Below, piece after piece: positions 1 to 49,308 of a DNA stretch of 49,308 bases (the first letter of the stretch is position 1; every line of letters starts with the position of its first letter). Where the stretch lies: the IMG/VR virus record IMGVR_UViG_3300031753_000010, positions 1 to 49,308 of that record; one strand, 5' to 3'. This stretch comes from a virus. The notes under the pieces were generated by a model that saw nothing but the letters and a program-made list of their open reading frames with translations, did not search any database and had not been told where the DNA came from. The translations under genes and the position numbers were made by a program.

Positions 1-74
1 AGATCGGCGACGAGCAGCCCCGTCACCATCATCGCGTGTTGCGTCTGGATCAGATAGTGCTCCGGCACCTCATC
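1..74. repeat. Terminal direct repeat marking the circular junction (left copy)
   Basis: Bases 1-74 are identical to bases 49235-49308. The YqaJ-like reading frame runs through both copies without interruption, so this is the overlap left when a circular or circularly permuted genome is assembled as a line. The unique length is then 49,234 bp. Confidence 0.95.
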
Positions 75-230
75 CGTGCCGGGCTCGCCCCATCCGTCAG
101 AGTGCCGCGACGTCTTGCCCTCATAGACGTAGAGCACGCGGTTCGTGCGCAGCCAGCGGTTGTGACTGAGCTTGCGCCGCAGCGTGCGCCAGCGGTGAAA
201 GCGATCGACGAAGAGTCGCAGTTGTTTCAT
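1..230 (-). CDS. YqaJ-type phage exonuclease, N-terminal part (gene crosses the circular junction)
   Basis: This is the 5' part of a 223-residue protein that continues at 49234 and ends at 48793. The start is the ATG at 230-228, preceded by a GGGAGA ribosome site and an in-frame TAG at 245-243. From residue 37 the protein matches the second half of YqaJ/lambda-exonuclease-type nucleases: EGK (residues 37-39, the E-x-K of the PD-(D/E)xK fold), then a GWGEPGTDEVPEHY segment. The first 36 residues are basic and unlike the usual YqaJ N-terminus, and the upstream catalytic acidic residue cannot be found. Such nucleases resect double-stranded ends for annealing-type recombination. Activity is uncertain here because the N-terminal half of the fold seems to be missing. 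Confidence 0.7.
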   Translation of the reverse strand, partial: MKQLRLFVDRFHRWRTLRRKLSHNRWLRTNRVLYVYEGKTSRHSDGWGEPGTDEVPEHYLIQTQHAMMVTGLLVAD

Positions 231-242
231 TCGCGGTTCTCC

Positions 243-386
243 CTATCGGTGCGCAGCCGTAGCCGACTTCAAGCGCCGGTGGGAAAGCGTGATCGCAGGC
301 TGCCGGGTGTTCGATGAGAGCTGGCCCAAGCCATGAGCCAGTTCAGCAGAGAGCTTCGGTTCCGATGTCCGCGCTTCTGTGCTCAT
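243..386 (-). CDS. Small hypothetical protein (47 aa) between the DpdA-like gene and the YqaJ-like gene
   Basis: The ATG at 386-384 overlaps the TGA of the DpdA-like gene (ATGA), the coupling used throughout this operon. The frame stays open for 47 codons to a TAG at 245-243, which lies just before the ribosome site of the YqaJ-like gene. The product is polar and basic toward its C-terminus, with no recognisable domain. The start overlap supports it; its size leaves doubt. It is in the same frame as the nuclease but separated from it by the TAG. Confidence 0.4.
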   Translation of the reverse strand: MSTEARTSEPKLSAELAHGLGQLSSNTRQPAITLSHRRLKSATAAHR

Positions 387-1123
387 CCAATCAACTCCCA
401 ATTCTCTTGCACGCCCGCGGCTTGACCGTTCCAGCGATGCGCCGTGGCGTGAGATTCGATGCGGTCAATCAACACTATTGCCTTCGTTGTCTTCGAGGCA
501 GGCACGTACGTCCCGACCCACCGCTTGTCGTAGCCCACGTTGCGGGAGCTATTGCACGAGTCCGCAGACGAGAAAGGTATGTGAGAAATGATCGAGGCTC
601 GCAGCATCCGCAAGCCGTGGAGCTTCGTGAGGGGCATCCCATCGGCGTCGGTAGCTATCCTCATAGCCTGCGCCATGCGGTCCCACCAGGGCTTAGAGCC
701 GGGATCTTTCCACTTGCCGCTAGACCCCAAGGCCACGCGCGGCCACTGACGGCAGAGGCGCTGAAGCCGCTCTAGGCACTCGTGCAGATGCCACACCGGG
801 ACACCTAGCTTGCCGTGCGGCCACTGGCACAGGAGGCGCTCGTTCGCTTCCTCGTCGCCGTCGATCACGTCGGGGATGATCGCCCAATCGACGGCCGGAT
901 GCTTGAGCCACTTCCCGCACCACTCCACGTATCCGTCGAAGTCGTAAGCCTTCCCTTGACGCCACGCGCTGAAGGCGCCGTTATCTAGCGCCACCGACTG
1001 GCAAATCTCGACGGCCTCAGGGAGCTGCTCGGGCGACTCAAAGCTCACCATCGCGTGCCGGCCCTTCATGGCGCGGAGCATTGCTAACACAGGAGTCATC
1101 GGCAGACCGTGGTAATGGATCAA
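383..1123 (-). CDS. DpdA/TGT-like 7-deazaguanine transglycosylase (246 aa)
   Basis: This protein resembles phage proteins related to queuine tRNA-ribosyltransferase and DpdA, which swap guanine for a 7-deazaguanine base in DNA. Visible marks are the opening MIHYHG.PMTP, the LDNGAFS motif (D47, equivalent to DSGGF of TGT), IPDVIDGD (residues 83-90), PVWHLHE, and a late SSADSCNSSRN segment. It starts with TTG (1123-1121) overlapping the TGA of the preceding gene (TTGA); this places the conserved MIHYHG opening exactly at the N-terminus. No preQ0 synthesis gene (folE, queC, queD or queE type) was found in the window, so a host-derived base would be needed. Family assignment is from motif memory. 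A tRNA substrate cannot be excluded. Confidence 0.6.
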   Translation of the reverse strand: MIHYHGLPMTPVLAMLRAMKGRHAMVSFESPEQLPEAVEICQSVALDNGAFSAWRQGKAYDFDGYVEWCGKWLKHPAVDWAIIPDVIDGDEEANERLLCQWPHGKLGVPVWHLHECLERLQRLCRQWPRVALGSSGKWKDPGSKPWWDRMAQAMRIATDADGMPLTKLHGLRMLRASIISHIPFSSADSCNSSRNVGYDKRWVGTYVPASKTTKAIVLIDRIESHATAHRWNGQAAGVQENWELIG

Positions 1124-1641
1124 CGCTGCTCCGCTGTCGTCTCGTGAGCGTTTACTACTTTTCGAATCTCGTCGTAGAGCGCTTTACTTGCGTGGTGCTC
1201 GTCTAGGAAACAGGACCGCAGTAGAGAGCGCAGCCTGTTAGCATCTGGCTGTGCTTCGTCCGGTTGTGCGGCTTGAGGCACATCGCCGGTGTATGGGTCG
1301 AGTCCATGCTTGATGTTCTCGGCCATCTGAGCCAGCGTGACGCCGCCAGTGCCGGCGCTACCTATCTCGTCCGGTTGTGCGGCTTGCAGGGCTTCGCTGG
1401 CGATAGCCTGCACATCATCGAATGTTGCTCCCGGTTTAACCGTGAAGGCACCGTTCGCTATCCGCTCCAGCGCCGCGCGCAGCCGCTCGATCTCGGCCCG
1501 CAGCTCCAGATGCAGCACGTCGTCTACGGCCTGCTGAAATTCCCCATCGAGCGAGTACCGGGGAGACTGTAGAGCCAGAACTGCGAGCACCTTGGCCGCA
1601 CGTAAGAGCTGCTGGTCGATAGTTCGGTGAGCTTCGGTCAT
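1120..1641 (-). CDS. Hypothetical early protein with coiled-coil segment (173 aa)
   Basis: I do not recognise this protein. It has a helical, heptad-like stretch around residues 45-62 (LRAEIERLRAALERI) and a linker in which QAAQPDE occurs twice (about residues 87-93 and 123-129), suggesting a flexible spacer between an N-terminal and a C-terminal helical part. The start ATG at 1641 overlaps the stop of the upstream RadC-like gene (ATGA), and its own stop overlaps the TTG start of the DpdA-like gene. It is therefore translationally coupled to both. Confidence 0.65.
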   Translation of the reverse strand: MTEAHRTIDQQLLRAAKVLAVLALQSPRYSLDGEFQQAVDDVLHLELRAEIERLRAALERIANGAFTVKPGATFDDVQAIASEALQAAQPDEIGSAGTGGVTLAQMAENIKHGLDPYTGDVPQAAQPDEAQPDANRLRSLLRSCFLDEHHASKALYDEIRKVVNAHETTAEQR

Positions 1642-2099
1642 GCAGCCCTCGCGAAGTACGGAACCAGCGGCGCAGCGGCCATGAGTTCCAGCAGCTTCTC
1701 ACTCATGCGCTCGTAGCAAGCGAGGCGTGCGTCAGCACGCCGAGTGGCGGCGGCGTAGGCGGCGTCGGCGGCGGCGGCGTAGGCGGCGGCGGCGTTGCGC
1801 TCGAGGAAGCGCTTCGCGATCTCGCGCGGGTGAACCACCGCGCGGTCGATCGTGCCCGTGAACAGGATGTCGAGGCCGAGCACGCGGTGACGCGCATCGA
1901 GCCACACGGCGGCGAACGCTTCATCATCGCGGCCGGCGAGAGCGACCCGCAGGAATTCACGCACCTGCCCCGGCCGAGTGAGGTAACTGCCGCGCGTCTC
2001 GGCGACCAAGTACTGTGCAGCGGCAAGGCAGACTTCGCTCTTATCGGCGCGGCGGTAACGGCCGCGCGGCCCGCGCACCATAAGCTCAGAGGCACTCAC
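1638..2099 (-). CDS. RadC/JAB-domain-like protein lacking the JAMM metal motif (153 aa)
   Basis: Residues about 40-105 read as the front half of a RadC-type JAB/MPN domain: a YLTRPGQVREFL helix, DEAFAAVWLDARHRVLG, GTIDRAVVHPREI, then a helix ending in RNAAAA. In the family this is followed by the HNHPSG...D metal-binding motif. Here the frame instead enters an alanine/tyrosine run (AYAAAADAAYAAA) coded by GC-rich direct repeats at 1746-1764 and 1770-1788, then an unrelated helical tail. Zinc binding is therefore not expected. The start is a GTG at 2099 overlapping the previous stop (GTGA). It may be a decayed or repurposed RadC-like protein; RadC's own function is not settled. Confidence 0.6.
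   Translation of the reverse strand: MSASELMVRGPRGRYRRADKSEVCLAAAQYLVAETRGSYLTRPGQVREFLRVALAGRDDEAFAAVWLDARHRVLGLDILFTGTIDRAVVHPREIAKRFLERNAAAAYAAAADAAYAAATRRADARLACYERMSEKLLELMAAAPLVPYFARAA
1746..1788. repeat. GC-rich direct repeat inside the RadC-like gene
   Basis: The 19-base unit GGCGGCGGCGTAGGCGGCG occurs at 1746-1764 and again at 1770-1788, a period of 24 bases (eight codons). It codes for the alanine/tyrosine run that sits where the JAMM metal motif should be. Such repeats are prone to slippage, which may explain how the domain was altered. Confidence 0.75.
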
Positions 2100-2449
2100 A
2101 GATCACCCTCCGTGTGCGGGTCGATCAGCTCCGCGGGGTCGTAGTGCAGCTCCTCGTCGCTGAAGTGCCGCGGCGCCAGCTCTTCGGCGAGCAGGTAGGC
2201 GAGGGCGCCGCACATGCACTCACCGGCGGGCACCTCTGCGCCCGGGTCGAGCCGCTCGCCGAGGCGCTCGATCTGCGCGAGTTGCTTCGCCAGCTCCCCC
2301 GTATAGCAGGTGCGGCCGCAGTCATCGCAGACGGTGACGCGCTCGGCGCGCGGGTGTTCGCTGGTGAAGTCATCGAGCGCGCCGAAATGCGGATCGGCGT
2401 CGGTGACGCCCGGCGGATAGTTGCCGGCGCCGGTGGGTACTCCGTTCAT
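2096..2449 (-). CDS. Hypothetical early protein with possible zinc-binding cysteines (117 aa)
   Basis: I do not recognise a family. There is a CDDCGRTC cluster around residue 41 and a CMCG pair near residue 80, spaced as in small zinc ribbons or knuckles, with acidic ends. The ATG at 2449 overlaps the stop of the upstream gene (ATGA), and its stop overlaps the GTG of the RadC-like gene. It is a conserved-looking member of the leftward early operon; zinc binding is a guess from cysteine spacing. Confidence 0.6.
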   Translation of the reverse strand: MNGVPTGAGNYPPGVTDADPHFGALDDFTSEHPRAERVTVCDDCGRTCYTGELAKQLAQIERLGERLDPGAEVPAGECMCGALAYLLAEELAPRHFSDEELHYDPAELIDPHTEGDL

Positions 2450-2646
2450 GATTGCACCTCATAGCAGCAAGTGGTTTCGAGGTCGGCGATCTTGGCGCGT
2501 GCGTTGAGAGCGGCCGCGAGCTTCGCTGCTTGCGTGGCGCTCAGTTGCTTCGCCTCGTCGAGCTTGTGGCTGAAGTTGGAGAAGCCGAGCGAGTCGCCGG
2601 TGTAGTAGCGCGTGCGGTCGTGCGTGCGTTCGGTGACGATGCTCAC
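2446..2646 (-). CDS. Small hypothetical early protein (66 aa)
   Basis: The start is the GTG at 2646-2644, which overlaps the TGA of the preceding gene (GTGA); the longer open frame upstream is an overlap of the neighbouring gene. The product begins MSIVTERTHDRTRYYTG, has a helical lysine/alanine-rich middle (QLSATQAAKLAAALNARAK), and ends with two adjacent cysteines. No domain was recognised. Confidence 0.55.
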   Translation of the reverse strand: MSIVTERTHDRTRYYTGDSLGFSNFSHKLDEAKQLSATQAAKLAAALNARAKIADLETTCCYEVQS

Positions 2647-2939
2647 GGCCGCGCCCTCGTCGTGCCCAAGTTGAACCGCTCGCGGACAGCGCGCGAGAGA
2701 TGCGGCACGCTCGGATCGCCATAGTGCCGCCACATGCGGCTCGCGTGATTGTGAGCGCCGATAGCGGACTTGAGAGCCTCCGCGGTGTAGCGGCGCGCGT
2801 TCGGAGCTCGCGCCTCACGCAACAGATTACGCGCCTGCCGCAGAGCGATCACCGCGTCGGCGATCTTGAGCACGTCGACATAGGTGATCGGCCTGCGGCC
2901 GCGGATGCGGCGCCCTACCGTGCCGTGGCGGCGCTTCAT
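2643..2939 (-). CDS. Basic hypothetical early protein (98 aa)
   Basis: The product is small and arginine-rich (MKRRHGTVGRRIRGRRP at the N-terminus) with a predicted helical core (VDVLKIADAVIALRQARN), so it may bind nucleic acid; no family was recognised. The ATG at 2939 overlaps the stop of the upstream gene (ATGA), and its own TGA overlaps the GTG of the next gene. Confidence 0.55.
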   Translation of the reverse strand: MKRRHGTVGRRIRGRRPITYVDVLKIADAVIALRQARNLLREARAPNARRYTAEALKSAIGAHNHASRMWRHYGDPSVPHLSRAVRERFNLGTTRARP

Positions 2940-3163
2940 CGGCGCCTCCCCGCTTTGGCGATGGCAGCAAGAGCTGCGGCTAGGAATGGCGTACTGTCAT
3001 CGTCAGCGCCCTCATCGACTGACGCCTGCAGGTAATCAGCGCAGTCCCGCAGCGCTGCCAGCAGATCGGGCGCAGCCTCATGAGTCGAGCAGTAATCAAT
3101 CTCGACGCCCGAGCCGTCGGGGTGTACGCGTGCTTCGCAGTCGCAATCGACAAGGGTTCGCAT
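2936..3163 (-). CDS. Small conserved phage protein with APDLLAALRDC motif (75 aa)
   Basis: The motif HEAAPDLLAALRDCADYLQ is shared by many small early proteins of tailed phages, with no assigned function. Two short cysteine groups (CDCEA near residue 7 and CSTHE near residue 25) precede it. A clear ribosome site (AGGAG, 7-8 bases upstream) supports the ATG at 3163. The stop overlaps the next start (ATGA). Confidence 0.65.
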   Translation of the reverse strand: MRTLVDCDCEARVHPDGSGVEIDYCSTHEAAPDLLAALRDCADYLQASVDEGADDDSTPFLAAALAAIAKAGRRR

Positions 3164-3187
3164 GTGTCAGCTCCTTCTGCAATGGCG

Positions 3188-3967
3188 CTAGCAGTCGCCG
3201 GGGTTAATGCACAATTCAACATCGCCGATGCTGATGTCATCGAGCACGCCGAAGTCGCCCAAGCCGTCGGCGAAACTGCCGAGATCATCGAGCGGCACTT
3301 GGAAGAATGTGCTATCGAGCTGCCATTCCCAAAAGCCCTTCGAGACTCCATTGCCGATGTTGGTAACGAGATTGACTACCCAGGCGATATCGGCGCCGAT
3401 CGCGTTGTCGAGCGCCGGGTCATACTTCTGAATCAGCCATGAGAGGCCGTTGCCGACGGTCTCTCCGAACTGATAGCTGCCCTGCAGCAGCACCGCAGCG
3501 AACACGGTCGTCTCTAACAGCGCACTCGCCGTGGTCGCTCCGCCATACGGGGCGGTGCGGAAGTCGAGATAAATTTCCTGCAGCGTGTTGTTAATGCCAG
3601 TCGAGGGCGGAACGAACGGCGGGGTGCCGCTCGCTCCGCGAGTCACGGCCTTGTAGTGCAGATAGACCGCCGGCGCGGATACGGCCACCATCGAGTCGAG
3701 CGTCGCGAGAGAGCCGCCGACCCGCTGGTAGCTGTAGGCGAGTGCCTGCCATTCGGCCGTGTTGAGATGAGCGAGCACGGTGCCGGCGCCCGGCAGCGTC
3801 ATGTTGTGATTGATGACCGAGGCGAACTTGGCGTCCACCAACGCGGGCGTACTGCCCATCACGGAGCGTGCGACGTTCGACTGGTAGGCGGCGTGCGCTA
3901 CTGACCCGACCATTGCCGCCAGTAACCCAAGACACACAGCCCAACGCCGAGCGCGAGGATTGCCCAC
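3188..3967 (-). CDS. Secreted hypothetical protein encoded in the early operon (about 259 aa)
   Basis: From a GTG at 3967 the protein would begin with a positively charged n-region (NPRARR), a hydrophobic core (AVCLGLLAAMVGSVAHA) and a plausible cleavage site before AYQ, i.e. a Sec signal peptide. The mature part is rich in Gly, Ala, Thr and aromatic residues, with a hydrophobic stretch near LLETTVFAAVLLQG and a final CINPGDC that could form a disulphide. No family was recognised. Starts at 3937 or 3913 are also possible; the frame open up to 4144 overlaps a better-supported membrane protein gene and is rejected as a start. Export of an early phage protein suggests action in the periplasm or envelope, e.g. 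superinfection exclusion, but this is inference. Confidence 0.5.
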   Translation of the reverse strand: MGNPRARRWAVCLGLLAAMVGSVAHAAYQSNVARSVMGSTPALVDAKFASVINHNMTLPGAGTVLAHLNTAEWQALAYSYQRVGGSLATLDSMVAVSAPAVYLHYKAVTRGASGTPPFVPPSTGINNTLQEIYLDFRTAPYGGATTASALLETTVFAAVLLQGSYQFGETVGNGLSWLIQKYDPALDNAIGADIAWVVNLVTNIGNGVSKGFWEWQLDSTFFQVPLDDLGSFADGLGDFGVLDDISIGDVELCINPGDC

Positions 3968-4119
3968 GACCACGCGGGGCGGCTGCCCATGCGCCCGGAG
4001 CGATATTCCTCGAAGATCCCCGGCAGCGGCTTGTGCATCAAGCCCCTGGTTTTCTGCCACGGCATATAGGCGTAGCTCGCCAGAATGGTCGCCGTTCCGA
4101 TTGCGATAAAGATGTTCAT
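3898..4119 (-). CDS. Small membrane protein with two transmembrane segments (73 aa)
   Basis: The ATG at 4119 has a GAGGA ribosome site nine bases upstream. The product has one hydrophobic helix at the N-terminus (NIFIAIGTATILASYAY) and another near the C-terminus (WSWAILALGVGLCVLGYW), linked by a short charged loop. It overlaps the start of the secreted protein gene in another frame, so the two may be coupled as an envelope-directed pair. A holin-like size is noted, but the early position, far from the lysis genes, argues against a lysis role. Confidence 0.6.
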   Translation of the reverse strand: MNIFIAIGTATILASYAYMPWQKTRGLMHKPLPGIFEEYRSGRMGSRPAWSWAILALGVGLCVLGYWRQWSGQ

Positions 4120-4217
4120 GATTGTGCGTCCTCATGTGATTCACTCCCAGTGTTGTGTTTTGTCTGCGCCCTCAATCGAGCGCCCCTCCTTGAGGCGCTC
4201 TGTTGAGAGTGCTGCGT

Positions 4218-5339
4218 TTACGCCGCGACGGGGACGTACTCACGCAGTTGATTCCAACGGGCTAGCGGTAGAGTGAGGATCTTTTGCGAGAGGCTCTCAA
4301 GCTCGGTCGCTCGCTCATAGCTCTGCGCCTCATTCGCGAGTCCCGTGACGGCGTTGAGCAGCCCCCACCGGGAATAGTCCCGGCTGCGGATCAGCTCCTC
4401 GAGCGCCGTGCTTGCCTCGGCTTCGTTCAGATCCAGCTCTTGCGCGATGGCCGGCATGGCGTCGATCGGCTTGAGGATCTCCCCGCCGGTTCTCAGCGCG
4501 CGCAGCTTCGTCGCCATTTCCACCATGAATTCGACAGAGCCGAGCGCCCGCATGACGTCGGATACCGCACTCATGATCGCCTTGTCGTCCAACCGGCGGG
4601 TCTCATCTGAGAGCACCTGAAAGTTGACGCCCTCGATCAGCTTTCCGCCAAGGTGCGCTCGCCGGAATTCCAGCACATCCGTGCCGCCGTACACGTTGCC
4701 GTTGCGGCAGTACGCGCGGTAGAAAAACCCACGGATGAACAGCGACCCCTTGCCGACCTCGCTGTTGCCCATGTGAAAGCCGGGCCTGATCTGCTCCGGT
4801 TTCCCCGTGGGGTCGAGCGCGCCGATGTCGAACACCAGCTTCTCGTCGGTAAATACGCACTTGATATCGAGCCTCTCATCCGTGACGTTGCAGGAGAGCA
4901 GCTCATTCGCGTAGTCGCGTGAGCTGATTACCGGCAGTGTCTCGGCGAGCACCTGATCGTTGTCGAGCCGCTGGTAGCGATCGCTGAGGAAAGCGCGCAC
5001 GTGATTGTCGATCGTGCGCACCAGCCGTATCGAAGGCTCGCGCTCGAAGAGCGCATTTACCTGCGTGATGACTAGATCGGGGTGATCGGTGAGCAGCCGT
5101 TCGTAGTAGCGGGCCGGGATTCCTAAGTGCCCGGCGATCTGCTGGTGAGCGGTGTCGTTGATCTCGAAGCGCTCCAACTCCTGCGCGCCGTCCCGTAGCA
5201 GTACACACGCGACGTTGTGCTTAAACCCCTTTGCCTCGACTATGCGCAGGGCGCCGGTCGGTGCAACGAAGTCGCGCTTCGCCTTCGCGTTGCGTTGGAC
5301 TTGAGCGAGCAGCTCGTGGAGTGTCTTACCTTGTTTCAT
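4218..5339 (-). CDS. DUF932-family phage protein (373 aa)
   Basis: The protein matches the DUF932 (phage/plasmid-like TIGR03299) family: a SxRYQRLDNDQVL segment, FDIGALDPTGKPEQIRPGF, then GKGSLFIRGFFYRAYCRNGNVYG, followed by a long helical C-terminus. The function of the family is unknown; members are common in phage and plasmid early regions. The start is the ATG at 5339, six bases after AGGAG; the frame open to 5405 lacks such a site. The leader GCACCGATAGGAGA is almost the same as the one ahead of the YqaJ-like gene. A gap of 98 bases to the next gene shows nothing obvious besides its ribosome site. Confidence 0.85.
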   Translation of the reverse strand: MKQGKTLHELLAQVQRNAKAKRDFVAPTGALRIVEAKGFKHNVACVLLRDGAQELERFEINDTAHQQIAGHLGIPARYYERLLTDHPDLVITQVNALFEREPSIRLVRTIDNHVRAFLSDRYQRLDNDQVLAETLPVISSRDYANELLSCNVTDERLDIKCVFTDEKLVFDIGALDPTGKPEQIRPGFHMGNSEVGKGSLFIRGFFYRAYCRNGNVYGGTDVLEFRRAHLGGKLIEGVNFQVLSDETRRLDDKAIMSAVSDVMRALGSVEFMVEMATKLRALRTGGEILKPIDAMPAIAQELDLNEAEASTALEELIRSRDYSRWGLLNAVTGLANEAQSYERATELESLSQKILTLPLARWNQLREYVPVAA

Positions 5340-5401
5340 ACAATCTCCTATCGGTGCAGAGAGAGCACCCCGCAGCGCGCTCTGACCGCGCTGCAAGCTG
5401 G

Positions 5402-6019
5402 TCACTCCGCCGCAGCGCCCTGGGGCTCACCACCTGCCCGGCGCATCACACGAAGCTGCCGCGCGCGCATGCGCCCCTTGAGCTTGCGGATCGCCCGCTC
5501 GGCGCGCTGCCGCTTCGCCTCCCACCGCGTGAGCAATCGCGCGTCGCGCTCGTTCGCCTGCGCGGTGCGTATCAACCCATCGCGTTTCGCCACCACCACC
5601 GGCGTGAGCCAATCAGTTGAGTGCTGCACGTAGTAGGCGATCTCGGTCTCGATCGCGTGCTCGCCGGTGGCGTGTGGCTGCATGCGCAGGCGCGTGCCGT
5701 CCTCGCGCAGGATGAGGCGGGGATGGCGATAGCGATGCACCATGTGCCCCACGTCATGAATGAGGCGGCCGAGCCCCTTGTGCGTGCCGGTGGTGGGGCG
5801 CGTGCTCGCCCAACAGCGCCGCCCAAGCGGGGCGCGACAGCCACACTCGAAGAGCACGCGCGCAGGGTCGATGTCCCGCCCGACGCTCGCGCAGGCATCG
5901 CCCTGATGGCCGAACCGCCGCAGCAGCAACTTCGCGTAGCGATATGCCTCGTGGCGGGTGAGCGGCGGATACCCGCGCGCGTGCAGTGCGTTAACAACAG
6001 CGTAGCGGGGGTCGCTCAT
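5402..6019 (-). CDS. Metallopeptidase-like phage protein with HDVGH motif (205 aa)
   Basis: Around residue 88 the protein reads LGRLIHDVGHMVHRYRHP, an H-x3-H pattern like the zincin helix but with D in place of the catalytic E, followed by HATGEHAIETEIAYYV. Related phage proteins have HEASHxVHRRxHP in the same place, so this looks like a zinc-binding fold with an altered catalytic residue. The N-terminus includes a helical domain with two cysteines (FECGC), and the C-terminus is a long basic coiled coil. It could be a catalytically inactive metalloprotease or a DNA-binding structural variant. The ATG at 6019 overlaps the previous stop. Confidence 0.6.
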   Translation of the reverse strand: MSDPRYAVVNALHARGYPPLTRHEAYRYAKLLLRRFGHQGDACASVGRDIDPARVLFECGCRAPLGRRCWASTRPTTGTHKGLGRLIHDVGHMVHRYRHPRLILREDGTRLRMQPHATGEHAIETEIAYYVQHSTDWLTPVVVAKRDGLIRTAQANERDARLLTRWEAKRQRAERAIRKLKGRMRARQLRVMRRAGGEPQGAAAE

Positions 6020-6276
6020 CGCGGCACCCCCGGCGCCGGATCGCTGTCGCGCAGCTCGGCGAGCTTCTCGGCAACGGCGTCGAGCTGGCCGGAGAGCGCC
6101 CGCCGCGCCGCCGCCATCTCAGGCGTGCGCTTCGGGTCAAGCTCCTCCTCGCACACCCGCAGCAGATCAGTCAGCGCGGAATGGAGCTGCTCGAATGTGC
6201 GCAGCGCCGCCAGCCGGTTGTGTTGCAGGGCGTGAATGAAGTCGTCACGGAACATTCTGGCGTCGGGCGATTTCAT
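6016..6276 (-). CDS. Hypothetical early protein, helical (86 aa)
   Basis: A short, almost entirely helical protein: a basic N-terminus (MKSPDARMFRDDFIHAL), a middle acidic helix (LLRVCEEELDPKRTPEM) and a heptad-like C-terminal helix (LDAVAEKLAEL). No domain was recognised. ATGA overlaps at both ends couple it to its neighbours. Confidence 0.6.
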   Translation of the reverse strand: MKSPDARMFRDDFIHALQHNRLAALRTFEQLHSALTDLLRVCEEELDPKRTPEMAAARRALSGQLDAVAEKLAELRDSDPAPGVPR

Positions 6277-6575
6277 GAGTGGGACTCCTTGCGTAGTTTG
6301 CGCGGCGTGGCGATCTGCGCCCGCTCGGCGGCGGTGAGGATCAGCATGAGGCGCGTGCGGTCGGCAACGCCGGTGCGCTCTGCCTCAGCGTCAATCGCAG
6401 AGGCAAGCAGCTCAAGCAGTGCGGTATCGCGGCGCGGCGCGTGGATGACAAGCCGGTAAGCCTCGATCAGCCTTTCGAGCTGCTGCTGCTCACCGGGCAC
6501 GCGCGGCATGCGCGGCAGGCCGAGCAGCTTGCCGGTGTTGCGCACGGCGCGGCGGGTGTCGATGTGATTACTCAT
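6273..6575 (-). CDS. Hypothetical early protein (100 aa)
   Basis: The start is the ATG at 6575, which overlaps the TGA of the first gene of the operon (ATGA); the frame extends further upstream but only inside the neighbour. It has a basic N-terminus and two helical segments (QQLERLIEAYRLVIHA and ALLELLASAIDAEAERTG), and it ends with basic residues. No family was recognised. Confidence 0.6.
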   Translation of the reverse strand: MSNHIDTRRAVRNTGKLLGLPRMPRVPGEQQQLERLIEAYRLVIHAPRRDTALLELLASAIDAEAERTGVADRTRLMLILTAAERAQIATPRKLRKESHS

Positions 6576-6913
6576 GACTGCTGCTCCTTCGCGTTCGTTG
6601 CGCCGCAATCGACGCAGCGCCACGGGTACACGTTCGCGTCGTGCCGGTGATGGCCGCGCTCGACGCACACGCGATTAACATCTGTGATGAGCAGCCATGA
6701 GCCGCTGGTGCTGCGCTGTGCCATCGCGCGTGCAGTCGCGAGCGCGTCGTCGCGATCGTTCGTGTAGTACGCGTCGCTTTCTTGGCGTGCGAGCAACGCG
6801 TCGCGATAGTGGCCGAGCTTGTGCGCGATGCGGTACTCGCCGTCGGCGCAGCGAATGGACAACCCGAGCGCGCGCACAGCGGCAAAGAGTTGCTTTTGAG
6901 TGAGAGTCGTCAT
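6572..6913 (-). CDS. First gene of the leftward early operon, hypothetical protein (113 aa)
   Basis: The protein contains the GEYRI...AYYTNDRDDALATARAMA pattern seen in small phage proteins of unknown function, and a C-terminal CVDCGAT pair that may bind zinc with the nearby CVERGHHRH. The start at 6913 has a strong site (AGGAG, then about nine bases). The leader GGAGAAACTGC is repeated ahead of the probable annealing protein at 48778. It lies directly downstream of the divergent control region, so it should be among the first genes expressed. Confidence 0.7.
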   Translation of the reverse strand: MTTLTQKQLFAAVRALGLSIRCADGEYRIAHKLGHYRDALLARQESDAYYTNDRDDALATARAMAQRSTSGSWLLITDVNRVCVERGHHRHDANVYPWRCVDCGATNAKEQQS

Positions 6914-7123
6914 TGTGCAGTTTCTCCTCGCGCCGGGGGTGCTAAGAGAGAGAGTCCCGGCCAGAGAGATACTATAATCTGATAGGCAGCAAAAAGCTCC
7001 TTTTTGATCGACTATAACCTCTTACATTACATAGCGTTAGCGGCGTTTGAGCTGCTTCTACCTATCAACTTCTCGTAAAAACAGCCTGAAGCAGCTTTCC
7101 GACTGTGATTAGAATAGGTGCCC
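6914..7123. promoter_or_regulatory. Divergent early control region
   Basis: About 210 bases without a gene separate the leftward and rightward units. This region is clearly richer in A+T than its surroundings. It holds a TATAAT at 6973-6978, the near-identical decamers ACTATAATCT (6971-6980) and ACTATAACCT (7011-7020) 40 bases apart, an AAAAAGctcCTTTTT palindrome (6991-7005), and an inverted pair GCTGCTTC (7051-7058)/GAAGCAGC (7088-7095). TAGAAT at 7110-7115 lies about ten bases before the regulator's ATG. Convincing -35 boxes are not seen, so exact promoters are uncertain. The repeats are candidate operators for the regulator encoded at 7124. Confidence 0.6.
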
Positions 7124-7444
7124 ATGCCGACCCGCTCCGAAATTCTGCGCCGCTATCCGCGGCTGCTTTCGCGTACTCGCTACCTGCTGCGACGCTGCGA
7201 ACTGCCGACGGGCGAGCTTGCGCGTCGCGCTGGCGTTGGCGATCCGTGGCTCTCGAAGTTTCGCTCTGAGATTTCGGGCTACAACAACCCGACGGTAAAG
7301 AACTGCCAGCGCTTGCACGACTTTCTGCTGCGTCATCTCATCGCGACCGGCAAGTTAGACAGCAGCAGTAACGGGGATAGTGATAGCGGAGCGCCGACGA
7401 TAGAGAGACGGGAAGCGGATTCGGCTGCGGCCTCGACGACCTAA
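7124..7444 (+). CDS. Helix-turn-helix DNA-binding regulator (106 aa)
   Basis: The segment TGELARRAGVGDPWLSKFRS (about residues 28-47) fits an XRE/Cro-type helix-turn-helix, followed by a short helical part and a polar Ser/Asp-rich tail. As the first gene of the rightward unit, beside the divergent promoter region, it probably controls one or both units. The ATG at 7124 is preferred; a GTG at 7118 is in frame. There is no clear ribosome site, and the TAGAAT box lies so close that translation could be leaderless. No second repressor or integrase was found, so a lysogeny switch is not indicated. Confidence 0.6.
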   Translation: MPTRSEILRRYPRLLSRTRYLLRRCELPTGELARRAGVGDPWLSKFRSEISGYNNPTVKNCQRLHDFLLRHLIATGKLDSSSNGDSDSGAPTIERREADSAAASTT

Positions 7445-7465
7445 CAACTGACAGGGGATCGAACG

Positions 7466-7540
7466 ATGCGCGCTTACCCACTATTCGCTGTTCCTCCGCC
7501 GCTCACCTCACTCGAGGGACTCGCCGACCACAAAGGCTAG
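7466..7540 (+). CDS. Possible micro-ORF (24 aa)
   Basis: An ATG at 7466 follows AGGGGA by about eight bases and gives a 24-codon frame ending in TAG at 7538-7540. The product (MRAYPLFAVPPPLTSLEGLA...) is proline-rich and unrecognised. It fills most of the 120-base gap between the regulator and the next gene. The evidence is only the ribosome site and position. Confidence 0.25.
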   Translation: MRAYPLFAVPPPLTSLEGLADHKG

Positions 7541-7564
7541 CGGCCGCGACGGCGCGCGCGGCAC

Positions 7565-7825
7565 ATGAGCTCGACGCTCTGGTCGGAGCAGTTCCGAGAG
7601 AATCCGGCGGCGGCCGAGTGGGCGCTACTCGGCGCAGCTCTGGCGCGTGTCGACTGCGATCGCGATTTCAGCTCGCCCGTCCATGCTGAGCGGCTCAGAT
7701 GGTGCCGCGAAGTGTTCGCGCGGCTGCTCGCTCGGGACGGCCTCACCTTCGCCGCGGCGGACTACCACCGCATCGTCATCCTCAATCGCTTCCGCCCCGG
7801 GTGGGAGTCGGAGTCACGCCGATGA
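7565..7825 (+). CDS. Hypothetical early protein (86 aa)
   Basis: A helical protein with a SSTLWSEQFRENPAAAEWALLGAALA start and a basic middle (HAERLRWCREVFARLLARDG). Its stop overlaps the ATG of the next gene (ATGA). No domain was recognised. The helical, acid/base-balanced composition and the coupling to the next gene make it more likely than the overlapping frames. Confidence 0.5.
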   Translation: MSSTLWSEQFRENPAAAEWALLGAALARVDCDRDFSSPVHAERLRWCREVFARLLARDGLTFAAADYHRIVILNRFRPGWESESRR

Positions 7826-8067
7826 GAACGCGTAATGATGTACTGCGTCGAGAGATTCAGCGATGGGCGAAACGCGCCGGCTTTACGGCGCAACAAAGCA
7901 TCGATGACCCTGAATCGATTCTCGATTTCTTCGACTTCTGTATCGAGCATTACCCGCAGCGCTTCAGCCGGGCTCACGGCCGCGAAATCTTTCGCTGGTG
8001 CAATGAAGGGGCGCCGGGCTATCAGCCGATTGAAGAACCGACCGAATGCCCGCCGCCGGGATCTTGA
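7822..8067 (+). CDS. Hypothetical early protein (81 aa)
   Basis: The start is the ATG at 7822 overlapping the previous TGA. The product begins with a basic helix (MRTRNDVLRREIQRWAKRAG) and continues ILDFFDFCIEHYPQRFSRAHG, with a proline-rich tail. The unrecognised pattern is shared in style with the preceding protein (CREVF/IFRWCNEG segments), so the two may be related small adaptors. It ends two bases before the start of the DUF1376 gene. Confidence 0.5.
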   Translation: MRTRNDVLRREIQRWAKRAGFTAQQSIDDPESILDFFDFCIEHYPQRFSRAHGREIFRWCNEGAPGYQPIEEPTECPPPGS

Positions 8068-8068
8068 A

Positions 8069-8812
8069 ATGGACTGGTACAGAAAGTTCCCGGGAGACTA
8101 CGGCCGCGACACCGCCGCGCTCTCGCTGGTCGAGCACGGCGTCTATAACGTGCTGCTCGACCTGCAGTATGCGACCGAAGCCGGGCTTCCGGCCGAGCTG
8201 CGTGAGCTGTATTTCGTCTGCAGATCGACATCAAAACGAGAGCAAAACGCAGTCAAAATCGTTGCTGAAAAGCATTTCCCAATTTCAGCAGACGGTTTGC
8301 GATGGAATCCGCGAGCTGCCGCCGAGATCGCAAAATATAAAGCCGTGCAACATCAATGGATTGAATCAGGCAAGCGCGGTGCAGCAAAGCGATGGGGCGA
8401 TAGGGTACCCCATAGCCAACCCCATCATGAAACCGTAGGGTACCCCATTGATTCTGCATCGGGTACCCCATCCGAATCTGTAGGGTACCCCAATAGGGTA
8501 GCGATAGCATTCCAGAATCCAGATACCAGAATAAATCTTAAGAGGGGAAATTCACCGCCTACGCTAGAGCTTGACTCTCCACTCCGTACCCCGCGACAGC
8601 GCGAGTCAGCACATCCTCGGAGGGCAGTGATGGCACCGATCGAGAAGCTCAAGAGCCGCAAGGGAAAAGACCCGCCCGCCGCACCAGCGCCGCAGAATCT
8701 CGCCGAGAGCGCGCGTAAGCTCGCAGCCGTCGGCAATCAGGTCGGGGATATCGTCAGACTGCTCGCGGCATATGAGGTCACCGCTGAGCAGGTACAGCAG
8801 TGGCTTGCATGA
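8069..8812 (+). CDS. DUF1376 (YdaU-like) replication-associated protein (247 aa)
   Basis: The N-terminal 110 residues match DUF1376: MDWYRKFPGDYGRDTAALSL, EHGVYNVLLDLQYAT, then a helix-rich part with AVQHQWIESGKRGAAKRWG. This family occurs in phage replication modules in the place of lambda O-type initiators. The middle (about residues 112-150) is a low-complexity stretch in which GYP and GTP recur because the DNA carries GGGTACCCC repeats. The C-terminus (about 190-247) is a separate helical part ending EVTAEQVQQWLA. The start at 8069 gives the canonical MDWYRKFPGDY opening. The next gene overlaps its stop (ATGA). Initiator function is by analogy. Confidence 0.8.
   Translation: MDWYRKFPGDYGRDTAALSLVEHGVYNVLLDLQYATEAGLPAELRELYFVCRSTSKREQNAVKIVAEKHFPISADGLRWNPRAAAEIAKYKAVQHQWIESGKRGAAKRWGDRVPHSQPHHETVGYPIDSASGTPSESVGYPNRVAIAFQNPDTRINLKRGNSPPTLELDSPLRTPRQRESAHPRRAVMAPIEKLKSRKGKDPPAAPAPQNLAESARKLAAVGNQVGDIVRLLAAYEVTAEQVQQWLA
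8401..8500. repeat. Iteron-like GGGTACCCC repeats, candidate replication origin
   Basis: TAGGGTACCCC occurs at 8401-8411, 8436-8446 and 8481-8491, with CGGGTACCCC at 8460-8469 and a partial TAGGGTA at 8494-8500. Spacings are 35, about 23-24, and about 21-22 bases. Each core GGGTACCC is a perfect palindrome. A stretch richer in A+T (about 8500-8555) follows. Repeated binding sites next to an AT-rich segment inside a replication gene are the layout of the lambda origin within O. The origin role is inferred. Confidence 0.6.
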
Positions 8813-9099
8813 GCGCAGCGAAAAGCGATCAGCCGAAAGGGCCGAGCAAGACGGCAGACTTCGTGCGCTTCGAGAGCGAACGGTGGCTCGCGAAGAAACT
8901 CGGCATGGGCGGCGTGCTCTCCAACTCACTCTTCGCCGGCGATACCAACACCGATTCACGCCGCGAGCGGCTGCGGGCGGCAATCCGCCTGCGCGGACCT
9001 GACTCGATCTGCGGCACGCGCCACGGCATGCAGATCACATTTCGCAGCGCCTTCGAGCAGCTCTACGGCGAGCCGCTCGATCCGGTGGCGGGAGCATGA
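8809..9099 (+). CDS. Conserved hypothetical phage protein (96 aa)
   Basis: The start is the ATG at 8809 (ATGA overlap with the DUF1376 gene). The protein has a basic helical N-terminus (KPSK-like region around SDQPKGPSKTADF), a FESERWLAKKLGMGGV segment, and a C-terminal GPDSICGTRHGMQITFRSAFEQLYG block. No known function. Coupling to the DUF1376 gene suggests a replication partner, such as a helicase loader substitute; this is only context. Confidence 0.55.
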   Translation: MSAAKSDQPKGPSKTADFVRFESERWLAKKLGMGGVLSNSLFAGDTNTDSRRERLRAAIRLRGPDSICGTRHGMQITFRSAFEQLYGEPLDPVAGA

Positions 9100-9106
9100 G
9101 CGCACC

Positions 9107-9310
9107 GTGAAATACAATCGCAAACTTACCGAACAGCAGCGCCGACGCATTCAGCGCATCGCGCGATTGCGCAAACGCCTTACGAACTCAGCGCTCGCAT
9201 GGCGGTACAAGTGTTCCGAAGCGACGATTGCGAATGCGATCCGCGAGGGCACTATCGCCTCTCGCATCGAACGCTCGATAGGTGAACAGCAGCAGCAGAG
9301 GGGAACCTAA
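9107..9310 (+). CDS. Small basic helix-turn-helix protein (67 aa)
   Basis: The frame starts at a GTG (9107) and gives MKYNRKLTEQQRRRIQRIA followed by LTNSALAWRYKCSEATIANAI, a resolvase/transposase-like helix-turn-helix. It is highly basic and probably binds DNA, perhaps as a small regulator. The nearest ribosome-like GGGAG lies about 12 bases upstream. The tail is glutamine-rich. Confidence 0.55.
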   Translation: MKYNRKLTEQQRRRIQRIARLRKRLTNSALAWRYKCSEATIANAIREGTIASRIERSIGEQQQQRGT

Positions 9311-9311
9311 C

Positions 9312-9959
9312 ATGACAAAGCGCAGCGAAAAGATCCTAACACTCGACGCAAAGGTCTGCCGACTCGGCAAGATCAGCAACAACCTGGAGCGACACGCCGA
9401 CGATTACGTCACGGCGTTCACGATTCCCGTCGCGGGGCTCATGCTCACGAAGGCGGAGCTGAATAAATTCATGCGCGATAAGTACTGCTATCAGTCGTGG
9501 TTCGACACCACGCAGCCGGGCGCAGCGCAGCCGATGTCGTGGTGGGGGGATGAGCACTTCCACCTGTCGCAGAGCTTCGAGGCCGATGAGCTGACGATCC
9601 TCGTGAGCGGTGATCGCCCGCTCACATTCGAGGCGGAGCTGAAGTCGAACGGCGACGACGACGATGACGGCAACGGCGAAGAGACGAAGCGCGCGGCGTG
9701 CGAAATCACCAAGATCATGTTGCGTCCGCAGTATGGCGGCCTTACCGAGTTGCGCTTCCACCTGTCGCTGCGCCCCGGCATCGGCAAGGCAAATCTGCAA
9801 CTGCAGGAGCACCAGCACCGCGAAGTTAAGCTCACCCTCACCGGCGGCCGCGTAAAGGCGAAGAACGAGCGGCAGCCGCAGTTGCCGATGGGAGCGCCGG
9901 CTGAGAGCGCGCCGGAGACTGTGCCGGGGCCGCTCGATGAGTCAGCCGCAACCCACTAG
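9312..9959 (+). CDS. Conserved phage protein of unknown function (215 aa)
   Basis: The start is the ATG at 9312, after a GAGGGGA ribosome site. The opening MTKRSEKILTLDAKVCRLGKIS and the later SLRPGIGKANLQLQEHQ region recall a phage protein type often seen near DUF1376 genes; no function is known to me. The middle has an acidic run (GDDDDDDG) and the C-terminus is proline-rich. Beta-rich content and the acidic tail are features found in single-strand DNA-binding proteins, but no OB-fold signature was recognised. Confidence 0.65.
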   Translation: MTKRSEKILTLDAKVCRLGKISNNLERHADDYVTAFTIPVAGLMLTKAELNKFMRDKYCYQSWFDTTQPGAAQPMSWWGDEHFHLSQSFEADELTILVSGDRPLTFEAELKSNGDDDDDGNGEETKRAACEITKIMLRPQYGGLTELRFHLSLRPGIGKANLQLQEHQHREVKLTLTGGRVKAKNERQPQLPMGAPAESAPETVPGPLDESAATH

Positions 9960-9995
9960 CGCCCACTCTGCCCCACCGGCGCCTTTGCCGATCCT

Positions 9996-10463
9996 ATGCG
10001 ACGTAGCGCTGCAATCGTTCGCATGCCGCGCAGGCAGCGCGAACTCAAGCTGTCAGAGTGGGACGATCTCGGCGACGAGCTGGCGGGGCCGGGCAAACCG
10101 GACGGGCCCGAGGAGCTGTTCGCGAGTCAGTGTCGTGCGTATCGGCTGCCGGCGTTTGAGCGGCAGTTGCAGTTCGCGAAGGCAGCGATGGGGCGGCGGT
10201 GGCTGCTCGATTTCGGCTTTCGTGACTACCTGCTCGGTGTCGAGATTCAGGGCGTGGTAGTACGGCGCATCGGCGGTGTGCTCGTGACGTCAGGCGCGCA
10301 CGCCGACGTGCAGGGCTTGCGCAAAGAGCACGAGAAGCACAACGCCGCGGTGCTGCTCGGCTGGTCGATCCTCGAATTCATGCCGGCGGAGATCAAGCCG
10401 CTGCGGGCGATCGAGATGACCATGCGGGTGTTAGCCGCGCGCGGTTGGAGGCAACAGGAGTGA
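9996..10463 (+). CDS. PD-(D/E)xK-type endonuclease-like protein (155 aa)
   Basis: The centre reads RWLLDFGFRDYLLGVEIQG, then ADVQGLRKEHEKHNAAVLLGWSILEFMP. This fits the DUF559/VSR-like restriction-fold nuclease pattern: D in the first strand, E-x-Q (in place of E-x-K/E) in the second, a basic/acidic helix, then a GWxVLxF strand. The family cleaves DNA or branched intermediates. The altered E-I-Q could lower activity. Both the ATG at 9996 and an ATG at 10023 are possible starts, and neither has a clear ribosome site. A Holliday-junction or nicking role in replication is possible. Confidence 0.6.
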   Translation: MRRSAAIVRMPRRQRELKLSEWDDLGDELAGPGKPDGPEELFASQCRAYRLPAFERQLQFAKAAMGRRWLLDFGFRDYLLGVEIQGVVVRRIGGVLVTSGAHADVQGLRKEHEKHNAAVLLGWSILEFMPAEIKPLRAIEMTMRVLAARGWRQQE

Positions 10464-10696
10464 GCAGTACGACGGCACGAGTTAACGGGCACGATCACGT
10501 CGGCGGCCCCGAACCAACGCACCGGCACGTGGGTGTGTGGACGCTGGAAATGCGCAACATTCTGCTGGCTGATTACCAGGAGGCGCGCGCTCGAGGAACG
10601 CTGCCGGCGCTCGCGGCAAAGCTCGGCGTCGATCTGTACCAGCTCTATTCGCAAGCTCACCGCCTCGGCCTCGCCCGCGGGATTCGCCGTCGATGA
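10460..10696 (+). CDS. Small DNA-binding protein (78 aa)
   Basis: The start is the GTG at 10460, which overlaps the previous TGA (GTGA) and lies eight bases after GGAGG. The C-terminal half, LPALAAKLGVDLYQLYSQAHRLGLAR, resembles a helix-turn-helix in which the second helix precedes an RLGL segment, as in many small phage regulators. The N-terminus contains two His-rich spots. Function unknown. The next gene starts within its stop codon. Confidence 0.55.
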   Translation: MSSTTARVNGHDHVGGPEPTHRHVGVWTLEMRNILLADYQEARARGTLPALAAKLGVDLYQLYSQAHRLGLARGIRRR

Positions 10697-11343
10697 CCGC
10701 GCAGTTGTTACACGCCTACAAAGCCGTCGCCGTCGCCTCACTCAAGCCGTGGGAGCGCAACCCACGCACGCACTCGCCGGCGCAGATCGAGCAACTGCGA
10801 GCGTCGATCAGGGAATTCGGCTTTACGAATCCCGTGCTGATCGATCACAACGGCCTCGTGATTGCCGGGCACGGCCGCATCGAGGCGGCGAAGCTCGAAG
10901 GACTGACCGATATCCCGGCGATAGAGCTGCGCGGCTTGACGACTGAGCAGAAGCGCGCGCTGGTGATCGCCGATAATCAGTTGGCGCTCAAAGCCGAGTG
11001 GAATGTCGACTTGTTGAAGTTGGAGCTGCAAGCCCTCACGGGTAAAGGGTTCGATCTGTCGGTGCTCGGCTTCGAGCCCTTTGAGCTGAACGAGTTGCTC
11101 GGCGATCCCAATGATCCCAACAGTGAGTGGCGAGGCATGCCAGAGTTTGGGCAGGAGGATAAGCGCGGCTTTCGCACGCTGCTGGTGCACTTCGCCGACG
11201 CTGCGGCAGTCGAGGACTTCAAGCGCCTGATCGGGCAGAAATTCACGGACGAGGCGCGATACATCTGGCATCCGAAAGTCGAGTGGGATCGCGTCGGGCA
11301 GCTCGCCTATGTCTCGACGGCAGCGCCCGATGTCAAGCCCTAG
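10693..11343 (+). CDS. ParB-like nuclease-domain protein (216 aa)
   Basis: Residues about 10-100 form a ParB/sulfiredoxin-like domain: LKPWERNPRTHSPAQIEQL, FGFTNPVLIDHNG, the signature IAGHGRIEAAKLEGL, then the DNQLALKAEW segment seen in ParB-like proteins that accompany DNA-modification enzymes. The C-terminal half is unassigned. Such ParB proteins in phages usually sit next to a DNA methyltransferase. Here the next gene is a TAGT-type glycosyltransferase, with a 14-base overlap, which suggests that this protein guides or assists DNA modification. The ATG at 10693 overlaps the previous TGA. Confidence 0.85.
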   Translation: MTAQLLHAYKAVAVASLKPWERNPRTHSPAQIEQLRASIREFGFTNPVLIDHNGLVIAGHGRIEAAKLEGLTDIPAIELRGLTTEQKRALVIADNQLALKAEWNVDLLKLELQALTGKGFDLSVLGFEPFELNELLGDPNDPNSEWRGMPEFGQEDKRGFRTLLVHFADAAAVEDFKRLIGQKFTDEARYIWHPKVEWDRVGQLAYVSTAAPDVKP

Positions 11344-12241
11344 ATTCCCGCTGTACATTGTCAGCAAAGGCCGGGCGGAGACTCGCCATACTGCGCGCGC
11401 TCTAGAGGCAATCGGCGTTCCGTACTGGATCGTCGTCGAGCAGCAAGAGCGCGACGTGTATGCTGCGGTGATTGAGCCGTCGCGGGTGTTAGTGTTAGAT
11501 CCTGCATATCAAGAGCGCTACGACACCTGCGACGATCTCGGCACTACTAAGAGTAAAGGCCCCGGCCCTGCGCGCAACTTTGTCTGGGATCATGCGATAG
11601 CATCCGGTGCAGCGTGGCACTGGGTGATGGACGACAATATTCGCAGATTCTATCGCTGCGTTCGCAATCGCCGAGTACCCATCGGCGACGGCACTGGGTT
11701 TGCCGTGATGGAGGATTTCTGTCTGCGGTATACAAACGTCGCGATGGCAGGGCCGAACTACAAGATGTTTATCCCGAGCCGCTCGCCGTTTCGAGCGATG
11801 TGTCTTAACACCAGAATCTACAGTTGCAACCTCATCCGCAATGACGTGCCGTTTCGCTGGCGCGGGCGGTACAACGAGGATACTGATCTATCGCTGCGGA
11901 TGCTCAAGGCCGGTTGGTGCACGGTGCTATTCAACGCCTTTCTGCAAGATAAGCTCGCGACGCAACTCGTGCGCGGCGGCAATACGGCCGACTTCTATGC
12001 GCGCGAGGGTACCGAAGCGAAGAGTCGGATGTTAGTGCGGCTGCACCCCGATGTATCAGAACTGATGTGGCGGTTCGGCCGCAAGCATCATCTCGTTCAC
12101 TACAAGCGCTTTCAGAATAACCGCCTCAAGCTCCGAACCGATATCACCGTCGCAGACGGCGTTGATGACTACGGCCTCACGCTCGTTAAGCTCCGCGAGA
12201 CCGTCGCTGCACGAGTTACGCCACCGCCGCAACGCTCGTGA
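11330..12241 (+). CDS. TET-associated-type glycosyltransferase (TAGT) (303 aa)
   Basis: The pattern matches TAGT-family glycosyltransferases linked to phage DNA base hypermodification: an opening PLYIVSKGRAETR, RNFVWDHA, HWVMDDNIRRFYR (the DDN nucleotide-sugar/metal motif, about residues 101-113), AGPNYKMF, RYNEDTDLSLRMLKAGW (about residues 180-196), and a late RGGNTADFY followed by an HHLVHYKRF segment. These enzymes transfer a sugar to a modified pyrimidine in DNA. No TET/JBP dioxygenase, hydroxymethylase or methyltransferase was found in the window, so the acceptor base is unclear. The ATG at 11330 lies inside the end of the ParB-like gene. The acceptor and donor are inferred from the family. 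Confidence 0.75.
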   Translation: MSSPRFPLYIVSKGRAETRHTARALEAIGVPYWIVVEQQERDVYAAVIEPSRVLVLDPAYQERYDTCDDLGTTKSKGPGPARNFVWDHAIASGAAWHWVMDDNIRRFYRCVRNRRVPIGDGTGFAVMEDFCLRYTNVAMAGPNYKMFIPSRSPFRAMCLNTRIYSCNLIRNDVPFRWRGRYNEDTDLSLRMLKAGWCTVLFNAFLQDKLATQLVRGGNTADFYAREGTEAKSRMLVRLHPDVSELMWRFGRKHHLVHYKRFQNNRLKLRTDITVADGVDDYGLTLVKLRETVAARVTPPPQRS

Positions 12242-12633
12242 CTCGCCCCGCCCACCGCCCGCCGCATGCGCCGACGCCGGAGCAGCGCCAGATCGTTGAG
12301 CTCGCCGCTGTAGTGGGCATCCCGCACCACGACATCGGCCCCCTGGTCGGCGTCTCGATCAAGACGCTGCTAAAGCACTACCGCAAGGAACTCGCCCTCG
12401 GCAAGACACGCGCCAATGTGAAAGTCGGCGGCTCGCTCTACAATGCCGCGATCAAGGGGAACGTCGCAGCGATGATTTTCTGGATGAAAGCACAAGCCGG
12501 CTGGCGCGAAGTGCAACACCATGAGCACGCCGGCCCGGGCGGCAAGCCGATCGCACTCGCTGCGGCCTCCGCCAGTATCTCGGATGAGGACGCGATGAAG
12601 GTGTACTTAAAGTTAGTTTCGAAGGAGGAGTGA
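12238..12633 (+). CDS. Probable terminase small subunit (131 aa)
   Basis: A GTG at 12238 overlaps the previous stop (GTGA). The protein has an N-terminal helix-turn-helix-like part (TPEQRQIVELAAVVGIPHHDIGPLVGVSIKTLLKHY) and a helical region (YNAAIKGNVAAMIFWMKAQAGWRE) typical of small terminase subunits, which recognise packaging DNA. Its place is right for the role, ahead of the large subunit, though a peptidase-like gene sits in between. A ribosome site for the next gene (GGAGG) overlaps its end. Confidence 0.65.
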   Translation: MTRPAHRPPHAPTPEQRQIVELAAVVGIPHHDIGPLVGVSIKTLLKHYRKELALGKTRANVKVGGSLYNAAIKGNVAAMIFWMKAQAGWREVQHHEHAGPGGKPIALAAASASISDEDAMKVYLKLVSKEE

Positions 12634-12639
12634 GCCGCC

Positions 12640-13470
12640 ATGCCGATGAAGAAATACGGCCGCCGCCCCGCGCGGCATACGCTGCGCACGATGCGCTCAG
12701 CGATCGCGATGGATCGCTCTCTCAGCTCACTCGGCTCGCCCCCCGCCGTGAGTGATGACTACGTGACGCCACTCGTGAAAGCGCTCTCCGCGCTCTCGAT
12801 GCCCGGCGGCGGCGGAGGGCCATTCGGCATGTTTCTGAATGACGCGCTCGGCGATTGCGTGTGCGCGGATTCTGCACACCAAGTGATGCTGCACACCGCC
12901 TGCGCCGGCACCATTGTCGTGCCGACCGATGACGAAGTGCTCAAGCTCTACAGCGCCGTCGGCGGTTACATCCCCGGCAATGCTGCGACCGATACGGGGT
13001 GCGATGAGACATCCATGTGCGAGTACATGATTACGACTGGGCTTGCGGGTGAAAAGGCGTCGCGCTCGGGCTCGATCGATCCGGCGAATCTGGATAACGT
13101 GCGGTGGGCGGTGCAGCTCTTCGGCGCGTGCCGCTTGGGCATCGTCGTCGATCAGAACATGGAAACCGAGTTTGATGCGCAGCAGCCGTGGGCGACCGCG
13201 GCGAGTAAAGCCGATCCAACGGCGGGCGGCCACGACGTGCCGATCGTGAAGTACGACGAGCACTTCGCGTACGTCATCACGTGGGGCGCGCTGCAGGCGA
13301 TCACGTGGGAGCTGCTCGCCGAGTCGAGCTTCCTCGAAGAGGCGCACGCCGAAGTGTGGCCGGACTTCATCACCGCGACCGGCAATGCGCCGAACGGCTT
13401 TGATCTGCAGCAGTTGCTCACGGATCTGCCCTCGATCTCGCCCGGAGAGAGCCTCTCGCTGCGCGCGTGA
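12640..13470 (+). CDS. Papain-like cysteine peptidase-type protein (276 aa)
   Basis: The segments NDALGDCVCADSAHQ (nucleophile cysteine near residue 72, after GDC), GGHDVPIVKYDEH (histidine near residue 196) and YVITWGALQAITWELL (W and N/D region) follow the order of papain-like C1 peptidases seen in several phage genomes. The final residues form an acidic helix (EEAHAEVWPDFI). The role in a phage is unknown to me; processing of head proteins or an interaction with host factors are options. It lies between the two terminase genes, and its stop overlaps the GTG of the large subunit. The start at 12640 fits GGAGG; 12646 is an alternative. Confidence 0.6.
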   Translation: MPMKKYGRRPARHTLRTMRSAIAMDRSLSSLGSPPAVSDDYVTPLVKALSALSMPGGGGGPFGMFLNDALGDCVCADSAHQVMLHTACAGTIVVPTDDEVLKLYSAVGGYIPGNAATDTGCDETSMCEYMITTGLAGEKASRSGSIDPANLDNVRWAVQLFGACRLGIVVDQNMETEFDAQQPWATAASKADPTAGGHDVPIVKYDEHFAYVITWGALQAITWELLAESSFLEEAHAEVWPDFITATGNAPNGFDLQQLLTDLPSISPGESLSLRA

Positions 13471-15068
13471 GCGCAGAGCCACAAAGCGCCCCAGTCCCGG
13501 CGTTAGCGGATCTGTATGAGCATGCGCTGCGCGAGCGTATACGGCGGCTCAAGAAACTGCGCGCGCACCCTGAGATGCTGCCGGCGGTGCGGCGCTACTA
13601 CCGCACGCACATCGCGGACTGGATCAATGACTGGGGCGTGACGATAGACCCGCGCAACATCCGCAAGGGCTTGCCCGTCGTCATCCCGTTTCTGCTCGAT
13701 GAGCGGCAGCGCGAGTGGATCGACTTCACGCTGGATAACTGGAAGCACGGCCGCTACGGCCTCACCGTCAAGTCGCGCGACGTCGGCGTGTCGTGGCTCA
13801 TCGTCGCCCTCTCGATCGGGCTGGCAACGCTCTACGATGATCTCGCCGTCGGCTGGGGATCATTCAAGTCGGATAAGGTCGATCGACTCGGCGACATGGG
13901 CTCGCTCTTCGAGAAAGGCCGAAACTACATGGAAGGGCTGCCGCTCGAGTTTCGCGGCGGCTATGAGGCGCGCTCCTGCGCCTCACTCATGCGACTGCTG
14001 TTTCCTAACACCGGGGGTGCGATCTTGGGCGAAGTGGGCGATAACATCGGCCGCGGCAGTCGCACCGCGATCTACTTTGTGGATGAGGCCGCGCACCTTG
14101 AGCACGGCGAAGTGGTCGATGCGGCGCTCTCGAAAACGACTGACTGCCGGCAGGATGTCAGCTCGGTGTACGGGATGAACAACACCTTCGCCGTGCGCGC
14201 GCACCAGAAGGACGTGCCGCGGTTCGACTTTCACTGGCGCCACAATCCGCGCATGACGCAGAGAGACTACGAAGACTTCCTAGACACGTGGGGGCCGGTG
14301 ATTACGGCGCAAGAGCTGGATATGAATTTCCAGGCGAGCGTCGAGGGCATTGTGATCCCCGCGCTGTGGGTGAACGCCGCAGTCGACGCGCATCTCAAAC
14401 TCAAGATCAAGCCGACCGGCGAGCGCCTTGCCTCGCTCGACGTCGCCGACACCGGGCGCGACAAGAACGCGGCGGCGGTCAGGCACGGCGTGCTGCTTGA
14501 GCACGTGGAGAGCTTCAGCGGCAAGGAGTCCGATATTTATGCGACGGTGGAGCGGGCGTTTCTGATCTGTGACTCTTACGGGGCGATACGGAAAGTGCGC
14601 TACGACGCCGATGGGGTAGGGGCGGGCGTGCGCGGTGATGCGCGGAAGGTGAACGAGAAGCGCAACCCCGCGAAGCTCATTGCTGTGGAAGCGTTTCGCG
14701 GCTCCGCAGCGGTGTTAGATCCCACGCGCGAGATGGTCGAAGGCCGGCGCAACGAGGATCTGTTCGCTAACTTCAAAGCGCAGGCGTGGTGGGCGCTGCG
14801 TATGCGGTTTCAAAACACATGGCGCGCGGTGAACGGCGAGCCGTATGAGGCAGACGACATAATCTCGATTAGTTCCGCGATCCCTGAAAAGGCGAAGCTG
14901 CTCATCGAGCTATCGCAGCCGACCTACTCACAGAACCTCGCCGGCAAACTGTTGATCGACAAGCAGCCGGAGGGCACGCCGTCGCCGAATTTGGGGGATG
15001 CGGTCATGATGGCGTACGCTCCTGCCCGTAAGCCGCTGCGGATCGACGAAAGCGTGCTCGAGGACTGA
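13467..15068 (+). CDS. Terminase large subunit (533 aa)
   Basis: This is the ATPase/nuclease that pumps DNA into the prohead. The ATPase part carries a Walker A variant (KSRDVGVSW near residue 102), a coupling motif region (GSFKSDKVDRLGD) and a Walker B (IYFVDEAAHLEH near residue 200). The nuclease part starts at SLDVADTGRDKN (near residue 320) with the RNase H-like acidic residues, then RYDADGVGAGV. Length is normal. The start is a GTG (13467) overlapping the peptidase stop. Confidence 0.9.
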   Translation: MSAEPQSAPVPALADLYEHALRERIRRLKKLRAHPEMLPAVRRYYRTHIADWINDWGVTIDPRNIRKGLPVVIPFLLDERQREWIDFTLDNWKHGRYGLTVKSRDVGVSWLIVALSIGLATLYDDLAVGWGSFKSDKVDRLGDMGSLFEKGRNYMEGLPLEFRGGYEARSCASLMRLLFPNTGGAILGEVGDNIGRGSRTAIYFVDEAAHLEHGEVVDAALSKTTDCRQDVSSVYGMNNTFAVRAHQKDVPRFDFHWRHNPRMTQRDYEDFLDTWGPVITAQELDMNFQASVEGIVIPALWVNAAVDAHLKLKIKPTGERLASLDVADTGRDKNAAAVRHGVLLEHVESFSGKESDIYATVERAFLICDSYGAIRKVRYDADGVGAGVRGDARKVNEKRNPAKLIAVEAFRGSAAVLDPTREMVEGRRNEDLFANFKAQAWWALRMRFQNTWRAVNGEPYEADDIISISSAIPEKAKLLIELSQPTYSQNLAGKLLIDKQPEGTPSPNLGDAVMMAYAPARKPLRIDESVLED

Positions 15069-15075
15069 GGGGCCG

Positions 15076-15285
15076 ATGAACCTTCTGACACCGATCGAAC
15101 GCGAGCAAGCCATCATGGCCGGCGCCGCCGCAATCGTCTTCGGCATGGTCGCCTCGGGGCGCCTTGCGCCGAAGGATCAGGATGCCGACGCAATGATCGA
15201 CAGCGCCTTCGTGCTCGCCGAGCGCTTCATCGCGAAGGCGGAAGCGCGGGCGACCCTCAAGCAGCAGCAACAGGAGAGCCCCTGA
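15076..15285 (+). CDS. Small structural-module protein (69 aa)
   Basis: A short protein with an N-terminal helical hydrophobic stretch (GAAAIVFGMVASGR), a middle MIDSAFVLAERFIAKAEA helix and a glutamine-rich end. Proteins of this size often lie between the terminase and portal genes in this kind of phage, with no assigned role. It starts eight bases after the terminase stop and ends four bases before the portal. Confidence 0.6.
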   Translation: MNLLTPIEREQAIMAGAAAIVFGMVASGRLAPKDQDADAMIDSAFVLAERFIAKAEARATLKQQQQESP

Positions 15286-15288
15286 GCC

Positions 15289-16854
15289 ATGTTCGAGCGC
15301 CTCGGTCGCCGCCTCTATGAGAAACTCGCCGAGAAGTACGGCGCCGCCCGCAGTGCGCCGACCGCCGGGCCGACGGCGGCTAAAGGCATCACCGTCTCAC
15401 TCGCAGCCCTCGCCGACATGCTTAATGTCGATGAAAACGGTGCGCAGCGCGGCGATCCCTATCGGCACCCGATCCAGATGCCGAGACTGCCGAAAGGGGT
15501 CATGGGCGATAAGCGCCGCGCCGCCGCGCTGGCGATGGATGATGCGGGCGGCCCGTGGGGCGGTTACCTCAACCAAAGCGTCAGCGGCACGCTCGCCTTC
15601 GGCCTGTACTTCCCGGGTTACCCGTACCTGTCCGAGTTGGCACAGCGCTCAGAGTACCGGCAGCCCGTTGAGACCATCGCGAAGGAGATGACGCGGAAAT
15701 GGGTGACGTTCAAGAGCAAGGGCGAGGGCGATAAGACGGAGCGGATCGAGCAGATCGAAGAGGACTTCGAGACCTTCAAAATCCAACCGCTGTTTCGCAA
15801 GGCGACCGAGTTGGATGGCTTCTACGGCCTCGGGCATCTGTTCATCGACATCCGCGGCAATGACCAACACAGCGAGCCGCTCGTCATCAAGCCGGAGACA
15901 ATTCCGCAGGGGTCACTGCGCGGCTTCACGGCGATCGAGCCGATGTGGACGACGCCGCTCGTGTGGAATTCCACCGATCCGACGCATCTGAACTTCTACA
16001 AGCCCGAGAGCTGGATGGTGTTGGGACGCGAAACGCACCAGTCGCGCATGCTGCGGTTCGTCAGTCGTGAAGTCCCTGACATCATCAAGCCCGCCTATAA
16101 CTTCGGCGGCGTCTCGCTCTCGCAGTTGATCGACCCCTACGTCGCTCGCTGGCTGCGCACCGTGGACGCGGTGAATCGGCTCATCAACAATTTCTCGATC
16201 ATCTTTCTGCAAACCGACATGGCAGCGGTGCTGTCCGGCGGCCCGAGCACGGAGCTGGTCAAGCGCATGGCGCTCTTTACGAAGACGCGCGATAACCAGG
16301 GCATATTCCTCACCGACAAAGAGCACGAGATGCTAGAGCAGCTCGCCGTGCCGCTCGCGGGGCTGAGTGAGCTGCAGGCGCAGGCTCAGGAGCACATGGC
16401 AGCTCCTACGCATCTGCCGCTCGTTGTCCTCACCGGCATCACGCCGGCCGGGCTCAACGCATCGAGTCAGGACGAGATCGAGATATTCCACGACTGGAAT
16501 CACTCGATGCAGGAGGCGCTCTACACGCCGCAGCTCAAAAAGGTGCTCGACATCATTCAGCTCAATCGCTTCGGCGACGTCGACGAAGACATCATCTTCG
16601 ACTACGTGCCGCTCAAGGAGTTGGTTGGCGAGGCGGCAGCGCGCGTGCGCAAACTGGCAAGCGAGGCCGGGATCGCCTATATCGACGCCGGAGTGATCGC
16701 GCCCGAAGAGGAACGCGAGCGCATCGCGCGTGACCCGGAGAGCGGGTACAACAATCTCTCAGGCAAGGATCTGCCAGAGCCGCCAGAGGTTGATCCGGAT
16801 CAGCTCCCGGACGAGGAATCGGATGAGCCGCGGGAGGTTTCAGCGGAGGCGTAA
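15289..16854 (+). CDS. Portal protein, DUF1073 type (521 aa)
   Basis: The protein matches the DUF1073/anti-CBASS-like portal family: an N-terminal LGRRLYEKLAEKYG helix, PYLSELAQRSEYRQPVETIAKEMTRKWV (the usual opening of the core), FYGLGHLFIDIRG, then TDMAAVLSGG and a LTGITPAGLNASSQDEIEIFHDW segment. Twelve subunits would form the ring through which DNA passes. The C-terminal part is acidic (EEERERIARDPES). Position after terminase supports the call. Confidence 0.85.
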   Translation: MFERLGRRLYEKLAEKYGAARSAPTAGPTAAKGITVSLAALADMLNVDENGAQRGDPYRHPIQMPRLPKGVMGDKRRAAALAMDDAGGPWGGYLNQSVSGTLAFGLYFPGYPYLSELAQRSEYRQPVETIAKEMTRKWVTFKSKGEGDKTERIEQIEEDFETFKIQPLFRKATELDGFYGLGHLFIDIRGNDQHSEPLVIKPETIPQGSLRGFTAIEPMWTTPLVWNSTDPTHLNFYKPESWMVLGRETHQSRMLRFVSREVPDIIKPAYNFGGVSLSQLIDPYVARWLRTVDAVNRLINNFSIIFLQTDMAAVLSGGPSTELVKRMALFTKTRDNQGIFLTDKEHEMLEQLAVPLAGLSELQAQAQEHMAAPTHLPLVVLTGITPAGLNASSQDEIEIFHDWNHSMQEALYTPQLKKVLDIIQLNRFGDVDEDIIFDYVPLKELVGEAAARVRKLASEAGIAYIDAGVIAPEEERERIARDPESGYNNLSGKDLPEPPEVDPDQLPDEESDEPREVSAEA

Positions 16855-16862
16855 CACCGCGT

Positions 16863-17861
16863 ATGCACCCCGTTCCAACTCGCCGTCGTCGCACCCGTGA
16901 GGAAATGCTCGCGGATCTGAAGCGACTCAAAGAAATCCTTACCGCCGAAAGTGGGGCAGCCGTAGTGGGTGCATTCGACACCGCGCTCGACTCTGAGCTG
17001 CTGGCCGCCGACCGAGCGCCGGAGCAGAAGTTTGAAACGCCGCTACCCGACGTCGAGCAACTGCGGGCGATTCAACCCAACAGCGGCGTCGCCGGTTGGT
17101 ATCGCGAAGAGCTGCAGGACATGACGCGCCGCATGGCGACGGATCTGCAGAGAAAGCTCAAGCGCTGCTATGAGCCGGCGAAGAACCGGCTGGCTCTCGA
17201 TACCGTGGACATCGCGCTCGACGACGATCCGGTGGTGGTGCTGCGACGCACGATGGCGGTGTGGGGACGGCTCTGGCAGAAGCGATTCGACGATCTGTCG
17301 AAGCTCATCGCTGCGAGCTTTGCGGGGCGCACCCAACGCTACACGGACGCTGCGCTGCGCCGCCGCATGCGCGAGGCGGGCTTCACGGTGCGCTTCCGCC
17401 CGACCGAGCGGCAGGTGAGCGCCTACCGGGCAGTGGTGGCGGAGAACGTGAACCTGATCCGCTCTATCCCGCAGCAGTTCCTCAAGGACGTGCGTAGCGC
17501 GGTGTGGACGAGCGTGATGCGCGGCGGCTCGATGAGCGAGCTGTCTGATTCGATTCGCAAAAAGTACGGCATTACCTACCGCCGCGCAGCGTTCATCGCC
17601 CGCGATCAGGTGGCGAAGTCAAAGTCAGTCATGGAGAACGCGCGCCGCGCAGAGTTGGGCATCACCGAAGCCGTGTGGCAGCACTCAGGCGCCGGCAAAG
17701 AACCGCGGCCAACACACGTGCGGATGAACGGAAAGCGATACAAGCTCGCCGAAGGCATGTACGATGCGGCCGAACAGCAGTACGTGCAACCGGGCGAGCT
17801 GCCGAATTGCCGCTGCACCTCGAGGGCCGTGATTCCTGCTCGCCTCACCGCAGGGAGATAA
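16863..17861 (+). CDS. Mu gpF/SPP1 gp7-like head morphogenesis protein (332 aa)
   Basis: The C-terminal 170 residues fit the minor head protein family: QFLKDVRSAVWTSVMRGGSMSEL, then YRRAAFIARDQVAKSK, a WQHSGAGKEPRPTHVRMNGKR region and the closing PGELPNCRCTSRAV with the conserved NCRC. The N-terminal half is helical and basic. These proteins join the portal and are ejected or aid assembly. It starts eight bases after the portal stop. Confidence 0.85.
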   Translation: MHPVPTRRRRTREEMLADLKRLKEILTAESGAAVVGAFDTALDSELLAADRAPEQKFETPLPDVEQLRAIQPNSGVAGWYREELQDMTRRMATDLQRKLKRCYEPAKNRLALDTVDIALDDDPVVVLRRTMAVWGRLWQKRFDDLSKLIAASFAGRTQRYTDAALRRRMREAGFTVRFRPTERQVSAYRAVVAENVNLIRSIPQQFLKDVRSAVWTSVMRGGSMSELSDSIRKKYGITYRRAAFIARDQVAKSKSVMENARRAELGITEAVWQHSGAGKEPRPTHVRMNGKRYKLAEGMYDAAEQQYVQPGELPNCRCTSRAVIPARLTAGR

Positions 17862-17867
17862 CACACC

Positions 17868-18386
17868 GTGAAGTCGCTACGCCTCATCGCTGCCGGCGCG
17901 CTCACCGGCGTCATCGCGCTCGCTCTGCTCTCCTGGTCACTCGCCGGCCCGCCGCAACCGGTGCCGCAGTTGGTATGCGTGAATGCCGGCACCAGCGGCC
18001 CGTATATCGTCTGCCCGCCAACAGGCGTTGCCTTCGGCGGCTTCTCCCAGGTGAGAGTGGGCGTTATTTTCGCACCGCCGATCGGGCCGCAGGGAATTGG
18101 GCTCACGAGTACCGGCAGCACGCAGGCATCCGTCACTGTCGGCGACACTAACGCGACGAGTACGACGACGCTCACCGCGGGTGTTGAGATTACAGCCGCA
18201 AAGCCGCTGCAACTGCCGCACTACACGATTGCGACGACGCTGCCGGTGTGCGGCGCTTCGCTCTACTACAGCGAAGCCGTGGTGACCGATGCCGAAGCGA
18301 CGCCGGTGTACCTCAACACGATCACCGGCGGCGCGACGAGCGTCGTGCGCGTGATGTGTACGGCGGGCGGCTGGATCTACGACTAA
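17868..18386 (+). CDS. Secreted or membrane-anchored protein in the head module (172 aa)
   Basis: From a GTG at 17868, after GGGAG, the product starts KSLRLIAAGALTGVIALALLSWSLAGPP, a signal peptide or signal anchor, followed by a beta-rich Gly/Thr/Val part with four cysteines (CVNAG, YIVCPP, LPVCGA, RVMCTAG) and a SVTVGDTNATSTTTL repeat-like stretch. No family was recognised. A secreted protein among head genes is unusual. It is followed at once by a small membrane protein, so both may be directed to the envelope. Confidence 0.55.
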   Translation: MKSLRLIAAGALTGVIALALLSWSLAGPPQPVPQLVCVNAGTSGPYIVCPPTGVAFGGFSQVRVGVIFAPPIGPQGIGLTSTGSTQASVTVGDTNATSTTTLTAGVEITAAKPLQLPHYTIATTLPVCGASLYYSEAVVTDAEATPVYLNTITGGATSVVRVMCTAGGWIYD

Positions 18387-18407
18387 CCACAAAGGGGAGT
18401 GACGCTC

Positions 18408-18575
18408 ATGCAAATCCTGCCGCTAGTCCTTCAGCTCGCCGCCCTCGCCTGTCTGCTCTTTGCCGCCGTGGGGTTGCTGCCTACAAGCAAAGTCGCGTGG
18501 GGATGGGCGGGCCTGTTCTTCTGGCTGCTCTCGCTCATGATCTCGGCGATCCAACTGCACCCGATCGCCCGGTAA
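18408..18575 (+). CDS. Small membrane protein (55 aa)
   Basis: The ATG at 18408 follows AAAGGGGAG by about eight bases. The 55-residue product has two hydrophobic stretches (ILPLVLQLAALACLLFAAVG and WAGLFFWLLSLMISAI) with a short turn between them (LPTSKVAWG). It could be holin-like, but the lysis genes lie far away, so a membrane role linked to the preceding secreted protein is also possible. Confidence 0.6.
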   Translation: MQILPLVLQLAALACLLFAAVGLLPTSKVAWGWAGLFFWLLSLMISAIQLHPIAR

Positions 18576-18775
18576 ATCGCGCGCACAAAAGAGCGGAACT
18601 TCTACTCGCTCGCCGTGTGAGGTGCAAGAGCCGAGCACTTCAGGCGGGCATCGGTCGCGATCTGCCACAAAAATGACTTGAACCTCGCACCGGCTTTTGC
18701 TTTGCTCCGGCCTCGAATCGATCCACTCCCCTGTGATCGAGTATCGGAACCGAGACCGTTTGATTGACAAGCGCC
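18576..18775. other. 200-base spacer before the protease/scaffold gene
   Basis: No gene is seen in this stretch, although the surrounding genes are packed tightly. It holds a weak TTGAAC (18678-18683)/TTTGCT (18701-18706) pair with 17-base spacing that may be a poor promoter, and a TTGACA at 18766-18771. There is no clear ribosome site for the next gene, so its start is less certain. Confidence 0.4.
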
Positions 18776-20113
18776 ATGTTCGTACTTCGCGGTCGGGATG
18801 CGAAGAGCCAACTCTTCGCACTCGACCGCTCTCTACGCTCGATAGATGCCGACGGGCACATGCGGGTCGAAGAGAGCCGGATCAGCAAGGCGAACATATG
18901 CCCGTACCTGGGGCGCGAAATACCGGATTGGCAGCGACTCGGGCTCGACCCGGAGCGCACCTACAAGTTGTTTCGCGACCCGCAGGAGTTGGAGAAGGGC
19001 GCCTCGACCTTCGACGGCAAGCCGCTCTTGATCCGGCACGTGCCGATCGACGCAGAGCTGCCGCGCAAAGACTTGTGGGTCGGCACGCTCGGACGCACGA
19101 CCTTCGAGAATCCGTACCTCATCACCCGCCCGTTGATGGTGCTCACGAAAGAGGCGATCGACCTGATCGAGAGCGGCGAGCAGCGCGAGCTCTCGGCCGC
19201 GTATCGCTACGACGCGGTGATGGAGCCGGGCGCGTGGAACGGGCAGCAGTATGACGGCCGCATGGTCAACATCCGTGGCAATCACACCGCAATCGTCTCC
19301 GAGGGCCGTGTTGGCCCCGATGTACTCGTCGCCGATGAACTACCGTTGGAGCTTCGCCCCATGAAAGCCGCCGCCGCCGCAGTCGCTCTCGCCATCCGCC
19401 CCTATCTCGGCAAGGATGCAAACACGAAACTCATCGCCATCGCCCTCGACGGCATGTTGGGCGAGACGCCGGCCGAGAGCGTGATCTCGCTCGATGAGGC
19501 CGAGATGAAGGAAGCCTCTGACGCCGCGCTGGCTGAGAAAAAGGCCGAGCACGGCGAAGACGCCGAGCTGAGCGACGAGGAGCGCGAGAAGGCGTACGAG
19601 CGGGCGCGCGACCGCAAGGCGAAGGACAAAAAGGCGAAGGACAAAAAGGCGCGCGATGCGAAAGCGGCGAAGGATGCCAAGGACGCGAAGGCCGCGAAAG
19701 ACGCGGCCGATGCCGCTGCGGCCGCCGGCCATGATGCAGATCCAGATCACCGCAAGGACTTCGAGCCCGGCAAGGACTCGGTGAGCAAGGACGAGCTGCC
19801 GGCAATCCTCAAAGAGCATGAGGACCGCATTCGCGCCCAGATGCGCGATCTCGCACAGGCGCGCGAGGCCGTGCGGCCGCTGGTGGGCGCAGTGAGCCTC
19901 GCCATGGACTCGGCCGAAGACGTTTACAAATTCGCGCTGAAACACGTCGGCGTGAAATTCGACGGCGTGCATGCCTCAGCATTTCCCGCGCTGATCGAGA
20001 TGGTGGTGTCGAAGCAAGCCGGCCGCTCGGCCTCGACTACCGTCGCGATGGATGCCTCGCAAGAGGAGTTGGTCGACCTCGAGGCGCTGTTCAAACCGAA
20101 AGCCGCTGCCTGA
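18776..20113 (+). CDS. DUF2213 head maturation protease with scaffold-like tail (445 aa)
   Basis: Residues 1-190 match DUF2213 capsid proteases: GHMRVEESRISKANICPYLGREIP, KLFRDPQELEKG, KPLLIRHVPIDAE and IRGNHTAIVSEGRVGPDVLVAD, where the H and S positions are candidates for the Ser/His pair. Next comes a charged, low-complexity linker (KDKKAKDKKARDAKAAKDAKD) and a scaffold-like coiled coil, closing with a helical region. In such phages the protease and scaffold are one protein that cleaves itself during maturation. The ATG at 18776 is chosen; a TTG at 18764 is in frame. Confidence 0.85.
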   Translation: MFVLRGRDAKSQLFALDRSLRSIDADGHMRVEESRISKANICPYLGREIPDWQRLGLDPERTYKLFRDPQELEKGASTFDGKPLLIRHVPIDAELPRKDLWVGTLGRTTFENPYLITRPLMVLTKEAIDLIESGEQRELSAAYRYDAVMEPGAWNGQQYDGRMVNIRGNHTAIVSEGRVGPDVLVADELPLELRPMKAAAAAVALAIRPYLGKDANTKLIAIALDGMLGETPAESVISLDEAEMKEASDAALAEKKAEHGEDAELSDEEREKAYERARDRKAKDKKAKDKKARDAKAAKDAKDAKAAKDAADAAAAAGHDADPDHRKDFEPGKDSVSKDELPAILKEHEDRIRAQMRDLAQAREAVRPLVGAVSLAMDSAEDVYKFALKHVGVKFDGVHASAFPALIEMVVSKQAGRSASTTVAMDASQEELVDLEALFKPKAAA

Positions 20114-20160
20114 GAGCAGCCGCGCCCGCGCAACCGCATACCTGTTGAGGAGAGAGCGAA

Positions 20161-21159
20161 ATGGCACCCGGATCTGGCACTGGCTTCCAATCGTTCGTCA
20201 ACAACGAACTTCCGCCGGGCGTCGCTGGCGACTTTGCGGGGGCGAATATCCGCGCGAACGTGCTCGCGAGCGCGTGGGGCTTCGTCGCCGGCCCGAGCGG
20301 CGTGCTCGTCGGACTCGGCGCATGGGCTAACCCGGCAACGGGGCTGGTCACGAACTACTTCCAGCCGAATTCATTCCCCGGCTTCGTTCATCGCGAGGGC
20401 CAAGCGCTCATCACGCAGTACCTCGGCGTTGCCTCGATGCTGATCCAACCTGCGGATGCCGTGACGCTCTTCGATCAGGGCGACTTCTGGGGCATTTTCT
20501 CCGCCGGAGCGACGGCGGGCCTCAAGGTGTATTTCGATCCCGTTACCGGCGGGCTCACCGCGGATGTGACGGGCAACACCGTGACGGCTTCTGCGAGCAC
20601 CGGCAGCACGATCAGCTCGAATGTGCTGACGACAACCGATGCGGATGTGACGGGCACGATCGCCGCCGGGCAGATCGTCACCGGCGCCGGCATTCCGCCG
20701 GGCACCTACATCCTGTCGGCGAACAGCACGGGCTCGGGCACCCATCTGTGGAACCTCGCCAATGTCGACGGCACGGCGATCCCCAACATCGGCTCCGCCG
20801 AGGCGACGAACTTCTACGGCGTGCAGGAAAGCAACTGGTCGGTCGCAAGCCCCGTGCAGGCCGACTGCGCCATCACCAGCGCCACGCTGGCGCTGCCCGC
20901 TGCCGGCGCCGCTTTCGGCGTCCTCACCGTGAGCACGATCGGCTCAGGCTCGCTCGCCCCCGGGCAGTTCCTCAGCTCCACCGGCTCGGTGCCCGTGCCA
21001 GCGTCGGCGAACCTGCAGATCATTCAGCAGCTCACCGGCACGGCGGGCGGCACCGGCACGTACCTGACCAACAACACGGACTTCCACGTTTCGAGCGGGC
21101 AGGCGTTTGTCGCAACGCAGGGCAAGCTCGGCAAGATCACGAGTTGGACGAGTAACTGA
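20161..21159 (+). CDS. Capsid cement/decoration protein with repeated beta domain (332 aa)
   Basis: Residues 1-130 resemble phage cement proteins: GTGFQSFVNNELPPGVAGDF, GLGAWANPATGLVTNYF, then GFVHREGQALITQYLGVASM. A similar block is found in the next-but-one gene at 22311. The rest carries two copies of a beta-rich domain with the pattern G-x-I-xx-GQIVTGAGIPPGTYIL (about residues 135-190) and LAPGQFLSSTGSVPVPASAN...LTGTAGGTGTYL (about residues 240-310). The same kind of domain occurs in the tail sheath and baseplate J proteins. An AGGAGAG site precedes the ATG. It lies between the protease and the capsid. Confidence 0.7.
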   Translation: MAPGSGTGFQSFVNNELPPGVAGDFAGANIRANVLASAWGFVAGPSGVLVGLGAWANPATGLVTNYFQPNSFPGFVHREGQALITQYLGVASMLIQPADAVTLFDQGDFWGIFSAGATAGLKVYFDPVTGGLTADVTGNTVTASASTGSTISSNVLTTTDADVTGTIAAGQIVTGAGIPPGTYILSANSTGSGTHLWNLANVDGTAIPNIGSAEATNFYGVQESNWSVASPVQADCAITSATLALPAAGAAFGVLTVSTIGSGSLAPGQFLSSTGSVPVPASANLQIIQQLTGTAGGTGTYLTNNTDFHVSSGQAFVATQGKLGKITSWTSN

Positions 21160-21206
21160 GCGCGCGCTGCTCTCGCGCCCTATCGCAGCCACCTTTGGAG
21201 TAGACG

Positions 21207-22289
21207 ATGCACGCGTACGATCAAAAGCGCCTTTCCGATGCGGTAAAGGCAGGACTCGCCTCGGAGATTTTCCGGCGTCTTGCGACCGAGCAGGGCATCG
21301 CCTTCGACAGCTCGCTCGGCAAGCAGCGCTTTGTCGATATGGACCGCAACGGGCCGCCGCGCGCGCTCGATATGGCGATGGATGTGCAAAGCGAGTTGGT
21401 CACCGTCAGCTCGGCCGGCATCCCGTGGTTTCTCGCCAACTGGCTCGACCCGAAGGTGATCCCGATCCTCGTCTCGCCGATGATGGCGGCGAAGATCGCC
21501 GGCGAGGCGATGAAGGGCGACTGGCTCACCGAGACGGCGATGTTTCTCACCGCAGAGGCGGTGGGCGAAACGAGCGCGTATGGCGATTACAGCCAGAGCG
21601 GCTCGTCGAACGTCAACGTGAATTTCCCGCAGCGGCAGAATTTCCTATTCCAAAGTTTCCTGCAGTACGGGCAGCGCGAGGTCGGGCGCTTCGGCCTTGC
21701 GAAGTTAGATTGGGTGTCGCAGCAGCAGCAAGCGAACGCGTTGACGCTCATGAAGGCGCTCAACTTCATGTACTTCTACGGCGTCAGCGGGCTGGAAAAC
21801 TACGGCCTCATCAATGACCCGAACCTGCCCCCCTCGCTCGCCCCCACGTACTCCTGGCTGACGAGCAGCTCGACCACGGCTAACACGATCTATCAGGACA
21901 TCGTTCGGCTCTTTATCCAACTGCAGTCGCAGTCGAACGGCACCGTGTTGGTCGATAGCGATATGGTGCTCGCTCTGTCACCGACGAACGCCGTGACGCT
22001 CAAGTACATCACGCAGTACAACACCAACTCGGTCGAAGAGCTGCTCAAGCAGAATTTCCCGAAACTGCGCATCGAGACTGCAGTGCAGTACCAGACGGGC
22101 GCCGGTCAGTTGGTGCAACTGATCGCCGAGAACGTCGAGGGGCAGCGCACGATGGAAGCGTCATTCAGCTCTAAGCTCATGGCGCACAACATGGTGGTCG
22201 ACACCAGCTCGTGGCGGCAGAAGCGCTCAAGCGGCGGCTTCGGCACGATCATCTTTCGGCCGTTCCTCGTCGCCTCAATGCTCGGCTGA
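21207..22289 (+). CDS. Major capsid protein, DUF2184 type (360 aa)
   Basis: The protein fits the DUF2184 phage capsid family: an N-terminal helix (DAVKAGLASEIFRRLATEQG), FANWLDPK-like segment (WFLANWLDPKVIPILVSP), the E-loop region, the FLFQSFLQYGQREVGRFG part and a closing GGFGTIIFRPFLVASM. This is the HK97-fold shell subunit. Position after protease and cement is as expected. A GGAG ribosome site lies about eight bases upstream of ATG 21207. Confidence 0.85.
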   Translation: MHAYDQKRLSDAVKAGLASEIFRRLATEQGIAFDSSLGKQRFVDMDRNGPPRALDMAMDVQSELVTVSSAGIPWFLANWLDPKVIPILVSPMMAAKIAGEAMKGDWLTETAMFLTAEAVGETSAYGDYSQSGSSNVNVNFPQRQNFLFQSFLQYGQREVGRFGLAKLDWVSQQQQANALTLMKALNFMYFYGVSGLENYGLINDPNLPPSLAPTYSWLTSSSTTANTIYQDIVRLFIQLQSQSNGTVLVDSDMVLALSPTNAVTLKYITQYNTNSVEELLKQNFPKLRIETAVQYQTGAGQLVQLIAENVEGQRTMEASFSSKLMAHNMVVDTSSWRQKRSSGGFGTIIFRPFLVASMLG

Positions 22290-22310
22290 GAGCCGCGGAG
22301 ATGAAACAGA

Positions 22311-22841
22311 GTGCGAATGGCAGGCTCATATTCCGGGAGGCTGCAAGGAGCCGGCACCCCCTTTGACTGGCCGGAGGCAATAGGCTTCGGCCGGCAGCCG
22401 TTCGCCTCTTTCCCCGCAGGCGCCGACGCTTGCGTTGCCGGCTCGCAAGGGGTCGCGCTCGGCATCTTCGGCTGGATCAACCCCGTTACGTTTCAAGTCA
22501 CGAACGCCCGCAGCTCCGGCGCAATCCTCGGCTTCGTCCTGCCGGTGTTCAACATGTACAACTGGCAACGCGCTTTCCCGCAGCGCAGCCCGCCGCCCGT
22601 CGGGCGTCAGTTGATCCTGCGCGCCGGCCTTGAATGCATCGTCGCGCTCGCCGGCGACTTCGTGACAACGTTTCCGCTCGGCGCGCTCGTCGGCTCTCGC
22701 GTGTGGACCGATCCGGCGACCGGGGTGCCGTATGGGGAGGATCACGGCGGCTATGTCGCTACTCGATGGACCGTGATGCAGAATGGGTGCGGATGTAACG
22801 CGAGGCTGCGTATATCGAGCTTCGTCAAACCGCTGCACTAG
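22311..22841 (+). CDS. Cement/decoration-like head protein, paralogue of the 20161 protein (176 aa)
   Basis: The sequence repeats the layout of residues 30-130 of the first cement protein: VALGIFGWINPVTFQVTNAR, then GFVLPVFNMYNWQRAF, an ALAGDFVTTFPLGALVGSRV block and WTDPATGVPYG (compare GLGAWANPATGLVTN and VYFDPVTGG). It lacks the repeated beta domain and has a Cys-rich turn near the end (QNGCGCN). The GTG at 22311 (nine bases after GGAGAT) or the ATG at 22317 could be the start. Confidence 0.6.
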   Translation: MRMAGSYSGRLQGAGTPFDWPEAIGFGRQPFASFPAGADACVAGSQGVALGIFGWINPVTFQVTNARSSGAILGFVLPVFNMYNWQRAFPQRSPPPVGRQLILRAGLECIVALAGDFVTTFPLGALVGSRVWTDPATGVPYGEDHGGYVATRWTVMQNGCGCNARLRISSFVKPLH

Positions 22842-22856
22842 AAAAGGATCACGCAC

Positions 22857-23309
22857 ATGGCCGAGGTACTGATTGGCTGCAAACTTCCGAACGGAATCAT
22901 CCTTGAGCTTATGCCGCTGCCGCCGACAGTGGTGAAGGATCAACAGCTCTATCCGGCGCCGGCTGGCAAGCGCGTGGAGTTGAAAGGGGCGAATTCACTG
23001 CGCACGCACCGCCGGCAAGTCTCGATGGCGGTTCACCCCTACGCCGTGACGCGCGTCGACAAGGCGTTTTGGGACGAATGGTTTGAGCGCAACAAAGAGC
23101 TGGAATTCATCCGCAAGGGGCTCGTCTTCGTCGCGCAGACGGAGCGGGACTTCAACGCGATCGCGAAAGAGAACGCCGCAAAGACAACGGGCATGGAGGC
23201 GCTAAACCCGGAGAAAGATCCGCGCTTGCCGCGCTCGCCCGTGCCGGGGCAGACGGTCGAGGCCGACCCTGAAGCGCTCGCTCGCGCGCGCGCGCAGATC
23301 CCCGCCTGA
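22857..23309 (+). CDS. Head-associated conserved phage protein (150 aa)
   Basis: The protein has a beta-rich first half (MAEVLIGCKLPNGIILELMP, GANSLRTH, VSMAVHPYAVTRVDKAFWDEWFERN) and a helical, proline-rich C-terminal part. It resembles conserved small proteins that follow the capsid gene in myophages of this type. The exact role, possibly capsid completion, is unknown. A GGATC site precedes the ATG. Confidence 0.6.
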   Translation: MAEVLIGCKLPNGIILELMPLPPTVVKDQQLYPAPAGKRVELKGANSLRTHRRQVSMAVHPYAVTRVDKAFWDEWFERNKELEFIRKGLVFVAQTERDFNAIAKENAAKTTGMEALNPEKDPRLPRSPVPGQTVEADPEALARARAQIPA

Positions 23310-23332
23310 GCGCGCACCGGGACGTCGCTTTA

Positions 23333-23806
23333 ATGACCATCGCTGCCTGCAGTCCGACTCCCGTCACGCCGGGCATCGTCGTCTTCGTCCCCGGAGACTT
23401 TACCGCGGCGTTTCCGATGTTTGCGACCGTGCCGACGGGCGTGCTAACGGCCAACTTCAATCTCGCGACGCTCATGCTCGAAAACTCCTGTTGCTCGGTC
23501 GTGAGCGATGCGCCGACGCGACAGGCTCTCTTAAATCTCGCCGTCGCTCACATCACGGCGCTACTCAACGGCGTGAACGGCCAGCCGCCGCAGGGCATTG
23601 TCGGCCGCGTGAACGCGGCGACCGAGGGGTCGGTGAGCGTCAACGCCGAAATGCTCTCGCAGAGCGAATCGGCCGCGTACTGGAATCAAACGCCGTGGGG
23701 CGCTCAGTTCTGGCAGTCGACGCTGCCGTTTCGCACCGCCCGCTACATTCCGCCGTGCGGCGCTCAGGGCAGCGGCGGCGATCCGTGGGACGCATGGCCG
23801 CAATGA
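23333..23806 (+). CDS. DUF4054-type head-tail adaptor (157 aa)
   Basis: The pattern fits DUF4054: an early FTAAFPMFATVPTG segment, a mid-helix (TLMLENSCCSVV), then RQALLNLAVAHITALL, and a C-terminal part with AYWNQTPWGAQFWQ and YIPPCG. These proteins bind beneath the portal. It follows head genes and precedes the neck and tail genes, as usual. Confidence 0.8.
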   Translation: MTIAACSPTPVTPGIVVFVPGDFTAAFPMFATVPTGVLTANFNLATLMLENSCCSVVSDAPTRQALLNLAVAHITALLNGVNGQPPQGIVGRVNAATEGSVSVNAEMLSQSESAAYWNQTPWGAQFWQSTLPFRTARYIPPCGAQGSGGDPWDAWPQ

Positions 23807-23979
23807 ATACACGCGCGCTAAAAAGGCACCTTCGCGATTCGGGTAGGGGCACGGCAACGTGCAGCGGCCGCGGGCCTGACACTGCGGCTCCCGAGAGGCT
23901 TCGCGGATACCTGCGCAACGCAAGGGGGCCGCTCATAGTGGGCGGCCCCCGTCCTCAGAGCACGCCGTGGCCGCGGTGA
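23803..23979 (+). CDS. Doubtful small ORF covering a structured spacer (58 aa)
   Basis: The ATG at 23803 overlaps the adaptor's TGA (ATGA), and the frame runs to a TGA at 23979, inside the next gene's start. The arginine/proline-rich product (MNTRALKRHLRDSGRG...) looks like translated GC-rich spacer, and the DNA contains a perfect 9-bp hairpin. The overlap supports a gene; the composition and the hairpin argue against it. Confidence 0.3.
   Translation: MNTRALKRHLRDSGRGTATCSGRGPDTAAPERLRGYLRNARGPLIVGGPRPQSTPWPR
23924..23950 (+). other. Strong GC hairpin between adaptor and neck genes
   Basis: GGGGGCCGC (23924-23932) and GCGGCCCCC (23942-23950) are perfect inverted repeats with a nine-base loop, in an otherwise tightly packed operon. 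No T-run follows, so it is not a standard intrinsic terminator; it may be an RNA stability or processing signal. Confidence 0.7.
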
Positions 23980-24434
23980 ATCTCAAGGTCAGGGGCGGCA
24001 ATCGCATGCGCGCCTACCTCGCGGGGCTCGAAGCCGCCGTCGGCGGAGCGAGCGGCGTGCGGGTCGGCTTCCTCGAGCACTCCACCTACCCCTCCACGCC
24101 GAGCGAGTCCGGGCTGCACGTCGCGCAGGTGGCGTTCTACAACGAATTCGGCACATCGCGCGCACCCGCGCGGCCGTTCTTCCGCAACATGATTAAGGCG
24201 GAGCTCGGCGACTGGGGGGCGAAGCTCAAGAAATACCTGCGCGGCGCGGACTTCGATACCGACATCGCCTTCGGCCTGCTCGGCACCGACATCAAAGACG
24301 CGCTTGTGGATTCCATCCGCCGCTGGCCGGCCGACAACGCGCCGTCAACGGTGCGCCGCAAGGGCTTTAATCACGGCCTCATCGACCGCGGCGTCATGCT
24401 GCGCGCGACCGAGTACGAAGTGCTCAACCGATGA
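23967..24434 (+). CDS. HK97 gp10-like neck/tail completion protein (155 aa)
   Basis: The product resembles gp10-like proteins: GVRVGFLEHSTYP, VAQVAFYNEFGTSRAPARPFFRN (the conserved NEFGT...PARPF block near residues 56-74), then WPADNAPSTVRRKGFNHGLIDRG. These connect head and tail. The GTG at 23967 or the GTG at 23976 (GTGA overlap with the doubtful small ORF) is the start. The stop overlaps the next gene's ATG. Confidence 0.75.
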   Translation: MAAVNLKVRGGNRMRAYLAGLEAAVGGASGVRVGFLEHSTYPSTPSESGLHVAQVAFYNEFGTSRAPARPFFRNMIKAELGDWGAKLKKYLRGADFDTDIAFGLLGTDIKDALVDSIRRWPADNAPSTVRRKGFNHGLIDRGVMLRATEYEVLNR

Positions 24435-24886
24435 GCCTCAATCTACACGCCACCGTGCGCGCGGCAATCCAGACGGTGAACGCCGACATTACCGCCTCAT
24501 ACATCGCGAGCACCGGCTATACGGTGAACAGCGCCGGCAAGCAGGCGCCGAGCTATGCGACGCCGGTGAACGTGCGCTGTCAGGTGCAGCCGCCCTCGGG
24601 CAAGGATCTGAAGCACCTCGAATATCTCAACATTCAAGGCACCATCCGCACCGTCTTTCTGTACAGCGATCCGCAGGCGATCGTGCGTGTCACGGCGCGC
24701 GGCGGGGATCTGCTGCAGTTTCCGCAGTTCTCCGGCGCTCCGACCGATAACTGGCTGGTGGTCGAAGTCGCCGAGACTTGGGACGTGGGCATCAACGGCA
24801 CCGTACCCGCAGACTTGCCGACGCCGCCGCCGTCCTTCAGCGGTTGGTCGAAACTCTACGTCACGCTGCAAACAGATCGCCCATGA
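24431..24886 (+). CDS. Head-tail connector-region protein (151 aa)
   Basis: It sits where the head-closure or neck protein lies in related genomes. The sequence is beta-rich: IASTGYTVNSAGKQAP, VNVRCQVQPPSGKDLKHLEYL, IQGTIRTVFLYSD, then DNWLVVEVAETWD. A stopper/closure role is likely by position and size. The ATG overlaps the previous stop (ATGA) and the stop overlaps the next small gene. Confidence 0.6.
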   Translation: MSLNLHATVRAAIQTVNADITASYIASTGYTVNSAGKQAPSYATPVNVRCQVQPPSGKDLKHLEYLNIQGTIRTVFLYSDPQAIVRVTARGGDLLQFPQFSGAPTDNWLVVEVAETWDVGINGTVPADLPTPPPSFSGWSKLYVTLQTDRP

Positions 24887-25074
24887 CGTTTATCACTACA
24901 TTGCCGCCGAGCCGCGCGCGCCGCGCGCCGCCGCTTAAGCTCAATCGCAAGCAACGCCGGCAGATGATCGCGCTATCGCACCGCGCCAGTAGGAAAGCGC
25001 AGAAGCTCGCGCAGCTCATCGCCGCACGCAAGCGCATCAAAGCACAACGGAGCACGCCGCCATGCCGGGGCTGA
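24883..25074 (+). CDS. Very basic small protein (63 aa)
   Basis: The ATG at 24883 overlaps the previous stop (ATGA), and its end overlaps the start of the neck terminator gene. It is strongly basic (LKLNRKQRRQMIALSHRASRKAQKLAQLI) and likely helical. No family was recognised. The overlaps on both sides support it. Confidence 0.45.
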   Translation: MTFITTLPPSRARRAPPLKLNRKQRRQMIALSHRASRKAQKLAQLIAARKRIKAQRSTPPCRG

Positions 25075-25598
25075 GCGTCACGCCGACGCTGCAAGCTCTC
25101 TACGGCGCGCTCGTGCCGTTCATCATCGGCGTTACCGGCCTCTCGGGGGCGCAGGTGATTCAGGGCGTGCAGAACCGCGCGCCGATGCCCTCGCCCTCAT
25201 CCGCCGGCTTTATCTTGGTGCAGGCGATCAATCGCACGCGGCTGCGGACGAATCTGCACAACTACTCACTGGCGCCGAGCATCGAAGCGCAGCTCGAAGA
25301 GGGCGTCGAGCTGACGGTGCAAATCGATTGTTACGGCACCTCAGCATGTGACTGGGCAGACATGCTCTCTGCAACTCTGCGCGACGAATACGGCTGCACG
25401 GCGCTAGCGCCGACGCTCTCGCCGCTCTACGCCGATGAAGCGCGGATGATCCCGCTCGTCGACGGCGAGGATCAGTACGAAGAGCGGTGGATGCTCACCG
25501 CGGCGTTCCAATTCAACCCGGTCACGACCATCCCGCAGCAGTACGCGGACGTGCTCGACCTCACGCTCGTCAACGTTGAAAAGGCGTACCCCGCATGA
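25062..25598 (+). CDS. Phage neck/tail terminator-like protein (178 aa)
   Basis: The opening VTPTLQALYGALVPFIIGVTGLSGAQVIQGVQNRAPMP, followed by the LVQAINRTRLRTN and VELTVQIDCYGTSACDWAD parts, fits neck/tail terminator proteins. These cap the tail tube and join it to the head. It precedes the sheath gene with an ATGA overlap, as in other contractile phages. Confidence 0.75.
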   Translation: MPGLSVTPTLQALYGALVPFIIGVTGLSGAQVIQGVQNRAPMPSPSSAGFILVQAINRTRLRTNLHNYSLAPSIEAQLEEGVELTVQIDCYGTSACDWADMLSATLRDEYGCTALAPTLSPLYADEARMIPLVDGEDQYEERWMLTAAFQFNPVTTIPQQYADVLDLTLVNVEKAYPA

Positions 25599-27352
25599 AT
25601 CCTTCCATCCCGGCAAATCAATTCGTCAACGTCATCCCGAGCGTGCTGGCTGCAGGCGCAGCGGATCTCGGCATGAACGCCGTATTTGTCGACAACTCGG
25701 GCGATGACTCGATCCCGGTAGGCACGGTGCAGGCGTTCGGCAACGCGCAGTCGGTCGCCGAGTGGTACGGGCCGACCTCTGTGCAGGCCGCGCTCGCCGC
25801 GCTCTACTTCGCCGGCTACAACGGAGCGACCTCGCTCCCCGCGCTGCTCTACTTCACGCAGTACAACGACAGCGCAGTCGGCGCCTACCTGCGCGGCGGC
25901 GCGCTCACGGGCGTTACGCTCACAGAGCTGCAACTGCTCTCGGGCGAGCTGACGATCAACATCGACGGCCGCATTGTTAGCGCTACGGGCATCGACCTCT
26001 CGGGCGCGACGAGCTTCAGCAACGCCGCGGCGATCATTCAGGGCAGCTCGGGCAGCGGCCTGCAGGTGACGGGCGGAATCTGGACCGGCACCGCGACGAC
26101 GAATGGGACGACGACCGTCAACATCGTCTCGACCGGCTCCGGCGCGCTGCACGTCGGCGATCAGATCGTCGCCGCGCACGCCGATATCACAACCCCGATC
26201 GTGAGCTTCGGCACTTACACCGTGCTCGCCGGCACCGGAACGGTACACATCGGCTCGGCCGCAACCGGCAGCAACGTCGCCGAAGCGGGCACCGTCACGA
26301 GCGCGGCGACGTGTGAGTACGACTCACAGCTCAACGCCTTCGTGATCGAGAGCGCGACCACGGGGGCGACGAGCACGATCGGCTACCCGGACACCACTTC
26401 GCTCTCGACGGGCCTCTACCTCACCGCGGCGAAGGGCGCTGTGCTCTCCCAGGGCGCTGCGGCGGCAACGCCGGCAAGCGTCATGGATGCAGTCGTCGCC
26501 GACACGCAGGACTGGGCGACCTTCATGACGGTAGTCGATCCTGACAGCGGCGCGGTGGGCGGCCCGATCAAGCTCGCATTCTCGACGTGGAACGCCGCAC
26601 AGAACGCAGCGTATGCCTACGTCGCGTATGACTCTGATCCAACGCCGGCGACAGAGCTGAACGACTCGGCGTGCTACGGCGCGCTGGTCGCTGCGCTCGA
26701 AGGCACGATCCCAATTTGGAGCGCGACCCAAGGGGCGAGTATCGCCGCTTTTATCTGCGGGCTCACGGCCTCGATCAACTGGAATCGCACCGGCGGCCGC
26801 ACCACCTATGCGTACCGCTCAAGCCCCGCGCTCGCGCCGGATGTGAATAGCCTCGATGTGTATCTCAACCTCAAGGGCAACGGCTACAACTCTTACTGCG
26901 ATGTCGCAACGCGCACCGCGGCATTCCAGTGGTTCCAACCGGGGCTCATCACGAGCGACTGGGACTGGATCGACCCGTATGTAAATCAAATCTATTGGAA
27001 TGCGCGCTTTCAGAGCGACTTCGCCGCGCTGCTCACCAACGTGCCGGACGTGCCGTATACGCAGGCGGGATACAACATGATCCGCGCCGCGCTCGCTCCT
27101 GACATTCAGGCGATGGGGGCTTTCGGCGCATGGAAGCCCGGCGTGCAGCTCTCAGGCGCTCAGGCCGTCGCGGTGAATAGCGCGGCGGGGCTCATAATCG
27201 CGCCGATCCTGCAATCGCAGGGCTGGTATCTGCAGATCACCGATCCGGGGCCGACGGTGCGCGCTGCGCGCGGCTCGCCGATCTGCACCTTCTGGTACAC
27301 CGACGGCGGCTCGGTGCAGCAAATCATCATGGCTTCGATCGACATCGAGTAA
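25595..27352 (+). CDS. Contractile tail sheath protein, DUF3383 type (585 aa)
   Basis: The N-terminal 140 residues (FVNVIPSVLAAGAADL, VFVDNSG, YGPTSVQAALAALYFAGYN) and the C-terminal part after residue 250 (SVMDAVVADTQDWATFMTV, then YNSYCDVATRTAAFQWFQPG and SDFAALLTNVPDVPYT) fit DUF3383 sheath proteins. Between about residues 150 and 240 lies an inserted Gly/Thr-rich beta domain (SGALHVGDQIVAAHADITTPI... pattern), like those in the cement and J proteins. The sheath contracts to drive the tube through the cell envelope, and this gene marks the phage as a myovirus. Confidence 0.85.
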   Translation: MNPSIPANQFVNVIPSVLAAGAADLGMNAVFVDNSGDDSIPVGTVQAFGNAQSVAEWYGPTSVQAALAALYFAGYNGATSLPALLYFTQYNDSAVGAYLRGGALTGVTLTELQLLSGELTINIDGRIVSATGIDLSGATSFSNAAAIIQGSSGSGLQVTGGIWTGTATTNGTTTVNIVSTGSGALHVGDQIVAAHADITTPIVSFGTYTVLAGTGTVHIGSAATGSNVAEAGTVTSAATCEYDSQLNAFVIESATTGATSTIGYPDTTSLSTGLYLTAAKGAVLSQGAAAATPASVMDAVVADTQDWATFMTVVDPDSGAVGGPIKLAFSTWNAAQNAAYAYVAYDSDPTPATELNDSACYGALVAALEGTIPIWSATQGASIAAFICGLTASINWNRTGGRTTYAYRSSPALAPDVNSLDVYLNLKGNGYNSYCDVATRTAAFQWFQPGLITSDWDWIDPYVNQIYWNARFQSDFAALLTNVPDVPYTQAGYNMIRAALAPDIQAMGAFGAWKPGVQLSGAQAVAVNSAAGLIIAPILQSQGWYLQITDPGPTVRAARGSPICTFWYTDGGSVQQIIMASIDIE

Positions 27353-27358
27353 GCAACT

Positions 27359-27793
27359 ATGCCCAACACGATCACGAGTGCTAATGCTGAATTCACGCTG
27401 AGCGTACCGGACGTGTTTGCGGTGCCGGTGCCGATCGAGGGCTTCTCGACCGACGACGCTTTCGACACCGAGAACGTCGCTCCTAACGAGGCGATCATGG
27501 GCGTCGATGGTGTGCTCTCCGGCGGCTACACGCCGTACCCCGTGAAGTTGAAATTTGTGCTGCAGGCGGACAGCCCAAGCAATCTCGCGATGGACGAGTG
27601 GCGACAGGCGATGGATGCCGCGCGAGAGACCTTCCCCGCGAACGCGACGATCATCGCGCCGAGCATCGGCAAGGTGTTCACCTTCACGACGGGCTTCCTC
27701 ACCGGTGATATGCCGACGCCGCAGGGGAAAAAGGTGTTGCAGTCGCAAACGTACGAGATCACATTCCAGTCGGTAACGGCCGCACCCGTGTGA
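27359..27793 (+). CDS. Tail tube protein (144 aa)
   Basis: A beta-rich protein with TITSANAEFTLSVPDVFA at the start, FSTDDAFDTENVAPNEAIMGVDGVLSGG-type loop in the middle (given as key residues) and a C-terminal ITFQSVTAAPV. It fits the tube proteins that follow DUF3383 sheaths. It lies between the sheath and tail-chaperone genes. The ATG at 27359 is six bases after the sheath stop. Confidence 0.75.
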   Translation: MPNTITSANAEFTLSVPDVFAVPVPIEGFSTDDAFDTENVAPNEAIMGVDGVLSGGYTPYPVKLKFVLQADSPSNLAMDEWRQAMDAARETFPANATIIAPSIGKVFTFTTGFLTGDMPTPQGKKVLQSQTYEITFQSVTAAPV

Positions 27794-27813
27794 GCCGAAT
27801 GGCGAAATGAAGA

Positions 27814-28302
27814 ATGAGCAGACACACCCGAACGATAACCATCGAGGACGAGGGCCGCGATCAAGCCAAAGTCTTCATCCTCACGGAGATGCCCGCAACG
27901 GCGGCGGAGAAATGGGCAACGCAAGCGATCTTCCTGCTCACCCAGGCGGGCGTCCCGGTCAGCGACGAGGCGCGCGCGGCAGGCGGCATGCAGGCGCTTG
28001 CGGCGACGCCGTTGAACGGCATCGGCCAGTTGCGGGCGCTGCAGGACCCGTCGCTCGATGCGTGGTGGGACTGCGTGAAGTACCTGCACAAGCCGAATCA
28101 CCCGCCGCAGCCGATCCATCAAGGCGCGATGTGTCAGATCGAAGAGATAAAGACAATCGCCTTTCTGCGCATGGAGGTGCTGCGCCTGCACACGGATTTT
28201 TTTTCTCGCGAAAACGCATCGACTTCGGAATCACCTTCGCCGGCGCAGATTCATACGGGCTCATCTCCTACACGAATATCACGCCCGCGGTCGGCGCCGT
28301 AG
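27814..28302 (+). CDS. Tail assembly chaperone, zero-frame product (162 aa)
   Basis: This gene lies between the tube and tape-measure genes, where phages encode the G/GT-type chaperone pair. The zero-frame product is helical and acidic at its core (AEKWATQAIFLLTQAGV, WWDCVKYLHKPNHPPQP). At 28197-28204 there is a run of eight T residues, positioned as T|TTT|TTT in this frame, a slippery site. After it the zero frame yields a low-complexity tail of about 30 residues to 28302, while the -1 frame continues into a helical domain. The ATG at 27814 is used. Confidence 0.75.
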   Translation: MSRHTRTITIEDEGRDQAKVFILTEMPATAAEKWATQAIFLLTQAGVPVSDEARAAGGMQALAATPLNGIGQLRALQDPSLDAWWDCVKYLHKPNHPPQPIHQGAMCQIEEIKTIAFLRMEVLRLHTDFFSRENASTSESPSPAQIHTGSSPTRISRPRSAP

Positions 28303-28436
28303 TCTCCGCCGGCATCGCAACGCTGCACGACCTCGATACGGTGCTCGGCACCGCTGACCTTTACGATCTGCTAGAGATTGTGATGGTCGACGCCTACAAC
28401 CGCCGTCGGCTTGAGGAGAAACACCGTGGCCGATAG
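27814..28436 (+). CDS. Tail assembly chaperone, -1 frameshift fusion (207 aa)
   Basis: Slippage by -1 on T8 (28197-28204) fuses the first 130 codons to a frame that is open to 28436. The added 77 residues (FSRKRIDFGITFAG, ISYTNITPAVGAVVSAGIATL, YDLLEIVMVDAYNRRRLEEK) look like a normal folded protein. That contrasts with the zero-frame tail and supports real frameshifting as in lambda G-T. The stop overlaps the tape-measure start region. Confidence 0.7.
28197..28204 (+). other. Slippery T8 site for -1 ribosomal frameshifting
   Basis: T8 at 28197-28204, with zero-frame codons TTT (28198-28200) and TTT (28201-28203), is a perfect X-XXY-YYZ heptamer of T. Both tRNA(Phe) can re-pair one base back. 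It joins the chaperone frame to the downstream frame. Confidence 0.75.
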
Positions 28437-29769
28437 CGTGATCGATAGCCTCGTCGTCACGCTCGGCCTCGACTCAAAGGGCTTCGCGGAGGGCGTGAAG
28501 GGCTCGACCGAGCAGCTCGCGAGCTTCACCCGCAAGCTCGCCGGCATGTTCATCGCCGTCAAGGGCATCGAGGACGTCGTCGGCTATTTCAAGGATCTGC
28601 ACGCGCAACTGGCCGAGATCGGCTTCACGAGCAAGAACCTCGGCGTCGCGGGCACGGAGCTGAAGAAACTCGGCGAAGTGAGTGAGCTGTTCGGCGGGCA
28701 GATGTCTGACGCCACGGCCTCGGTCGAGAACCTCGAGGCGTCAGTGTTTTCGCTGCGCTACCGCGGGCAGATGAGCGAGTCGCTCGTGATGCTGCAACGC
28801 TTCGGCATTGCGTATCTGGATGCAGCGGGGCACGCGCGCAACTTCCGCGACGTTGCGAAGGATGCGGCCGCGGCGATCGAGCGACAGGCGAAAGTCGCCG
28901 GCTTGAATCAGGGCGAGCGCTATCAGATGGCGCTCTCGATGGGCTTCACGGGCGGCGTCGCGTCTGCGGTCGCTCAGGGCGGAAAGGGGCTCGAAGAAGC
29001 ACTCGGCCGCGCACAGATCGATCAGCGGGCGCTCACCGAGAAAACAATCGAAGGACAGGTGGCGCTCGAAAAGCAGCTCATAAGCCAACACGAGGCACTC
29101 GCCGCGGTCAACTCTACGCTGCTCGCGCAACTGACGCCCGCGATCTCAAAGCTTAATCAGTGGATGCAGGAGCTCGTCAGCAAAGCGATTCCGCTGTTGG
29201 TGAAGACGATTCAAGAGGTAATCGCTTTCTTCAAGAATCCGCCGCCCTGGCTCGCCCTTATCGAGAGCGCGCTGAAGGATCTCTCGGCCGCGCTCGGGCC
29301 GAGCGGCACGCTGCTGCTCGCGATCGGCACGCTCGCCACCGCGCTCGTCTCGCTGCCGCTCGCCATCGCTGGCGCCCTCGGCCTGCTTCTCGGGCAACTG
29401 CTGCGCTCAATCCCCGGCGTGGGAAAAGTAATCGATTCCTTTAATGAATTCATACTCGATCAGTTCGGGCCGCAGTACGACCCGAACGCTCCGGCGGCCG
29501 CCGCGAAAGGCGCGATTGCGCGCGGGGGGAGGCCGACGATTCCGCCGCCGACGCCGACGGCGCCGCGCCCGCTCTCGGCGGCCGAGCAGAGCGCAGCGGC
29601 AGGGCAGCCGAGCGGCATCGCCGGCGGCGCCGCCGGCAATACCACCAACGTGCAGATCGACTCGATCAACGTGCATACGCGCGCGACCGATGCAGAAGGA
29701 ATCGGCAAGGGCATCGGCGGAGCGACGCGTAAGGCGCTAGTGTCGAGCGCCGATCCGGGGCAGGGCTAA
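28426..29769 (+). CDS. Tape measure protein (447 aa)
   Basis: Start is the GTG at 28426, after GAGGAG; it overlaps the chaperone stop. The protein opens DSVIDSLVVTLGLDSKGFAEGVKGSTEQL (typical tape-measure opening), has long helices, and a hydrophobic region with two or three membrane-like stretches (LLLAIGTLATALVSLPLAIAGALGLLLG). The C-terminus is Pro/Ala-rich. At 447 residues it is short, implying a short tail (using about 1.5 angstrom per residue, on the order of 65 nm). Confidence 0.85.
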   Translation: MADSVIDSLVVTLGLDSKGFAEGVKGSTEQLASFTRKLAGMFIAVKGIEDVVGYFKDLHAQLAEIGFTSKNLGVAGTELKKLGEVSELFGGQMSDATASVENLEASVFSLRYRGQMSESLVMLQRFGIAYLDAAGHARNFRDVAKDAAAAIERQAKVAGLNQGERYQMALSMGFTGGVASAVAQGGKGLEEALGRAQIDQRALTEKTIEGQVALEKQLISQHEALAAVNSTLLAQLTPAISKLNQWMQELVSKAIPLLVKTIQEVIAFFKNPPPWLALIESALKDLSAALGPSGTLLLAIGTLATALVSLPLAIAGALGLLLGQLLRSIPGVGKVIDSFNEFILDQFGPQYDPNAPAAAAKGAIARGGRPTIPPPTPTAPRPLSAAEQSAAAGQPSGIAGGAAGNTTNVQIDSINVHTRATDAEGIGKGIGGATRKALVSSADPGQG

Positions 29770-29772
29770 CAC

Positions 29773-30441
29773 GTGCCGCTCGGTATCGACGTCTCAATCA
29801 GCGGGCTGCCACAACTGCCGCCGCTCGTCGGACGGCCGGGCATCACGCTACTCGCTTCAGAGGTGATCTCGGCCCTGCTCTGGCAGGCGGCGCAGATCCC
29901 GCCCGCGTGGGGCGTGTTCGACGATGCGGGGCAGCAAGTGCTGTTTCCCGATTCGGTGTTGGAATTCTCGAATCGGCAAGAGTATGAGATTTCCAACTTT
30001 CCCGTACAGGCCGGGAGCTTCGCGAGCTACAACAAGGTGATCCGGCCGTTCGAAATACAACTGCGTTTCTCGAAGAGTGGCACCGAGGACGAGCGCGCGG
30101 CGTTTCTCGATGATCTGGACGACCTCGCGGGCTCGCTCAACCTCTACAGCATTCACACGCCCGAGCGGGTGTACGATGATGTGAACCTCGATCGCTACGA
30201 AGTGACGCGCCGCGGAGCGAAGGGTGCGTACTTCCTGACAGAAGTCGATGCGTACTTCATTCAGATCATTCAGGTCGAGGCGCAGTACACGACCACCGCG
30301 GTGCAGTTGCCGAATGCGCAGAGCAGCTCGGCGCTGCCGACCAGTAACGTCGGCACAACGCCGACGCAGCCCCCTAGCTCGCAGCAGTCTCAAGACGGCG
30401 ACGCGGCGCTCAATTCACTGCCTTCGCCGGCCTTCTACTGA
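29773..30441 (+). CDS. Tail/baseplate protein between tape measure and hub (222 aa)
   Basis: The core (PAWGVFDDAGQQVLFPDSV, SNRQEYEISNFPVQAGSFASYNKV, FEIQLRFSK) looks like a beta-rich baseplate protein similar to those found after the tape measure in myophages, with roles like Dit or the gp53-type wedge. The C-terminal 45 residues are low-complexity (Ser/Pro/Gln). I do not recognise a named family. The start is a GTG at 29773. Confidence 0.65.
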   Translation: MPLGIDVSISGLPQLPPLVGRPGITLLASEVISALLWQAAQIPPAWGVFDDAGQQVLFPDSVLEFSNRQEYEISNFPVQAGSFASYNKVIRPFEIQLRFSKSGTEDERAAFLDDLDDLAGSLNLYSIHTPERVYDDVNLDRYEVTRRGAKGAYFLTEVDAYFIQIIQVEAQYTTTAVQLPNAQSSSALPTSNVGTTPTQPPSSQQSQDGDAALNSLPSPAFY

Positions 30442-30442
30442 C

Positions 30443-30817
30443 ATGCAGATCATCCCGCTCGCCGCCGTGCCGTCGCAGAACCTCACCACCGTGCTCGGCG
30501 GCCAACAGGTGCAGCTCTCGCTCTATCAGCTCGGCGCGCAGGCAGCGATCGCTCTATTCATCGATCTCGTCAGTAACGGCGCCGTGATCTTCTCTGCCCG
30601 CGAGTGCCGCGCCTACGGCGCGCTGCCCGATACGGTCGCCCGCTTCATGCTCGTCGGCCGTCACTATCTCGGCTTCGCTGGCGATCTGCTCTTTCTCGAC
30701 ACGCAGGCGACGCTGCTCAACCCAACGCAGGACCCGCAGTATCAGGGGCTCGGAACTCGCTGGCAGCTCATGTACTTCACGCCGGCAGACCTGCAGGCCG
30801 CGGGGCTGATCGAATGA
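30443..30817 (+). CDS. Pam3 gp18-like baseplate protein (124 aa)
   Basis: The opening MQIIPLAAVPSQNLTTVLGGQQVQL and the FLDTQATL...PQYQGLGTRWQLMYF part fit the small baseplate proteins of the Pam3 gp18 type, found ahead of the hub gene in contractile phages. The ATG at 30443 begins just after the preceding stop; the stop overlaps the hub start (ATGA). Confidence 0.75.
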   Translation: MQIIPLAAVPSQNLTTVLGGQQVQLSLYQLGAQAAIALFIDLVSNGAVIFSARECRAYGALPDTVARFMLVGRHYLGFAGDLLFLDTQATLLNPTQDPQYQGLGTRWQLMYFTPADLQAAGLIE

Positions 30818-31707
30818 GCTTCGTCAATCGCCTCCTGCGCGCGACGCTCACACTGCCGCAGGGCACGTTTCCGGGCACGAATTCCAACACGCTCGTCCTG
30901 ACCAACATGCGCATGGCTGCACATGTGGAATGTGCGGGTAACTTCACCAACTCGTGTGACCTTCATATTTGGGGCATGCGACAAGTCGATATGAACGCCG
31001 TGACGGTGCTCTGGGGCCAGAACGGTGATCCGCAGACCGTTGTCGCCAACGCGATCCTCGTGCTCGAAGCGAACGATGAAACGGGATGGCTGCAAGTCTT
31101 CGAGGGACAGTTCTACGATGCGCAGCCCGAGTACAAATCACTGCCCGACGTCTCGCTGCTCGTCAGCGCCAAGCAGGGCTATGCGGCGCAGATCCTCATC
31201 GCCGCACCGTCGAGCTTTGCCGGCGCGGTCGATGTCGCAGGGCTTGCGGAGCAGCTCGCCGCGCAGATGGGCTTCGCCTTTGAGAATAACGGCGTCACCG
31301 GCACGCTGCACTCGCCCTACCTGCCCGGGACGCTCATGGATCAATTCCGTGAGCTTGGCAAGGCCGCGGGCTTTGATTACTACTTCGACGCGAAATCGAC
31401 GCTCATCATCTGCCCACGCAATCAGCCGCGGCTCAATCAGGGCTCGACCGTGATCTCGCCGACCTCCGGGCTCGTCGGCTACGTCACGCTCACGCGCAAT
31501 GCCGGCGTGGAATTCGATTGCATTTTCACCCCGGCGATTCTGCTCGGCAGTCCGATCGTCATTCAAGACTCGGACGTACCCGGCACCAATGGGCAATGGT
31601 TCCCGTATCAGATGACGCACGAGCTTGAAAGCGTCAAGCCCGGCGGGCGGTGGTTTAGTCACCTGCAGTGCTTGCGCTTCCCCGCCAGTGCGCAGGGGGG
31701 CACGTAG
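30814..31707 (+). CDS. Baseplate hub protein (297 aa)
   Basis: The protein resembles hub proteins (gp27/gpD-like): CDLHIWGMRQVDMNAVTVLWGQNGD, ILVLEANDETGWLQVFEGQF, LPDVSLLVSAKQGYAAQI, and a GKAAGFDYYFDAKSTLIICPRN part, then a beta-rich C-terminus. The start ATG 30814 overlaps the previous stop; the spike gene follows three bases later. Confidence 0.75.
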   Translation: MSFVNRLLRATLTLPQGTFPGTNSNTLVLTNMRMAAHVECAGNFTNSCDLHIWGMRQVDMNAVTVLWGQNGDPQTVVANAILVLEANDETGWLQVFEGQFYDAQPEYKSLPDVSLLVSAKQGYAAQILIAAPSSFAGAVDVAGLAEQLAAQMGFAFENNGVTGTLHSPYLPGTLMDQFRELGKAAGFDYYFDAKSTLIICPRNQPRLNQGSTVISPTSGLVGYVTLTRNAGVEFDCIFTPAILLGSPIVIQDSDVPGTNGQWFPYQMTHELESVKPGGRWFSHLQCLRFPASAQGGT

Positions 31708-31709
31708 CC

Positions 31710-32384
31710 GTGGCCGATGCAACGCCGCTGCAGAGCCCGTCGGACACGGCTACCGATTATCAGGTGTTGCAGTTCCTCATCCTGCAGCGGCTACTTAAGA
31801 TCCAGACGGCGACGGTGGTGAAAGTGCTCGCAGTCACGCCGGCCGCGCTCGGCGCGCTCGGCCCGCTCGGCACTGTGGATGTGCTGCCGCTCGTCGAGCA
31901 GGTCGACGGCGCCGGCAATGCGATCCCGCACGTCACGCTCTACGGCCGGCCGTATGTGCGGCTGCAGGGCGGAGCGAACGCGATCGTGATCGATCCGCAA
32001 GTCGGCGACCTCGGCCTCATGGTGTTCTGCGCGCGCGACATTTCATCGGTGATCGTCGCCAAGCAATCAGGGCCGCCCGCCTCGGCGCGCGCTTTCAGCT
32101 ATGCCGATGGCATCTATGTCGGCGGCATGCTCAACGGCGTTCCGACGAGTTACCTGCAGTGGCTCAATGACGGGACGCTCAATATCGTCTCACCGGTCGC
32201 TGTGAATATCACGGCGCCCGAGATTAACGTCACCGGACCCGTCAACATCACGGGCACCGTCAACGCTAACGGCGCGATCATCGATCACACGGGCGAAGTG
32301 ACGGATGCGCTCGGAAAAGTGCTCGGCACTCACATCCACTCGGGCGTGCAGACCGGCGGCAGCGACACTGGGCCTCCCGTATGA
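31710..32384 (+). CDS. Baseplate spike / assembly protein V-like (224 aa)
   Basis: GTG at 31710. The N-terminal half has the OB-fold gpV/gp45-like pattern (VLPLVEQVDGAGNAIPHVTLYG, AIVIDPQVGDLGLMVF), and the C-terminal half has a triple-helix-like beta repeat (NITAPEINVTGPVNITGTVNANG) that ends THIHSGVQTGGSDTGPP, a common metal-bound spike tip. This is the cell-puncturing point. Confidence 0.85.
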   Translation: MADATPLQSPSDTATDYQVLQFLILQRLLKIQTATVVKVLAVTPAALGALGPLGTVDVLPLVEQVDGAGNAIPHVTLYGRPYVRLQGGANAIVIDPQVGDLGLMVFCARDISSVIVAKQSGPPASARAFSYADGIYVGGMLNGVPTSYLQWLNDGTLNIVSPVAVNITAPEINVTGPVNITGTVNANGAIIDHTGEVTDALGKVLGTHIHSGVQTGGSDTGPPV

Positions 32385-32770
32385 GCGCGCCCTTCTCAAC
32401 GCTGTATCTCGATCCGCTGCTGTGGGATCTCACTCTCGACGCGGCCGGCAACATTGCGCTTGCGACGCCCGCGTACTCGATCACGCAGGACGTCGCATCG
32501 GCCTGTCGCGTCTTTCTCGGCGAGGTGTACTACGACACGAGCCAAGGCGTGCCGTATCTAGGGGCTAATCCGCCGACGAATGAAGCGGGGGCGCTGCTCG
32601 GCACGACGCCGCCGCTCAATATCCTGCAGGGCTCACTCGCCGCGGCCGCGCTCACCGTCCCGTGGGTCGCAACGGCTTCCTGCGTTATCAGCTCATTCGT
32701 CAATCGCGTTGCGCGCGGTCAAGTGCAGTTTAGTACCGATGACGGGCAGACGCTCAGGGTGGCGATCTAA
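32381..32770 (+). CDS. gp25-like baseplate wedge protein (129 aa)
   Basis: Fits gp25-like wedge proteins: LTLDAAGNIALATPAYSITQDVASACRVF, then GEVYYDTSQGVPYLG, and a VNRVARGQVQFSTDDGQTLR C-terminal part. It clamps the sheath to the baseplate. The ATG overlaps the previous stop (ATGA). Confidence 0.85.
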   Translation: MSAPFSTLYLDPLLWDLTLDAAGNIALATPAYSITQDVASACRVFLGEVYYDTSQGVPYLGANPPTNEAGALLGTTPPLNILQGSLAAAALTVPWVATASCVISSFVNRVARGQVQFSTDDGQTLRVAI

Positions 32771-32771
32771 C

Positions 32772-34229
32772 ATGACTACCAACGTCCCGCAAATCCAATG
32801 GACCGCCACCGGCATCGTGGTGCCCTCAGAGGCGGCGGTGCTCGCCGGTGTGCAAGAGGACTTTAACGCCGCTTTCGGCGGCAACTTAAACCCGGCGCTT
32901 AACACGCCGCAGGGCCAGCTCTGCACATCGCTCGCCGCGGTGATCTCCAACTGCTATGCGCTCTTTACGCAGCTCGTGAACGGCGTCGACCCGGATCTCA
33001 ACAGCGGATTTATGCAGGACGTGATCGGGCGCATCTATTTCCTCAACCGCATGGGCGGTACGCCCACCGTCGTGAGCTGCACCTGCGTAGGACTTGCGGG
33101 AGCGAGCATCCCGACGGGAGACCCCACGCACCCGCAGGCGCAGGACACGGCCGGCAATCTCTATTACTGCGTGCAGGGCGCGGTGATTCCCGTCGGCGGC
33201 TCGATCACGCTCTCATTCGCCAACGTCGTCGACGGCCCCGTCCCGTGCCCGGCCAGCACGCTCACGCAAATCTATCAGGCGGTGCCGGGATGGGATTCGA
33301 TCAGCAACCCCGGCGATGGCGTCGCCGGCACCAACATCGAGACGGCTGAAGCGTTCGAATTCCGCCGCGAGAATTCGGTTGCAGCCAACGCGCACGGCAG
33401 CGCAGACGCTATCTATGGGGCGGTGATCGATCTCACGGGTGTCACCGATGCCTATGTGTATGAGAACGTGACCGATGATCCGATCCTGGTCGGCTCGACT
33501 CTCTACACGCTTCTGCCGCACTCGGTCTACGTCGGCGTGATCGGCGGCGTCCCGCAGGACATCGCGAATGCGATTTGGACGAAGAAAGACCTCGGCTGCA
33601 ACATGAACGGCAACACCACCGAGACGGTGGTGGATACGAATTACTCCTTCCCGCAGCCGAGCTATACGATCACCTTCAACAACTGCGCCGAGAATCCAGT
33701 CTCTTTCAGCCTCACCGTCAACATCGTCAATAGCTCCGCGCTGCCGAGCACGATCGTCGCTGACGTCACGGCGGCGTGCTTCGCTCAGTTCAACGGCACG
33801 AACAACAGCGGGCAGCGCGTGCGCATCGGCTCGCTCTTTCTCGCAGCGCAATTCTACGGGCCGGTGGCGAACTGCGAGGGGCCGTCGATCCCGGTGCAGG
33901 TGCTCTCGATCTATATCGGCTCGGCCTTCTCCGGCCACGGCACGCTGGTGAGCGGTACGCACGTGCTGACAGTCACCGGCTATACCTCCGGTGCGCTCAC
34001 TCCCGGCACCGAGCTGACCGATGCGACGAGTCAGATCCCGGCCGGCACGATCGTCGTCGAGCAGTTGACGGGCACGCCCGGTCAGGTCGGCACGTATCTC
34101 ATGAGCAAGGCGGCGCTCTCCACCGTCAGCTCGCCAGAGGTAATTACGGGCACGGCGACGGGCACCGCCGCCCAGGTCGGCATCGATCAGGCGCCCGTAT
34201 TGCACGCCGTCACGGTGAATCTGATCTAA
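32772..34229 (+). CDS. Baseplate J-like protein with an extra beta domain (485 aa)
   Basis: The body fits baseplate J/gp47-like proteins: MTTNVPQIQWTATGIVVPSEAAVL, a LNPALNTPQGQL segment, GWDSISNPGDGVAGTNIETAEAFEFRREN, DAYVYENVTDDP and LLPHSVYVGVIGG. Around residues 400-460 a Gly/Thr-rich domain (GYTSGALTPGTELTDATSQ... LTGTPGQVGTYLM) is inserted, of the kind seen in the cement and sheath proteins, before the C-terminal DQAPVLHAVTVNL strand. Confidence 0.85.
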   Translation: MTTNVPQIQWTATGIVVPSEAAVLAGVQEDFNAAFGGNLNPALNTPQGQLCTSLAAVISNCYALFTQLVNGVDPDLNSGFMQDVIGRIYFLNRMGGTPTVVSCTCVGLAGASIPTGDPTHPQAQDTAGNLYYCVQGAVIPVGGSITLSFANVVDGPVPCPASTLTQIYQAVPGWDSISNPGDGVAGTNIETAEAFEFRRENSVAANAHGSADAIYGAVIDLTGVTDAYVYENVTDDPILVGSTLYTLLPHSVYVGVIGGVPQDIANAIWTKKDLGCNMNGNTTETVVDTNYSFPQPSYTITFNNCAENPVSFSLTVNIVNSSALPSTIVADVTAACFAQFNGTNNSGQRVRIGSLFLAAQFYGPVANCEGPSIPVQVLSIYIGSAFSGHGTLVSGTHVLTVTGYTSGALTPGTELTDATSQIPAGTIVVEQLTGTPGQVGTYLMSKAALSTVSSPEVITGTATGTAAQVGIDQAPVLHAVTVNLI

Positions 34230-34238
34230 CACGCCGCC

Positions 34239-36524
34239 ATGCCGACTTGGACTTATCAGGCTCAACTCGGCACCGCCTTCGGCGGCGGCTACGACGTAAA
34301 GAGCGCGGGCGGCACAACACTTGCTGCGCACTTCGGCATCGTCTATCGAAGCACCGACGGCGGCGTGACGTGGGTAACGGGCTCAAGTTTCGGCGGCATC
34401 GCTGACAACTTCGCGATCCTCGGCGGCGGCAAGTGGGCGATTACTAATAACGATGGCGTCAGCTTTATCGATGTTTCGACCGATGACGGCATCACATGGG
34501 TTAGCAGGGGCGCCGGAGTCGGCTATGCGATAGGGCCGTGTGCCGGGGACGGTGCCGGCCGCGGCATTTTTGTGAGCGCCACCGTTGGAGCGAACGGCGC
34601 GTGGACGACCGATGGCGGCACGACGTTCACCACTTCGACGTCATGGCCGTTCGCCCAACCGCTCTTTTCTGGCTGCCTGTTGTGGGATGGCTCGCACTTC
34701 ATCGCGGTTGTCAAAGCGAACGCCAACAGTGCGAACGGCGATATCTACACCGCGCCGAGCGGCTTCTCACAAGGCGCCGGCCCCGTGTGGACGCATGTCG
34801 GCAGCTTCACGAATTACTTGTGCTTTCAGGGCACCGCTGCCTCGTCCGCCGCGCTGAGCTACGACCCGAGTGTTGGGTATGTTGCGATGAGCAACAGTAA
34901 CCCGAGCCTCGGTAGTGGCGACCCTGGAATCATGTTTGCGTCGACTGTGGCGGGGCTGCTCACCGCTACAGCCGTCATACCTCCGCCGTGGGTCGGTGCA
35001 GGTATGCTTGGCAGTGCGACAGCGCGCGCCGTTCTCGCGACTGTCAACAACACCGTTATCGCCGCGCTGAATAGCCCCACGCCGCCGACGGGGGTCGACA
35101 CCGAAGACGGCGGCGTGACGTGGACGACGGATGACTTTTCTTTCCCGAGCGGTGGCTTTCATTATGCGACAGCGATCTGCTATGACTCGGTAAGCGGTCA
35201 GGCGATTGCGCTCAGCGCGACCGGCGCGATCAGCACGCTCTTTATCGCAGCGGTCGTGCCGAATGTTGTCGGCGACACGCTCACGGTCGGCGAAGCGGCG
35301 ATCGTCGCTGCCGGGCTCACCGTCGGCACGGTCTCGAGCACGCCGAGCGGGACGATCCCCGCCGGCATCATTATCAGCACCTCGCCGGTCGCCGGCACCG
35401 TTCTCTCGCCCGGCGCAGCGGTCAACATTCTGCAGTCCTCCGGGCCGCAGGTGCCGAACTGCATCGGCGACACCCAGGCCGGCGCGCTCGCCGCAATCAC
35501 AGCCGCCGGCCTCTCGCTCGGCCCGATCACCTATGAGTACAGCGGCACGGTGGCGGTCGGCATCGTCTTCGGTCAAGAGCCCGTCGCCGGCTCAAGCGCC
35601 GCGATCGGCTCGCCCGTAAGCCTCGATATCTCACTCGGCCCTAACACCGTTGCCGTGCCGAACGTCGTAGGACTTACCGAGGGTGCAGCGAGCGGCGTGC
35701 TGTTAGCCGCCGGCTTCATCGTCGGCACGATCACCGCGGTCACGGACTCCACGCAGCCTGTCGGCTTCGTTGCCACTCAGAGCCCGGTCGGCGGCTCGCT
35801 CGCCTTGCGCGGCTCTGCCGTTGATCTCGGCGTGTCGTTCGTCGTGCCGGAATTTGATGTCGATGCGACCGTGATCTCGCAGTACGCGAACAGCCCAACA
35901 CTCATCACGCTGGTCGAGAACTTCGCCGCGTACTTCGACCCGGCTGTGAACATTCAGCAGTTTTACCTCACGGTGTGGAATATCGACACGGCGAGCGGCT
36001 TCGGCCTCGACATATGGGGGCTGATCCTCGGCGTGAGTCGCATCATCCCAATCTCCGGCGGCTCGGGCGCCTTCGGCTTCGACAACGACGATGTGCCGCC
36101 CGACTGGGAGAATTTCGGCAACGAAAACAACTCCACCGTCGGCGGCCCGTTCTATACCGGCGCGCTCTCGACCGGTTCCTACCGGCTCGATGACGGCCCG
36201 TATCGCGTGCTGCTCTTGACAAAGGCGCTTGCGAATATCTGCGCGACGACGGCGCAGGCGCTCAACGCGCTGATTCAGAATCTCTTCCCCGGCCGCGGCC
36301 GCTGCTACACGCAGGATCTCGGCGGGATGGCGATGAGCTACGTGTTCAACTTCTCGCTCTCGACGATCGAGTACGCGATCCTCGCCTACAGCGGCGTGAT
36401 CGCTCACCCGGCGGGCGTGAAGGTCAACATTAGCGTGGTGCCGGCCGGCGCGTTCTTCGGCTTCGAGGAGGCCGGCAGCAGCGCGCGGCCATTCGACTTC
36501 GGCGTGTTCTACAACGGCGGGTAA
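34239..36524 (+). CDS. Baseplate protein: Asp-box propeller + three PASTA repeats + DUF2612 (761 aa)
   Basis: Residues 1-330 carry Asp-box patterns of a sialidase-like beta-propeller (YRSTDGGVTWV, STDDGITWV, WTTDGGTTF, EDGGVTWTTD). From about 339 to 535 there are three PASTA repeats (VPNVVGDTLTVGEAAIVAAG; VPNCIGDTQAGALAAITAAG; VPNVVGLTEGAASGVLLAAG). From 536 to the end the sequence fits DUF2612 baseplate proteins (YANSPTLITLVENFAAYFDP, VWNIDTASGFGLDIWGLILG, FFGFEEAGSSARPFDFGVFY). DUF2612 alone is normally a small protein, so the N-terminal two-thirds is an addition. PASTA repeats bind peptidoglycan stem or muropeptides in kinases and penicillin-binding proteins; here they may bind the cell wall during penetration. 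Confidence 0.8.
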   Translation: MPTWTYQAQLGTAFGGGYDVKSAGGTTLAAHFGIVYRSTDGGVTWVTGSSFGGIADNFAILGGGKWAITNNDGVSFIDVSTDDGITWVSRGAGVGYAIGPCAGDGAGRGIFVSATVGANGAWTTDGGTTFTTSTSWPFAQPLFSGCLLWDGSHFIAVVKANANSANGDIYTAPSGFSQGAGPVWTHVGSFTNYLCFQGTAASSAALSYDPSVGYVAMSNSNPSLGSGDPGIMFASTVAGLLTATAVIPPPWVGAGMLGSATARAVLATVNNTVIAALNSPTPPTGVDTEDGGVTWTTDDFSFPSGGFHYATAICYDSVSGQAIALSATGAISTLFIAAVVPNVVGDTLTVGEAAIVAAGLTVGTVSSTPSGTIPAGIIISTSPVAGTVLSPGAAVNILQSSGPQVPNCIGDTQAGALAAITAAGLSLGPITYEYSGTVAVGIVFGQEPVAGSSAAIGSPVSLDISLGPNTVAVPNVVGLTEGAASGVLLAAGFIVGTITAVTDSTQPVGFVATQSPVGGSLALRGSAVDLGVSFVVPEFDVDATVISQYANSPTLITLVENFAAYFDPAVNIQQFYLTVWNIDTASGFGLDIWGLILGVSRIIPISGGSGAFGFDNDDVPPDWENFGNENNSTVGGPFYTGALSTGSYRLDDGPYRVLLLTKALANICATTAQALNALIQNLFPGRGRCYTQDLGGMAMSYVFNFSLSTIEYAILAYSGVIAHPAGVKVNISVVPAGAFFGFEEAGSSARPFDFGVFYNGG

Positions 36525-36530
36525 AAGGCT

Positions 36531-37817
36531 ATGGGCGTACCAACACCGACATTCATTCCCGAGCCGTTTGCGGATCTCGCAGCCTCGGATCTCGTCAACT
36601 TCCCGATCCCGGATTTGCCGCCGGGCTCGCCGGCGAATGCCGCGAGCTGGTCGCAGGGCTTCCCCTCGATCACGATGCAGCCGGAAGTATCGGGCGGCCT
36701 GCCGCCGCTCGGGCAGGACTTCAACGGCATCCTGCAAACCATCACGCAGGCGATCTGCGCGCTGCAGGCCGGGCAGCCGTACGAATTCAATTCCTCATAC
36801 TCGACCGCGATCGGCGGCTACGATAAGGGCGCGCTGCTCGGCATGGGCGACGGCACGGGGCTGTGGGTCAACGCGCTGACGGGCAATGAAACCAACCCCG
36901 ATGATGACGCGCACGCGGTGAACTGGGTGCCCGGCATCTCGATCGGCATCGCCGCCGTTGCGAGCCTGACGGGCGGCACCGTCACCGCTCCGCCGAGCGT
37001 CTATCGCCGCTACATCATCACGCTCGCCGGCACGCTCAGCTCGAATTTAAACTATGTGCTGCCAGCGAACGCCTCGCAGCAATGGCTGATCGTCAACAAC
37101 ACCACCGGCGCCTATACGACGACGGTGAAGACGCCGAGCGGCACCGGCGTCGCCATCCCGCAGGGCGGCCCGTCATCGCCGATCGGCGTGTGGTGCGACG
37201 GCTCGAATCTCAACCCGACGGTGGCGCCGCTCTCCGTGCCGATCGCGCAGGCGGCGACGCCGCTCACGCTCGCACAGCGCAACTCTGCCGGCGCGCTCTT
37301 TGCGACCTATTTCAATCAGTCGAGCTCGCCGACTGAGAATCCCGCGATCGGATCAGTCGCCGTCCAAAACACGGCGAATGACGGCTACTACCGCTTCGCT
37401 TCGCTCACGTTTTTCAAACAGACGATCTTCGCCTCACCCGCGCTCACCGGAACGCCAACGGCACCGACCGCCAGCGTCGGCGATGCGTCGACGAAGCTCG
37501 CGACTACGGCGTTCGTCAACCCCGGCGCGTCGCTCATTCAGAACGGATATCAGAAGTTCCCGAGCGGGCTCATCATCCAATGGGGTTACACGCAAGCGAA
37601 CGGTACGACGCCGCAGTTGGTGCATGTCACCTTCCCGATCGCTTTTCCGCACGCAGCGTTCATCGGCCTCGCGGTGACGAAGCGCTCGACCTCGGGTGCG
37701 GCCGGCACTGGGCAGGTAAGCAGCCTGACGACCTCCGGCATGAATGTGGTGTACGACTCACTCGACGGCTTGAACAACGTGACGAATGGCGGCTACTGGA
37801 TCGCCATCGGCAACTGA
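36531..37817 (+). CDS. Tail fibre protein with gp53-like C-terminal domain (428 aa)
   Basis: N-terminal ~120 residues carry a baseplate-attachment block (FPSITMQPEVSGGLPPLGQDFNGI, AGQPYEFNSSYSTAIGGYDKG, WVNALTGNETNPDDD), shared with the next gene. The middle is beta-rich (VSVYRR... not listed in full), and the C-terminus (NGYQKFPSGLIIQWGYTQ, VTFPIAFPHAAF, then GGYWIAIGN) fits the gp53-like fibre tip domain, which is likely to bind the receptor. Starts at ATG 36531, six bases after the DUF2612 gene. Confidence 0.8.
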   Translation: MGVPTPTFIPEPFADLAASDLVNFPIPDLPPGSPANAASWSQGFPSITMQPEVSGGLPPLGQDFNGILQTITQAICALQAGQPYEFNSSYSTAIGGYDKGALLGMGDGTGLWVNALTGNETNPDDDAHAVNWVPGISIGIAAVASLTGGTVTAPPSVYRRYIITLAGTLSSNLNYVLPANASQQWLIVNNTTGAYTTTVKTPSGTGVAIPQGGPSSPIGVWCDGSNLNPTVAPLSVPIAQAATPLTLAQRNSAGALFATYFNQSSSPTENPAIGSVAVQNTANDGYYRFASLTFFKQTIFASPALTGTPTAPTASVGDASTKLATTAFVNPGASLIQNGYQKFPSGLIIQWGYTQANGTTPQLVHVTFPIAFPHAAFIGLAVTKRSTSGAAGTGQVSSLTTSGMNVVYDSLDGLNNVTNGGYWIAIGN

Positions 37818-37833
37818 GAGAGGCGCAACGATT

Positions 37834-38592
37834 ATGAGTGGTCAACCGACTCCGCCCCGACTGCCCGAAGCGTTCGCGATCGACGCGCCGGACTCCTCGC
37901 CCGCCTCACCGATTGCGGGCGGGCGAACCAACCCGTTCCCGACCGCCTCACAGATCGGCATCACCAACGGCGCGGCCTCACTTCACGATGGCTTCCCGCC
38001 GCTCACGATGACGAGCGAGCTGGCGGGCGGCATCCCGCCGTTCGGCGTCGATGCGAACGGCATCCTGTACCTGCTCTCGGCGCACGTCGCTGCAATCGCT
38101 GCGGGGCAGCCATACCTCTTCGATGCGACGCTCGCAGCGGACATGGGCGGCTATAAGATCGGCGCGGTGCTCGTGCAGGAGGCCGATCCGAACGCGTTCT
38201 GGATCAACACGCTCGACGGCAATACGTCCGACCCTGACACCGCATCCCCGCTCGGCTCTAACAACTGGTACAGCACGAAGCCGCTGCAGAAGTCGGTCAC
38301 CGCTGGCGGCAATAACATCGCGCTGCCGGGCGCGAGCGATTACGTGTGGGACGTTGACGCCACCTCGGGAGCGATCACGATCACCGGCTTTGTCTCACAG
38401 CGCGACGGGCAGCGGTTGACGATCCGCAAGATCGATTCGAGCGGCAACGCTGTCACGCTCTCATCGCTCAGCGGCTCATCATCCGCTGCCAATCAGTTGC
38501 AGATCGTCAGCCCGAGCATCGCGCTTCCGTTGCAATATATGGCGGTGACGATCCTCTACAACTCGACTGTCGGGAAATGGATACAAGTATGA
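37834..38592 (+). CDS. Second tail fibre-like protein, paralogue at the N-terminus (252 aa)
   Basis: Start ATG 37834. Its N-terminal block repeats that of the previous fibre: FPPLTMTSELAGGIPPFGVDANGILY, AGQPYLFDATLAADMGGYKIG, FWINTLDGNTSDPDT. The remainder (KSVTAGGNNIALPGASDYVWDVD, then TGFVSQRDGQRLTIRKID) is a different beta-rich end without the gp53-like tip. So the phage has two fibres with the same attachment part and different ends. Confidence 0.75.
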   Translation: MSGQPTPPRLPEAFAIDAPDSSPASPIAGGRTNPFPTASQIGITNGAASLHDGFPPLTMTSELAGGIPPFGVDANGILYLLSAHVAAIAAGQPYLFDATLAADMGGYKIGAVLVQEADPNAFWINTLDGNTSDPDTASPLGSNNWYSTKPLQKSVTAGGNNIALPGASDYVWDVDATSGAITITGFVSQRDGQRLTIRKIDSSGNAVTLSSLSGSSSAANQLQIVSPSIALPLQYMAVTILYNSTVGKWIQV

Positions 38593-40178
38593 AAGCGCTT
38601 CGCTCGCTTCTCGCCTTGCTGCTGCTTCTGCCCGCGCTCGCTCAGGGGCAGCTCTATCCGTTGTTCGGACCGAGCAACGGCGTGCTGAAAGGCAGCACCG
38701 CCTCGCCGCAGACTTCGAGCGCTGCGAGCAGTGATGTCATCGCGCTATTCTCCGGCTCATGTAGCAGCTCTACCTTTCTGCGCGGTGATGGCAGTTGCGC
38801 GGCCTCTGGCGCCCCGGCACTCCCGGTGAGCGCCACCAACGGCGGCACGGGCGAAGCGGGCACGATCACCGGCATCCCCTACGCGAGCGGCAGCAGCGCT
38901 TATACGGCGGCGACAAATCCGAATGTCATTGCGCTCTTTTCCGGTACTTGCAGCAGCTCTACATTCCTGCGCGGCGACGGCTCGTGCGCCGTGCCACTCG
39001 CGACGCCCGTGTCGATTGCCAACGGCGGCACCGGCACCGCCTCGACGCTGACCGGCCTTGTGCGCGGCAACGCGAGCGCGATGACTGCGGCCGAGCTATC
39101 GGGCGACTGCACCACTTCTGGCAGCAACTCCGTCACCTGCACCAAGACGAGCGGGGTTGCGTTCGCCGCGTCCGCTACGACCGATACAACGAACGCGAGC
39201 AATATCAGCGCGGGCACTCTCTCAACTTCACGCGGCGGAACCGGCGAGGCCGGAACGATTACGGGCGTGCTCTACGGCAACGGCAGCTCTGCCGTCACGC
39301 AAGCGAGCGCGGCCAACATCGTCGCGGCATTTTCCTCGTGCTCGGGCACTCAGTACCTCGGCGCCGACGGCGCGTGTCACACGGCGAGCGGCGGCAGCCC
39401 GGGCGGCAGCTCCGGCAACGTGCAGTACAACAACAGCAGCAGCTTCGGCGGAGCGAGTATCACTTACAAACTCGTGCAGTCTGCTTACCCGGCGTTTCAG
39501 ATGCCCTCAGCGGGCGGCGGCCCCGGCGTTGTCGAATCGACAACCGCATCGACCGGTCTTTTCTTATACGGCTGCGATCGCGACACAACCTCGGGGCAGT
39601 TCAACTATATCGGTTGCGGTGAAATCCTTCTCAACGGAACCGGCAACGGCTATGGCGGCGATCTCGATCTAACCGCCGGCAGCTCAACGCTATCCGGCTA
39701 CAACGGCGGCAACGTTGTAGTCACCGGCGGCAACGCGGTCACCGGTGCCGGGATTGGCGGCGGTGTCACCATAAACGGCGGCACTCCCGGCGGCAGCGGC
39801 AACAATGGCGGCGACATTGCAATCGTCCCCGGCGGCATCGGCACAGTTCGCAACGGCATCCTGACTAGCACCAGTGCATTGCACGCCGCGGGCTTCGTTT
39901 TCAGCGTCAGCTCGGGTACGGGCGCGTGCGCTACGACCACCGCGGTGAGCGGTGGAAAGTGGGCGGGCAAATTCACATGCACGGGCACCACCGGCGCTTC
40001 GACTATCACGCTAGGGCTGAGCGACTATGCGAAAACTGAGCATGTGTGCTTCGGCCGCGATGTCACGACGCCGACGACGATGACGCAAACCGGCGCAATC
40101 TCCACGACTGCGGTCACGTTCACCATGACCTCGGTCACCGCGAACGACGTGCTCGAATTCGCCTGCCTCGCCTACTGA
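38589..40178 (+). CDS. Fibre-like protein with an N-terminal signal peptide (529 aa)
   Basis: The ATG at 38589 overlaps the preceding stop (ATGA); an ATG at 38577 is also in frame. The first 20 residues (MKALRSLLALLLLLPALAQG) are a textbook Sec signal peptide. The rest is Ser/Gly/Thr-rich with repeated fibre-like units: SSSTFLRGDGSCA twice (near residues 60 and 120), NGGTG-type motifs followed by TITG/TLTG, and a Gly-rich middle (NGGNVVVTGGNAVTGAGIGGG). The FLRGDG motif is frequent in phage fibres. A signal peptide on a fibre is unexpected, since virion parts assemble in the cytoplasm. Confidence 0.7.
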   Translation: MKALRSLLALLLLLPALAQGQLYPLFGPSNGVLKGSTASPQTSSAASSDVIALFSGSCSSSTFLRGDGSCAASGAPALPVSATNGGTGEAGTITGIPYASGSSAYTAATNPNVIALFSGTCSSSTFLRGDGSCAVPLATPVSIANGGTGTASTLTGLVRGNASAMTAAELSGDCTTSGSNSVTCTKTSGVAFAASATTDTTNASNISAGTLSTSRGGTGEAGTITGVLYGNGSSAVTQASAANIVAAFSSCSGTQYLGADGACHTASGGSPGGSSGNVQYNNSSSFGGASITYKLVQSAYPAFQMPSAGGGPGVVESTTASTGLFLYGCDRDTTSGQFNYIGCGEILLNGTGNGYGGDLDLTAGSSTLSGYNGGNVVVTGGNAVTGAGIGGGVTINGGTPGGSGNNGGDIAIVPGGIGTVRNGILTSTSALHAAGFVFSVSSGTGACATTTAVSGGKWAGKFTCTGTTGASTITLGLSDYAKTEHVCFGRDVTTPTTMTQTGAISTTAVTFTMTSVTANDVLEFACLAY

Positions 40179-40194
40179 GGTGGCATACTGACCC

Positions 40195-40449
40195 ATGCCT
40201 ACCGACGTCAGTCACGCGCACCAGAAAGCTCAGATCGAGCGGCTCATCAAAACCGCTGATAAGGTGAATCGCGAGATTCAGATCGTCGTCCGTGCCTCGG
40301 AAGTTGCAGCGAACCTCGGCTCGTTTCACTCGCAGCGCCTTCTCGCCCGCGCGCGCGACCATTTGGAGGACGCGCTGTTGGAGATTCGCGAAGCGCAGCG
40401 CGTGCTGCCCGAGACCGAGCAGACGCCGGGCGAGGACGACGATGACTGA
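40195..40449 (+). CDS. Small helical protein ahead of the endolysin (84 aa)
   Basis: A fully helical protein (HAHQKAQIERLIKTADKVNREIQIVV, then RLLARARDHLEDALLEIREAQRVL) with an acidic end (GEDDDD). No domain was recognised. It overlaps the endolysin start by eight bases, so it belongs to the lysis cassette by position. Confidence 0.55.
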   Translation: MPTDVSHAHQKAQIERLIKTADKVNREIQIVVRASEVAANLGSFHSQRLLARARDHLEDALLEIREAQRVLPETEQTPGEDDDD

Positions 40450-40996
40450 CACGCTGCAGATCACGGCGCAGCAGTTGCTCGCGATCATGCCGGATGCGGG
40501 GCCGCGCGCCGCGCAGTTCGCACAGCCGCTCACGGATGCAATGGCGCAGTACGACATCAATACACCGGAGCGCGCCGCGGCGTTTCTCGCGACGATCGCT
40601 GAGGAGTCAAACGAGCTGCGCGAGCTGCGCGAAGAGGCTTCCGGCATTGCGTATGAGCCGCCCTCTGCCGCTGCGCGCGTGCTCGGCAATTCACAGCCCG
40701 GCGACGGCGAGCGGTTCAAAGGCCGCGGCCTTGGGCAAGCGACGGGGCGCTGGCAGTACATGGCGCTGCAGAAAGCGCTCAAGCTGCCGCTGGTCGCGCA
40801 GCCGGAGCTGCTAGAGCAACTCGTGCCCGCTTGCGAATCAGCGGCATGGATCTGGAGCGAAGAGAAAAAGCTAAACGCCGTCGCCGATGCGCAGAAATTC
40901 GGCGAGTGCTGCTACCGCTGGAACGGCGGCTATAACGGCCTCGACTTGCGCATCAAGTACTGGCTGCGCGCACGGCGGGCACTTGGGCTCTCGTGA
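40442..40996 (+). CDS. GH19-type endolysin (184 aa)
   Basis: Fits glycoside hydrolase family 19 (chitinase-like) endolysins: AFLATIAEESNELRELREEASGIAYE (catalytic glutamate in the AEES position, near residue 44), LGNSQPGDGERFKGRGLGQATGRWQY (the conserved PGDGxRxxGRGxxQxTGRxxY), and CCYRWNGGYNGLDLRIKYW near the C-terminus. It cuts peptidoglycan glycan strands. No signal peptide is present, so a holin is needed. Confidence 0.85.
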   Translation: MTDTLQITAQQLLAIMPDAGPRAAQFAQPLTDAMAQYDINTPERAAAFLATIAEESNELRELREEASGIAYEPPSAAARVLGNSQPGDGERFKGRGLGQATGRWQYMALQKALKLPLVAQPELLEQLVPACESAAWIWSEEKKLNAVADAQKFGECCYRWNGGYNGLDLRIKYWLRARRALGLS

Positions 40997-41346
40997 GCGA
41001 GGACGACCATGCCGATACGATCGTCGGTCGAGTCCTCAAGCTACGCGCGCCCGCGTGGTACTGGGCGCGGGAGAATTTCTCACTGCCGGCGCTACTGACG
41101 ATCGCCGGAGTGATCGCCGCAGCGGGCGGCTACATTATCACGCTGCGCACGCGCGTCGTGGTGCTCGAAACCGAGGTGGTGCATATCACGCAGATCGTCC
41201 CCGATAGCAGCATGCTCGCAGCGCTCAAGCAGCAAGTGGCGGAGGACGAAGCGCGGCTCACACGATTAGAGGCAAATTGGGACTATGCCCGTGAGCATGC
41301 CGGCGAGCATGTCCCTATGCCGGTGCGCCCACGGCGCAACAAGTGA
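40993..41346 (+). CDS. Membrane protein with coiled coil, possible i-spanin or holin (117 aa)
   Basis: GTG at 40993 (GTGA overlap with the endolysin). One transmembrane stretch near residues 31-50 (LPALLTIAGVIAAAGGYIITL) is followed by a coiled coil (TRVVVLETEVVHI, LAALKQQVAEDEARLTRLEANW) and a basic tail. The topology, a single membrane helix then a periplasmic coiled coil, resembles an inner-membrane spanin; no lipoprotein partner was found. Confidence 0.55.
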   Translation: MSEDDHADTIVGRVLKLRAPAWYWARENFSLPALLTIAGVIAAAGGYIITLRTRVVVLETEVVHITQIVPDSSMLAALKQQVAEDEARLTRLEANWDYAREHAGEHVPMPVRPRRNK

Positions 41347-41359
41347 GAACTGTGACGCG

Positions 41360-41776
41360 ATGGAGCGACACGACGATGGCGAAGACTACGCTGCCGAGCT
41401 GCTTATCGCAGCACAGAGGTACGCCGCTATGGTCGATGCAACGCCTGCCGCCGATGCCGAATCCGCTACGACTATCATCACATCACCGGCGGCGATCCCC
41501 TGGTATCGCTCGCGCATCCTGCAGGGGCTACTCATCGCCGCGCTCGTGCAGGGGCTCGGCATCCTCAAGCGGCAGTATCACATCGACCTCTCGATCTACG
41601 GGCTCGATGCGAATTCGATTGCGTCCTGGCTCATGGACGCTCTTTCGGCCGCCGCGATCGCGTATGCCGCGCATGCGCGCGTAACGCTGCCGATGCCGAT
41701 GGTGACCGGCTCGCGCGCTTCAGCGCAGGCGATCAACTTTCCAGTCGAACCAACCGCAGGAGACAAGCCCACATGA
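41360..41776 (+). CDS. Probable holin (138 aa)
   Basis: ATG 41360. Acidic N-terminal segment, then hydrophobic helices ILQGLLIAALVQGLGIL and SWLMDALSAAAIAYAAHA with a short loop (KRQYHIDLSIYGLDAN), ending in a polar tail. Two membrane helices and a place right after the endolysin and membrane genes fit a class II holin. The stop overlaps the next ATG. Confidence 0.6.
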   Translation: MERHDDGEDYAAELLIAAQRYAAMVDATPAADAESATTIITSPAAIPWYRSRILQGLLIAALVQGLGILKRQYHIDLSIYGLDANSIASWLMDALSAAAIAYAAHARVTLPMPMVTGSRASAQAINFPVEPTAGDKPT

Positions 41777-42231
41777 CCATCGCAGCACCGAAGCTCTCGA
41801 TAAGCTCTTTTTTCAGCGTTCTGTGGGAAACGGCGCTCGCCGATGAGAAGGCGGTCGCGCTGCCGATTCTCGTCAAAGCCGCCGAGCAGATCGCCGCAAA
41901 CCCCACGGCGATCAACTTCATTGCGCAGCTCACCGGTGCGGTCGCCGACCTAGAGCGCGCGCAGCCGGGCATCCTGCAGAGCGAGCTGCAGCAGATCGCG
42001 CAGTTGATTCAGGAGGCGACGACCTCGATGATTCACGTCGATGCGCCGCCGCCGCCAGCTCCCGCGGCCGCCGCCCCCGAGCTTGCGCCGCTGCCGGTAG
42101 AGCCACCTGCGGCGCCTGCTCCTGCGGCACCTGCCGCGCCTCCCGCTGCAGCACAGCCTGCGCCGGCTATTCGCCCCTCTGCCGGCCCGCCCGTGCGCGG
42201 TGCTACGGTCGTTCCGACGCCGCGCCGCTGA
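41773..42231 (+). CDS. Hypothetical lysis-region protein with Pro/Ala-rich tail (152 aa)
   Basis: The first 95 residues are helical and amphipathic (SFFSVLWETALADEKAVALPILVKAAEQIAAN-type, then LQQIAQLIQEATTSM). From about residue 97 the sequence is a proline/alanine run (PPPPAPAAAAPELAPLPV...) as in periplasm-spanning linkers. No signal peptide or lipobox was seen. Role unknown; position suggests lysis or structural function. Confidence 0.55.
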   Translation: MTIAAPKLSISSFFSVLWETALADEKAVALPILVKAAEQIAANPTAINFIAQLTGAVADLERAQPGILQSELQQIAQLIQEATTSMIHVDAPPPPAPAAAAPELAPLPVEPPAAPAPAAPAAPPAAAQPAPAIRPSAGPPVRGATVVPTPRR

Positions 42232-42240
42232 GAGAGTCGC

Positions 42241-42798
42241 TTGGCTCTGAGCAAGCGCCGCCCGCGCGTGATGCTGATCGCCGACACCGCGTGGTCGTCG
42301 CGCTGCATCGAATGGTGGGGGGGCGGGGGCTGGTCGCACTTCGCGAACGTGCTCTCTGACAGTTCGATCATCGATGCGCGCAGTGACGCTATCAAGGTGC
42401 GCGGCGAGGGGCGGATACCGCCGGGTGTGCAGAGGCGCCCGGCCGGCTATCTCGATGACTGTAAACGGTGGGTGCTGCTCGAGTTGGGCACGGAGGCTCA
42501 GTACGGGCATTGGCAGGCGGCGCTGATCGGGCAGCTCGGCAAGCCGTACGACTTTATCGGCATACGGGACTTTCTCACCGGCAGCGTGCGCGACCGCAAC
42601 TGGCGCAGTGAGAGCGCATGGTTCTGCGACGAGTTGGGAATTTGGGCGCAAGAGCAGGCGCGGATCTGCCCGCGGTTGCCCGATCCGATCTATCGGCTTA
42701 CCCCCGGCGCTGCGCTGTTGCTCGACATCGGCCTCGGCGCGCAGGTCGTTGCGAGCCGCGGTATACAGGACTTGAAACGTGTCGCCGCCAAAGCATGA
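42241..42798 (+). CDS. NlpC/P60 superfamily (YiiX-like) peptidase-type protein (185 aa)
   Basis: Contains WSHFANVL (candidate histidine), then GKPYDFIGIRDFLTG and SESAWFCDELGIWAQE (candidate cysteine in FCDEL), the order (His before Cys) of the permuted YiiX-like branch of NlpC/P60. It may cut peptidoglycan peptides or process lipids or proteins. Start is a TTG (42241) after GAGAGAG. A second lytic activity beside the GH19 endolysin is possible. Confidence 0.65.
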   Translation: MALSKRRPRVMLIADTAWSSRCIEWWGGGGWSHFANVLSDSSIIDARSDAIKVRGEGRIPPGVQRRPAGYLDDCKRWVLLELGTEAQYGHWQAALIGQLGKPYDFIGIRDFLTGSVRDRNWRSESAWFCDELGIWAQEQARICPRLPDPIYRLTPGAALLLDIGLGAQVVASRGIQDLKRVAAKA

Positions 42799-42916
42799 GC
42801 AGATTCGAGTCAGGGTGAACGCCCCGCGGCCGTGGCCCTCGCGTCGCTGGCGCTGGCGCCTGCTACTGCTCGCCGCCGTTTTCGCTCTCGGCTACATCCT
42901 CGGGCATCTCGTGTGA
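42779..42916 (+). CDS. Small single-pass membrane protein (45 aa)
   Basis: GTG at 42779 follows AGGA by eight bases and runs for 45 codons to 42916. An arginine/tryptophan-rich front (SRRWRWR) precedes one membrane helix (LLLLAAVFALGYILGHLV). It is short, as small holin- or pinholin-like proteins are. It overlaps both neighbouring genes. Confidence 0.55.
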   Translation: MSPPKHEQIRVRVNAPRPWPSRRWRWRLLLLAAVFALGYILGHLV

Positions 42917-43164
42917 AGCCGCCTCTGCAGTATCAGGATCAAGATTTTTTCTCCTGGCAGGGCCGCGCGGAGGATCGACGTCAGGCCGGGCATCGCCCGG
43001 TAAAGCAGCGTGCAGAGCTGCCGGGTCCGGCTGCGCCGCCGGTGCTACAGCCGCCGCCGCAGCATGGTGACTTTATCAACGTCGATGAGGAGCGCGCGGC
43101 GCGCACGACGGTGATCGAGCGCATCCGCGAAGCGATCATTCGCAAGATCCGCGGCGGCGAGTAG
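42913..43164 (+). CDS. Hypothetical late protein (83 aa)
   Basis: GTG at 42913 overlaps the preceding TGA (GTGTGA context). Polar, proline-rich front (KPPLQYQDQDFFSWQGR, PGPAAPPVLQPPPQHG) and a helical, basic C-terminus (RTTVIERIREAIIRKIRGG). No family was recognised. Translationally coupled to the small membrane protein. Confidence 0.5.
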   Translation: MKPPLQYQDQDFFSWQGRAEDRRQAGHRPVKQRAELPGPAAPPVLQPPPQHGDFINVDEERAARTTVIERIREAIIRKIRGGE

Positions 43165-43177
43165 GCTAGAGGGCGGA

Positions 43178-43229
43178 GGCCGACGTCGAAGGGGGCGGTG
43201 GCTCGGTCGGCCAGCCGCATGCCGCCCCC
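43178..43229 (+). other. Interlocking inverted repeats (potential RNA pseudoknot or switch)
   Basis: GGCCGAC (43178-43184) pairs with GTCGGCC (43206-43212), and GGGGGCGG (43191-43198) pairs with CCGCCCCC (43222-43229). The order 5'-stem 1, 5'-stem 2, 3'-stem 1, 3'-stem 2 is that of an H-type pseudoknot or of two alternative helices. It lies just ahead of the GGGGGA ribosome site of the gene at 43250. Confidence 0.5.
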
Positions 43230-43249
43230 GCCAATGAAGGGGGACAGCG

Positions 43250-43612
43250 ATGCCGACGCCCATCGAGCCGTTTCAAGTTCTCGCGAAAACAATCGGCTGG
43301 CAGACTTCGACGACCTCGCGCGCCTACCAGCTCCCGCAGTGGCAGTGCGGGCAGATTCGAATTTTCAACGCTACCGCCGGGCAGCCGCTCTACGCCTATG
43401 TCGCCTTCGGCGATGAGTCGGTGGTCGCTAAAGCGTGGAGCGGGCCGCCGCCGGCCGACTGCGATCTCATCATCGGCCCCGACGCCGCGCAGATCATCAC
43501 GCTATCTGGCGCGCAGCTCACCGCGATCTTCGCCGGCAAGCTATGGGCGGCCGCCGTGCTCTATAGCGGGGCCGGCGGGGTCTACTTCACCCCAGGAGCG
43601 GGGCTCGGCTGA
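43250..43612 (+). CDS. Small beta-rich late protein, possibly decoration or fibre-tip (120 aa)
   Basis: The last gene of the rightward unit. AAGGGGGACAGCG precedes the ATG. Beta-strand pattern (GQIRIFNATAGQPLYAYVAFGDE, then IIGPDAAQIITL, LWAAAVLYSGAGGVYFTPGAG) recalls small phage proteins ending in vYFTpGeG, often structural. No family name is certain. The separate position after an 85-base spacer with strong RNA structure suggests its own control. Confidence 0.6.
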   Translation: MPTPIEPFQVLAKTIGWQTSTTSRAYQLPQWQCGQIRIFNATAGQPLYAYVAFGDESVVAKAWSGPPPADCDLIIGPDAAQIITLSGAQLTAIFAGKLWAAAVLYSGAGGVYFTPGAGLG

Positions 43613-43633
43613 ATAGGACGCTCTCTACGCCGC

Positions 43634-44614
43634 TCAGTCGCAGAGGGCCGGGGACGCTCTCAGGGTGCCCCGACCGCCGATCAGCTCAAGCGTGCGTAAG
43701 CGAGAGAGGGCGTTTCCGAAGCCCCCGCCGTTCGCTTCGTAGCCGGCCAGCGCCGCGAGCTGCTCTTTGGTCAGCTCGCCGGGGTAGGCGCGGCAAAGAG
43801 CTTCCAGGGCCGCCCGTTCGGCCTTTCCGAGCTGAGCGAGCCAGTAGGTGAGCAGCTCACGGCCCTGCGGCAGCGGCTCGAAGGGGCCGAGCCTCTCTAG
43901 CCCTGCCGGCGTGATCTTGAGCTGCTCGCCGCGCCCCTCAAGCAGCCCCGCGATGCGCAGCGCCGACAGAGCATTGCCGAAGCCGCCGCCGTTCACGGCG
44001 TAGCCCGTGAGCACCGCGGCCTGCACTTTCGAGCGCCCGTCGGGGTACTGAGCGAGCGCCGTCAGGATGCGCCGCTCGGCCTTCGGCAGCTTCTCCCCGG
44101 CGCCGTTGCCGCCGGTGGCGCGGGATGGCTTGGGAACAATTCGCGGCTGCGGCTCGACTCGCACCACACCCACATACGCAAGTGGCGCCCCCTCATTCAT
44201 CGCCGCATCGACCGCTCGATGCACAGCCTGCCGCAGATCCTTGTGATCGGCCTCGCGGTCCTTCAGCCGGTAGCGCTCGCCATCGGTTCGGCCGCGGTCG
44301 TAGCCGCGCTGCTCGGCCTGTCGCAGCTCGGCAGGATTAGTCTTCGCAACCGGCGGCGCACGCTTGGCGATCTGCCGCTCAAGCTCTGCGATGCGCGCGC
44401 GCAGCAGCTTCGGGTCACTCGCCTCGGCCTCTTTGATTGCGCTCGACAGCTTGCCGCGCACTTCCTCAAGGTCAACCTCCGCCCATCCTTTGAGCTTGCC
44501 CGCATCGGCCGGCTGCGGCTTGAAACTGTCGTAAGTCTTGAACATCGGCCACGCGATGCGCTTCGGCCCGAAGTCGATCTCGGGCGACCACACCCATGCC
44601 TCTTTGCGATCCAT
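43634..44614 (-). pseudogene. C-terminal fragment of a broken HerA/FtsK-like ATPase (326 aa)
   Basis: The frame from an ATG at 44614 is in register with the middle fragment; only a TAG (44626-44624) separates them (VLA-stop-LAGMDRKEAW). It includes the end of the ATPase (DRKEAWVWSPEIDFGPKRIAW), a charged coiled coil (LRARIAELERQIAK), and two similar winged-helix-like repeats with a YxxNGGGFGNALSxLR motif each (near residues 205 and 290). It could still be translated from its ATG as a DNA-binding remnant. Confidence 0.65.
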
Positions 44615-44623
44615 GCCGGCGAG

Positions 44624-44842
44624 CTACGCGAGCACGGCGCGCCCCTTTGCCGCATCTGCACAGCCATCGATCCAGTCCTTGATCGCATCGCGATCGAGCT
44701 TGTGAACAACGCGGCACGCGATGAGCGTCTCGCAGCTCGTCACGAAGTCCTTGTGAACTTTCTGCGGCCGCTGCGAGGCGGCGATCAGCGTCACGCCTTT
44801 GCCGGCACCTTCACTCGCGAGCCGGTTCGCCCAATGCAGCAT
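44624..44842 (-). pseudogene. Middle fragment of the broken ATPase
   Basis: This fragment carries the sensor region of the ATPase: MLHWANRLASEGAGKGVTLI, AASQRPQKVHKDFVTSCETLIACR, VVHKLDRDAIKDWIDG. It ends at the amber stop 44626-44624. The Walker B segment that should precede it is missing, so a deletion near 44850-44870 has removed it. Confidence 0.65.
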
Positions 44843-45158
44843 CTTGCCGGCGTCGATCGATCAGCGCCGGGCGGTTGCCCGTGGCGATCAGCTCGGCAAC
44901 GGCGGCGCCGGCATGCGCGTTGAGCGGCACGTCGCCGTGCTCGCCGCCGAAAATCACGATCGGGTAGCCCGCGCGCTTGCCGTCGGCGCTCGATCGAAGG
45001 CCGTGCCAGTCACCCTTGGGATCTACGATATAGACTGGTTTGCCCTCGCTAAGTAAATGCTCGACCAGGACCCGCATTTTTGAACTTTTCCCCGAGCGTG
45101 TTTTCCCGAGCACGATGATGTGCTGAGTCATTGCTGCTTCTGGCAATAAGAACTTCAT
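44811..45158 (-). pseudogene. N-terminal fragment of the broken ATPase, with Walker A
   Basis: Start ATG 45158 (ATGA overlap with the HNH gene's stop). The protein reads TQHIIVLGKTRSGKSSKMRVLVEHLL (Walker A, GKTRSGKSS), PVYIVDPKGDWHGLRS, then ATGNRPALID. After ALID (near 44865) the frame turns to unrelated residues and stops at 44811, while the correct continuation (AGKMLHWANR) is in another frame. A deletion with frameshift at GATCGATCGAC around 44855-44865 explains this. Confidence 0.7.
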
Positions 45159-45565
45159 GCGCTCGCTCTTGTTATGTGTTGTTTCCATCGTTGGATCGTT
45201 GCTTGAGCAACTCCGAAACGCTTTGCTATCTCGCGCTGCGTACCGCGCGCGCGTCGCGCAATGCGCACGTCTGCATCTGACACTGTTACCTTGTGGTGGA
45301 TCTCTCCGCGGATCACAGGAATCTGCCCACGCCCCTTTGCCCACATATCTCGATTGTTGTCAGCACGAGTGCCGCTAAAAAGATGCGAAAGTCGAATGCA
45401 GTTACGCACATCACAGCGATGCAATACGCACTCTCCGCGCTTGAGCGCGCCGTATGCTTTCACAAATATCAGTCGATGCAGATAGTATCCACGCCCACCG
45501 ATGTATACGAATGCGTAGCCGTTTTTGGTGTAGCCATTCCAGCGCTTGCAGTGCCCGAGTTTCAC
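45155..45565 (-). CDS. HNH endonuclease (136 aa)
   Basis: GTG at 45565 overlaps the preceding TGA (GTGA). The protein shows the HNH_3-type core: YYLHRLIFVKAYG, VLHRCDVRNCIRLSHLFSGTRADNNRDM (H, N and H residues with two cysteines), and a C-terminal helix-turn-helix-like part (RGTQREIAKRFGVAQATIQRWKQH). Free-standing HNH nucleases of this kind are mobile and nick DNA. It sits right before the broken ATPase gene. Confidence 0.8.
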   Translation of the reverse strand: MKLGHCKRWNGYTKNGYAFVYIGGRGYYLHRLIFVKAYGALKRGECVLHRCDVRNCIRLSHLFSGTRADNNRDMWAKGRGQIPVIRGEIHHKVTVSDADVRIARRARGTQREIAKRFGVAQATIQRWKQHITRASA

Positions 45566-45813
45566 TCGCCAGCCCGCTCGCGCATGAGCCGCCATACAAG
45601 CCATTCCTGCATTTCTTCCTTCGCCCTTTCTAATGACATGTAGTAACGCGGGAAGCTATCCGCATCATCGATCGAGCGAATGCCATCAACGTGCGCGACC
45701 CAGTGCCCGCGGTCACAGTACGGCGGCCGCGCCTGAATCCACACGCGCACGCCCGGCGCGATGTCGAAGATCCAACAGTCGGCGTCGTCGAGATACCACG
45801 CGCCGACGCTCAT
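45562..45813 (-). CDS. Conserved hypothetical phage protein (83 aa)
   Basis: A compact protein rich in W, D and Y (MSVGAWYLDDADCWIFDIAPGV, WIQARPPYCDRGHWVAHVDG, then PRYYMSLERAKEEMQEWLVW). The DRGHW.AHVDG pattern occurs in small phage proteins of unknown role. ATGA overlap with the upstream gene; its stop overlaps the HNH start. Confidence 0.6.
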   Translation of the reverse strand: MSVGAWYLDDADCWIFDIAPGVRVWIQARPPYCDRGHWVAHVDGIRSIDDADSFPRYYMSLERAKEEMQEWLVWRLMRERAGE

Positions 45814-46178
45814 ATGTCTGCCTTCTGCCGGGCATTTTCGACCGCGCTCAGCACCGCAAAGATGACGGCGGTCGGCAGCGCAATCTCATCCATCGCGACG
45901 TACGCCTCCTGCAGTGACTCGGCGAGCGCGTTAACGAAAGTCTCAAGCTTGTTCGGCTCAGTTGTTAGAACCTGTGCCGTCGTAATAGCGACTCCCAGTT
46001 CGCAATTGCAGTGATGAACCTCGAACAGATGGTCAACCATCCTCTGCAACTTCTCGATCTCGTCGGCCAACTCATCCACCAACTGCTCTGCGGGGCCGCG
46101 CGGATCACCAGGCGGGTCATTCGCAAATTCCCGCGCGCGTTGCATAAGATCAGCCACCTTACTCACCGGCGATGCCAC
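45810..46178 (-). CDS. Hypothetical early protein (122 aa)
   Basis: Helical protein with coiled-coil tendency (EQLVDELADEIEKLQRMVDHLF) and a central HHCNCELG that may bind a metal; a long hydrophobic/helical C-terminus (EAYVAMDEIALPTAVIFAVLSAVENA). No family was recognised. Its start overlaps the preceding gene by 20 bases. Confidence 0.55.
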   Translation of the reverse strand: MASPVSKVADLMQRAREFANDPPGDPRGPAEQLVDELADEIEKLQRMVDHLFEVHHCNCELGVAITTAQVLTTEPNKLETFVNALAESLQEAYVAMDEIALPTAVIFAVLSAVENARQKADI

Positions 46179-46383
46179 GCTTGCGCTGCGCGTTGCGGCG
46201 GCAGCAGATGATGCCGGGCGGCCGCGGCGCTAGGCCGTCGAGCCAAAGTTTGATTCCCAACTCGACGTCGCGCATCCGCTCATAGCCGGCGCGCTCTTTC
46301 GGCGTGAGCGCTGCAAGGATCTTCGCCCGGTCCTTCGCGCGCTCGATGCCGAGATACCGCGCAAGCTCGTCGTCGCTCATCAT
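46159..46383 (-). CDS. Small hypothetical early protein (74 aa)
   Basis: Begins MMSDDELARYLGIERAKDRAKILAALTPKERAGYERM, a helical, charged segment like a small helix-turn-helix, and ends PPGIICCRRNAQRKRG, a basic patch with a CC pair. Function unknown. The ATG at 46383 or 46380 may be used. Confidence 0.55.
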   Translation of the reverse strand: MMSDDELARYLGIERAKDRAKILAALTPKERAGYERMRDVELGIKLWLDGLAPRPPGIICCRRNAQRKRGIAGE

Positions 46384-46440
46384 GGCGGCACCCTCCGCAA
46401 CTCCCCCGGAGAGAGCCTCCGGGGGGTCACGCTGCCCTTG

Positions 46441-46656
46441 TTATTGCTTCGCGCCTCCAACCTGTCTCGTCGGAATCGGCTTGCTCTTTTCGATGATGAT
46501 GATCGGCTTCGCTTTCTGTGCCGGCGCTTGGTCGCCGAACGGCAGCGAGCCGAAGGCGGGTATGCCCTTTTCAACAATGATGATCGGCGTGCGGGCGAAT
46601 GCCGGCAGACAACCGAGCAGCATCACAGCAACGAACAGCCATTTTTGGTTACGCAT
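46441..46656 (-). CDS. Small secreted protein (71 aa)
   Basis: The ATG at 46656 lies eight bases after AGGAG; ATG 46662 and GTG 46665 are in frame but too close to the site. A signal peptide (MRNQKWLFVAVMLLGCLPAFA) precedes a short mature part with the duplicated motif PIIIVEKG.../PIIIIEKSKP. Its target would be the periplasm. No family was recognised. Confidence 0.6.
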   Translation of the reverse strand: MRNQKWLFVAVMLLGCLPAFARTPIIIVEKGIPAFGSLPFGDQAPAQKAKPIIIIEKSKPIPTRQVGGAKQ

Positions 46657-46699
46657 ATGCATCACTCCTGGTTAATCAATTAACACACTCAACACAACT

Positions 46700-46948
46700 T
46701 CACGGCGCTTTAGGCTTCGCCGCCTCATTCTCCCGGTATTCATCGAGCGCCCGCTCAAGCGCTTCGCCGTACCCCAACTCGCAGAGGTACAGCAGCAGAT
46801 GATCGATCACCGGGGATTCGAGCGCGATCATGTGATCGACTGGCATGCGCGGCGCGCGCAGCCATACATACTCGCGCTCCGGCTCGTGAGAGGCATAGAG
46901 ACCGTCGCCTAGATAAACCTCGTGCTCGCGTGCGAACAGCTCGCTCAT
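46700..46948 (-). CDS. Conserved hypothetical phage protein (82 aa)
   Basis: Contains the YLGDGLYASHEPEREYVWLRAPR segment seen (in variant form xDGLYAxxD) in small early phage proteins, followed by a helix (VIDHLLLYLCELGYGEALERALDEYRE). Role unknown. ATGA overlap with the upstream gene. Confidence 0.65.
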   Translation of the reverse strand: MSELFAREHEVYLGDGLYASHEPEREYVWLRAPRMPVDHMIALESPVIDHLLLYLCELGYGEALERALDEYRENEAAKPKAP

Positions 46949-47319
46949 GGGCGCGCCTCCACTCTCGTGTGCATGCCGGGCATCGCCGAGATCGCGTCGG
47001 TGAATTCCTCAAGGCTGCGATTGCCGCGCAGCACTTCCCAACCGGTCGCGCCGGTGTAGTTCTCACGCAGCCGCTCGAAGACCGAGCGCAGCTTCGCGAG
47101 CACCATACTCTCATCGTCCGTGCTGCTGATCTTCATCTCATACCAGCGGCGCACGTCCTTGCTCTCCGGCCCGATCACGTCATCGCGATACCAGCGAAAG
47201 CGATATATCGCGCGCAGCCTGCCGTCGGCGCCGCGGCTCAGGTAAGCGATCACGTTGCCCTTGCCGTCAAGCTCGACCTGCCACATCGCAATCGCCGAGT
47301 CAGTAATCTGGATCGTCAT
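46945..47319 (-). CDS. Hypothetical early protein (124 aa)
   Basis: Start ATG 47319 with GAGGAG upstream and ATGA overlap with the previous gene. Mixed alpha/beta with IAMWQVELDGKGNVIAYLSRG at the front, a basic middle (RAIYRFRWYRDD) and KLRSVFERLRENYTGATGWEV near the end. No recognised domain. Confidence 0.6.
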   Translation of the reverse strand: MTIQITDSAIAMWQVELDGKGNVIAYLSRGADGRLRAIYRFRWYRDDVIGPESKDVRRWYEMKISSTDDESMVLAKLRSVFERLRENYTGATGWEVLRGNRSLEEFTDAISAMPGMHTRVEARP

Positions 47320-47471
47320 GTCGGTGACTCCTCTGCTGCGGCGCGCTGCCGACGCTTCGGCGTATGCGCTTTGACGCGCGCGCGGATGCGCCGCGCCCAC
47401 TCATCGAGTAGCCGAGCGCGCTTCAGTAGGCGGTGGCGTTTGCGAAGGCTCCAAATTGTTGTCGTTGTCAT
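47316..47471 (-). CDS. Small basic protein (51 aa)
   Basis: Start ATG 47471 follows GGAGATACAACA. Strongly basic (SLRKRHRLLKRARLLDEWARRIRARVKAH), likely a DNA- or RNA-binding helical peptide. Its stop overlaps the next start (ATGA). Confidence 0.55.
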   Translation of the reverse strand: MTTTTIWSLRKRHRLLKRARLLDEWARRIRARVKAHTPKRRQRAAAEESPT

Positions 47472-47490
47472 TGTTGTATCTCCAAGGAAA

Positions 47491-47532
47491 CCCGCGCCGG
47501 CCCGGAAAAACTGCAAGCCGAGTCGGCGCGGG
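47491..47532 (-). other. GC hairpin in the spacer between two early genes
   Basis: CCCGCGCCG (47491-47499) and CGGCGCGGG (47524-47532) are perfect 9-base inverted repeats with a 24-base loop, in the 72-base gap after the coiled-coil protein gene. It may be an RNA processing or attenuation site in the leftward transcript; no T-run follows. Confidence 0.55.
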
Positions 47533-47543
47533 GTGTATCGCCG

Positions 47544-47873
47544 TTAGTTGAACGCAGGGCTCTCTTCCCGTTGCTCAGGCGATGCACTCAGTGGCGGCGC
47601 GGCCGGCGCCGGGAGGGCGCGCAGCTCGCGCAGCGAATCGTCGAGTGACTTTAATTCTTTGCTGAAGCGGTCGACGACGTGTGCGCGCTCTGTTTCGAGC
47701 ACGGCAATTTTCTCGACCCGCGCATCATCGGCGGATAGCTCGGGAAAATCCACCTCGACGAATTCGGTGAGCCGAACGTAATCGGCATCCTTCACCGCCT
47801 CGCGATCGAGCAGCGCCGTCGGCTTCCAGTCCGGCCAGCGGCGCCAGCCGTAGAGTGCAATGCGTGCTTTCAT
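47544..47873 (-). CDS. Hypothetical early protein with coiled coil (109 aa)
   Basis: Opens MKARIALYGWRRWPDWKPTALLD, then a DYVRLTEFVEVDFPELS segment, and a coiled coil (VLETERAHVVDRFSKELKSLDDSLREL) with a proline-rich end. Similar small proteins accompany recombination genes in some phages. The ATG at 47873 overlaps the annealing protein's stop. Confidence 0.6.
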   Translation of the reverse strand: MKARIALYGWRRWPDWKPTALLDREAVKDADYVRLTEFVEVDFPELSADDARVEKIAVLETERAHVVDRFSKELKSLDDSLRELRALPAPAAPPLSASPEQREESPAFN

Positions 47874-48778
47874 TTCGCGTCTCCTTTGTCGGTTTGGCCG
47901 CGCTTGAGCGCCAGCTTCTCGCGCACCGCGGCCGTCTTGGTCGCCGGCTCTGCGCCGGCAACGCCCTCCGGCATCTCAAACCAGTCGCCCGGCGCGCTCA
48001 TGCCGTCCTTGAGGCTGTTATAAATCGCAGCGAGGTTCACAAAGAGCGCAGGCGTAATCGCATCGAGATGCCGCTGTATGCGCTTCTCGATCTGCTCTTT
48101 GCTCACGCTGTATTCGGCGAAGCCGTCGAGCATGTTTTTCAGCCGCTCGGGCGTCAGTTGCACCTTCGTCGTGAGCGTTTTCTGAATCTGCACCACTGCG
48201 GCCTCGGTCACATCGCCGGGGATGATCGCGAGAATGCAGGCTCGTTTTCGCCGCGCGCCCATGTTGGCAATGATTTCGTAGATATCGCGCTCCTCGGTGA
48301 CGGGGTAGCCGCCCTGTCGCGTGTCGCGCCAGTGCCGCACGGTGAAGCGCTTCTCGTCGCGGAAGTTCGTCTCCAAATCCCACGCGTAGGCGAGACATTC
48401 GGACTGGCCGCCGTGGCGCGAAATCTCGGTCACGCCGCAGAGCATGTTGCCCCACTGCCGCGCCAGCTCCTCGGCGAGCCGGATCGATGGCCCCGTGACG
48501 GGCGTCCCGCCGCGCGCATAGGAGTAGAGCGCCGCCTCGGCGAGCGCTTGGCGCGTGCAGGCGGTGATGATGCGATCCCATGCGACTTTCGGATCACGCG
48601 GGAAGCGCTTCGCAATCACCATCGCGCTCTGCACCTCTGCGACCTCGCGCTGCACCAGCGCCGCCGCCGCAGCGCCGGTGGGAGCGGCGACGATCGGGCC
48701 GGTGTCGAATGGATTCAACGGCCGCTCATCCGGCGGCTCGACTGTTGCCTCTGCGACCTCTTTGCTTTCAGTGCTCAT
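47870..48778 (-). CDS. Probable ssDNA-annealing recombination protein partner of the YqaJ-like nuclease (302 aa)
   Basis: Start ATG 48778 with GGAGAAACTGCCG upstream. The middle matches a conserved phage protein type: CTRQALAEAALYSYARGGTPVTGPSIRLAEELARQWGN, ECLAYAWDLETNFRDEKRF, VRHWRDTRQGG, then ERDIYEIIANMGARRKRACILAIIPGDV. This GPSIRLAE-containing family sits next to YqaJ nucleases and is presumed to anneal single strands, as RecT/Bet do; I infer the role from position and from the resemblance of GPSIRLAE to RecT/ERF-like cores. Its C-terminus is helical with a basic tail. Confidence 0.6.
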   Translation of the reverse strand: MSTESKEVAEATVEPPDERPLNPFDTGPIVAAPTGAAAAALVQREVAEVQSAMVIAKRFPRDPKVAWDRIITACTRQALAEAALYSYARGGTPVTGPSIRLAEELARQWGNMLCGVTEISRHGGQSECLAYAWDLETNFRDEKRFTVRHWRDTRQGGYPVTEERDIYEIIANMGARRKRACILAIIPGDVTEAAVVQIQKTLTTKVQLTPERLKNMLDGFAEYSVSKEQIEKRIQRHLDAITPALFVNLAAIYNSLKDGMSAPGDWFEMPEGVAGAEPATKTAAVREKLALKRGQTDKGDAK

Positions 48779-48792
48779 CGGCAGTTTCTCCT

Positions 48793-49308
48793 TCACCCTT
48801 TGATGTTGATAAAACGCGCGTCTATGAAGCTCGTCGGCTCGACGCTGTAGCCCTTGCGCTCGATTTTCTGCCGCCGCAGCGCGCGGCCGTCCGGGAAGCG
48901 CAACAGCGCCGCCTCGCCCATGAAGTCGAGCAGCGCCGCCTTCGCCTCTTTCTCGAATGCTGCGGCCGCTTTGCCTTCAGCCTTCGCCCTCTCTAACTGT
49001 GGGCGCCAGTGATTCACCATCAAATCATCGGCGTCGACCGTCTGCCCGTTAGAACCGGGATAGAGTTTCTTCAGCACGTTGATTGCGCCCGGCGAGCGCA
49101 AGTCGAGCTGCGGGCGCGTGCGGTGCAGGACGTGCTGCCAGAATTCGGACTCGGCTTCGAGCATTGCGGCGTGCAGCTCCGGGTCGGCCTCGATCGTGTA
49201 AATGCGAAAGTCCTGGCCCGCGATCAACACGGCAAGATCGGCGACGAGCAGCCCCGTCACCATCATCGCGTGTTGCGTCTGGATCAGATAGTGCTCCGGC
49301 ACCTCATC
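48793..49308 (-). CDS. YqaJ-type phage exonuclease, C-terminal part (gene crosses the circular junction)
   Basis: This is the 3' part of the nuclease that begins at base 230. In the window it is open to the right edge; the GTG at 49302 is an internal valine, not the true start. The part carries the YqaJ C-terminal pattern: HYLIQTQHAMMVTG, then DLAVLIAGQDFRIY, then a helical segment rich in E, A and W. The stop at 48793 lies just before the ribosome site of the next leftward gene, a probable annealing protein. That makes a nuclease/annealase pair as in lambda exo/bet, which is inferred from order. Confidence 0.75.
   Translation of the reverse strand, partial: DEVPEHYLIQTQHAMMVTGLLVADLAVLIAGQDFRIYTIEADPELHAAMLEAESEFWQHVLHRTRPQLDLRSPGAINVLKKLYPGSNGQTVDADDLMVNHWRPQLERAKAEGKAAAAFEKEAKAALLDFMGEAALLRFPDGRALRRQKIERKGYSVEPTSFIDARFINIKG
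49235..49308. repeat. Terminal direct repeat marking the circular junction (right copy)
   Basis: This is the exact copy of bases 1-74 at the right end. It lies within the YqaJ-like nuclease gene, whose coding frame continues at base 1 of the window. Confidence 0.95.

Follow-up and report, generated by a model that had tools for sequence, protein, structure and literature searches.

Phages that carry dpdA without genes for preQ0 or G+ synthesis constitute the largest DpdA group (76 phages; Hutinet 2019, PMC6884629) and also the one that is understood least. The literature leaves both their action on DNA and the source of the base as questions, with host-made or imported preQ0 as the proposed substrate (PMC6884629). 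The same questions are raised by a dpdA-like gene on the viral contig analyzed here, a stretch of 49,308 nt (IMG/VR record IMGVR_UViG_3300031753_000010) that we refer to as the window. An earlier note on this DNA had recognized the gene and implied that a dpdA without preQ0 genes is unusual, a combination that already defines the largest described dpdA group. The parts that merit follow-up are instead the coupling pattern observed among the relatives of the gene and a set of QueD-like partners lacking the catalytic cysteine.

The gene spans positions 383 to 1,123 on the minus strand, which the earlier note had not specified, and is a real and intact open reading frame coding for a 246-residue protein with a (β/α)8 barrel of the TGT superfamily. 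Its codon-position GC is typical for a gene. Translation starts at a TTG codon preceded at a distance of 5 nt by a Shine–Dalgarno-like GGAG (1129–1132, minus strand), as read from the sequence. Since residue 1 lines up with Met1 of nine annotated homologues and the GGAG is placed at this distance, we take this start to be correct. Upstream lies an open reading frame of 173 residues (1120–1641, minus strand) to which the family scans of Pfam and PHROG assigned nothing. Its stop codon and the start of dpdA share 4 nt (TTGA), making translational coupling of the two genes likely; relatives with queE, queD or yhhQ upstream show the same layout. Both sequence marks on which the superfamily assignment had originally been based are present, DNGAF as residues 47–51 and IPDVIDGD as residues 83–90. 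The assignment itself is confirmed by PHROG 887 (phrog_887, ‘queuine tRNA-ribosyltransferase’), matching residues 1–212 with an E-value of 2.6e-64, and by tblastn, which retrieved 133 phage records at E ≤ 1e-5 with a best match of 52% identity (E 9e-73). No Pfam model and no PADLOC entry matched the protein.

We next consider the genomic context. An exact direct repeat of 74 bp at the two ends of the window (1–74 and 49235–49308) makes it very probable that the contig represents an entire circular genome (~49.2 kb), belonging to a contractile-tail phage with 63% GC. Six-frame searches of the window for QueD/PTPS (PF01242) and QueC (PF06508) were negative, family scans of its gene models gave no match to FolE, QueF, Vut_1/YhhQ or radical-SAM QueE, and profiles of phage FolE, QueD, QueE, QueC and YhhQ matched nothing. 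A full preQ0 pathway (folE, queD, queE, queC) on this complete contig can thus be ruled out. As the contig appears circular and complete and all searches were negative, the lack of preQ0 genes, already claimed in the earlier note, most probably characterizes the phage itself and does not stem from a truncated sequence. The window scans revealed no integrase.

The AlphaFold2 model of the protein, calculated from a 62-row alignment, displayed eight barrel strands with a mean pLDDT of 89.4 and a pTM of 0.88. Residues D47, D85, H112, G133, H169, P183, D188 and S189 are invariant across 19 aligned proteins, including the DpdA proteins of CAjan, Iggy, RHEph05 and Knocker, as well as in 62 of 62 clade members, and map in the model to the C-terminal ends of strands 3–8 or their immediate vicinity. 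The catalytic aspartates of TGT enzymes occupy such C-terminal strand ends, exemplified by D102, D156 and D280 of the Z. mobilis enzyme. Direct sequence similarity to proven DpdA proteins is weak (~26%, E ~3e-4). A profile comparison with DpdA, the check suggested along with the original assignment, clearly linked the protein to the CAjan, Iggy, RHEph05 and Knocker enzymes (hhalign probability 99.2, E 6.5e-20). The DpdA proteins of CAjan, Seurat, Iggy and 9g, phages with a full preQ0 or G+ pathway, share the equivalents of D47, D85, H112, H169 and D188, whereas the window protein is 60–65 residues shorter, only ~20–26% identical and devoid of accompanying pathway genes.

Structural comparison ranked unrelated barrels first when Foldseek was used on the PDB, whereas VIA-align placed TGT-family chains at the top, with Cap10 (9ntn; Z 16.1, 227 aligned residues), archaeal TGT (15.4) and Zymomonas TGT (15.1) tied by our convention of treating rows within 1 Z as equal; PDB sequence searches returned chance matches only. 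The similarity to the Zymomonas and human TGTs (Z 14–15), together with the name queuine tRNA-ribosyltransferase given to the family by PHROGs and many records, could point to a protein acting on tRNA like bacterial TGT and altering host or phage decoding during infection. We regard this as unlikely. The protein shares the TGT fold but contains neither the CxCxxC…H zinc motif, Cys190 being the only cysteine after the barrel nucleophile, nor the C-terminal tRNA-binding domain, and the missing zinc motif rules out membership of the tRNA-guanine transglycosylases. Moreover, it comprises 246 residues versus 375 for E. coli TGT, to which hhalign found no detectable profile match (probability 0.2%), the queuosine pathway is already present in the hosts, the window contains no tRNA gene, and the characterized phage kin modify DNA.

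The top-ranked structural match, within its tie with archaeal TGT, raises a second alternative, namely a 7-deazaguanine-binding or protein-modifying TGT derivative resembling Cap10 of type IV CBASS, perhaps serving counter-defence. Cap10 is itself a member of the TGT enzyme family that has been remodelled and binds a protein N-terminus carrying an NDG modification (PMC11996544). However, the complete DpdA active-site set is invariant, although a remodelled binder would have no need of it, and the sequence links lead to DpdA. The genomic company differs as well: neither a CD-NTase nor a QueC-like Cap9 is found among the window gene models, the window likewise lacks any QueC and any PADLOC match, and the neighbours in relatives are preQ0-supply genes, not CD-NTase or Cap9. 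A Cap10-like role therefore appears very unlikely. DpdA2 proteins belong to the same TGT superfamily but are described as lacking the conserved histidine of DpdA (PMC6884629). The window protein retains this residue as H169, which is kept in 62 of 62 rows and corresponds to His196 of that paper as judged from the alignment with CAjan, arguing against membership of the DpdA2 group. Vibrio phage nt-1 encodes such a DpdA2, and the window protein gave a weak structural match to an nt-1 protein (E 2.5e-3).

We thus consider it probable that the gene encodes a DpdA of the singleton clade inserting host-derived preQ0, or a derivative thereof, into DNA at low density. Such an enzyme, with DNA as the substrate we infer, would function as a DNA guanine transglycosylase, cutting the glycosidic bond of selected guanines with D188 as the nucleophile and inserting preQ0 or a derivative that is made or imported by the host queuosine pathway. 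The product would be low-level dPreQ0 or dADG in the phage DNA, the phage providing the insertion step only and the host likely supplying the base. Fold, conserved active site, absent preQ0 genes and the operon coupling of close relatives to preQ0-supply genes are direct observations on this gene and its family; exact base, modification level and any benefit to the phage are, like the DNA substrate, inferred.

Several known systems provide precedents. The dpdA of phage 9g, expressed alone in E. coli, leads to the incorporation of host preQ0 into plasmid DNA, and CAjan without its dpdA loses the dPreQ0 modification (PMC6884629). The dependence on a host-made 7-deazaguanine put forward in the earlier note is probable. 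Salmonella phage 7-11, in which only dpdA is encoded, contains 50 dADG per million nt (~0.02% of G; PMC6884629), the dpdA-only Pantoea phage MED16 contains 354 dADG per million nt (~0.13% of G; PMC8306585), and the modification is undetectable in the dpdA-carrying mycobacteriophage Orion (PMC6884629). MED16 DNA is still cut by the tested G-site enzymes, excepting those sensitive to m6A (PMC8306585). Based on the 7-11 and MED16 data, host-fed DpdA is already known, and the suggestion in the earlier note that the modification guards the DNA, here from restriction, is unproven at such levels. Compared with the window protein, the DpdA of 7-11 shows 39% identity across 190 residues and that of MED16 35% across 198. 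Gamma-proteobacterial DpdA singletons form a separate cluster (PMC6884629), which corresponds to group 3 of Hutinet 2019, PHROG 887 and cluster DpdA/TGT_1 of the MED16 paper, and resemble the window protein in family, length (~230–260 residues), active-site residues and a genome without preQ0 genes. The window gene differs from them in residing in a contractile-tail phage of 63% GC and in belonging to a 20-row sub-clade of which seven rows are coupled to queE by a 4-nt overlap.

Host supply agrees with the distribution of QueC, which scored above its curated cut-off in 49 of 49 searched genomes carrying the gene. As QueC is also present in 252 of 299 evenly sampled Pseudomonadota (84%), this co-occurrence is confounded by taxonomy and provides only mild support for a dependence on QueC. 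For the window phage, a supply of host preQ0 is assumed.

Relatives of the protein are widespread. A single-sequence scan of viral contigs returned none, and these contigs were therefore searched by alignment, yielding at least 588 viral-contig stretches in addition to at least 95 genome stretches. Many of the 133 phage records represent temperate phages of Enterobacterales, Vibrio and Pseudomonas, in which the gene is located in an accessory region beside integrase, Ead/Ea22 or recombination genes. The nearest kin of the window phage by structural genes, 11 contigs with capsids of 61–82% identity and two of them of ~50 kb, are all devoid of dpdA, ruling out a core gene of this lineage; portal matches were mostly in the range of 38–47%, to phages of many hosts. 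The gene is thus mobile accessory cargo that moves horizontally. Its absence from such close kin and the mere trace-level modification in relatives would also be compatible with a decaying or neutral passenger (‘moron’) having little or no activity in the window phage. This we find improbable, given the intact reading frame with its good start site and gene-typical codon-position GC, the invariant catalytic residues and the strong conservation over many phage types and phyla, in favour of the singleton DpdA reading. The closest genome homologue (60%; L171, 10001–10741) comes from the Proteobacteria MAG SZAS-87. As judged from the open reading frames around it, its neighbourhood contains DsbA/conjugation-like genes together with one resembling PAPS reductase instead of obvious phage genes, and it is possibly part of an integrative element. 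A 1.7-kb record labelled as ‘Staphylococcus phage’ (OR850331.1, hit H5) encodes a DpdA whose score is similar to that of the Salmonella phage proteins, and the record looks mislabelled or contaminated.

Analysis of the neighbourhoods of 171 family members revealed a preQ0-supply gene adjoining dpdA in 31 of them, comprising QueE (7), QueD-like proteins (13), YhhQ/Vut-type transporters (10) and QueC together with QueE (1). Examples of each partner type were confirmed by Pfam and NCBIfam, with NCBIfam scores below the equivalog cut-offs except for the QueC of locus L069. Upstream partners usually overlap dpdA by exactly 4 nt. Supply genes within 5 kb touch dpdA in 30 of 33 cases as compared to 5.7 expected by random placement, a comparison whose p-value is inflated by near-copies. 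The starred branches of the tree alone, a quick tree with many weak branches, require at least four (QueD), three (QueE) and six (YhhQ) state changes, indicating that the pairings were gained or lost repeatedly. The window protein, itself uncoupled, falls into a clade of 20 rows (SH-aLRT 99) containing all seven QueE-coupled rows.

Inspection of 50 records over their whole length, the window among them and many of them genome fragments, identified a QueD-like protein in seven, QueC in one and both in none. Within the sequence available, the coupled phages thus mostly lack the rest of the preQ0 pathway, a pattern consistent with an enzyme that is fed by the host and may or may not be accompanied by one supply gene. 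All seven upstream QueE partners keep the CxxxCxxC motif, and the QueC of L069 keeps the SGGLDS loop and the zinc cysteines. The repeated pairing with single supply genes, including in near relatives, constitutes independent evidence for a substrate derived from the preQ0 pathway. Relative to the part of the 7-deazaguanine literature with which we compared it, single-gene coupling to dpdA is a new comparative result. Separately, we observed a family of about 80–100 residues located directly upstream of dpdA in 21 of the 22 loci having it and downstream in one. Its reading frame usually overlaps by 4 nt and ends at the dpdA start (e.g., L102, L111, L113, L135 and L162), mostly in Pseudomonas and Burkholderia-type prophages; the one member scanned (L111) had no Pfam or NCBIfam match.

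The QueD-like partners are of two kinds. Those of L063, L119, L147 and L163 retain a cysteine four residues ahead of the HGH motif. Nine others (L045/46/48/58, L047/54/104, L062 and L172) are devoid of this cysteine, keeping the zinc histidines and the Asp–His pair, and feature an arginine in place of the C-terminal glutamate of E. coli QueD. Their genes adjoin dpdA, e.g., at L045:9603-10004, L047:2117-2446, L062:1854-2273, L104:9675-10004 and L172:1424-1855. In E. coli QueD, Cys27 is catalytic and Glu110 binds the pterin. Having lost both residues, the nine proteins should not make 6-carboxytetrahydropterin, and a new function beside dpdA appears possible.

Tentatively, and with slightly less than even confidence, we propose that singleton phage DpdAs are no orphans but carry out the insertion step in a system fed by the host, with host preQ0 flux limiting how much modified base is produced. 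Phages would repeatedly have added a gene raising this flux, i.e., queE, a canonical queD, queC with queE or a YhhQ-type importer, often by 4-nt coupling, and some would instead have acquired a QueD-like protein without the catalytic cysteine and the pterin-anchoring glutamate, maybe with a new 7-deazaguanine-related function. This model is open to a direct test, as modification should track the host que genes and increase with the coupled gene.

Two further genes of the window were noted. Two genes upstream of dpdA, positions 1638–2099 (minus strand) encode a small DNA-repair-type protein (phrog_10276) with an alanine/tyrosine-rich tail, probably a truncated RadC-like JAB protein as one member of the scanned set matched PF04002. 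A TAGT-family glycosyltransferase (11309–12241, plus strand; PF20691, phrog_842) overlaps a ParB-domain gene (10693–11343) directly ahead of the terminase genes, and the window scans detected no TET, hydroxymethylase or cytosine methyltransferase alongside it. This glycosyltransferase is ~50% identical to copies in T4-like Aeromonas phages and has very many relatives among viral contigs, with 599 found.

Follow-up and report, generated by a model that had tools for sequence, protein, structure and literature searches.

The two overlapping genes described here, encoding a ParB-like protein and a TAGT glycosyltransferase, are best read, in our view and with some reserve, as a ParB-targeted complex that glycosylates phage DNA and is expressed together with the packaging genes. 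Under this reading, the ParB_N domain would bind or encircle the DNA of the phage, with a nucleotide probably controlling this step as it does in ParB and Noc, and a small domain at the ParB C-terminus—MPEF, described below—would dock TAGT. TAGT, a putative nucleotide-sugar transferase of the GT-A type, would then place a sugar on progeny DNA before packaging, and the sugar would shield that DNA from restriction or other DNA-targeting defences.

Both genes lie on a 49.3-kb IMG/VR virus record (63.6% G+C; the whole stretch was analysed and is referred to as the window). Portal, protease and major head genes were found in it, and the virus is a tail-sheath phage to which the phage collection held no close DNA relative. 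The original prediction had a ParB-like gene overlapping a TAGT gene at these positions, and matches to ParB_N and PF20691 confirmed both genes and their overlap (Table 1). As called by the ORF finder, the two frames share 35 nt. TAGT homologues, however, begin with a common start motif, MxPxFPxYI, and the true start of the window TAGT is therefore probably the ATG at 11330, from which the overlap with ParB shrinks to a family-typical 14 nt. The TAGT stop in turn overlaps the start of the terminase small subunit at 12238, placing TAGT directly upstream of terminase in the order ParB_N-MPEF, TAGT, TerS, one gene, TerL. The gene separating TerS from TerL occupies an unusual insertion site and encodes a 276-aa protein (12640-13470) that matches a PHROG of unknown function (PHROG 19005, E=1e-36).

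Table 1 Features of the ParB–TAGT region and related loci (positions refer to the window unless a locus is named)
Feature	Position	Strand	Basis
ParB_N-MPEF protein, 216 aa	10693..11343	+	Pfam, PHROG; alignment with 33 relatives
ParB_N (CTPase-fold) domain, residues 10-90	10720..10962	+	Pfam boundaries; structure predicted for the homologous L143 domain
MPEF domain, residues 141-197, W-x-G-MPEF ... W-x-P; putative link between ParB and TAGT	11113..11283	+	Profile built on relatives
TAGT glycosyltransferase, ORF of 310 aa; 303 aa from likely start 11330	11309..12241	+	PF20691, PHROG 842, alignment, start context
D-D-N motif, residues 108-110 of the 310-aa ORF; putative metal/nucleotide-sugar site	11630..11638	+	31 aligned TAGTs; role by comparison with GT-A enzymes
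E-D motif in RYNEDTDLS, residues 190-191; probable catalytic base region	11876..11881	+	31 aligned TAGTs; role by comparison with GT2-type enzymes
Terminase small subunit (TerS)	12238..12633	+	PHROG 309, E=8e-13
Terminase large subunit (TerL)	13467..15068	+	PHROG 2, E=6e-20
DpdA-like gene	383-1123	minus	PHROG 887, E=2.6e-64; Pfam without match at 0.05
ParB + ABC-ATPase-GNAT loci	L224:2725-3795, L228:2707-3807		

The ParB-like protein matched Pfam ParB_N (PF02195; E=1.1e-6, 29 bits against a cut-off of 26.3) and PHROG 620, annotated as 'ParB-like partition protein' (E=4e-50). It also matched the ParB-methyltransferase family PHROG 498 (E=2e-45), though only over profile positions 33-172 of 633; its chain contains no methyltransferase domain, and PF01555 was absent from the window. 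Pfam recognised ParB_N alone in the 216 residues, with neither a helix-turn-helix (HTH) nor a C-terminal dimerisation domain, and residues 141-197 are instead occupied by MPEF. No ParA was found among the window proteins scanned (some small ORFs lay outside the scan). In these respects the protein differs from the canonical ParB/Noc CTPase clamps, whose N-terminal fold it is nevertheless predicted to share: in a modelled homologue (L143, see below), the ParB part resembled M. xanthus ParB with CTP-gamma-S (7bnr; Z 13.2, rmsd 2.0, 91 residues, 30% identity). This predicted fold, together with a box-II-like GHGR motif in ParB, points to nucleotide use, and varied ParB folds, those of phage ParBs included, are reported to bind CTP, ATP or GTP (PMC12704722). 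The ParB protein is acidic, and the TAGT encoded next to it is basic (pI 9.7).

Judged by profile score, membership of the window TAGT in PF20691 is secure (E=4e-39, 135.1 bits against a cut-off of 27.5, residues 13-223), and the protein also matched PHROG 842 (E=2e-42). Residues D108, D109, N110, E190 and D191 were invariant across 31 aligned TAGTs; the enzyme thus looks intact, and it is likely a working glycosyltransferase. For TAGT we predict a GT-A-type fold from an AlphaFold2 model of the homologue L143 (pLDDT 90, pTM 0.82), in which the TAGT part resembled GalNAc-T2 (6nqt; Z 14.3, rmsd 4.3, 229 residues aligned) and also Chlorella virus hyaluronan synthase. A characterised enzyme of PF20691, the T6/T2 beta-glucosyl-HMC-alpha-glucosyltransferase, is likewise a TAGT with a GT-A fold, and in T6 it acts on a base that has been hydroxymethylated and glucosylated beforehand (PMC13216743). 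The DD and ED motifs of the T6 enzyme align with those of the window TAGT, but the two proteins are only 18% identical, and the T6 enzyme lacks MPEF and ParB and adjoins a dCMP hydroxymethylase gene. Since the window carries no such hydroxymethylase, equivalence to T6 diglucosylation is not secure; nor did we transfer the T6 function to the window clade, because the hhalign profile link was not significant.

To define how often the two genes occur together, TAGT queries were run against viral contigs and 84,980 bacterial and archaeal species genomes, and against cultured phages via tblastn. This yielded 120 non-redundant TAGT domains (97% identity), 118 of which were uncut by a contig end and hence informative. 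In 117 of these 118 loci, a domain of ~57 aa—termed MPEF after its W-x-G-MPEF motif, and C-terminal in the window ParB—lay at the N-terminus of TAGT as a fusion or was encoded immediately before it; in 74 it was joined to ParB_N. MPEF had no match in Pfam or PHROGs. When MPEF alone served as the query, a full same-strand TAGT was present at 73 of 77 new loci, the remaining four having a partial TAGT (three) or being cut off (one). With the MPEF-query loci added, ParB was found at 121 of 182 loci. Another 42 had separate MPEF and TAGT genes and 16 had MPEF-TAGT fusions, all without ParB, which argues that the chemistry does not require ParB.

Four architectures were observed: ParB-MPEF followed by TAGT, an MPEF-only protein followed by TAGT, MPEF fused to TAGT, and ParB-MPEF-TAGT in a single chain. 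The single-chain form occurs in L143 (515 aa) and L193 (673 aa), and the MPEF-TAGT fusion in the cultured phages Kuja, Aeh1, PTm1, POP12, 1.124.O and 1.076.O. In Vibrio phage henriette 12B8 (L083:7500-8950), the MPEF and TAGT frames are mutually broken and unannotated, maybe owing to a frameshift or a sequencing error. While tblastn with the MPEF region recovered nothing from cultured phages, a profile search detected divergent copies in seven of them. A small model of MPEF alone was of moderate confidence (pLDDT 81, pTM 0.51) and had no match when compared by Foldseek with the PDB at E<=10, a result that does not imply a new fold. On a FastTree phylogeny of 179 sequences, parsimony counted 18 changes of architecture and 13 of ParB presence, with well-supported branches forcing only three or four changes per state. 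MPEF is thus the near-constant partner of the window-type TAGT clade, and ParB an interchangeable module.

The cassette is found repeatedly in bacterial as well as archaeal viruses, and its arrangement is shared by viral contigs and prophages so diverse as to imply more than chance. The original prediction that ParB and TAGT work as one unit is supported by this recurrence, by the MPEF linkage and by the fusions; ParB, MPEF and TAGT are very likely physical partners within one complex. TerL lies downstream of TAGT on the same strand in 114 loci, and many relatives have a TerS homologue directly after TAGT. This shared direction with terminase suggests that the cassette is expressed late and that progeny genomes are modified before they are packaged.

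Several kinds of genes were found between, adjoining or fused to MPEF and TAGT, namely NAD-dependent sugar epimerases, members of a class-I methyltransferase family, an FkbM methyltransferase, radical-SAM proteins, GT-B transferases and tandem TAGTs. At L128:3218-4522, for instance, a GT32-type (Gly_transf_sug) transferase is fused N-terminally to ParB-MPEF and TAGT lies downstream; a divergent second TAGT is fused to ParB in L029 and L051, and in L039 and L103 radical-SAM genes separate ParB-MPEF from TAGT. Such sugar-tailoring neighbours would fit the addition of a sugar that is in some cases extended or methylated. One 777-aa ORF (L048:1901-4231) combines TAGT with an SNF2-type helicase.

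ParB also accompanies a second, divergent group of TAGTs. E. coli phage vB_EcoS-611R4 encodes ParB, TAGT and a small ORF followed by the terminase small subunit; its TAGT is 25% identical to that of the window, and its ParB—YnaK in RefSeq—adjoins trkG as in Rac-type prophages. The YnaK-TAGT pair was present at >=80% length in 885 of 5,426 complete E. coli genomes, and the TAGT gene of this clade, taken alone, at >=80% in 867. In some strains, such as E. coli M18 (L230:9001-10717), ynaK is annotated as truncated with TAGT intact. Among viral contigs, ParB overlaps TAGT in 79 of 80 second-clade loci, some 50 of which are near-identical enterobacterial prophages. Cultured members include the temperate Lactobacillus gasseri phage phi jlb1, whose order ParB-TAGT-TerS-TerL-portal is that of the window save for small genes inserted into it, L. 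delbrueckii phage c5, in which cos is followed first by ParB and TAGT, and Haloarcula hispanica tailed virus 2 (HHTV-2). In all of these TAGT immediately follows ParB, and terminase adjoins in most; unlike in the window, however, the ParB proteins carry another C-terminal domain, and MPEF was undetected in YnaK and the ParBs of the viral contigs. This clade represents a second, independent pairing of TAGT with ParB. The open-access literature yielded no description of a ParB–TAGT pair; the 2013 paper by Iyer et al., outside that scope, reportedly defined TAGT and may already mention ParB neighbours.

What TAGT modifies can be approached through the other partners of ParB beside terminase. In Psychrobacter phage Y8A (L221:2465-3722), the order is ParB-Mom-TerS-TerL, the second gene belonging to the Mom family (Pfam Mom PF25680, E=1.8e-55; PHROG 1384, E=1.7e-52). 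ParB family and gene order are as in the window, but Mom takes the place of TAGT, and the Y8A ParB scores very weakly on the MPEF profile (E=0.015). This ParB–Mom pair merits separate study. A methyltransferase had been predicted to fill the partner slot in other phages, and this was indeed seen: in Moraxella phage Mcat8 a separate ParB is accompanied, beside terminase, by a DNA methyltransferase and a second methyltransferase, and ParB-fused methyltransferases occur in Vibrio phage 1.213.O, NatCom_34063 and Touem01. The ParB-N6/N4-methyltransferase fusions of PHROG 498 have a ParB_N close to that of the window, but hold their catalytic partner in the same chain and lack MPEF. Finally, in Pseudoalteromonas phage SL25 and Pasteurella phage Pmp13, the gene after ParB and before terminase encodes an ABC-ATPase-GNAT protein (PHROG 11143, unknown function), possibly another DNA-modifying ParB partner. 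Mom and N6/N4-methyltransferases act directly on DNA bases. Given that these enzymes share the slot, TAGT most simply modifies DNA too; DNA is, by this analogy, its probable substrate, in line with the original prediction. That prediction did not extend to the MPEF adaptor, to the fusions in a single chain or to the sugar-tailoring genes nearby, nor did it cover the ParB–Mom pairs or the second clade, which E. coli prophages share with other cultured viruses.

The original prediction also saw no enzyme that would make an acceptor base, and profile searches bore this out in part: thymidylate-synthase-type hydroxymethylases, C5-methyltransferases and PF13640 oxygenases were all absent from the window. 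The PF00303 model (dCMP hydroxymethylase/thymidylate-synthase family), silent on the window record, matched nine control genomes. TAGT takes its name from an association with TET/JBP oxygenases; the Tet_JBP model matched none of 49 records but was equally silent in control genomes, rendering this result uninformative, and divergent TETs may be missed. Among 41 cassette records, many of them fragments, we found the thymidylate-synthase family in six, a C5-methyltransferase in five, a PF13640 oxygenase in three, an N6/N4-methyltransferase in four and a DpdA-like protein in four; no tested acceptor-related family was common to all 41. The complete phages c5 (31.8 kb, 50 ORFs) and phi jlb1 (38.3 kb, 54 genes) have no acceptor-maker by annotation and no thymidylate-synthase-family match. 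Possible acceptors are thus a base without modification, the product of an unrecognised enzyme, and something other than a base.

It is a serious possibility, if short of probable, that some unrecognised enzyme, of phage or host origin, supplies a 5-hydroxymethyl- or 5-hydroxypyrimidine, which ParB-TAGT then glycosylates. This is compatible with a DNA-glycosylation complex, from which it differs in the acceptor alone. Enzymes of the thymidylate-synthase family, to which the hydroxymethylases belong, are present in five of the seven cultured MPEF-TAGT phages (henriette 12B8, Kuja, PTm1, Aeh1 and POP12). The radical-SAM genes amid the cassette in L039 and L103, the TETs that may have escaped the model, and several window ORFs without a family match would fit as well. 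However, the six thymidylate-synthase matches fall in those five large cultured phages and in the contig of L016, all without ParB; they fit hydroxymethyl-pyrimidine acceptors there and have little bearing on the small ParB-bearing phages. The low counts of every candidate family among the cassette records, and the lack of an annotated candidate in c5 and phi jlb1, likewise speak against a conventional acceptor. Three sizeable minus-strand proteins of the window, of unknown function, remain candidates for an unrecognised acceptor-maker: 47870-48796 (PHROG 3657, E=6e-92), 4218-5405 (PHROG 1362, E=9e-41) and 43634-44614 (no match). More tentatively, and as something we would not expect, ParB-directed TAGT might transfer its sugar straight to a base that carries no modification, perhaps at an exocyclic amine, making the system self-sufficient. 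The argument is one of analogy, as Mom and the N6/N4-methyltransferases share the ParB family and need no pre-installed acceptor. If true, direct glycosylation of an unmodified base would be chemistry new for viruses of bacteria and archaea.

The dearth of acceptor-makers is also among the points in favour of a quite different target, a virion or host protein, in which case the proximity of TAGT to ParB and terminase would reflect a late operon. The cassette adjoins terminase and portal genes, the predicted fold resembles protein O-GalNAc transferases, and RefSeq labels some E. coli members 'GREB1-related', GREB1 having been linked to protein glycosylation. We nonetheless consider a protein target improbable: the enzymes found in the same slot after ParB, Mom and DNA methyltransferases, are DNA modifiers, the TAGT of L048 is fused to an SNF2-type helicase, and the known TAGT relatives, the T6 enzyme and the kinetoplastid base-J transferase, work on DNA.

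Very doubtful is a 7-deazaguanine acceptor inserted into DNA by a DpdA-like enzyme. The DpdA-like gene that had been linked to the cassette is present in the window, and a sugar-bearing deazaguanine, glycosylated queuosine, occurs in tRNA. A tie of the DpdA-like gene to TAGT, by contrast, was not supported. The gene lies ~10 kb away on the opposite strand, and as the window held no recognisable gene for deazaguanine synthesis, the DpdA-like protein would need a host precursor. With DpdA-like proteins in just four of the 41 cassette records, DpdA is out as a general acceptor-maker, and the proposed dual modification of a purine and a pyrimidine is only a possibility for this one phage. That ParB and TAGT are unrelated and merely share a crowded spot upstream of terminase, where ParB without TAGT is common, is scarcely credible, since chance co-location of two terminase-side genes is ruled out by the TAGT-specific MPEF at the ParB C-terminus and the fusions, and is further contradicted by the existence of two ParB-paired TAGT clades.

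A 2026 survey reported TAGT without the two classical T4 glucosyltransferases in 288 of 753 GT-bearing phage genomes and left its function open (PMC13216743). For such solitary TAGTs, a ParB-targeted DNA-glycosylation complex would offer a concrete, testable role, suggested by their link to ParB, by an MPEF domain specific to TAGT and by a slot that Mom and methyltransferases occupy elsewhere. Copies are available in culturable systems, being carried by about one sixth of complete E. coli genomes and by the phages phi jlb1 and c5. Should the substrate be DNA, a sugar modification without a recognised acceptor-maker would represent new chemistry and a widespread, unrecognised counter-defence, and MPEF could be used as a marker to find such systems.

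Follow-up and report, generated by a model that had tools for sequence, protein, structure and literature searches.

The IMG/VR virus record IMGVR_UViG_3300031753_000010, analyzed over its whole length of 49,308 bases (the window), encodes a 761-residue protein that is probably a wedge subunit (gp7/gp17-type) in the small baseplate of a contractile tail, with its N terminus extended into a host-recognition arm. The open reading frame on the plus strand runs from ATG to TAA over 761 codons without internal stops and joins a propeller-like head, three PASTA repeats, and a DUF2612 domain, a combination that an earlier note had read from the sequence and that Pfam, Asp-box motifs, and AlphaFold2 now confirm. 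The following features were assigned to this gene and its neighbors; L-numbers here and below are our handles for the loci compared.

34239..36524, plus strand: gene of the 761-residue wedge-arm protein, head plus three PASTA repeats plus DUF2612 (Pfam)
34239..35252, plus strand: head, Asp-box beta-propeller-like, residues 1-338, four Asp boxes (motifs, model, homologous heads in L020, L125, and L120)
35253..35435, plus strand: PASTA repeat 1 (Pfam 42.9 bits, AlphaFold2)
35448..35633, plus strand: PASTA repeat 2 (Pfam 41.0 bits, AlphaFold2)
35649..35837, plus strand: PASTA repeat 3 (Pfam 43.2 bits, AlphaFold2)
35865..36428, plus strand: DUF2612 domain, equivalent of the wedge proteins XM1 gp17 and T4 gp7 (Pfam, phmmer)
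36429..36521, plus strand: C-terminal tail of the wedge protein (alignment); the matching XM1 region binds tail spikes (PMC10457771)
32381..32770, plus strand: neighboring gp25-like sheath initiator/wedge subunit (phrog_120)
32773..34229, plus strand: neighboring baseplate J protein, T4 gp6 equivalent and probable core-bundle partner (Pfam)
36531..37817, plus strand: neighboring tail fibre with Gp53-like C-terminal domain (Pfam)
37786..38592, plus strand: neighboring second tail fibre-type protein (phrog_12796)

Pfam assigned DUF2612 (PF11041) to residues 543-730 with an E-value of 3.7e-49 and 167.6 bits, above the curated cut-off of 23.5 bits and covering profile positions 3-180 of 181. PASTA (PF03793) matched in three stretches (E = 1.5e-30), likewise above the curated cut-off, and each repeat passed singly with 41.0-43.2 bits as compared to 23.2. 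A search of the whole record revealed no PASTA repeat beyond these three. GC3 amounted to 0.73 in the head, 0.83 in the PASTA array, and 0.88 in the DUF2612 part; it is thus high in all three, consistent with one coding frame.

The C-terminal part showed homology to gp17 of Vibrio phage XM1 (phmmer, E = 1.2e-6). In each XM1 wedge, a single gp17 is combined with two copies of gp16. Residues 1-48 of gp17 contribute to the core bundle, and the tail spikes are held by two other regions of gp17; the T4 counterpart of (gp16)2-gp17 is (gp6)2-gp7 (PMC10457771). Furthermore, the gene order gp25 - J - DUF2612 - fibre was present and was found identically in L006 and L008. The DUF2612 match, the gp17 homology, and the gene order together bear out the assignment as a baseplate protein. 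Homology to free-standing DUF2612 relatives starts at about position 35859, matching the natural N terminus of those relatives; the extra 540 residues are therefore an N-terminal addition, and their role as an extended arm is probable. Apart from this gene, similar beta-rich segments were noticed by eye in a head-region protein (20161-21159), the tail sheath (25595-27352), and the J protein (32773-34229); they share the pattern G-x-L-x-x-G-x-x-I...G-T-Y, as though a single small beta domain had entered several virion proteins. Window positions 40445-41346 encode an endolysin (phrog_181) and, after it, a small protein that weakly matches Rz-like spanins (E = 0.046), an arrangement that would suit a Gram-negative host.

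Relatives were collected by profile scans of IMG/VR and GTDB genomes, supplemented by a few named phages; scans of IMG/VR and GTDB with the full-length protein alone had returned no close relative, and a six-sequence alignment of PASTA arrays was too divergent for scanning. The collection comprised 146 distinct DUF2612 open reading frames from a sampling that favors query-like sequences, so that totals are counts and not frequencies. The search for similar fusions yielded 28 distinct PASTA-DUF2612 proteins from more than 20 metagenomes, the 761-residue protein included; the fusion is not unique to the record analyzed here. One PASTA copy was present in five carriers, two in nine, three in 12, and four in two, and the array was located immediately N-terminal to DUF2612, after any head, in 28/28. 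Of 50 whole virus records taken from the first scan, nine contained PASTA, always in the DUF2612 frame. Heads of the carriers were Laminin_G_3 or its kin (LamG/ConA lectin-like), Asp-box propellers, or others without Pfam match; six carriers, L010, L016, L142, and L148 among them, had no recognizable head.

The earlier note had considered that the fusion might be an assembly chimera of separate genes, a caveat for which we found no supporting point. With 28 distinct fusions in more than 20 metagenomes, some of them recovered twice in different assemblies (L022/L119, 99% identical; L093/L094; L125/L126), an assembly joint can be dismissed with practical certainty.

PASTA repeats were said to be rare in virions, which holds for named phages: among 50,697 phage records, the PASTA array had matches in eight, and in no case was the match a DUF2612 protein. 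The strongest of these matches, MT836719.1 (L005), was rejected as a virion protein because it is a PASTA Ser/Thr kinase; this record, deposited as a bacteriophage, also encodes a LysM protein and has the appearance of a bacterial contig. Likewise rejected as a PASTA fusion was L166 (Achromobacter), which matched from residue 137, yet has no PASTA in its open reading frame. Additional observations concern five DUF2612 proteins (L046, L052, L055, L064, L172) carrying another N-terminal extension without PASTA and with a head type in common, noticed in passing as a second kind of wedge-fused arm, and phage proteins of about 180 residues (L211-L214), unrelated to DUF2612, that end in a single PASTA repeat.

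Heads and repeats proved to be exchangeable. Wedge parts 60-73% identical to that of the 761-residue protein were found with 0, 1, 2, or 3 PASTA repeats and with differing heads, namely in L009 (73%, LamG head, two repeats), L125 (73%, propeller, two repeats), L010 (71%, headless, one repeat), L120 (68%, propeller, one repeat), L020 (60%, propeller, three repeats), and the armless L011 and L012 (67% and 63%). In pairs with 91-93% identical wedge parts the heads were only 20-35% identical; apparently, the heads change fastest. On a quick DUF2612 tree of 104 rows, on which gain and loss are not separable, PASTA presence requires at least eight changes, and strongly supported branches alone force four changes. 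Among the PASTA carriers on this tree, repeat number requires nine changes and head type 10, the latter being an approximate count since the LamG label of L040 stems from single-linkage clustering via the N-terminal domain of L009 and Pfam reports no LamG in L040. Furthermore, the PASTA-profile scan revealed the same kind of cassette on an anchor other than DUF2612: L205 (propeller-like head) and L206/L207 (LamG head) have one PASTA repeat each and a common C-terminal anchor, preceded by a further beta domain. L205 weakly matched the podophage GP4 fiber-tail adaptor gp77 (E = 0.13), and the gene neighborhood of L206 looks podophage-like.

The head contains four Asp boxes (S-x-D-x-G-x-T-W) at residues 38, 80, 123, and 288, as compared to 0.003 expected from composition shuffles; none of 20,000 shuffles reached four. 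The Pfam BNR/Asp-box score of 14.6 bits remained under the cut-off of 27. A separate prediction for the head, with four homologous heads included, was all-beta and of moderate confidence (pLDDT 63, pTM 0.71); its best structural matches were DAIP and YCF48 propellers, with a best E-value of 2.6e-9 for DAIP and a TM-score of up to 0.69 by target length for YCF48. The model also matched propellers of sortilin and GH74, as well as numerous uncharacterized phage proteins. These matches make it likely, at the level of the model, that the head is a beta-propeller. The earlier description as a sialidase-like propeller thus stands only insofar as motifs and fold matches indicate an Asp-box propeller, a type also found in sialidases; sialidase activity is not claimed. 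The GH74 enzymes among the matches would be compatible with a glycan-degrading enzyme that is displayed on the PASTA stalk and clears capsule or O-antigen. However, YCF48 and DAIP are non-enzymes, a catalytic motif was not identified in the head, and LamG-like folds serve as alternative heads in relatives; an enzymatic head is therefore improbable.

AlphaFold2 was run on the full 761-residue protein with nine relatives. The PASTA array was modeled confidently (pLDDT 72-91, residues 341-530), each repeat showing the canonical helix and three strands; structure outside the array was poorly modeled (mean pLDDT 49.9 overall). In Foldseek, the best PDB match of the PASTA model was the PASTA region of S. 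aureus PrkC (3PY9, E = 3.6e-16), and 3OUV was matched with a TM-score of 0.90 by target length. The segments thus adopt the PASTA fold, as had been presumed. Besides PrkC of S. aureus, hits included the PASTA stretch of PknB from M. tuberculosis; PBP2x and baseplate chains from cyanophage Pam3 and phage XM1 were weaker hits.

By composition counts, the PASTA array of the 761-residue protein contains no Lys and one Arg. Among 67 phage repeats from 28 proteins, 46 have no Lys or Arg, 19 have one, and two have two, giving an average of 0.6% Lys plus Arg as compared to 11% in the PASTA kinase of L005, the repeats of which carry 5-8 basic residues each. Other virion proteins of the same phage, the J protein left out of the comparison, contain 2-8% basic residues, and the array lies lower still. 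A survey of the Paraburkholderia class, with 19/369 genomes positive, revealed two sorts of PASTA repeats: one rich in basic residues (4-10), found chiefly in proteins with an apparent membrane segment, and one with mainly 0-1, found in large proteins alongside other repeat domains. Judged by their sequences, the phage repeats belong with the low-basic sort. In the 12 loci fetched, none of the Paraburkholderia-class PASTA repeats was fused to DUF2612.

These figures bear on the proposal, made in the earlier note, that the PASTA repeats act as a sensor or anchor by binding to peptidoglycan or muropeptides once the head has met surface glycans. The PASTA repeats of PknB and PrkC, the nearest solved relatives of the phage array, do bind muropeptides, but this property is not intrinsic to the PASTA fold: binding by PrkC depends on Arg500 (PMC3601408), and a Ser-Lys pair (Lys557) is among the residues used by PknB, with a second pair located in a linker (PMC6428115). 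By composition, 46/67 phage repeats lack any Lys or Arg, the kind of residue implicated in known binding, and 19 have a single one. Moreover, the hosts that could be named, those of PASTA-less DUF2612 relatives in GTDB genomes, were almost all Gram-negative Pseudomonadota with peptidoglycan beneath the outer membrane. Neutral PASTA arrays also adjoin other repeat domains in large Paraburkholderia-class proteins, and PASTA was found in methanogen control genomes. Methanogens are archaea and have no murein. Peptidoglycan sensing or anchoring is thus unsupported and appears very improbable, and the label PASTA should not be equated with a peptidoglycan sensor. The array is probably a length-variable spacer, with which its freely varying copy number fits.

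We infer the following mode of action for the wedge-anchored recognition arm. The C-terminal DUF2612 domain would anchor each arm in the wedge; by analogy with XM1, each wedge would hold one copy and each virion up to six. The PASTA repeats would form a neutral rod, their number setting the reach of the head; the N-terminal propeller, swapped for LamG-like or other heads in relatives, would face outward and touch the cell surface, and head binding would pull on the wedge and so help to trigger sheath contraction. Surface contact by the head, already proposed earlier, is kept as the best reading in view of head exchange. At least two separate fibre-type proteins are also encoded; hence, the arm may be auxiliary. 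In free-standing DUF2612 proteins, single changes alter the host range, and GP075m, a variant of the phage K8 protein GP075, has gained binding to the LPS core (PMC9887876); changes in DUF2612 genes also arise in resistance-overcoming phages or upon directed evolution (PMC9796965, PMC12300175).

The strongest rival is an arm that attaches, with its head and PASTA rod, to fibres or neighboring wedges, for example stowing fibres, without host contact. It would agree with XM1 gp17 and K8 GP075, which contact spikes or fibres, and with arms that lack a head; indeed, the six headless carriers are left unexplained by a pure head-on-stalk model. However, the heads are the fastest-changing parts and are exchanged for unrelated folds, as is typical of host-facing parts, and an unrelated anchor also carries head-PASTA cassettes. 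We consider docking rather unlikely and favor the recognition arm.

Literature on PASTA in phage tails yielded nothing relevant, and a recurrent, modular, wedge-anchored arm is apparently undescribed in the searchable literature. The receptor-binding proteins of phages are, as a rule, separate trimers attached via their N termini. If the reading as a recognition arm is true, the arm is part of the wedge ring and held C-terminally, so that a single polypeptide would serve as both sensor and trigger. Chances seem about even that such C-terminally anchored, N-terminally tipped arms in the wedge ring constitute a new class of host-recognition organ, with 0-4 PASTA repeats as an evolvable ruler and a plug-in tip common to contractile-tailed and podophage-like viruses. 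The natural series of 0 to 4 PASTA repeats and several heads on similar anchors offers a test of the effects of arm length and tip on adsorption and contraction.

Among known systems, gp17 of Vibrio phage XM1 (PDB 7KH1) shares the homologous wedge domain, the position after J, and the expected core-bundle start; however, it is armless with 242 residues, whereas the 761-residue protein has about 540 residues before the wedge domain. GP075 of Pseudomonas phage K8 belongs to the same DUF2612 family and its variants change receptor use (PMC9887876), but neither PASTA nor a head is described for it. The PASTA arrays of PrkC/PknB kinases resemble the phage array in fold and tandem arrangement; the phage protein differs in having no kinase or membrane segment and nearly no basic residues, and in being located on a baseplate anchor. 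The neutral Paraburkholderia-class arrays (L216, L217, L220, L226, L227) likewise have 0-1 Lys/Arg per repeat and lie between other domains, but they occur in bacterial and not in virion proteins. Finally, the podophage-like proteins L205-L207 share the head types, propeller-like or LamG, with a single PASTA repeat behind the head, and differ by their unrelated C-terminal anchor behind the further beta domain.
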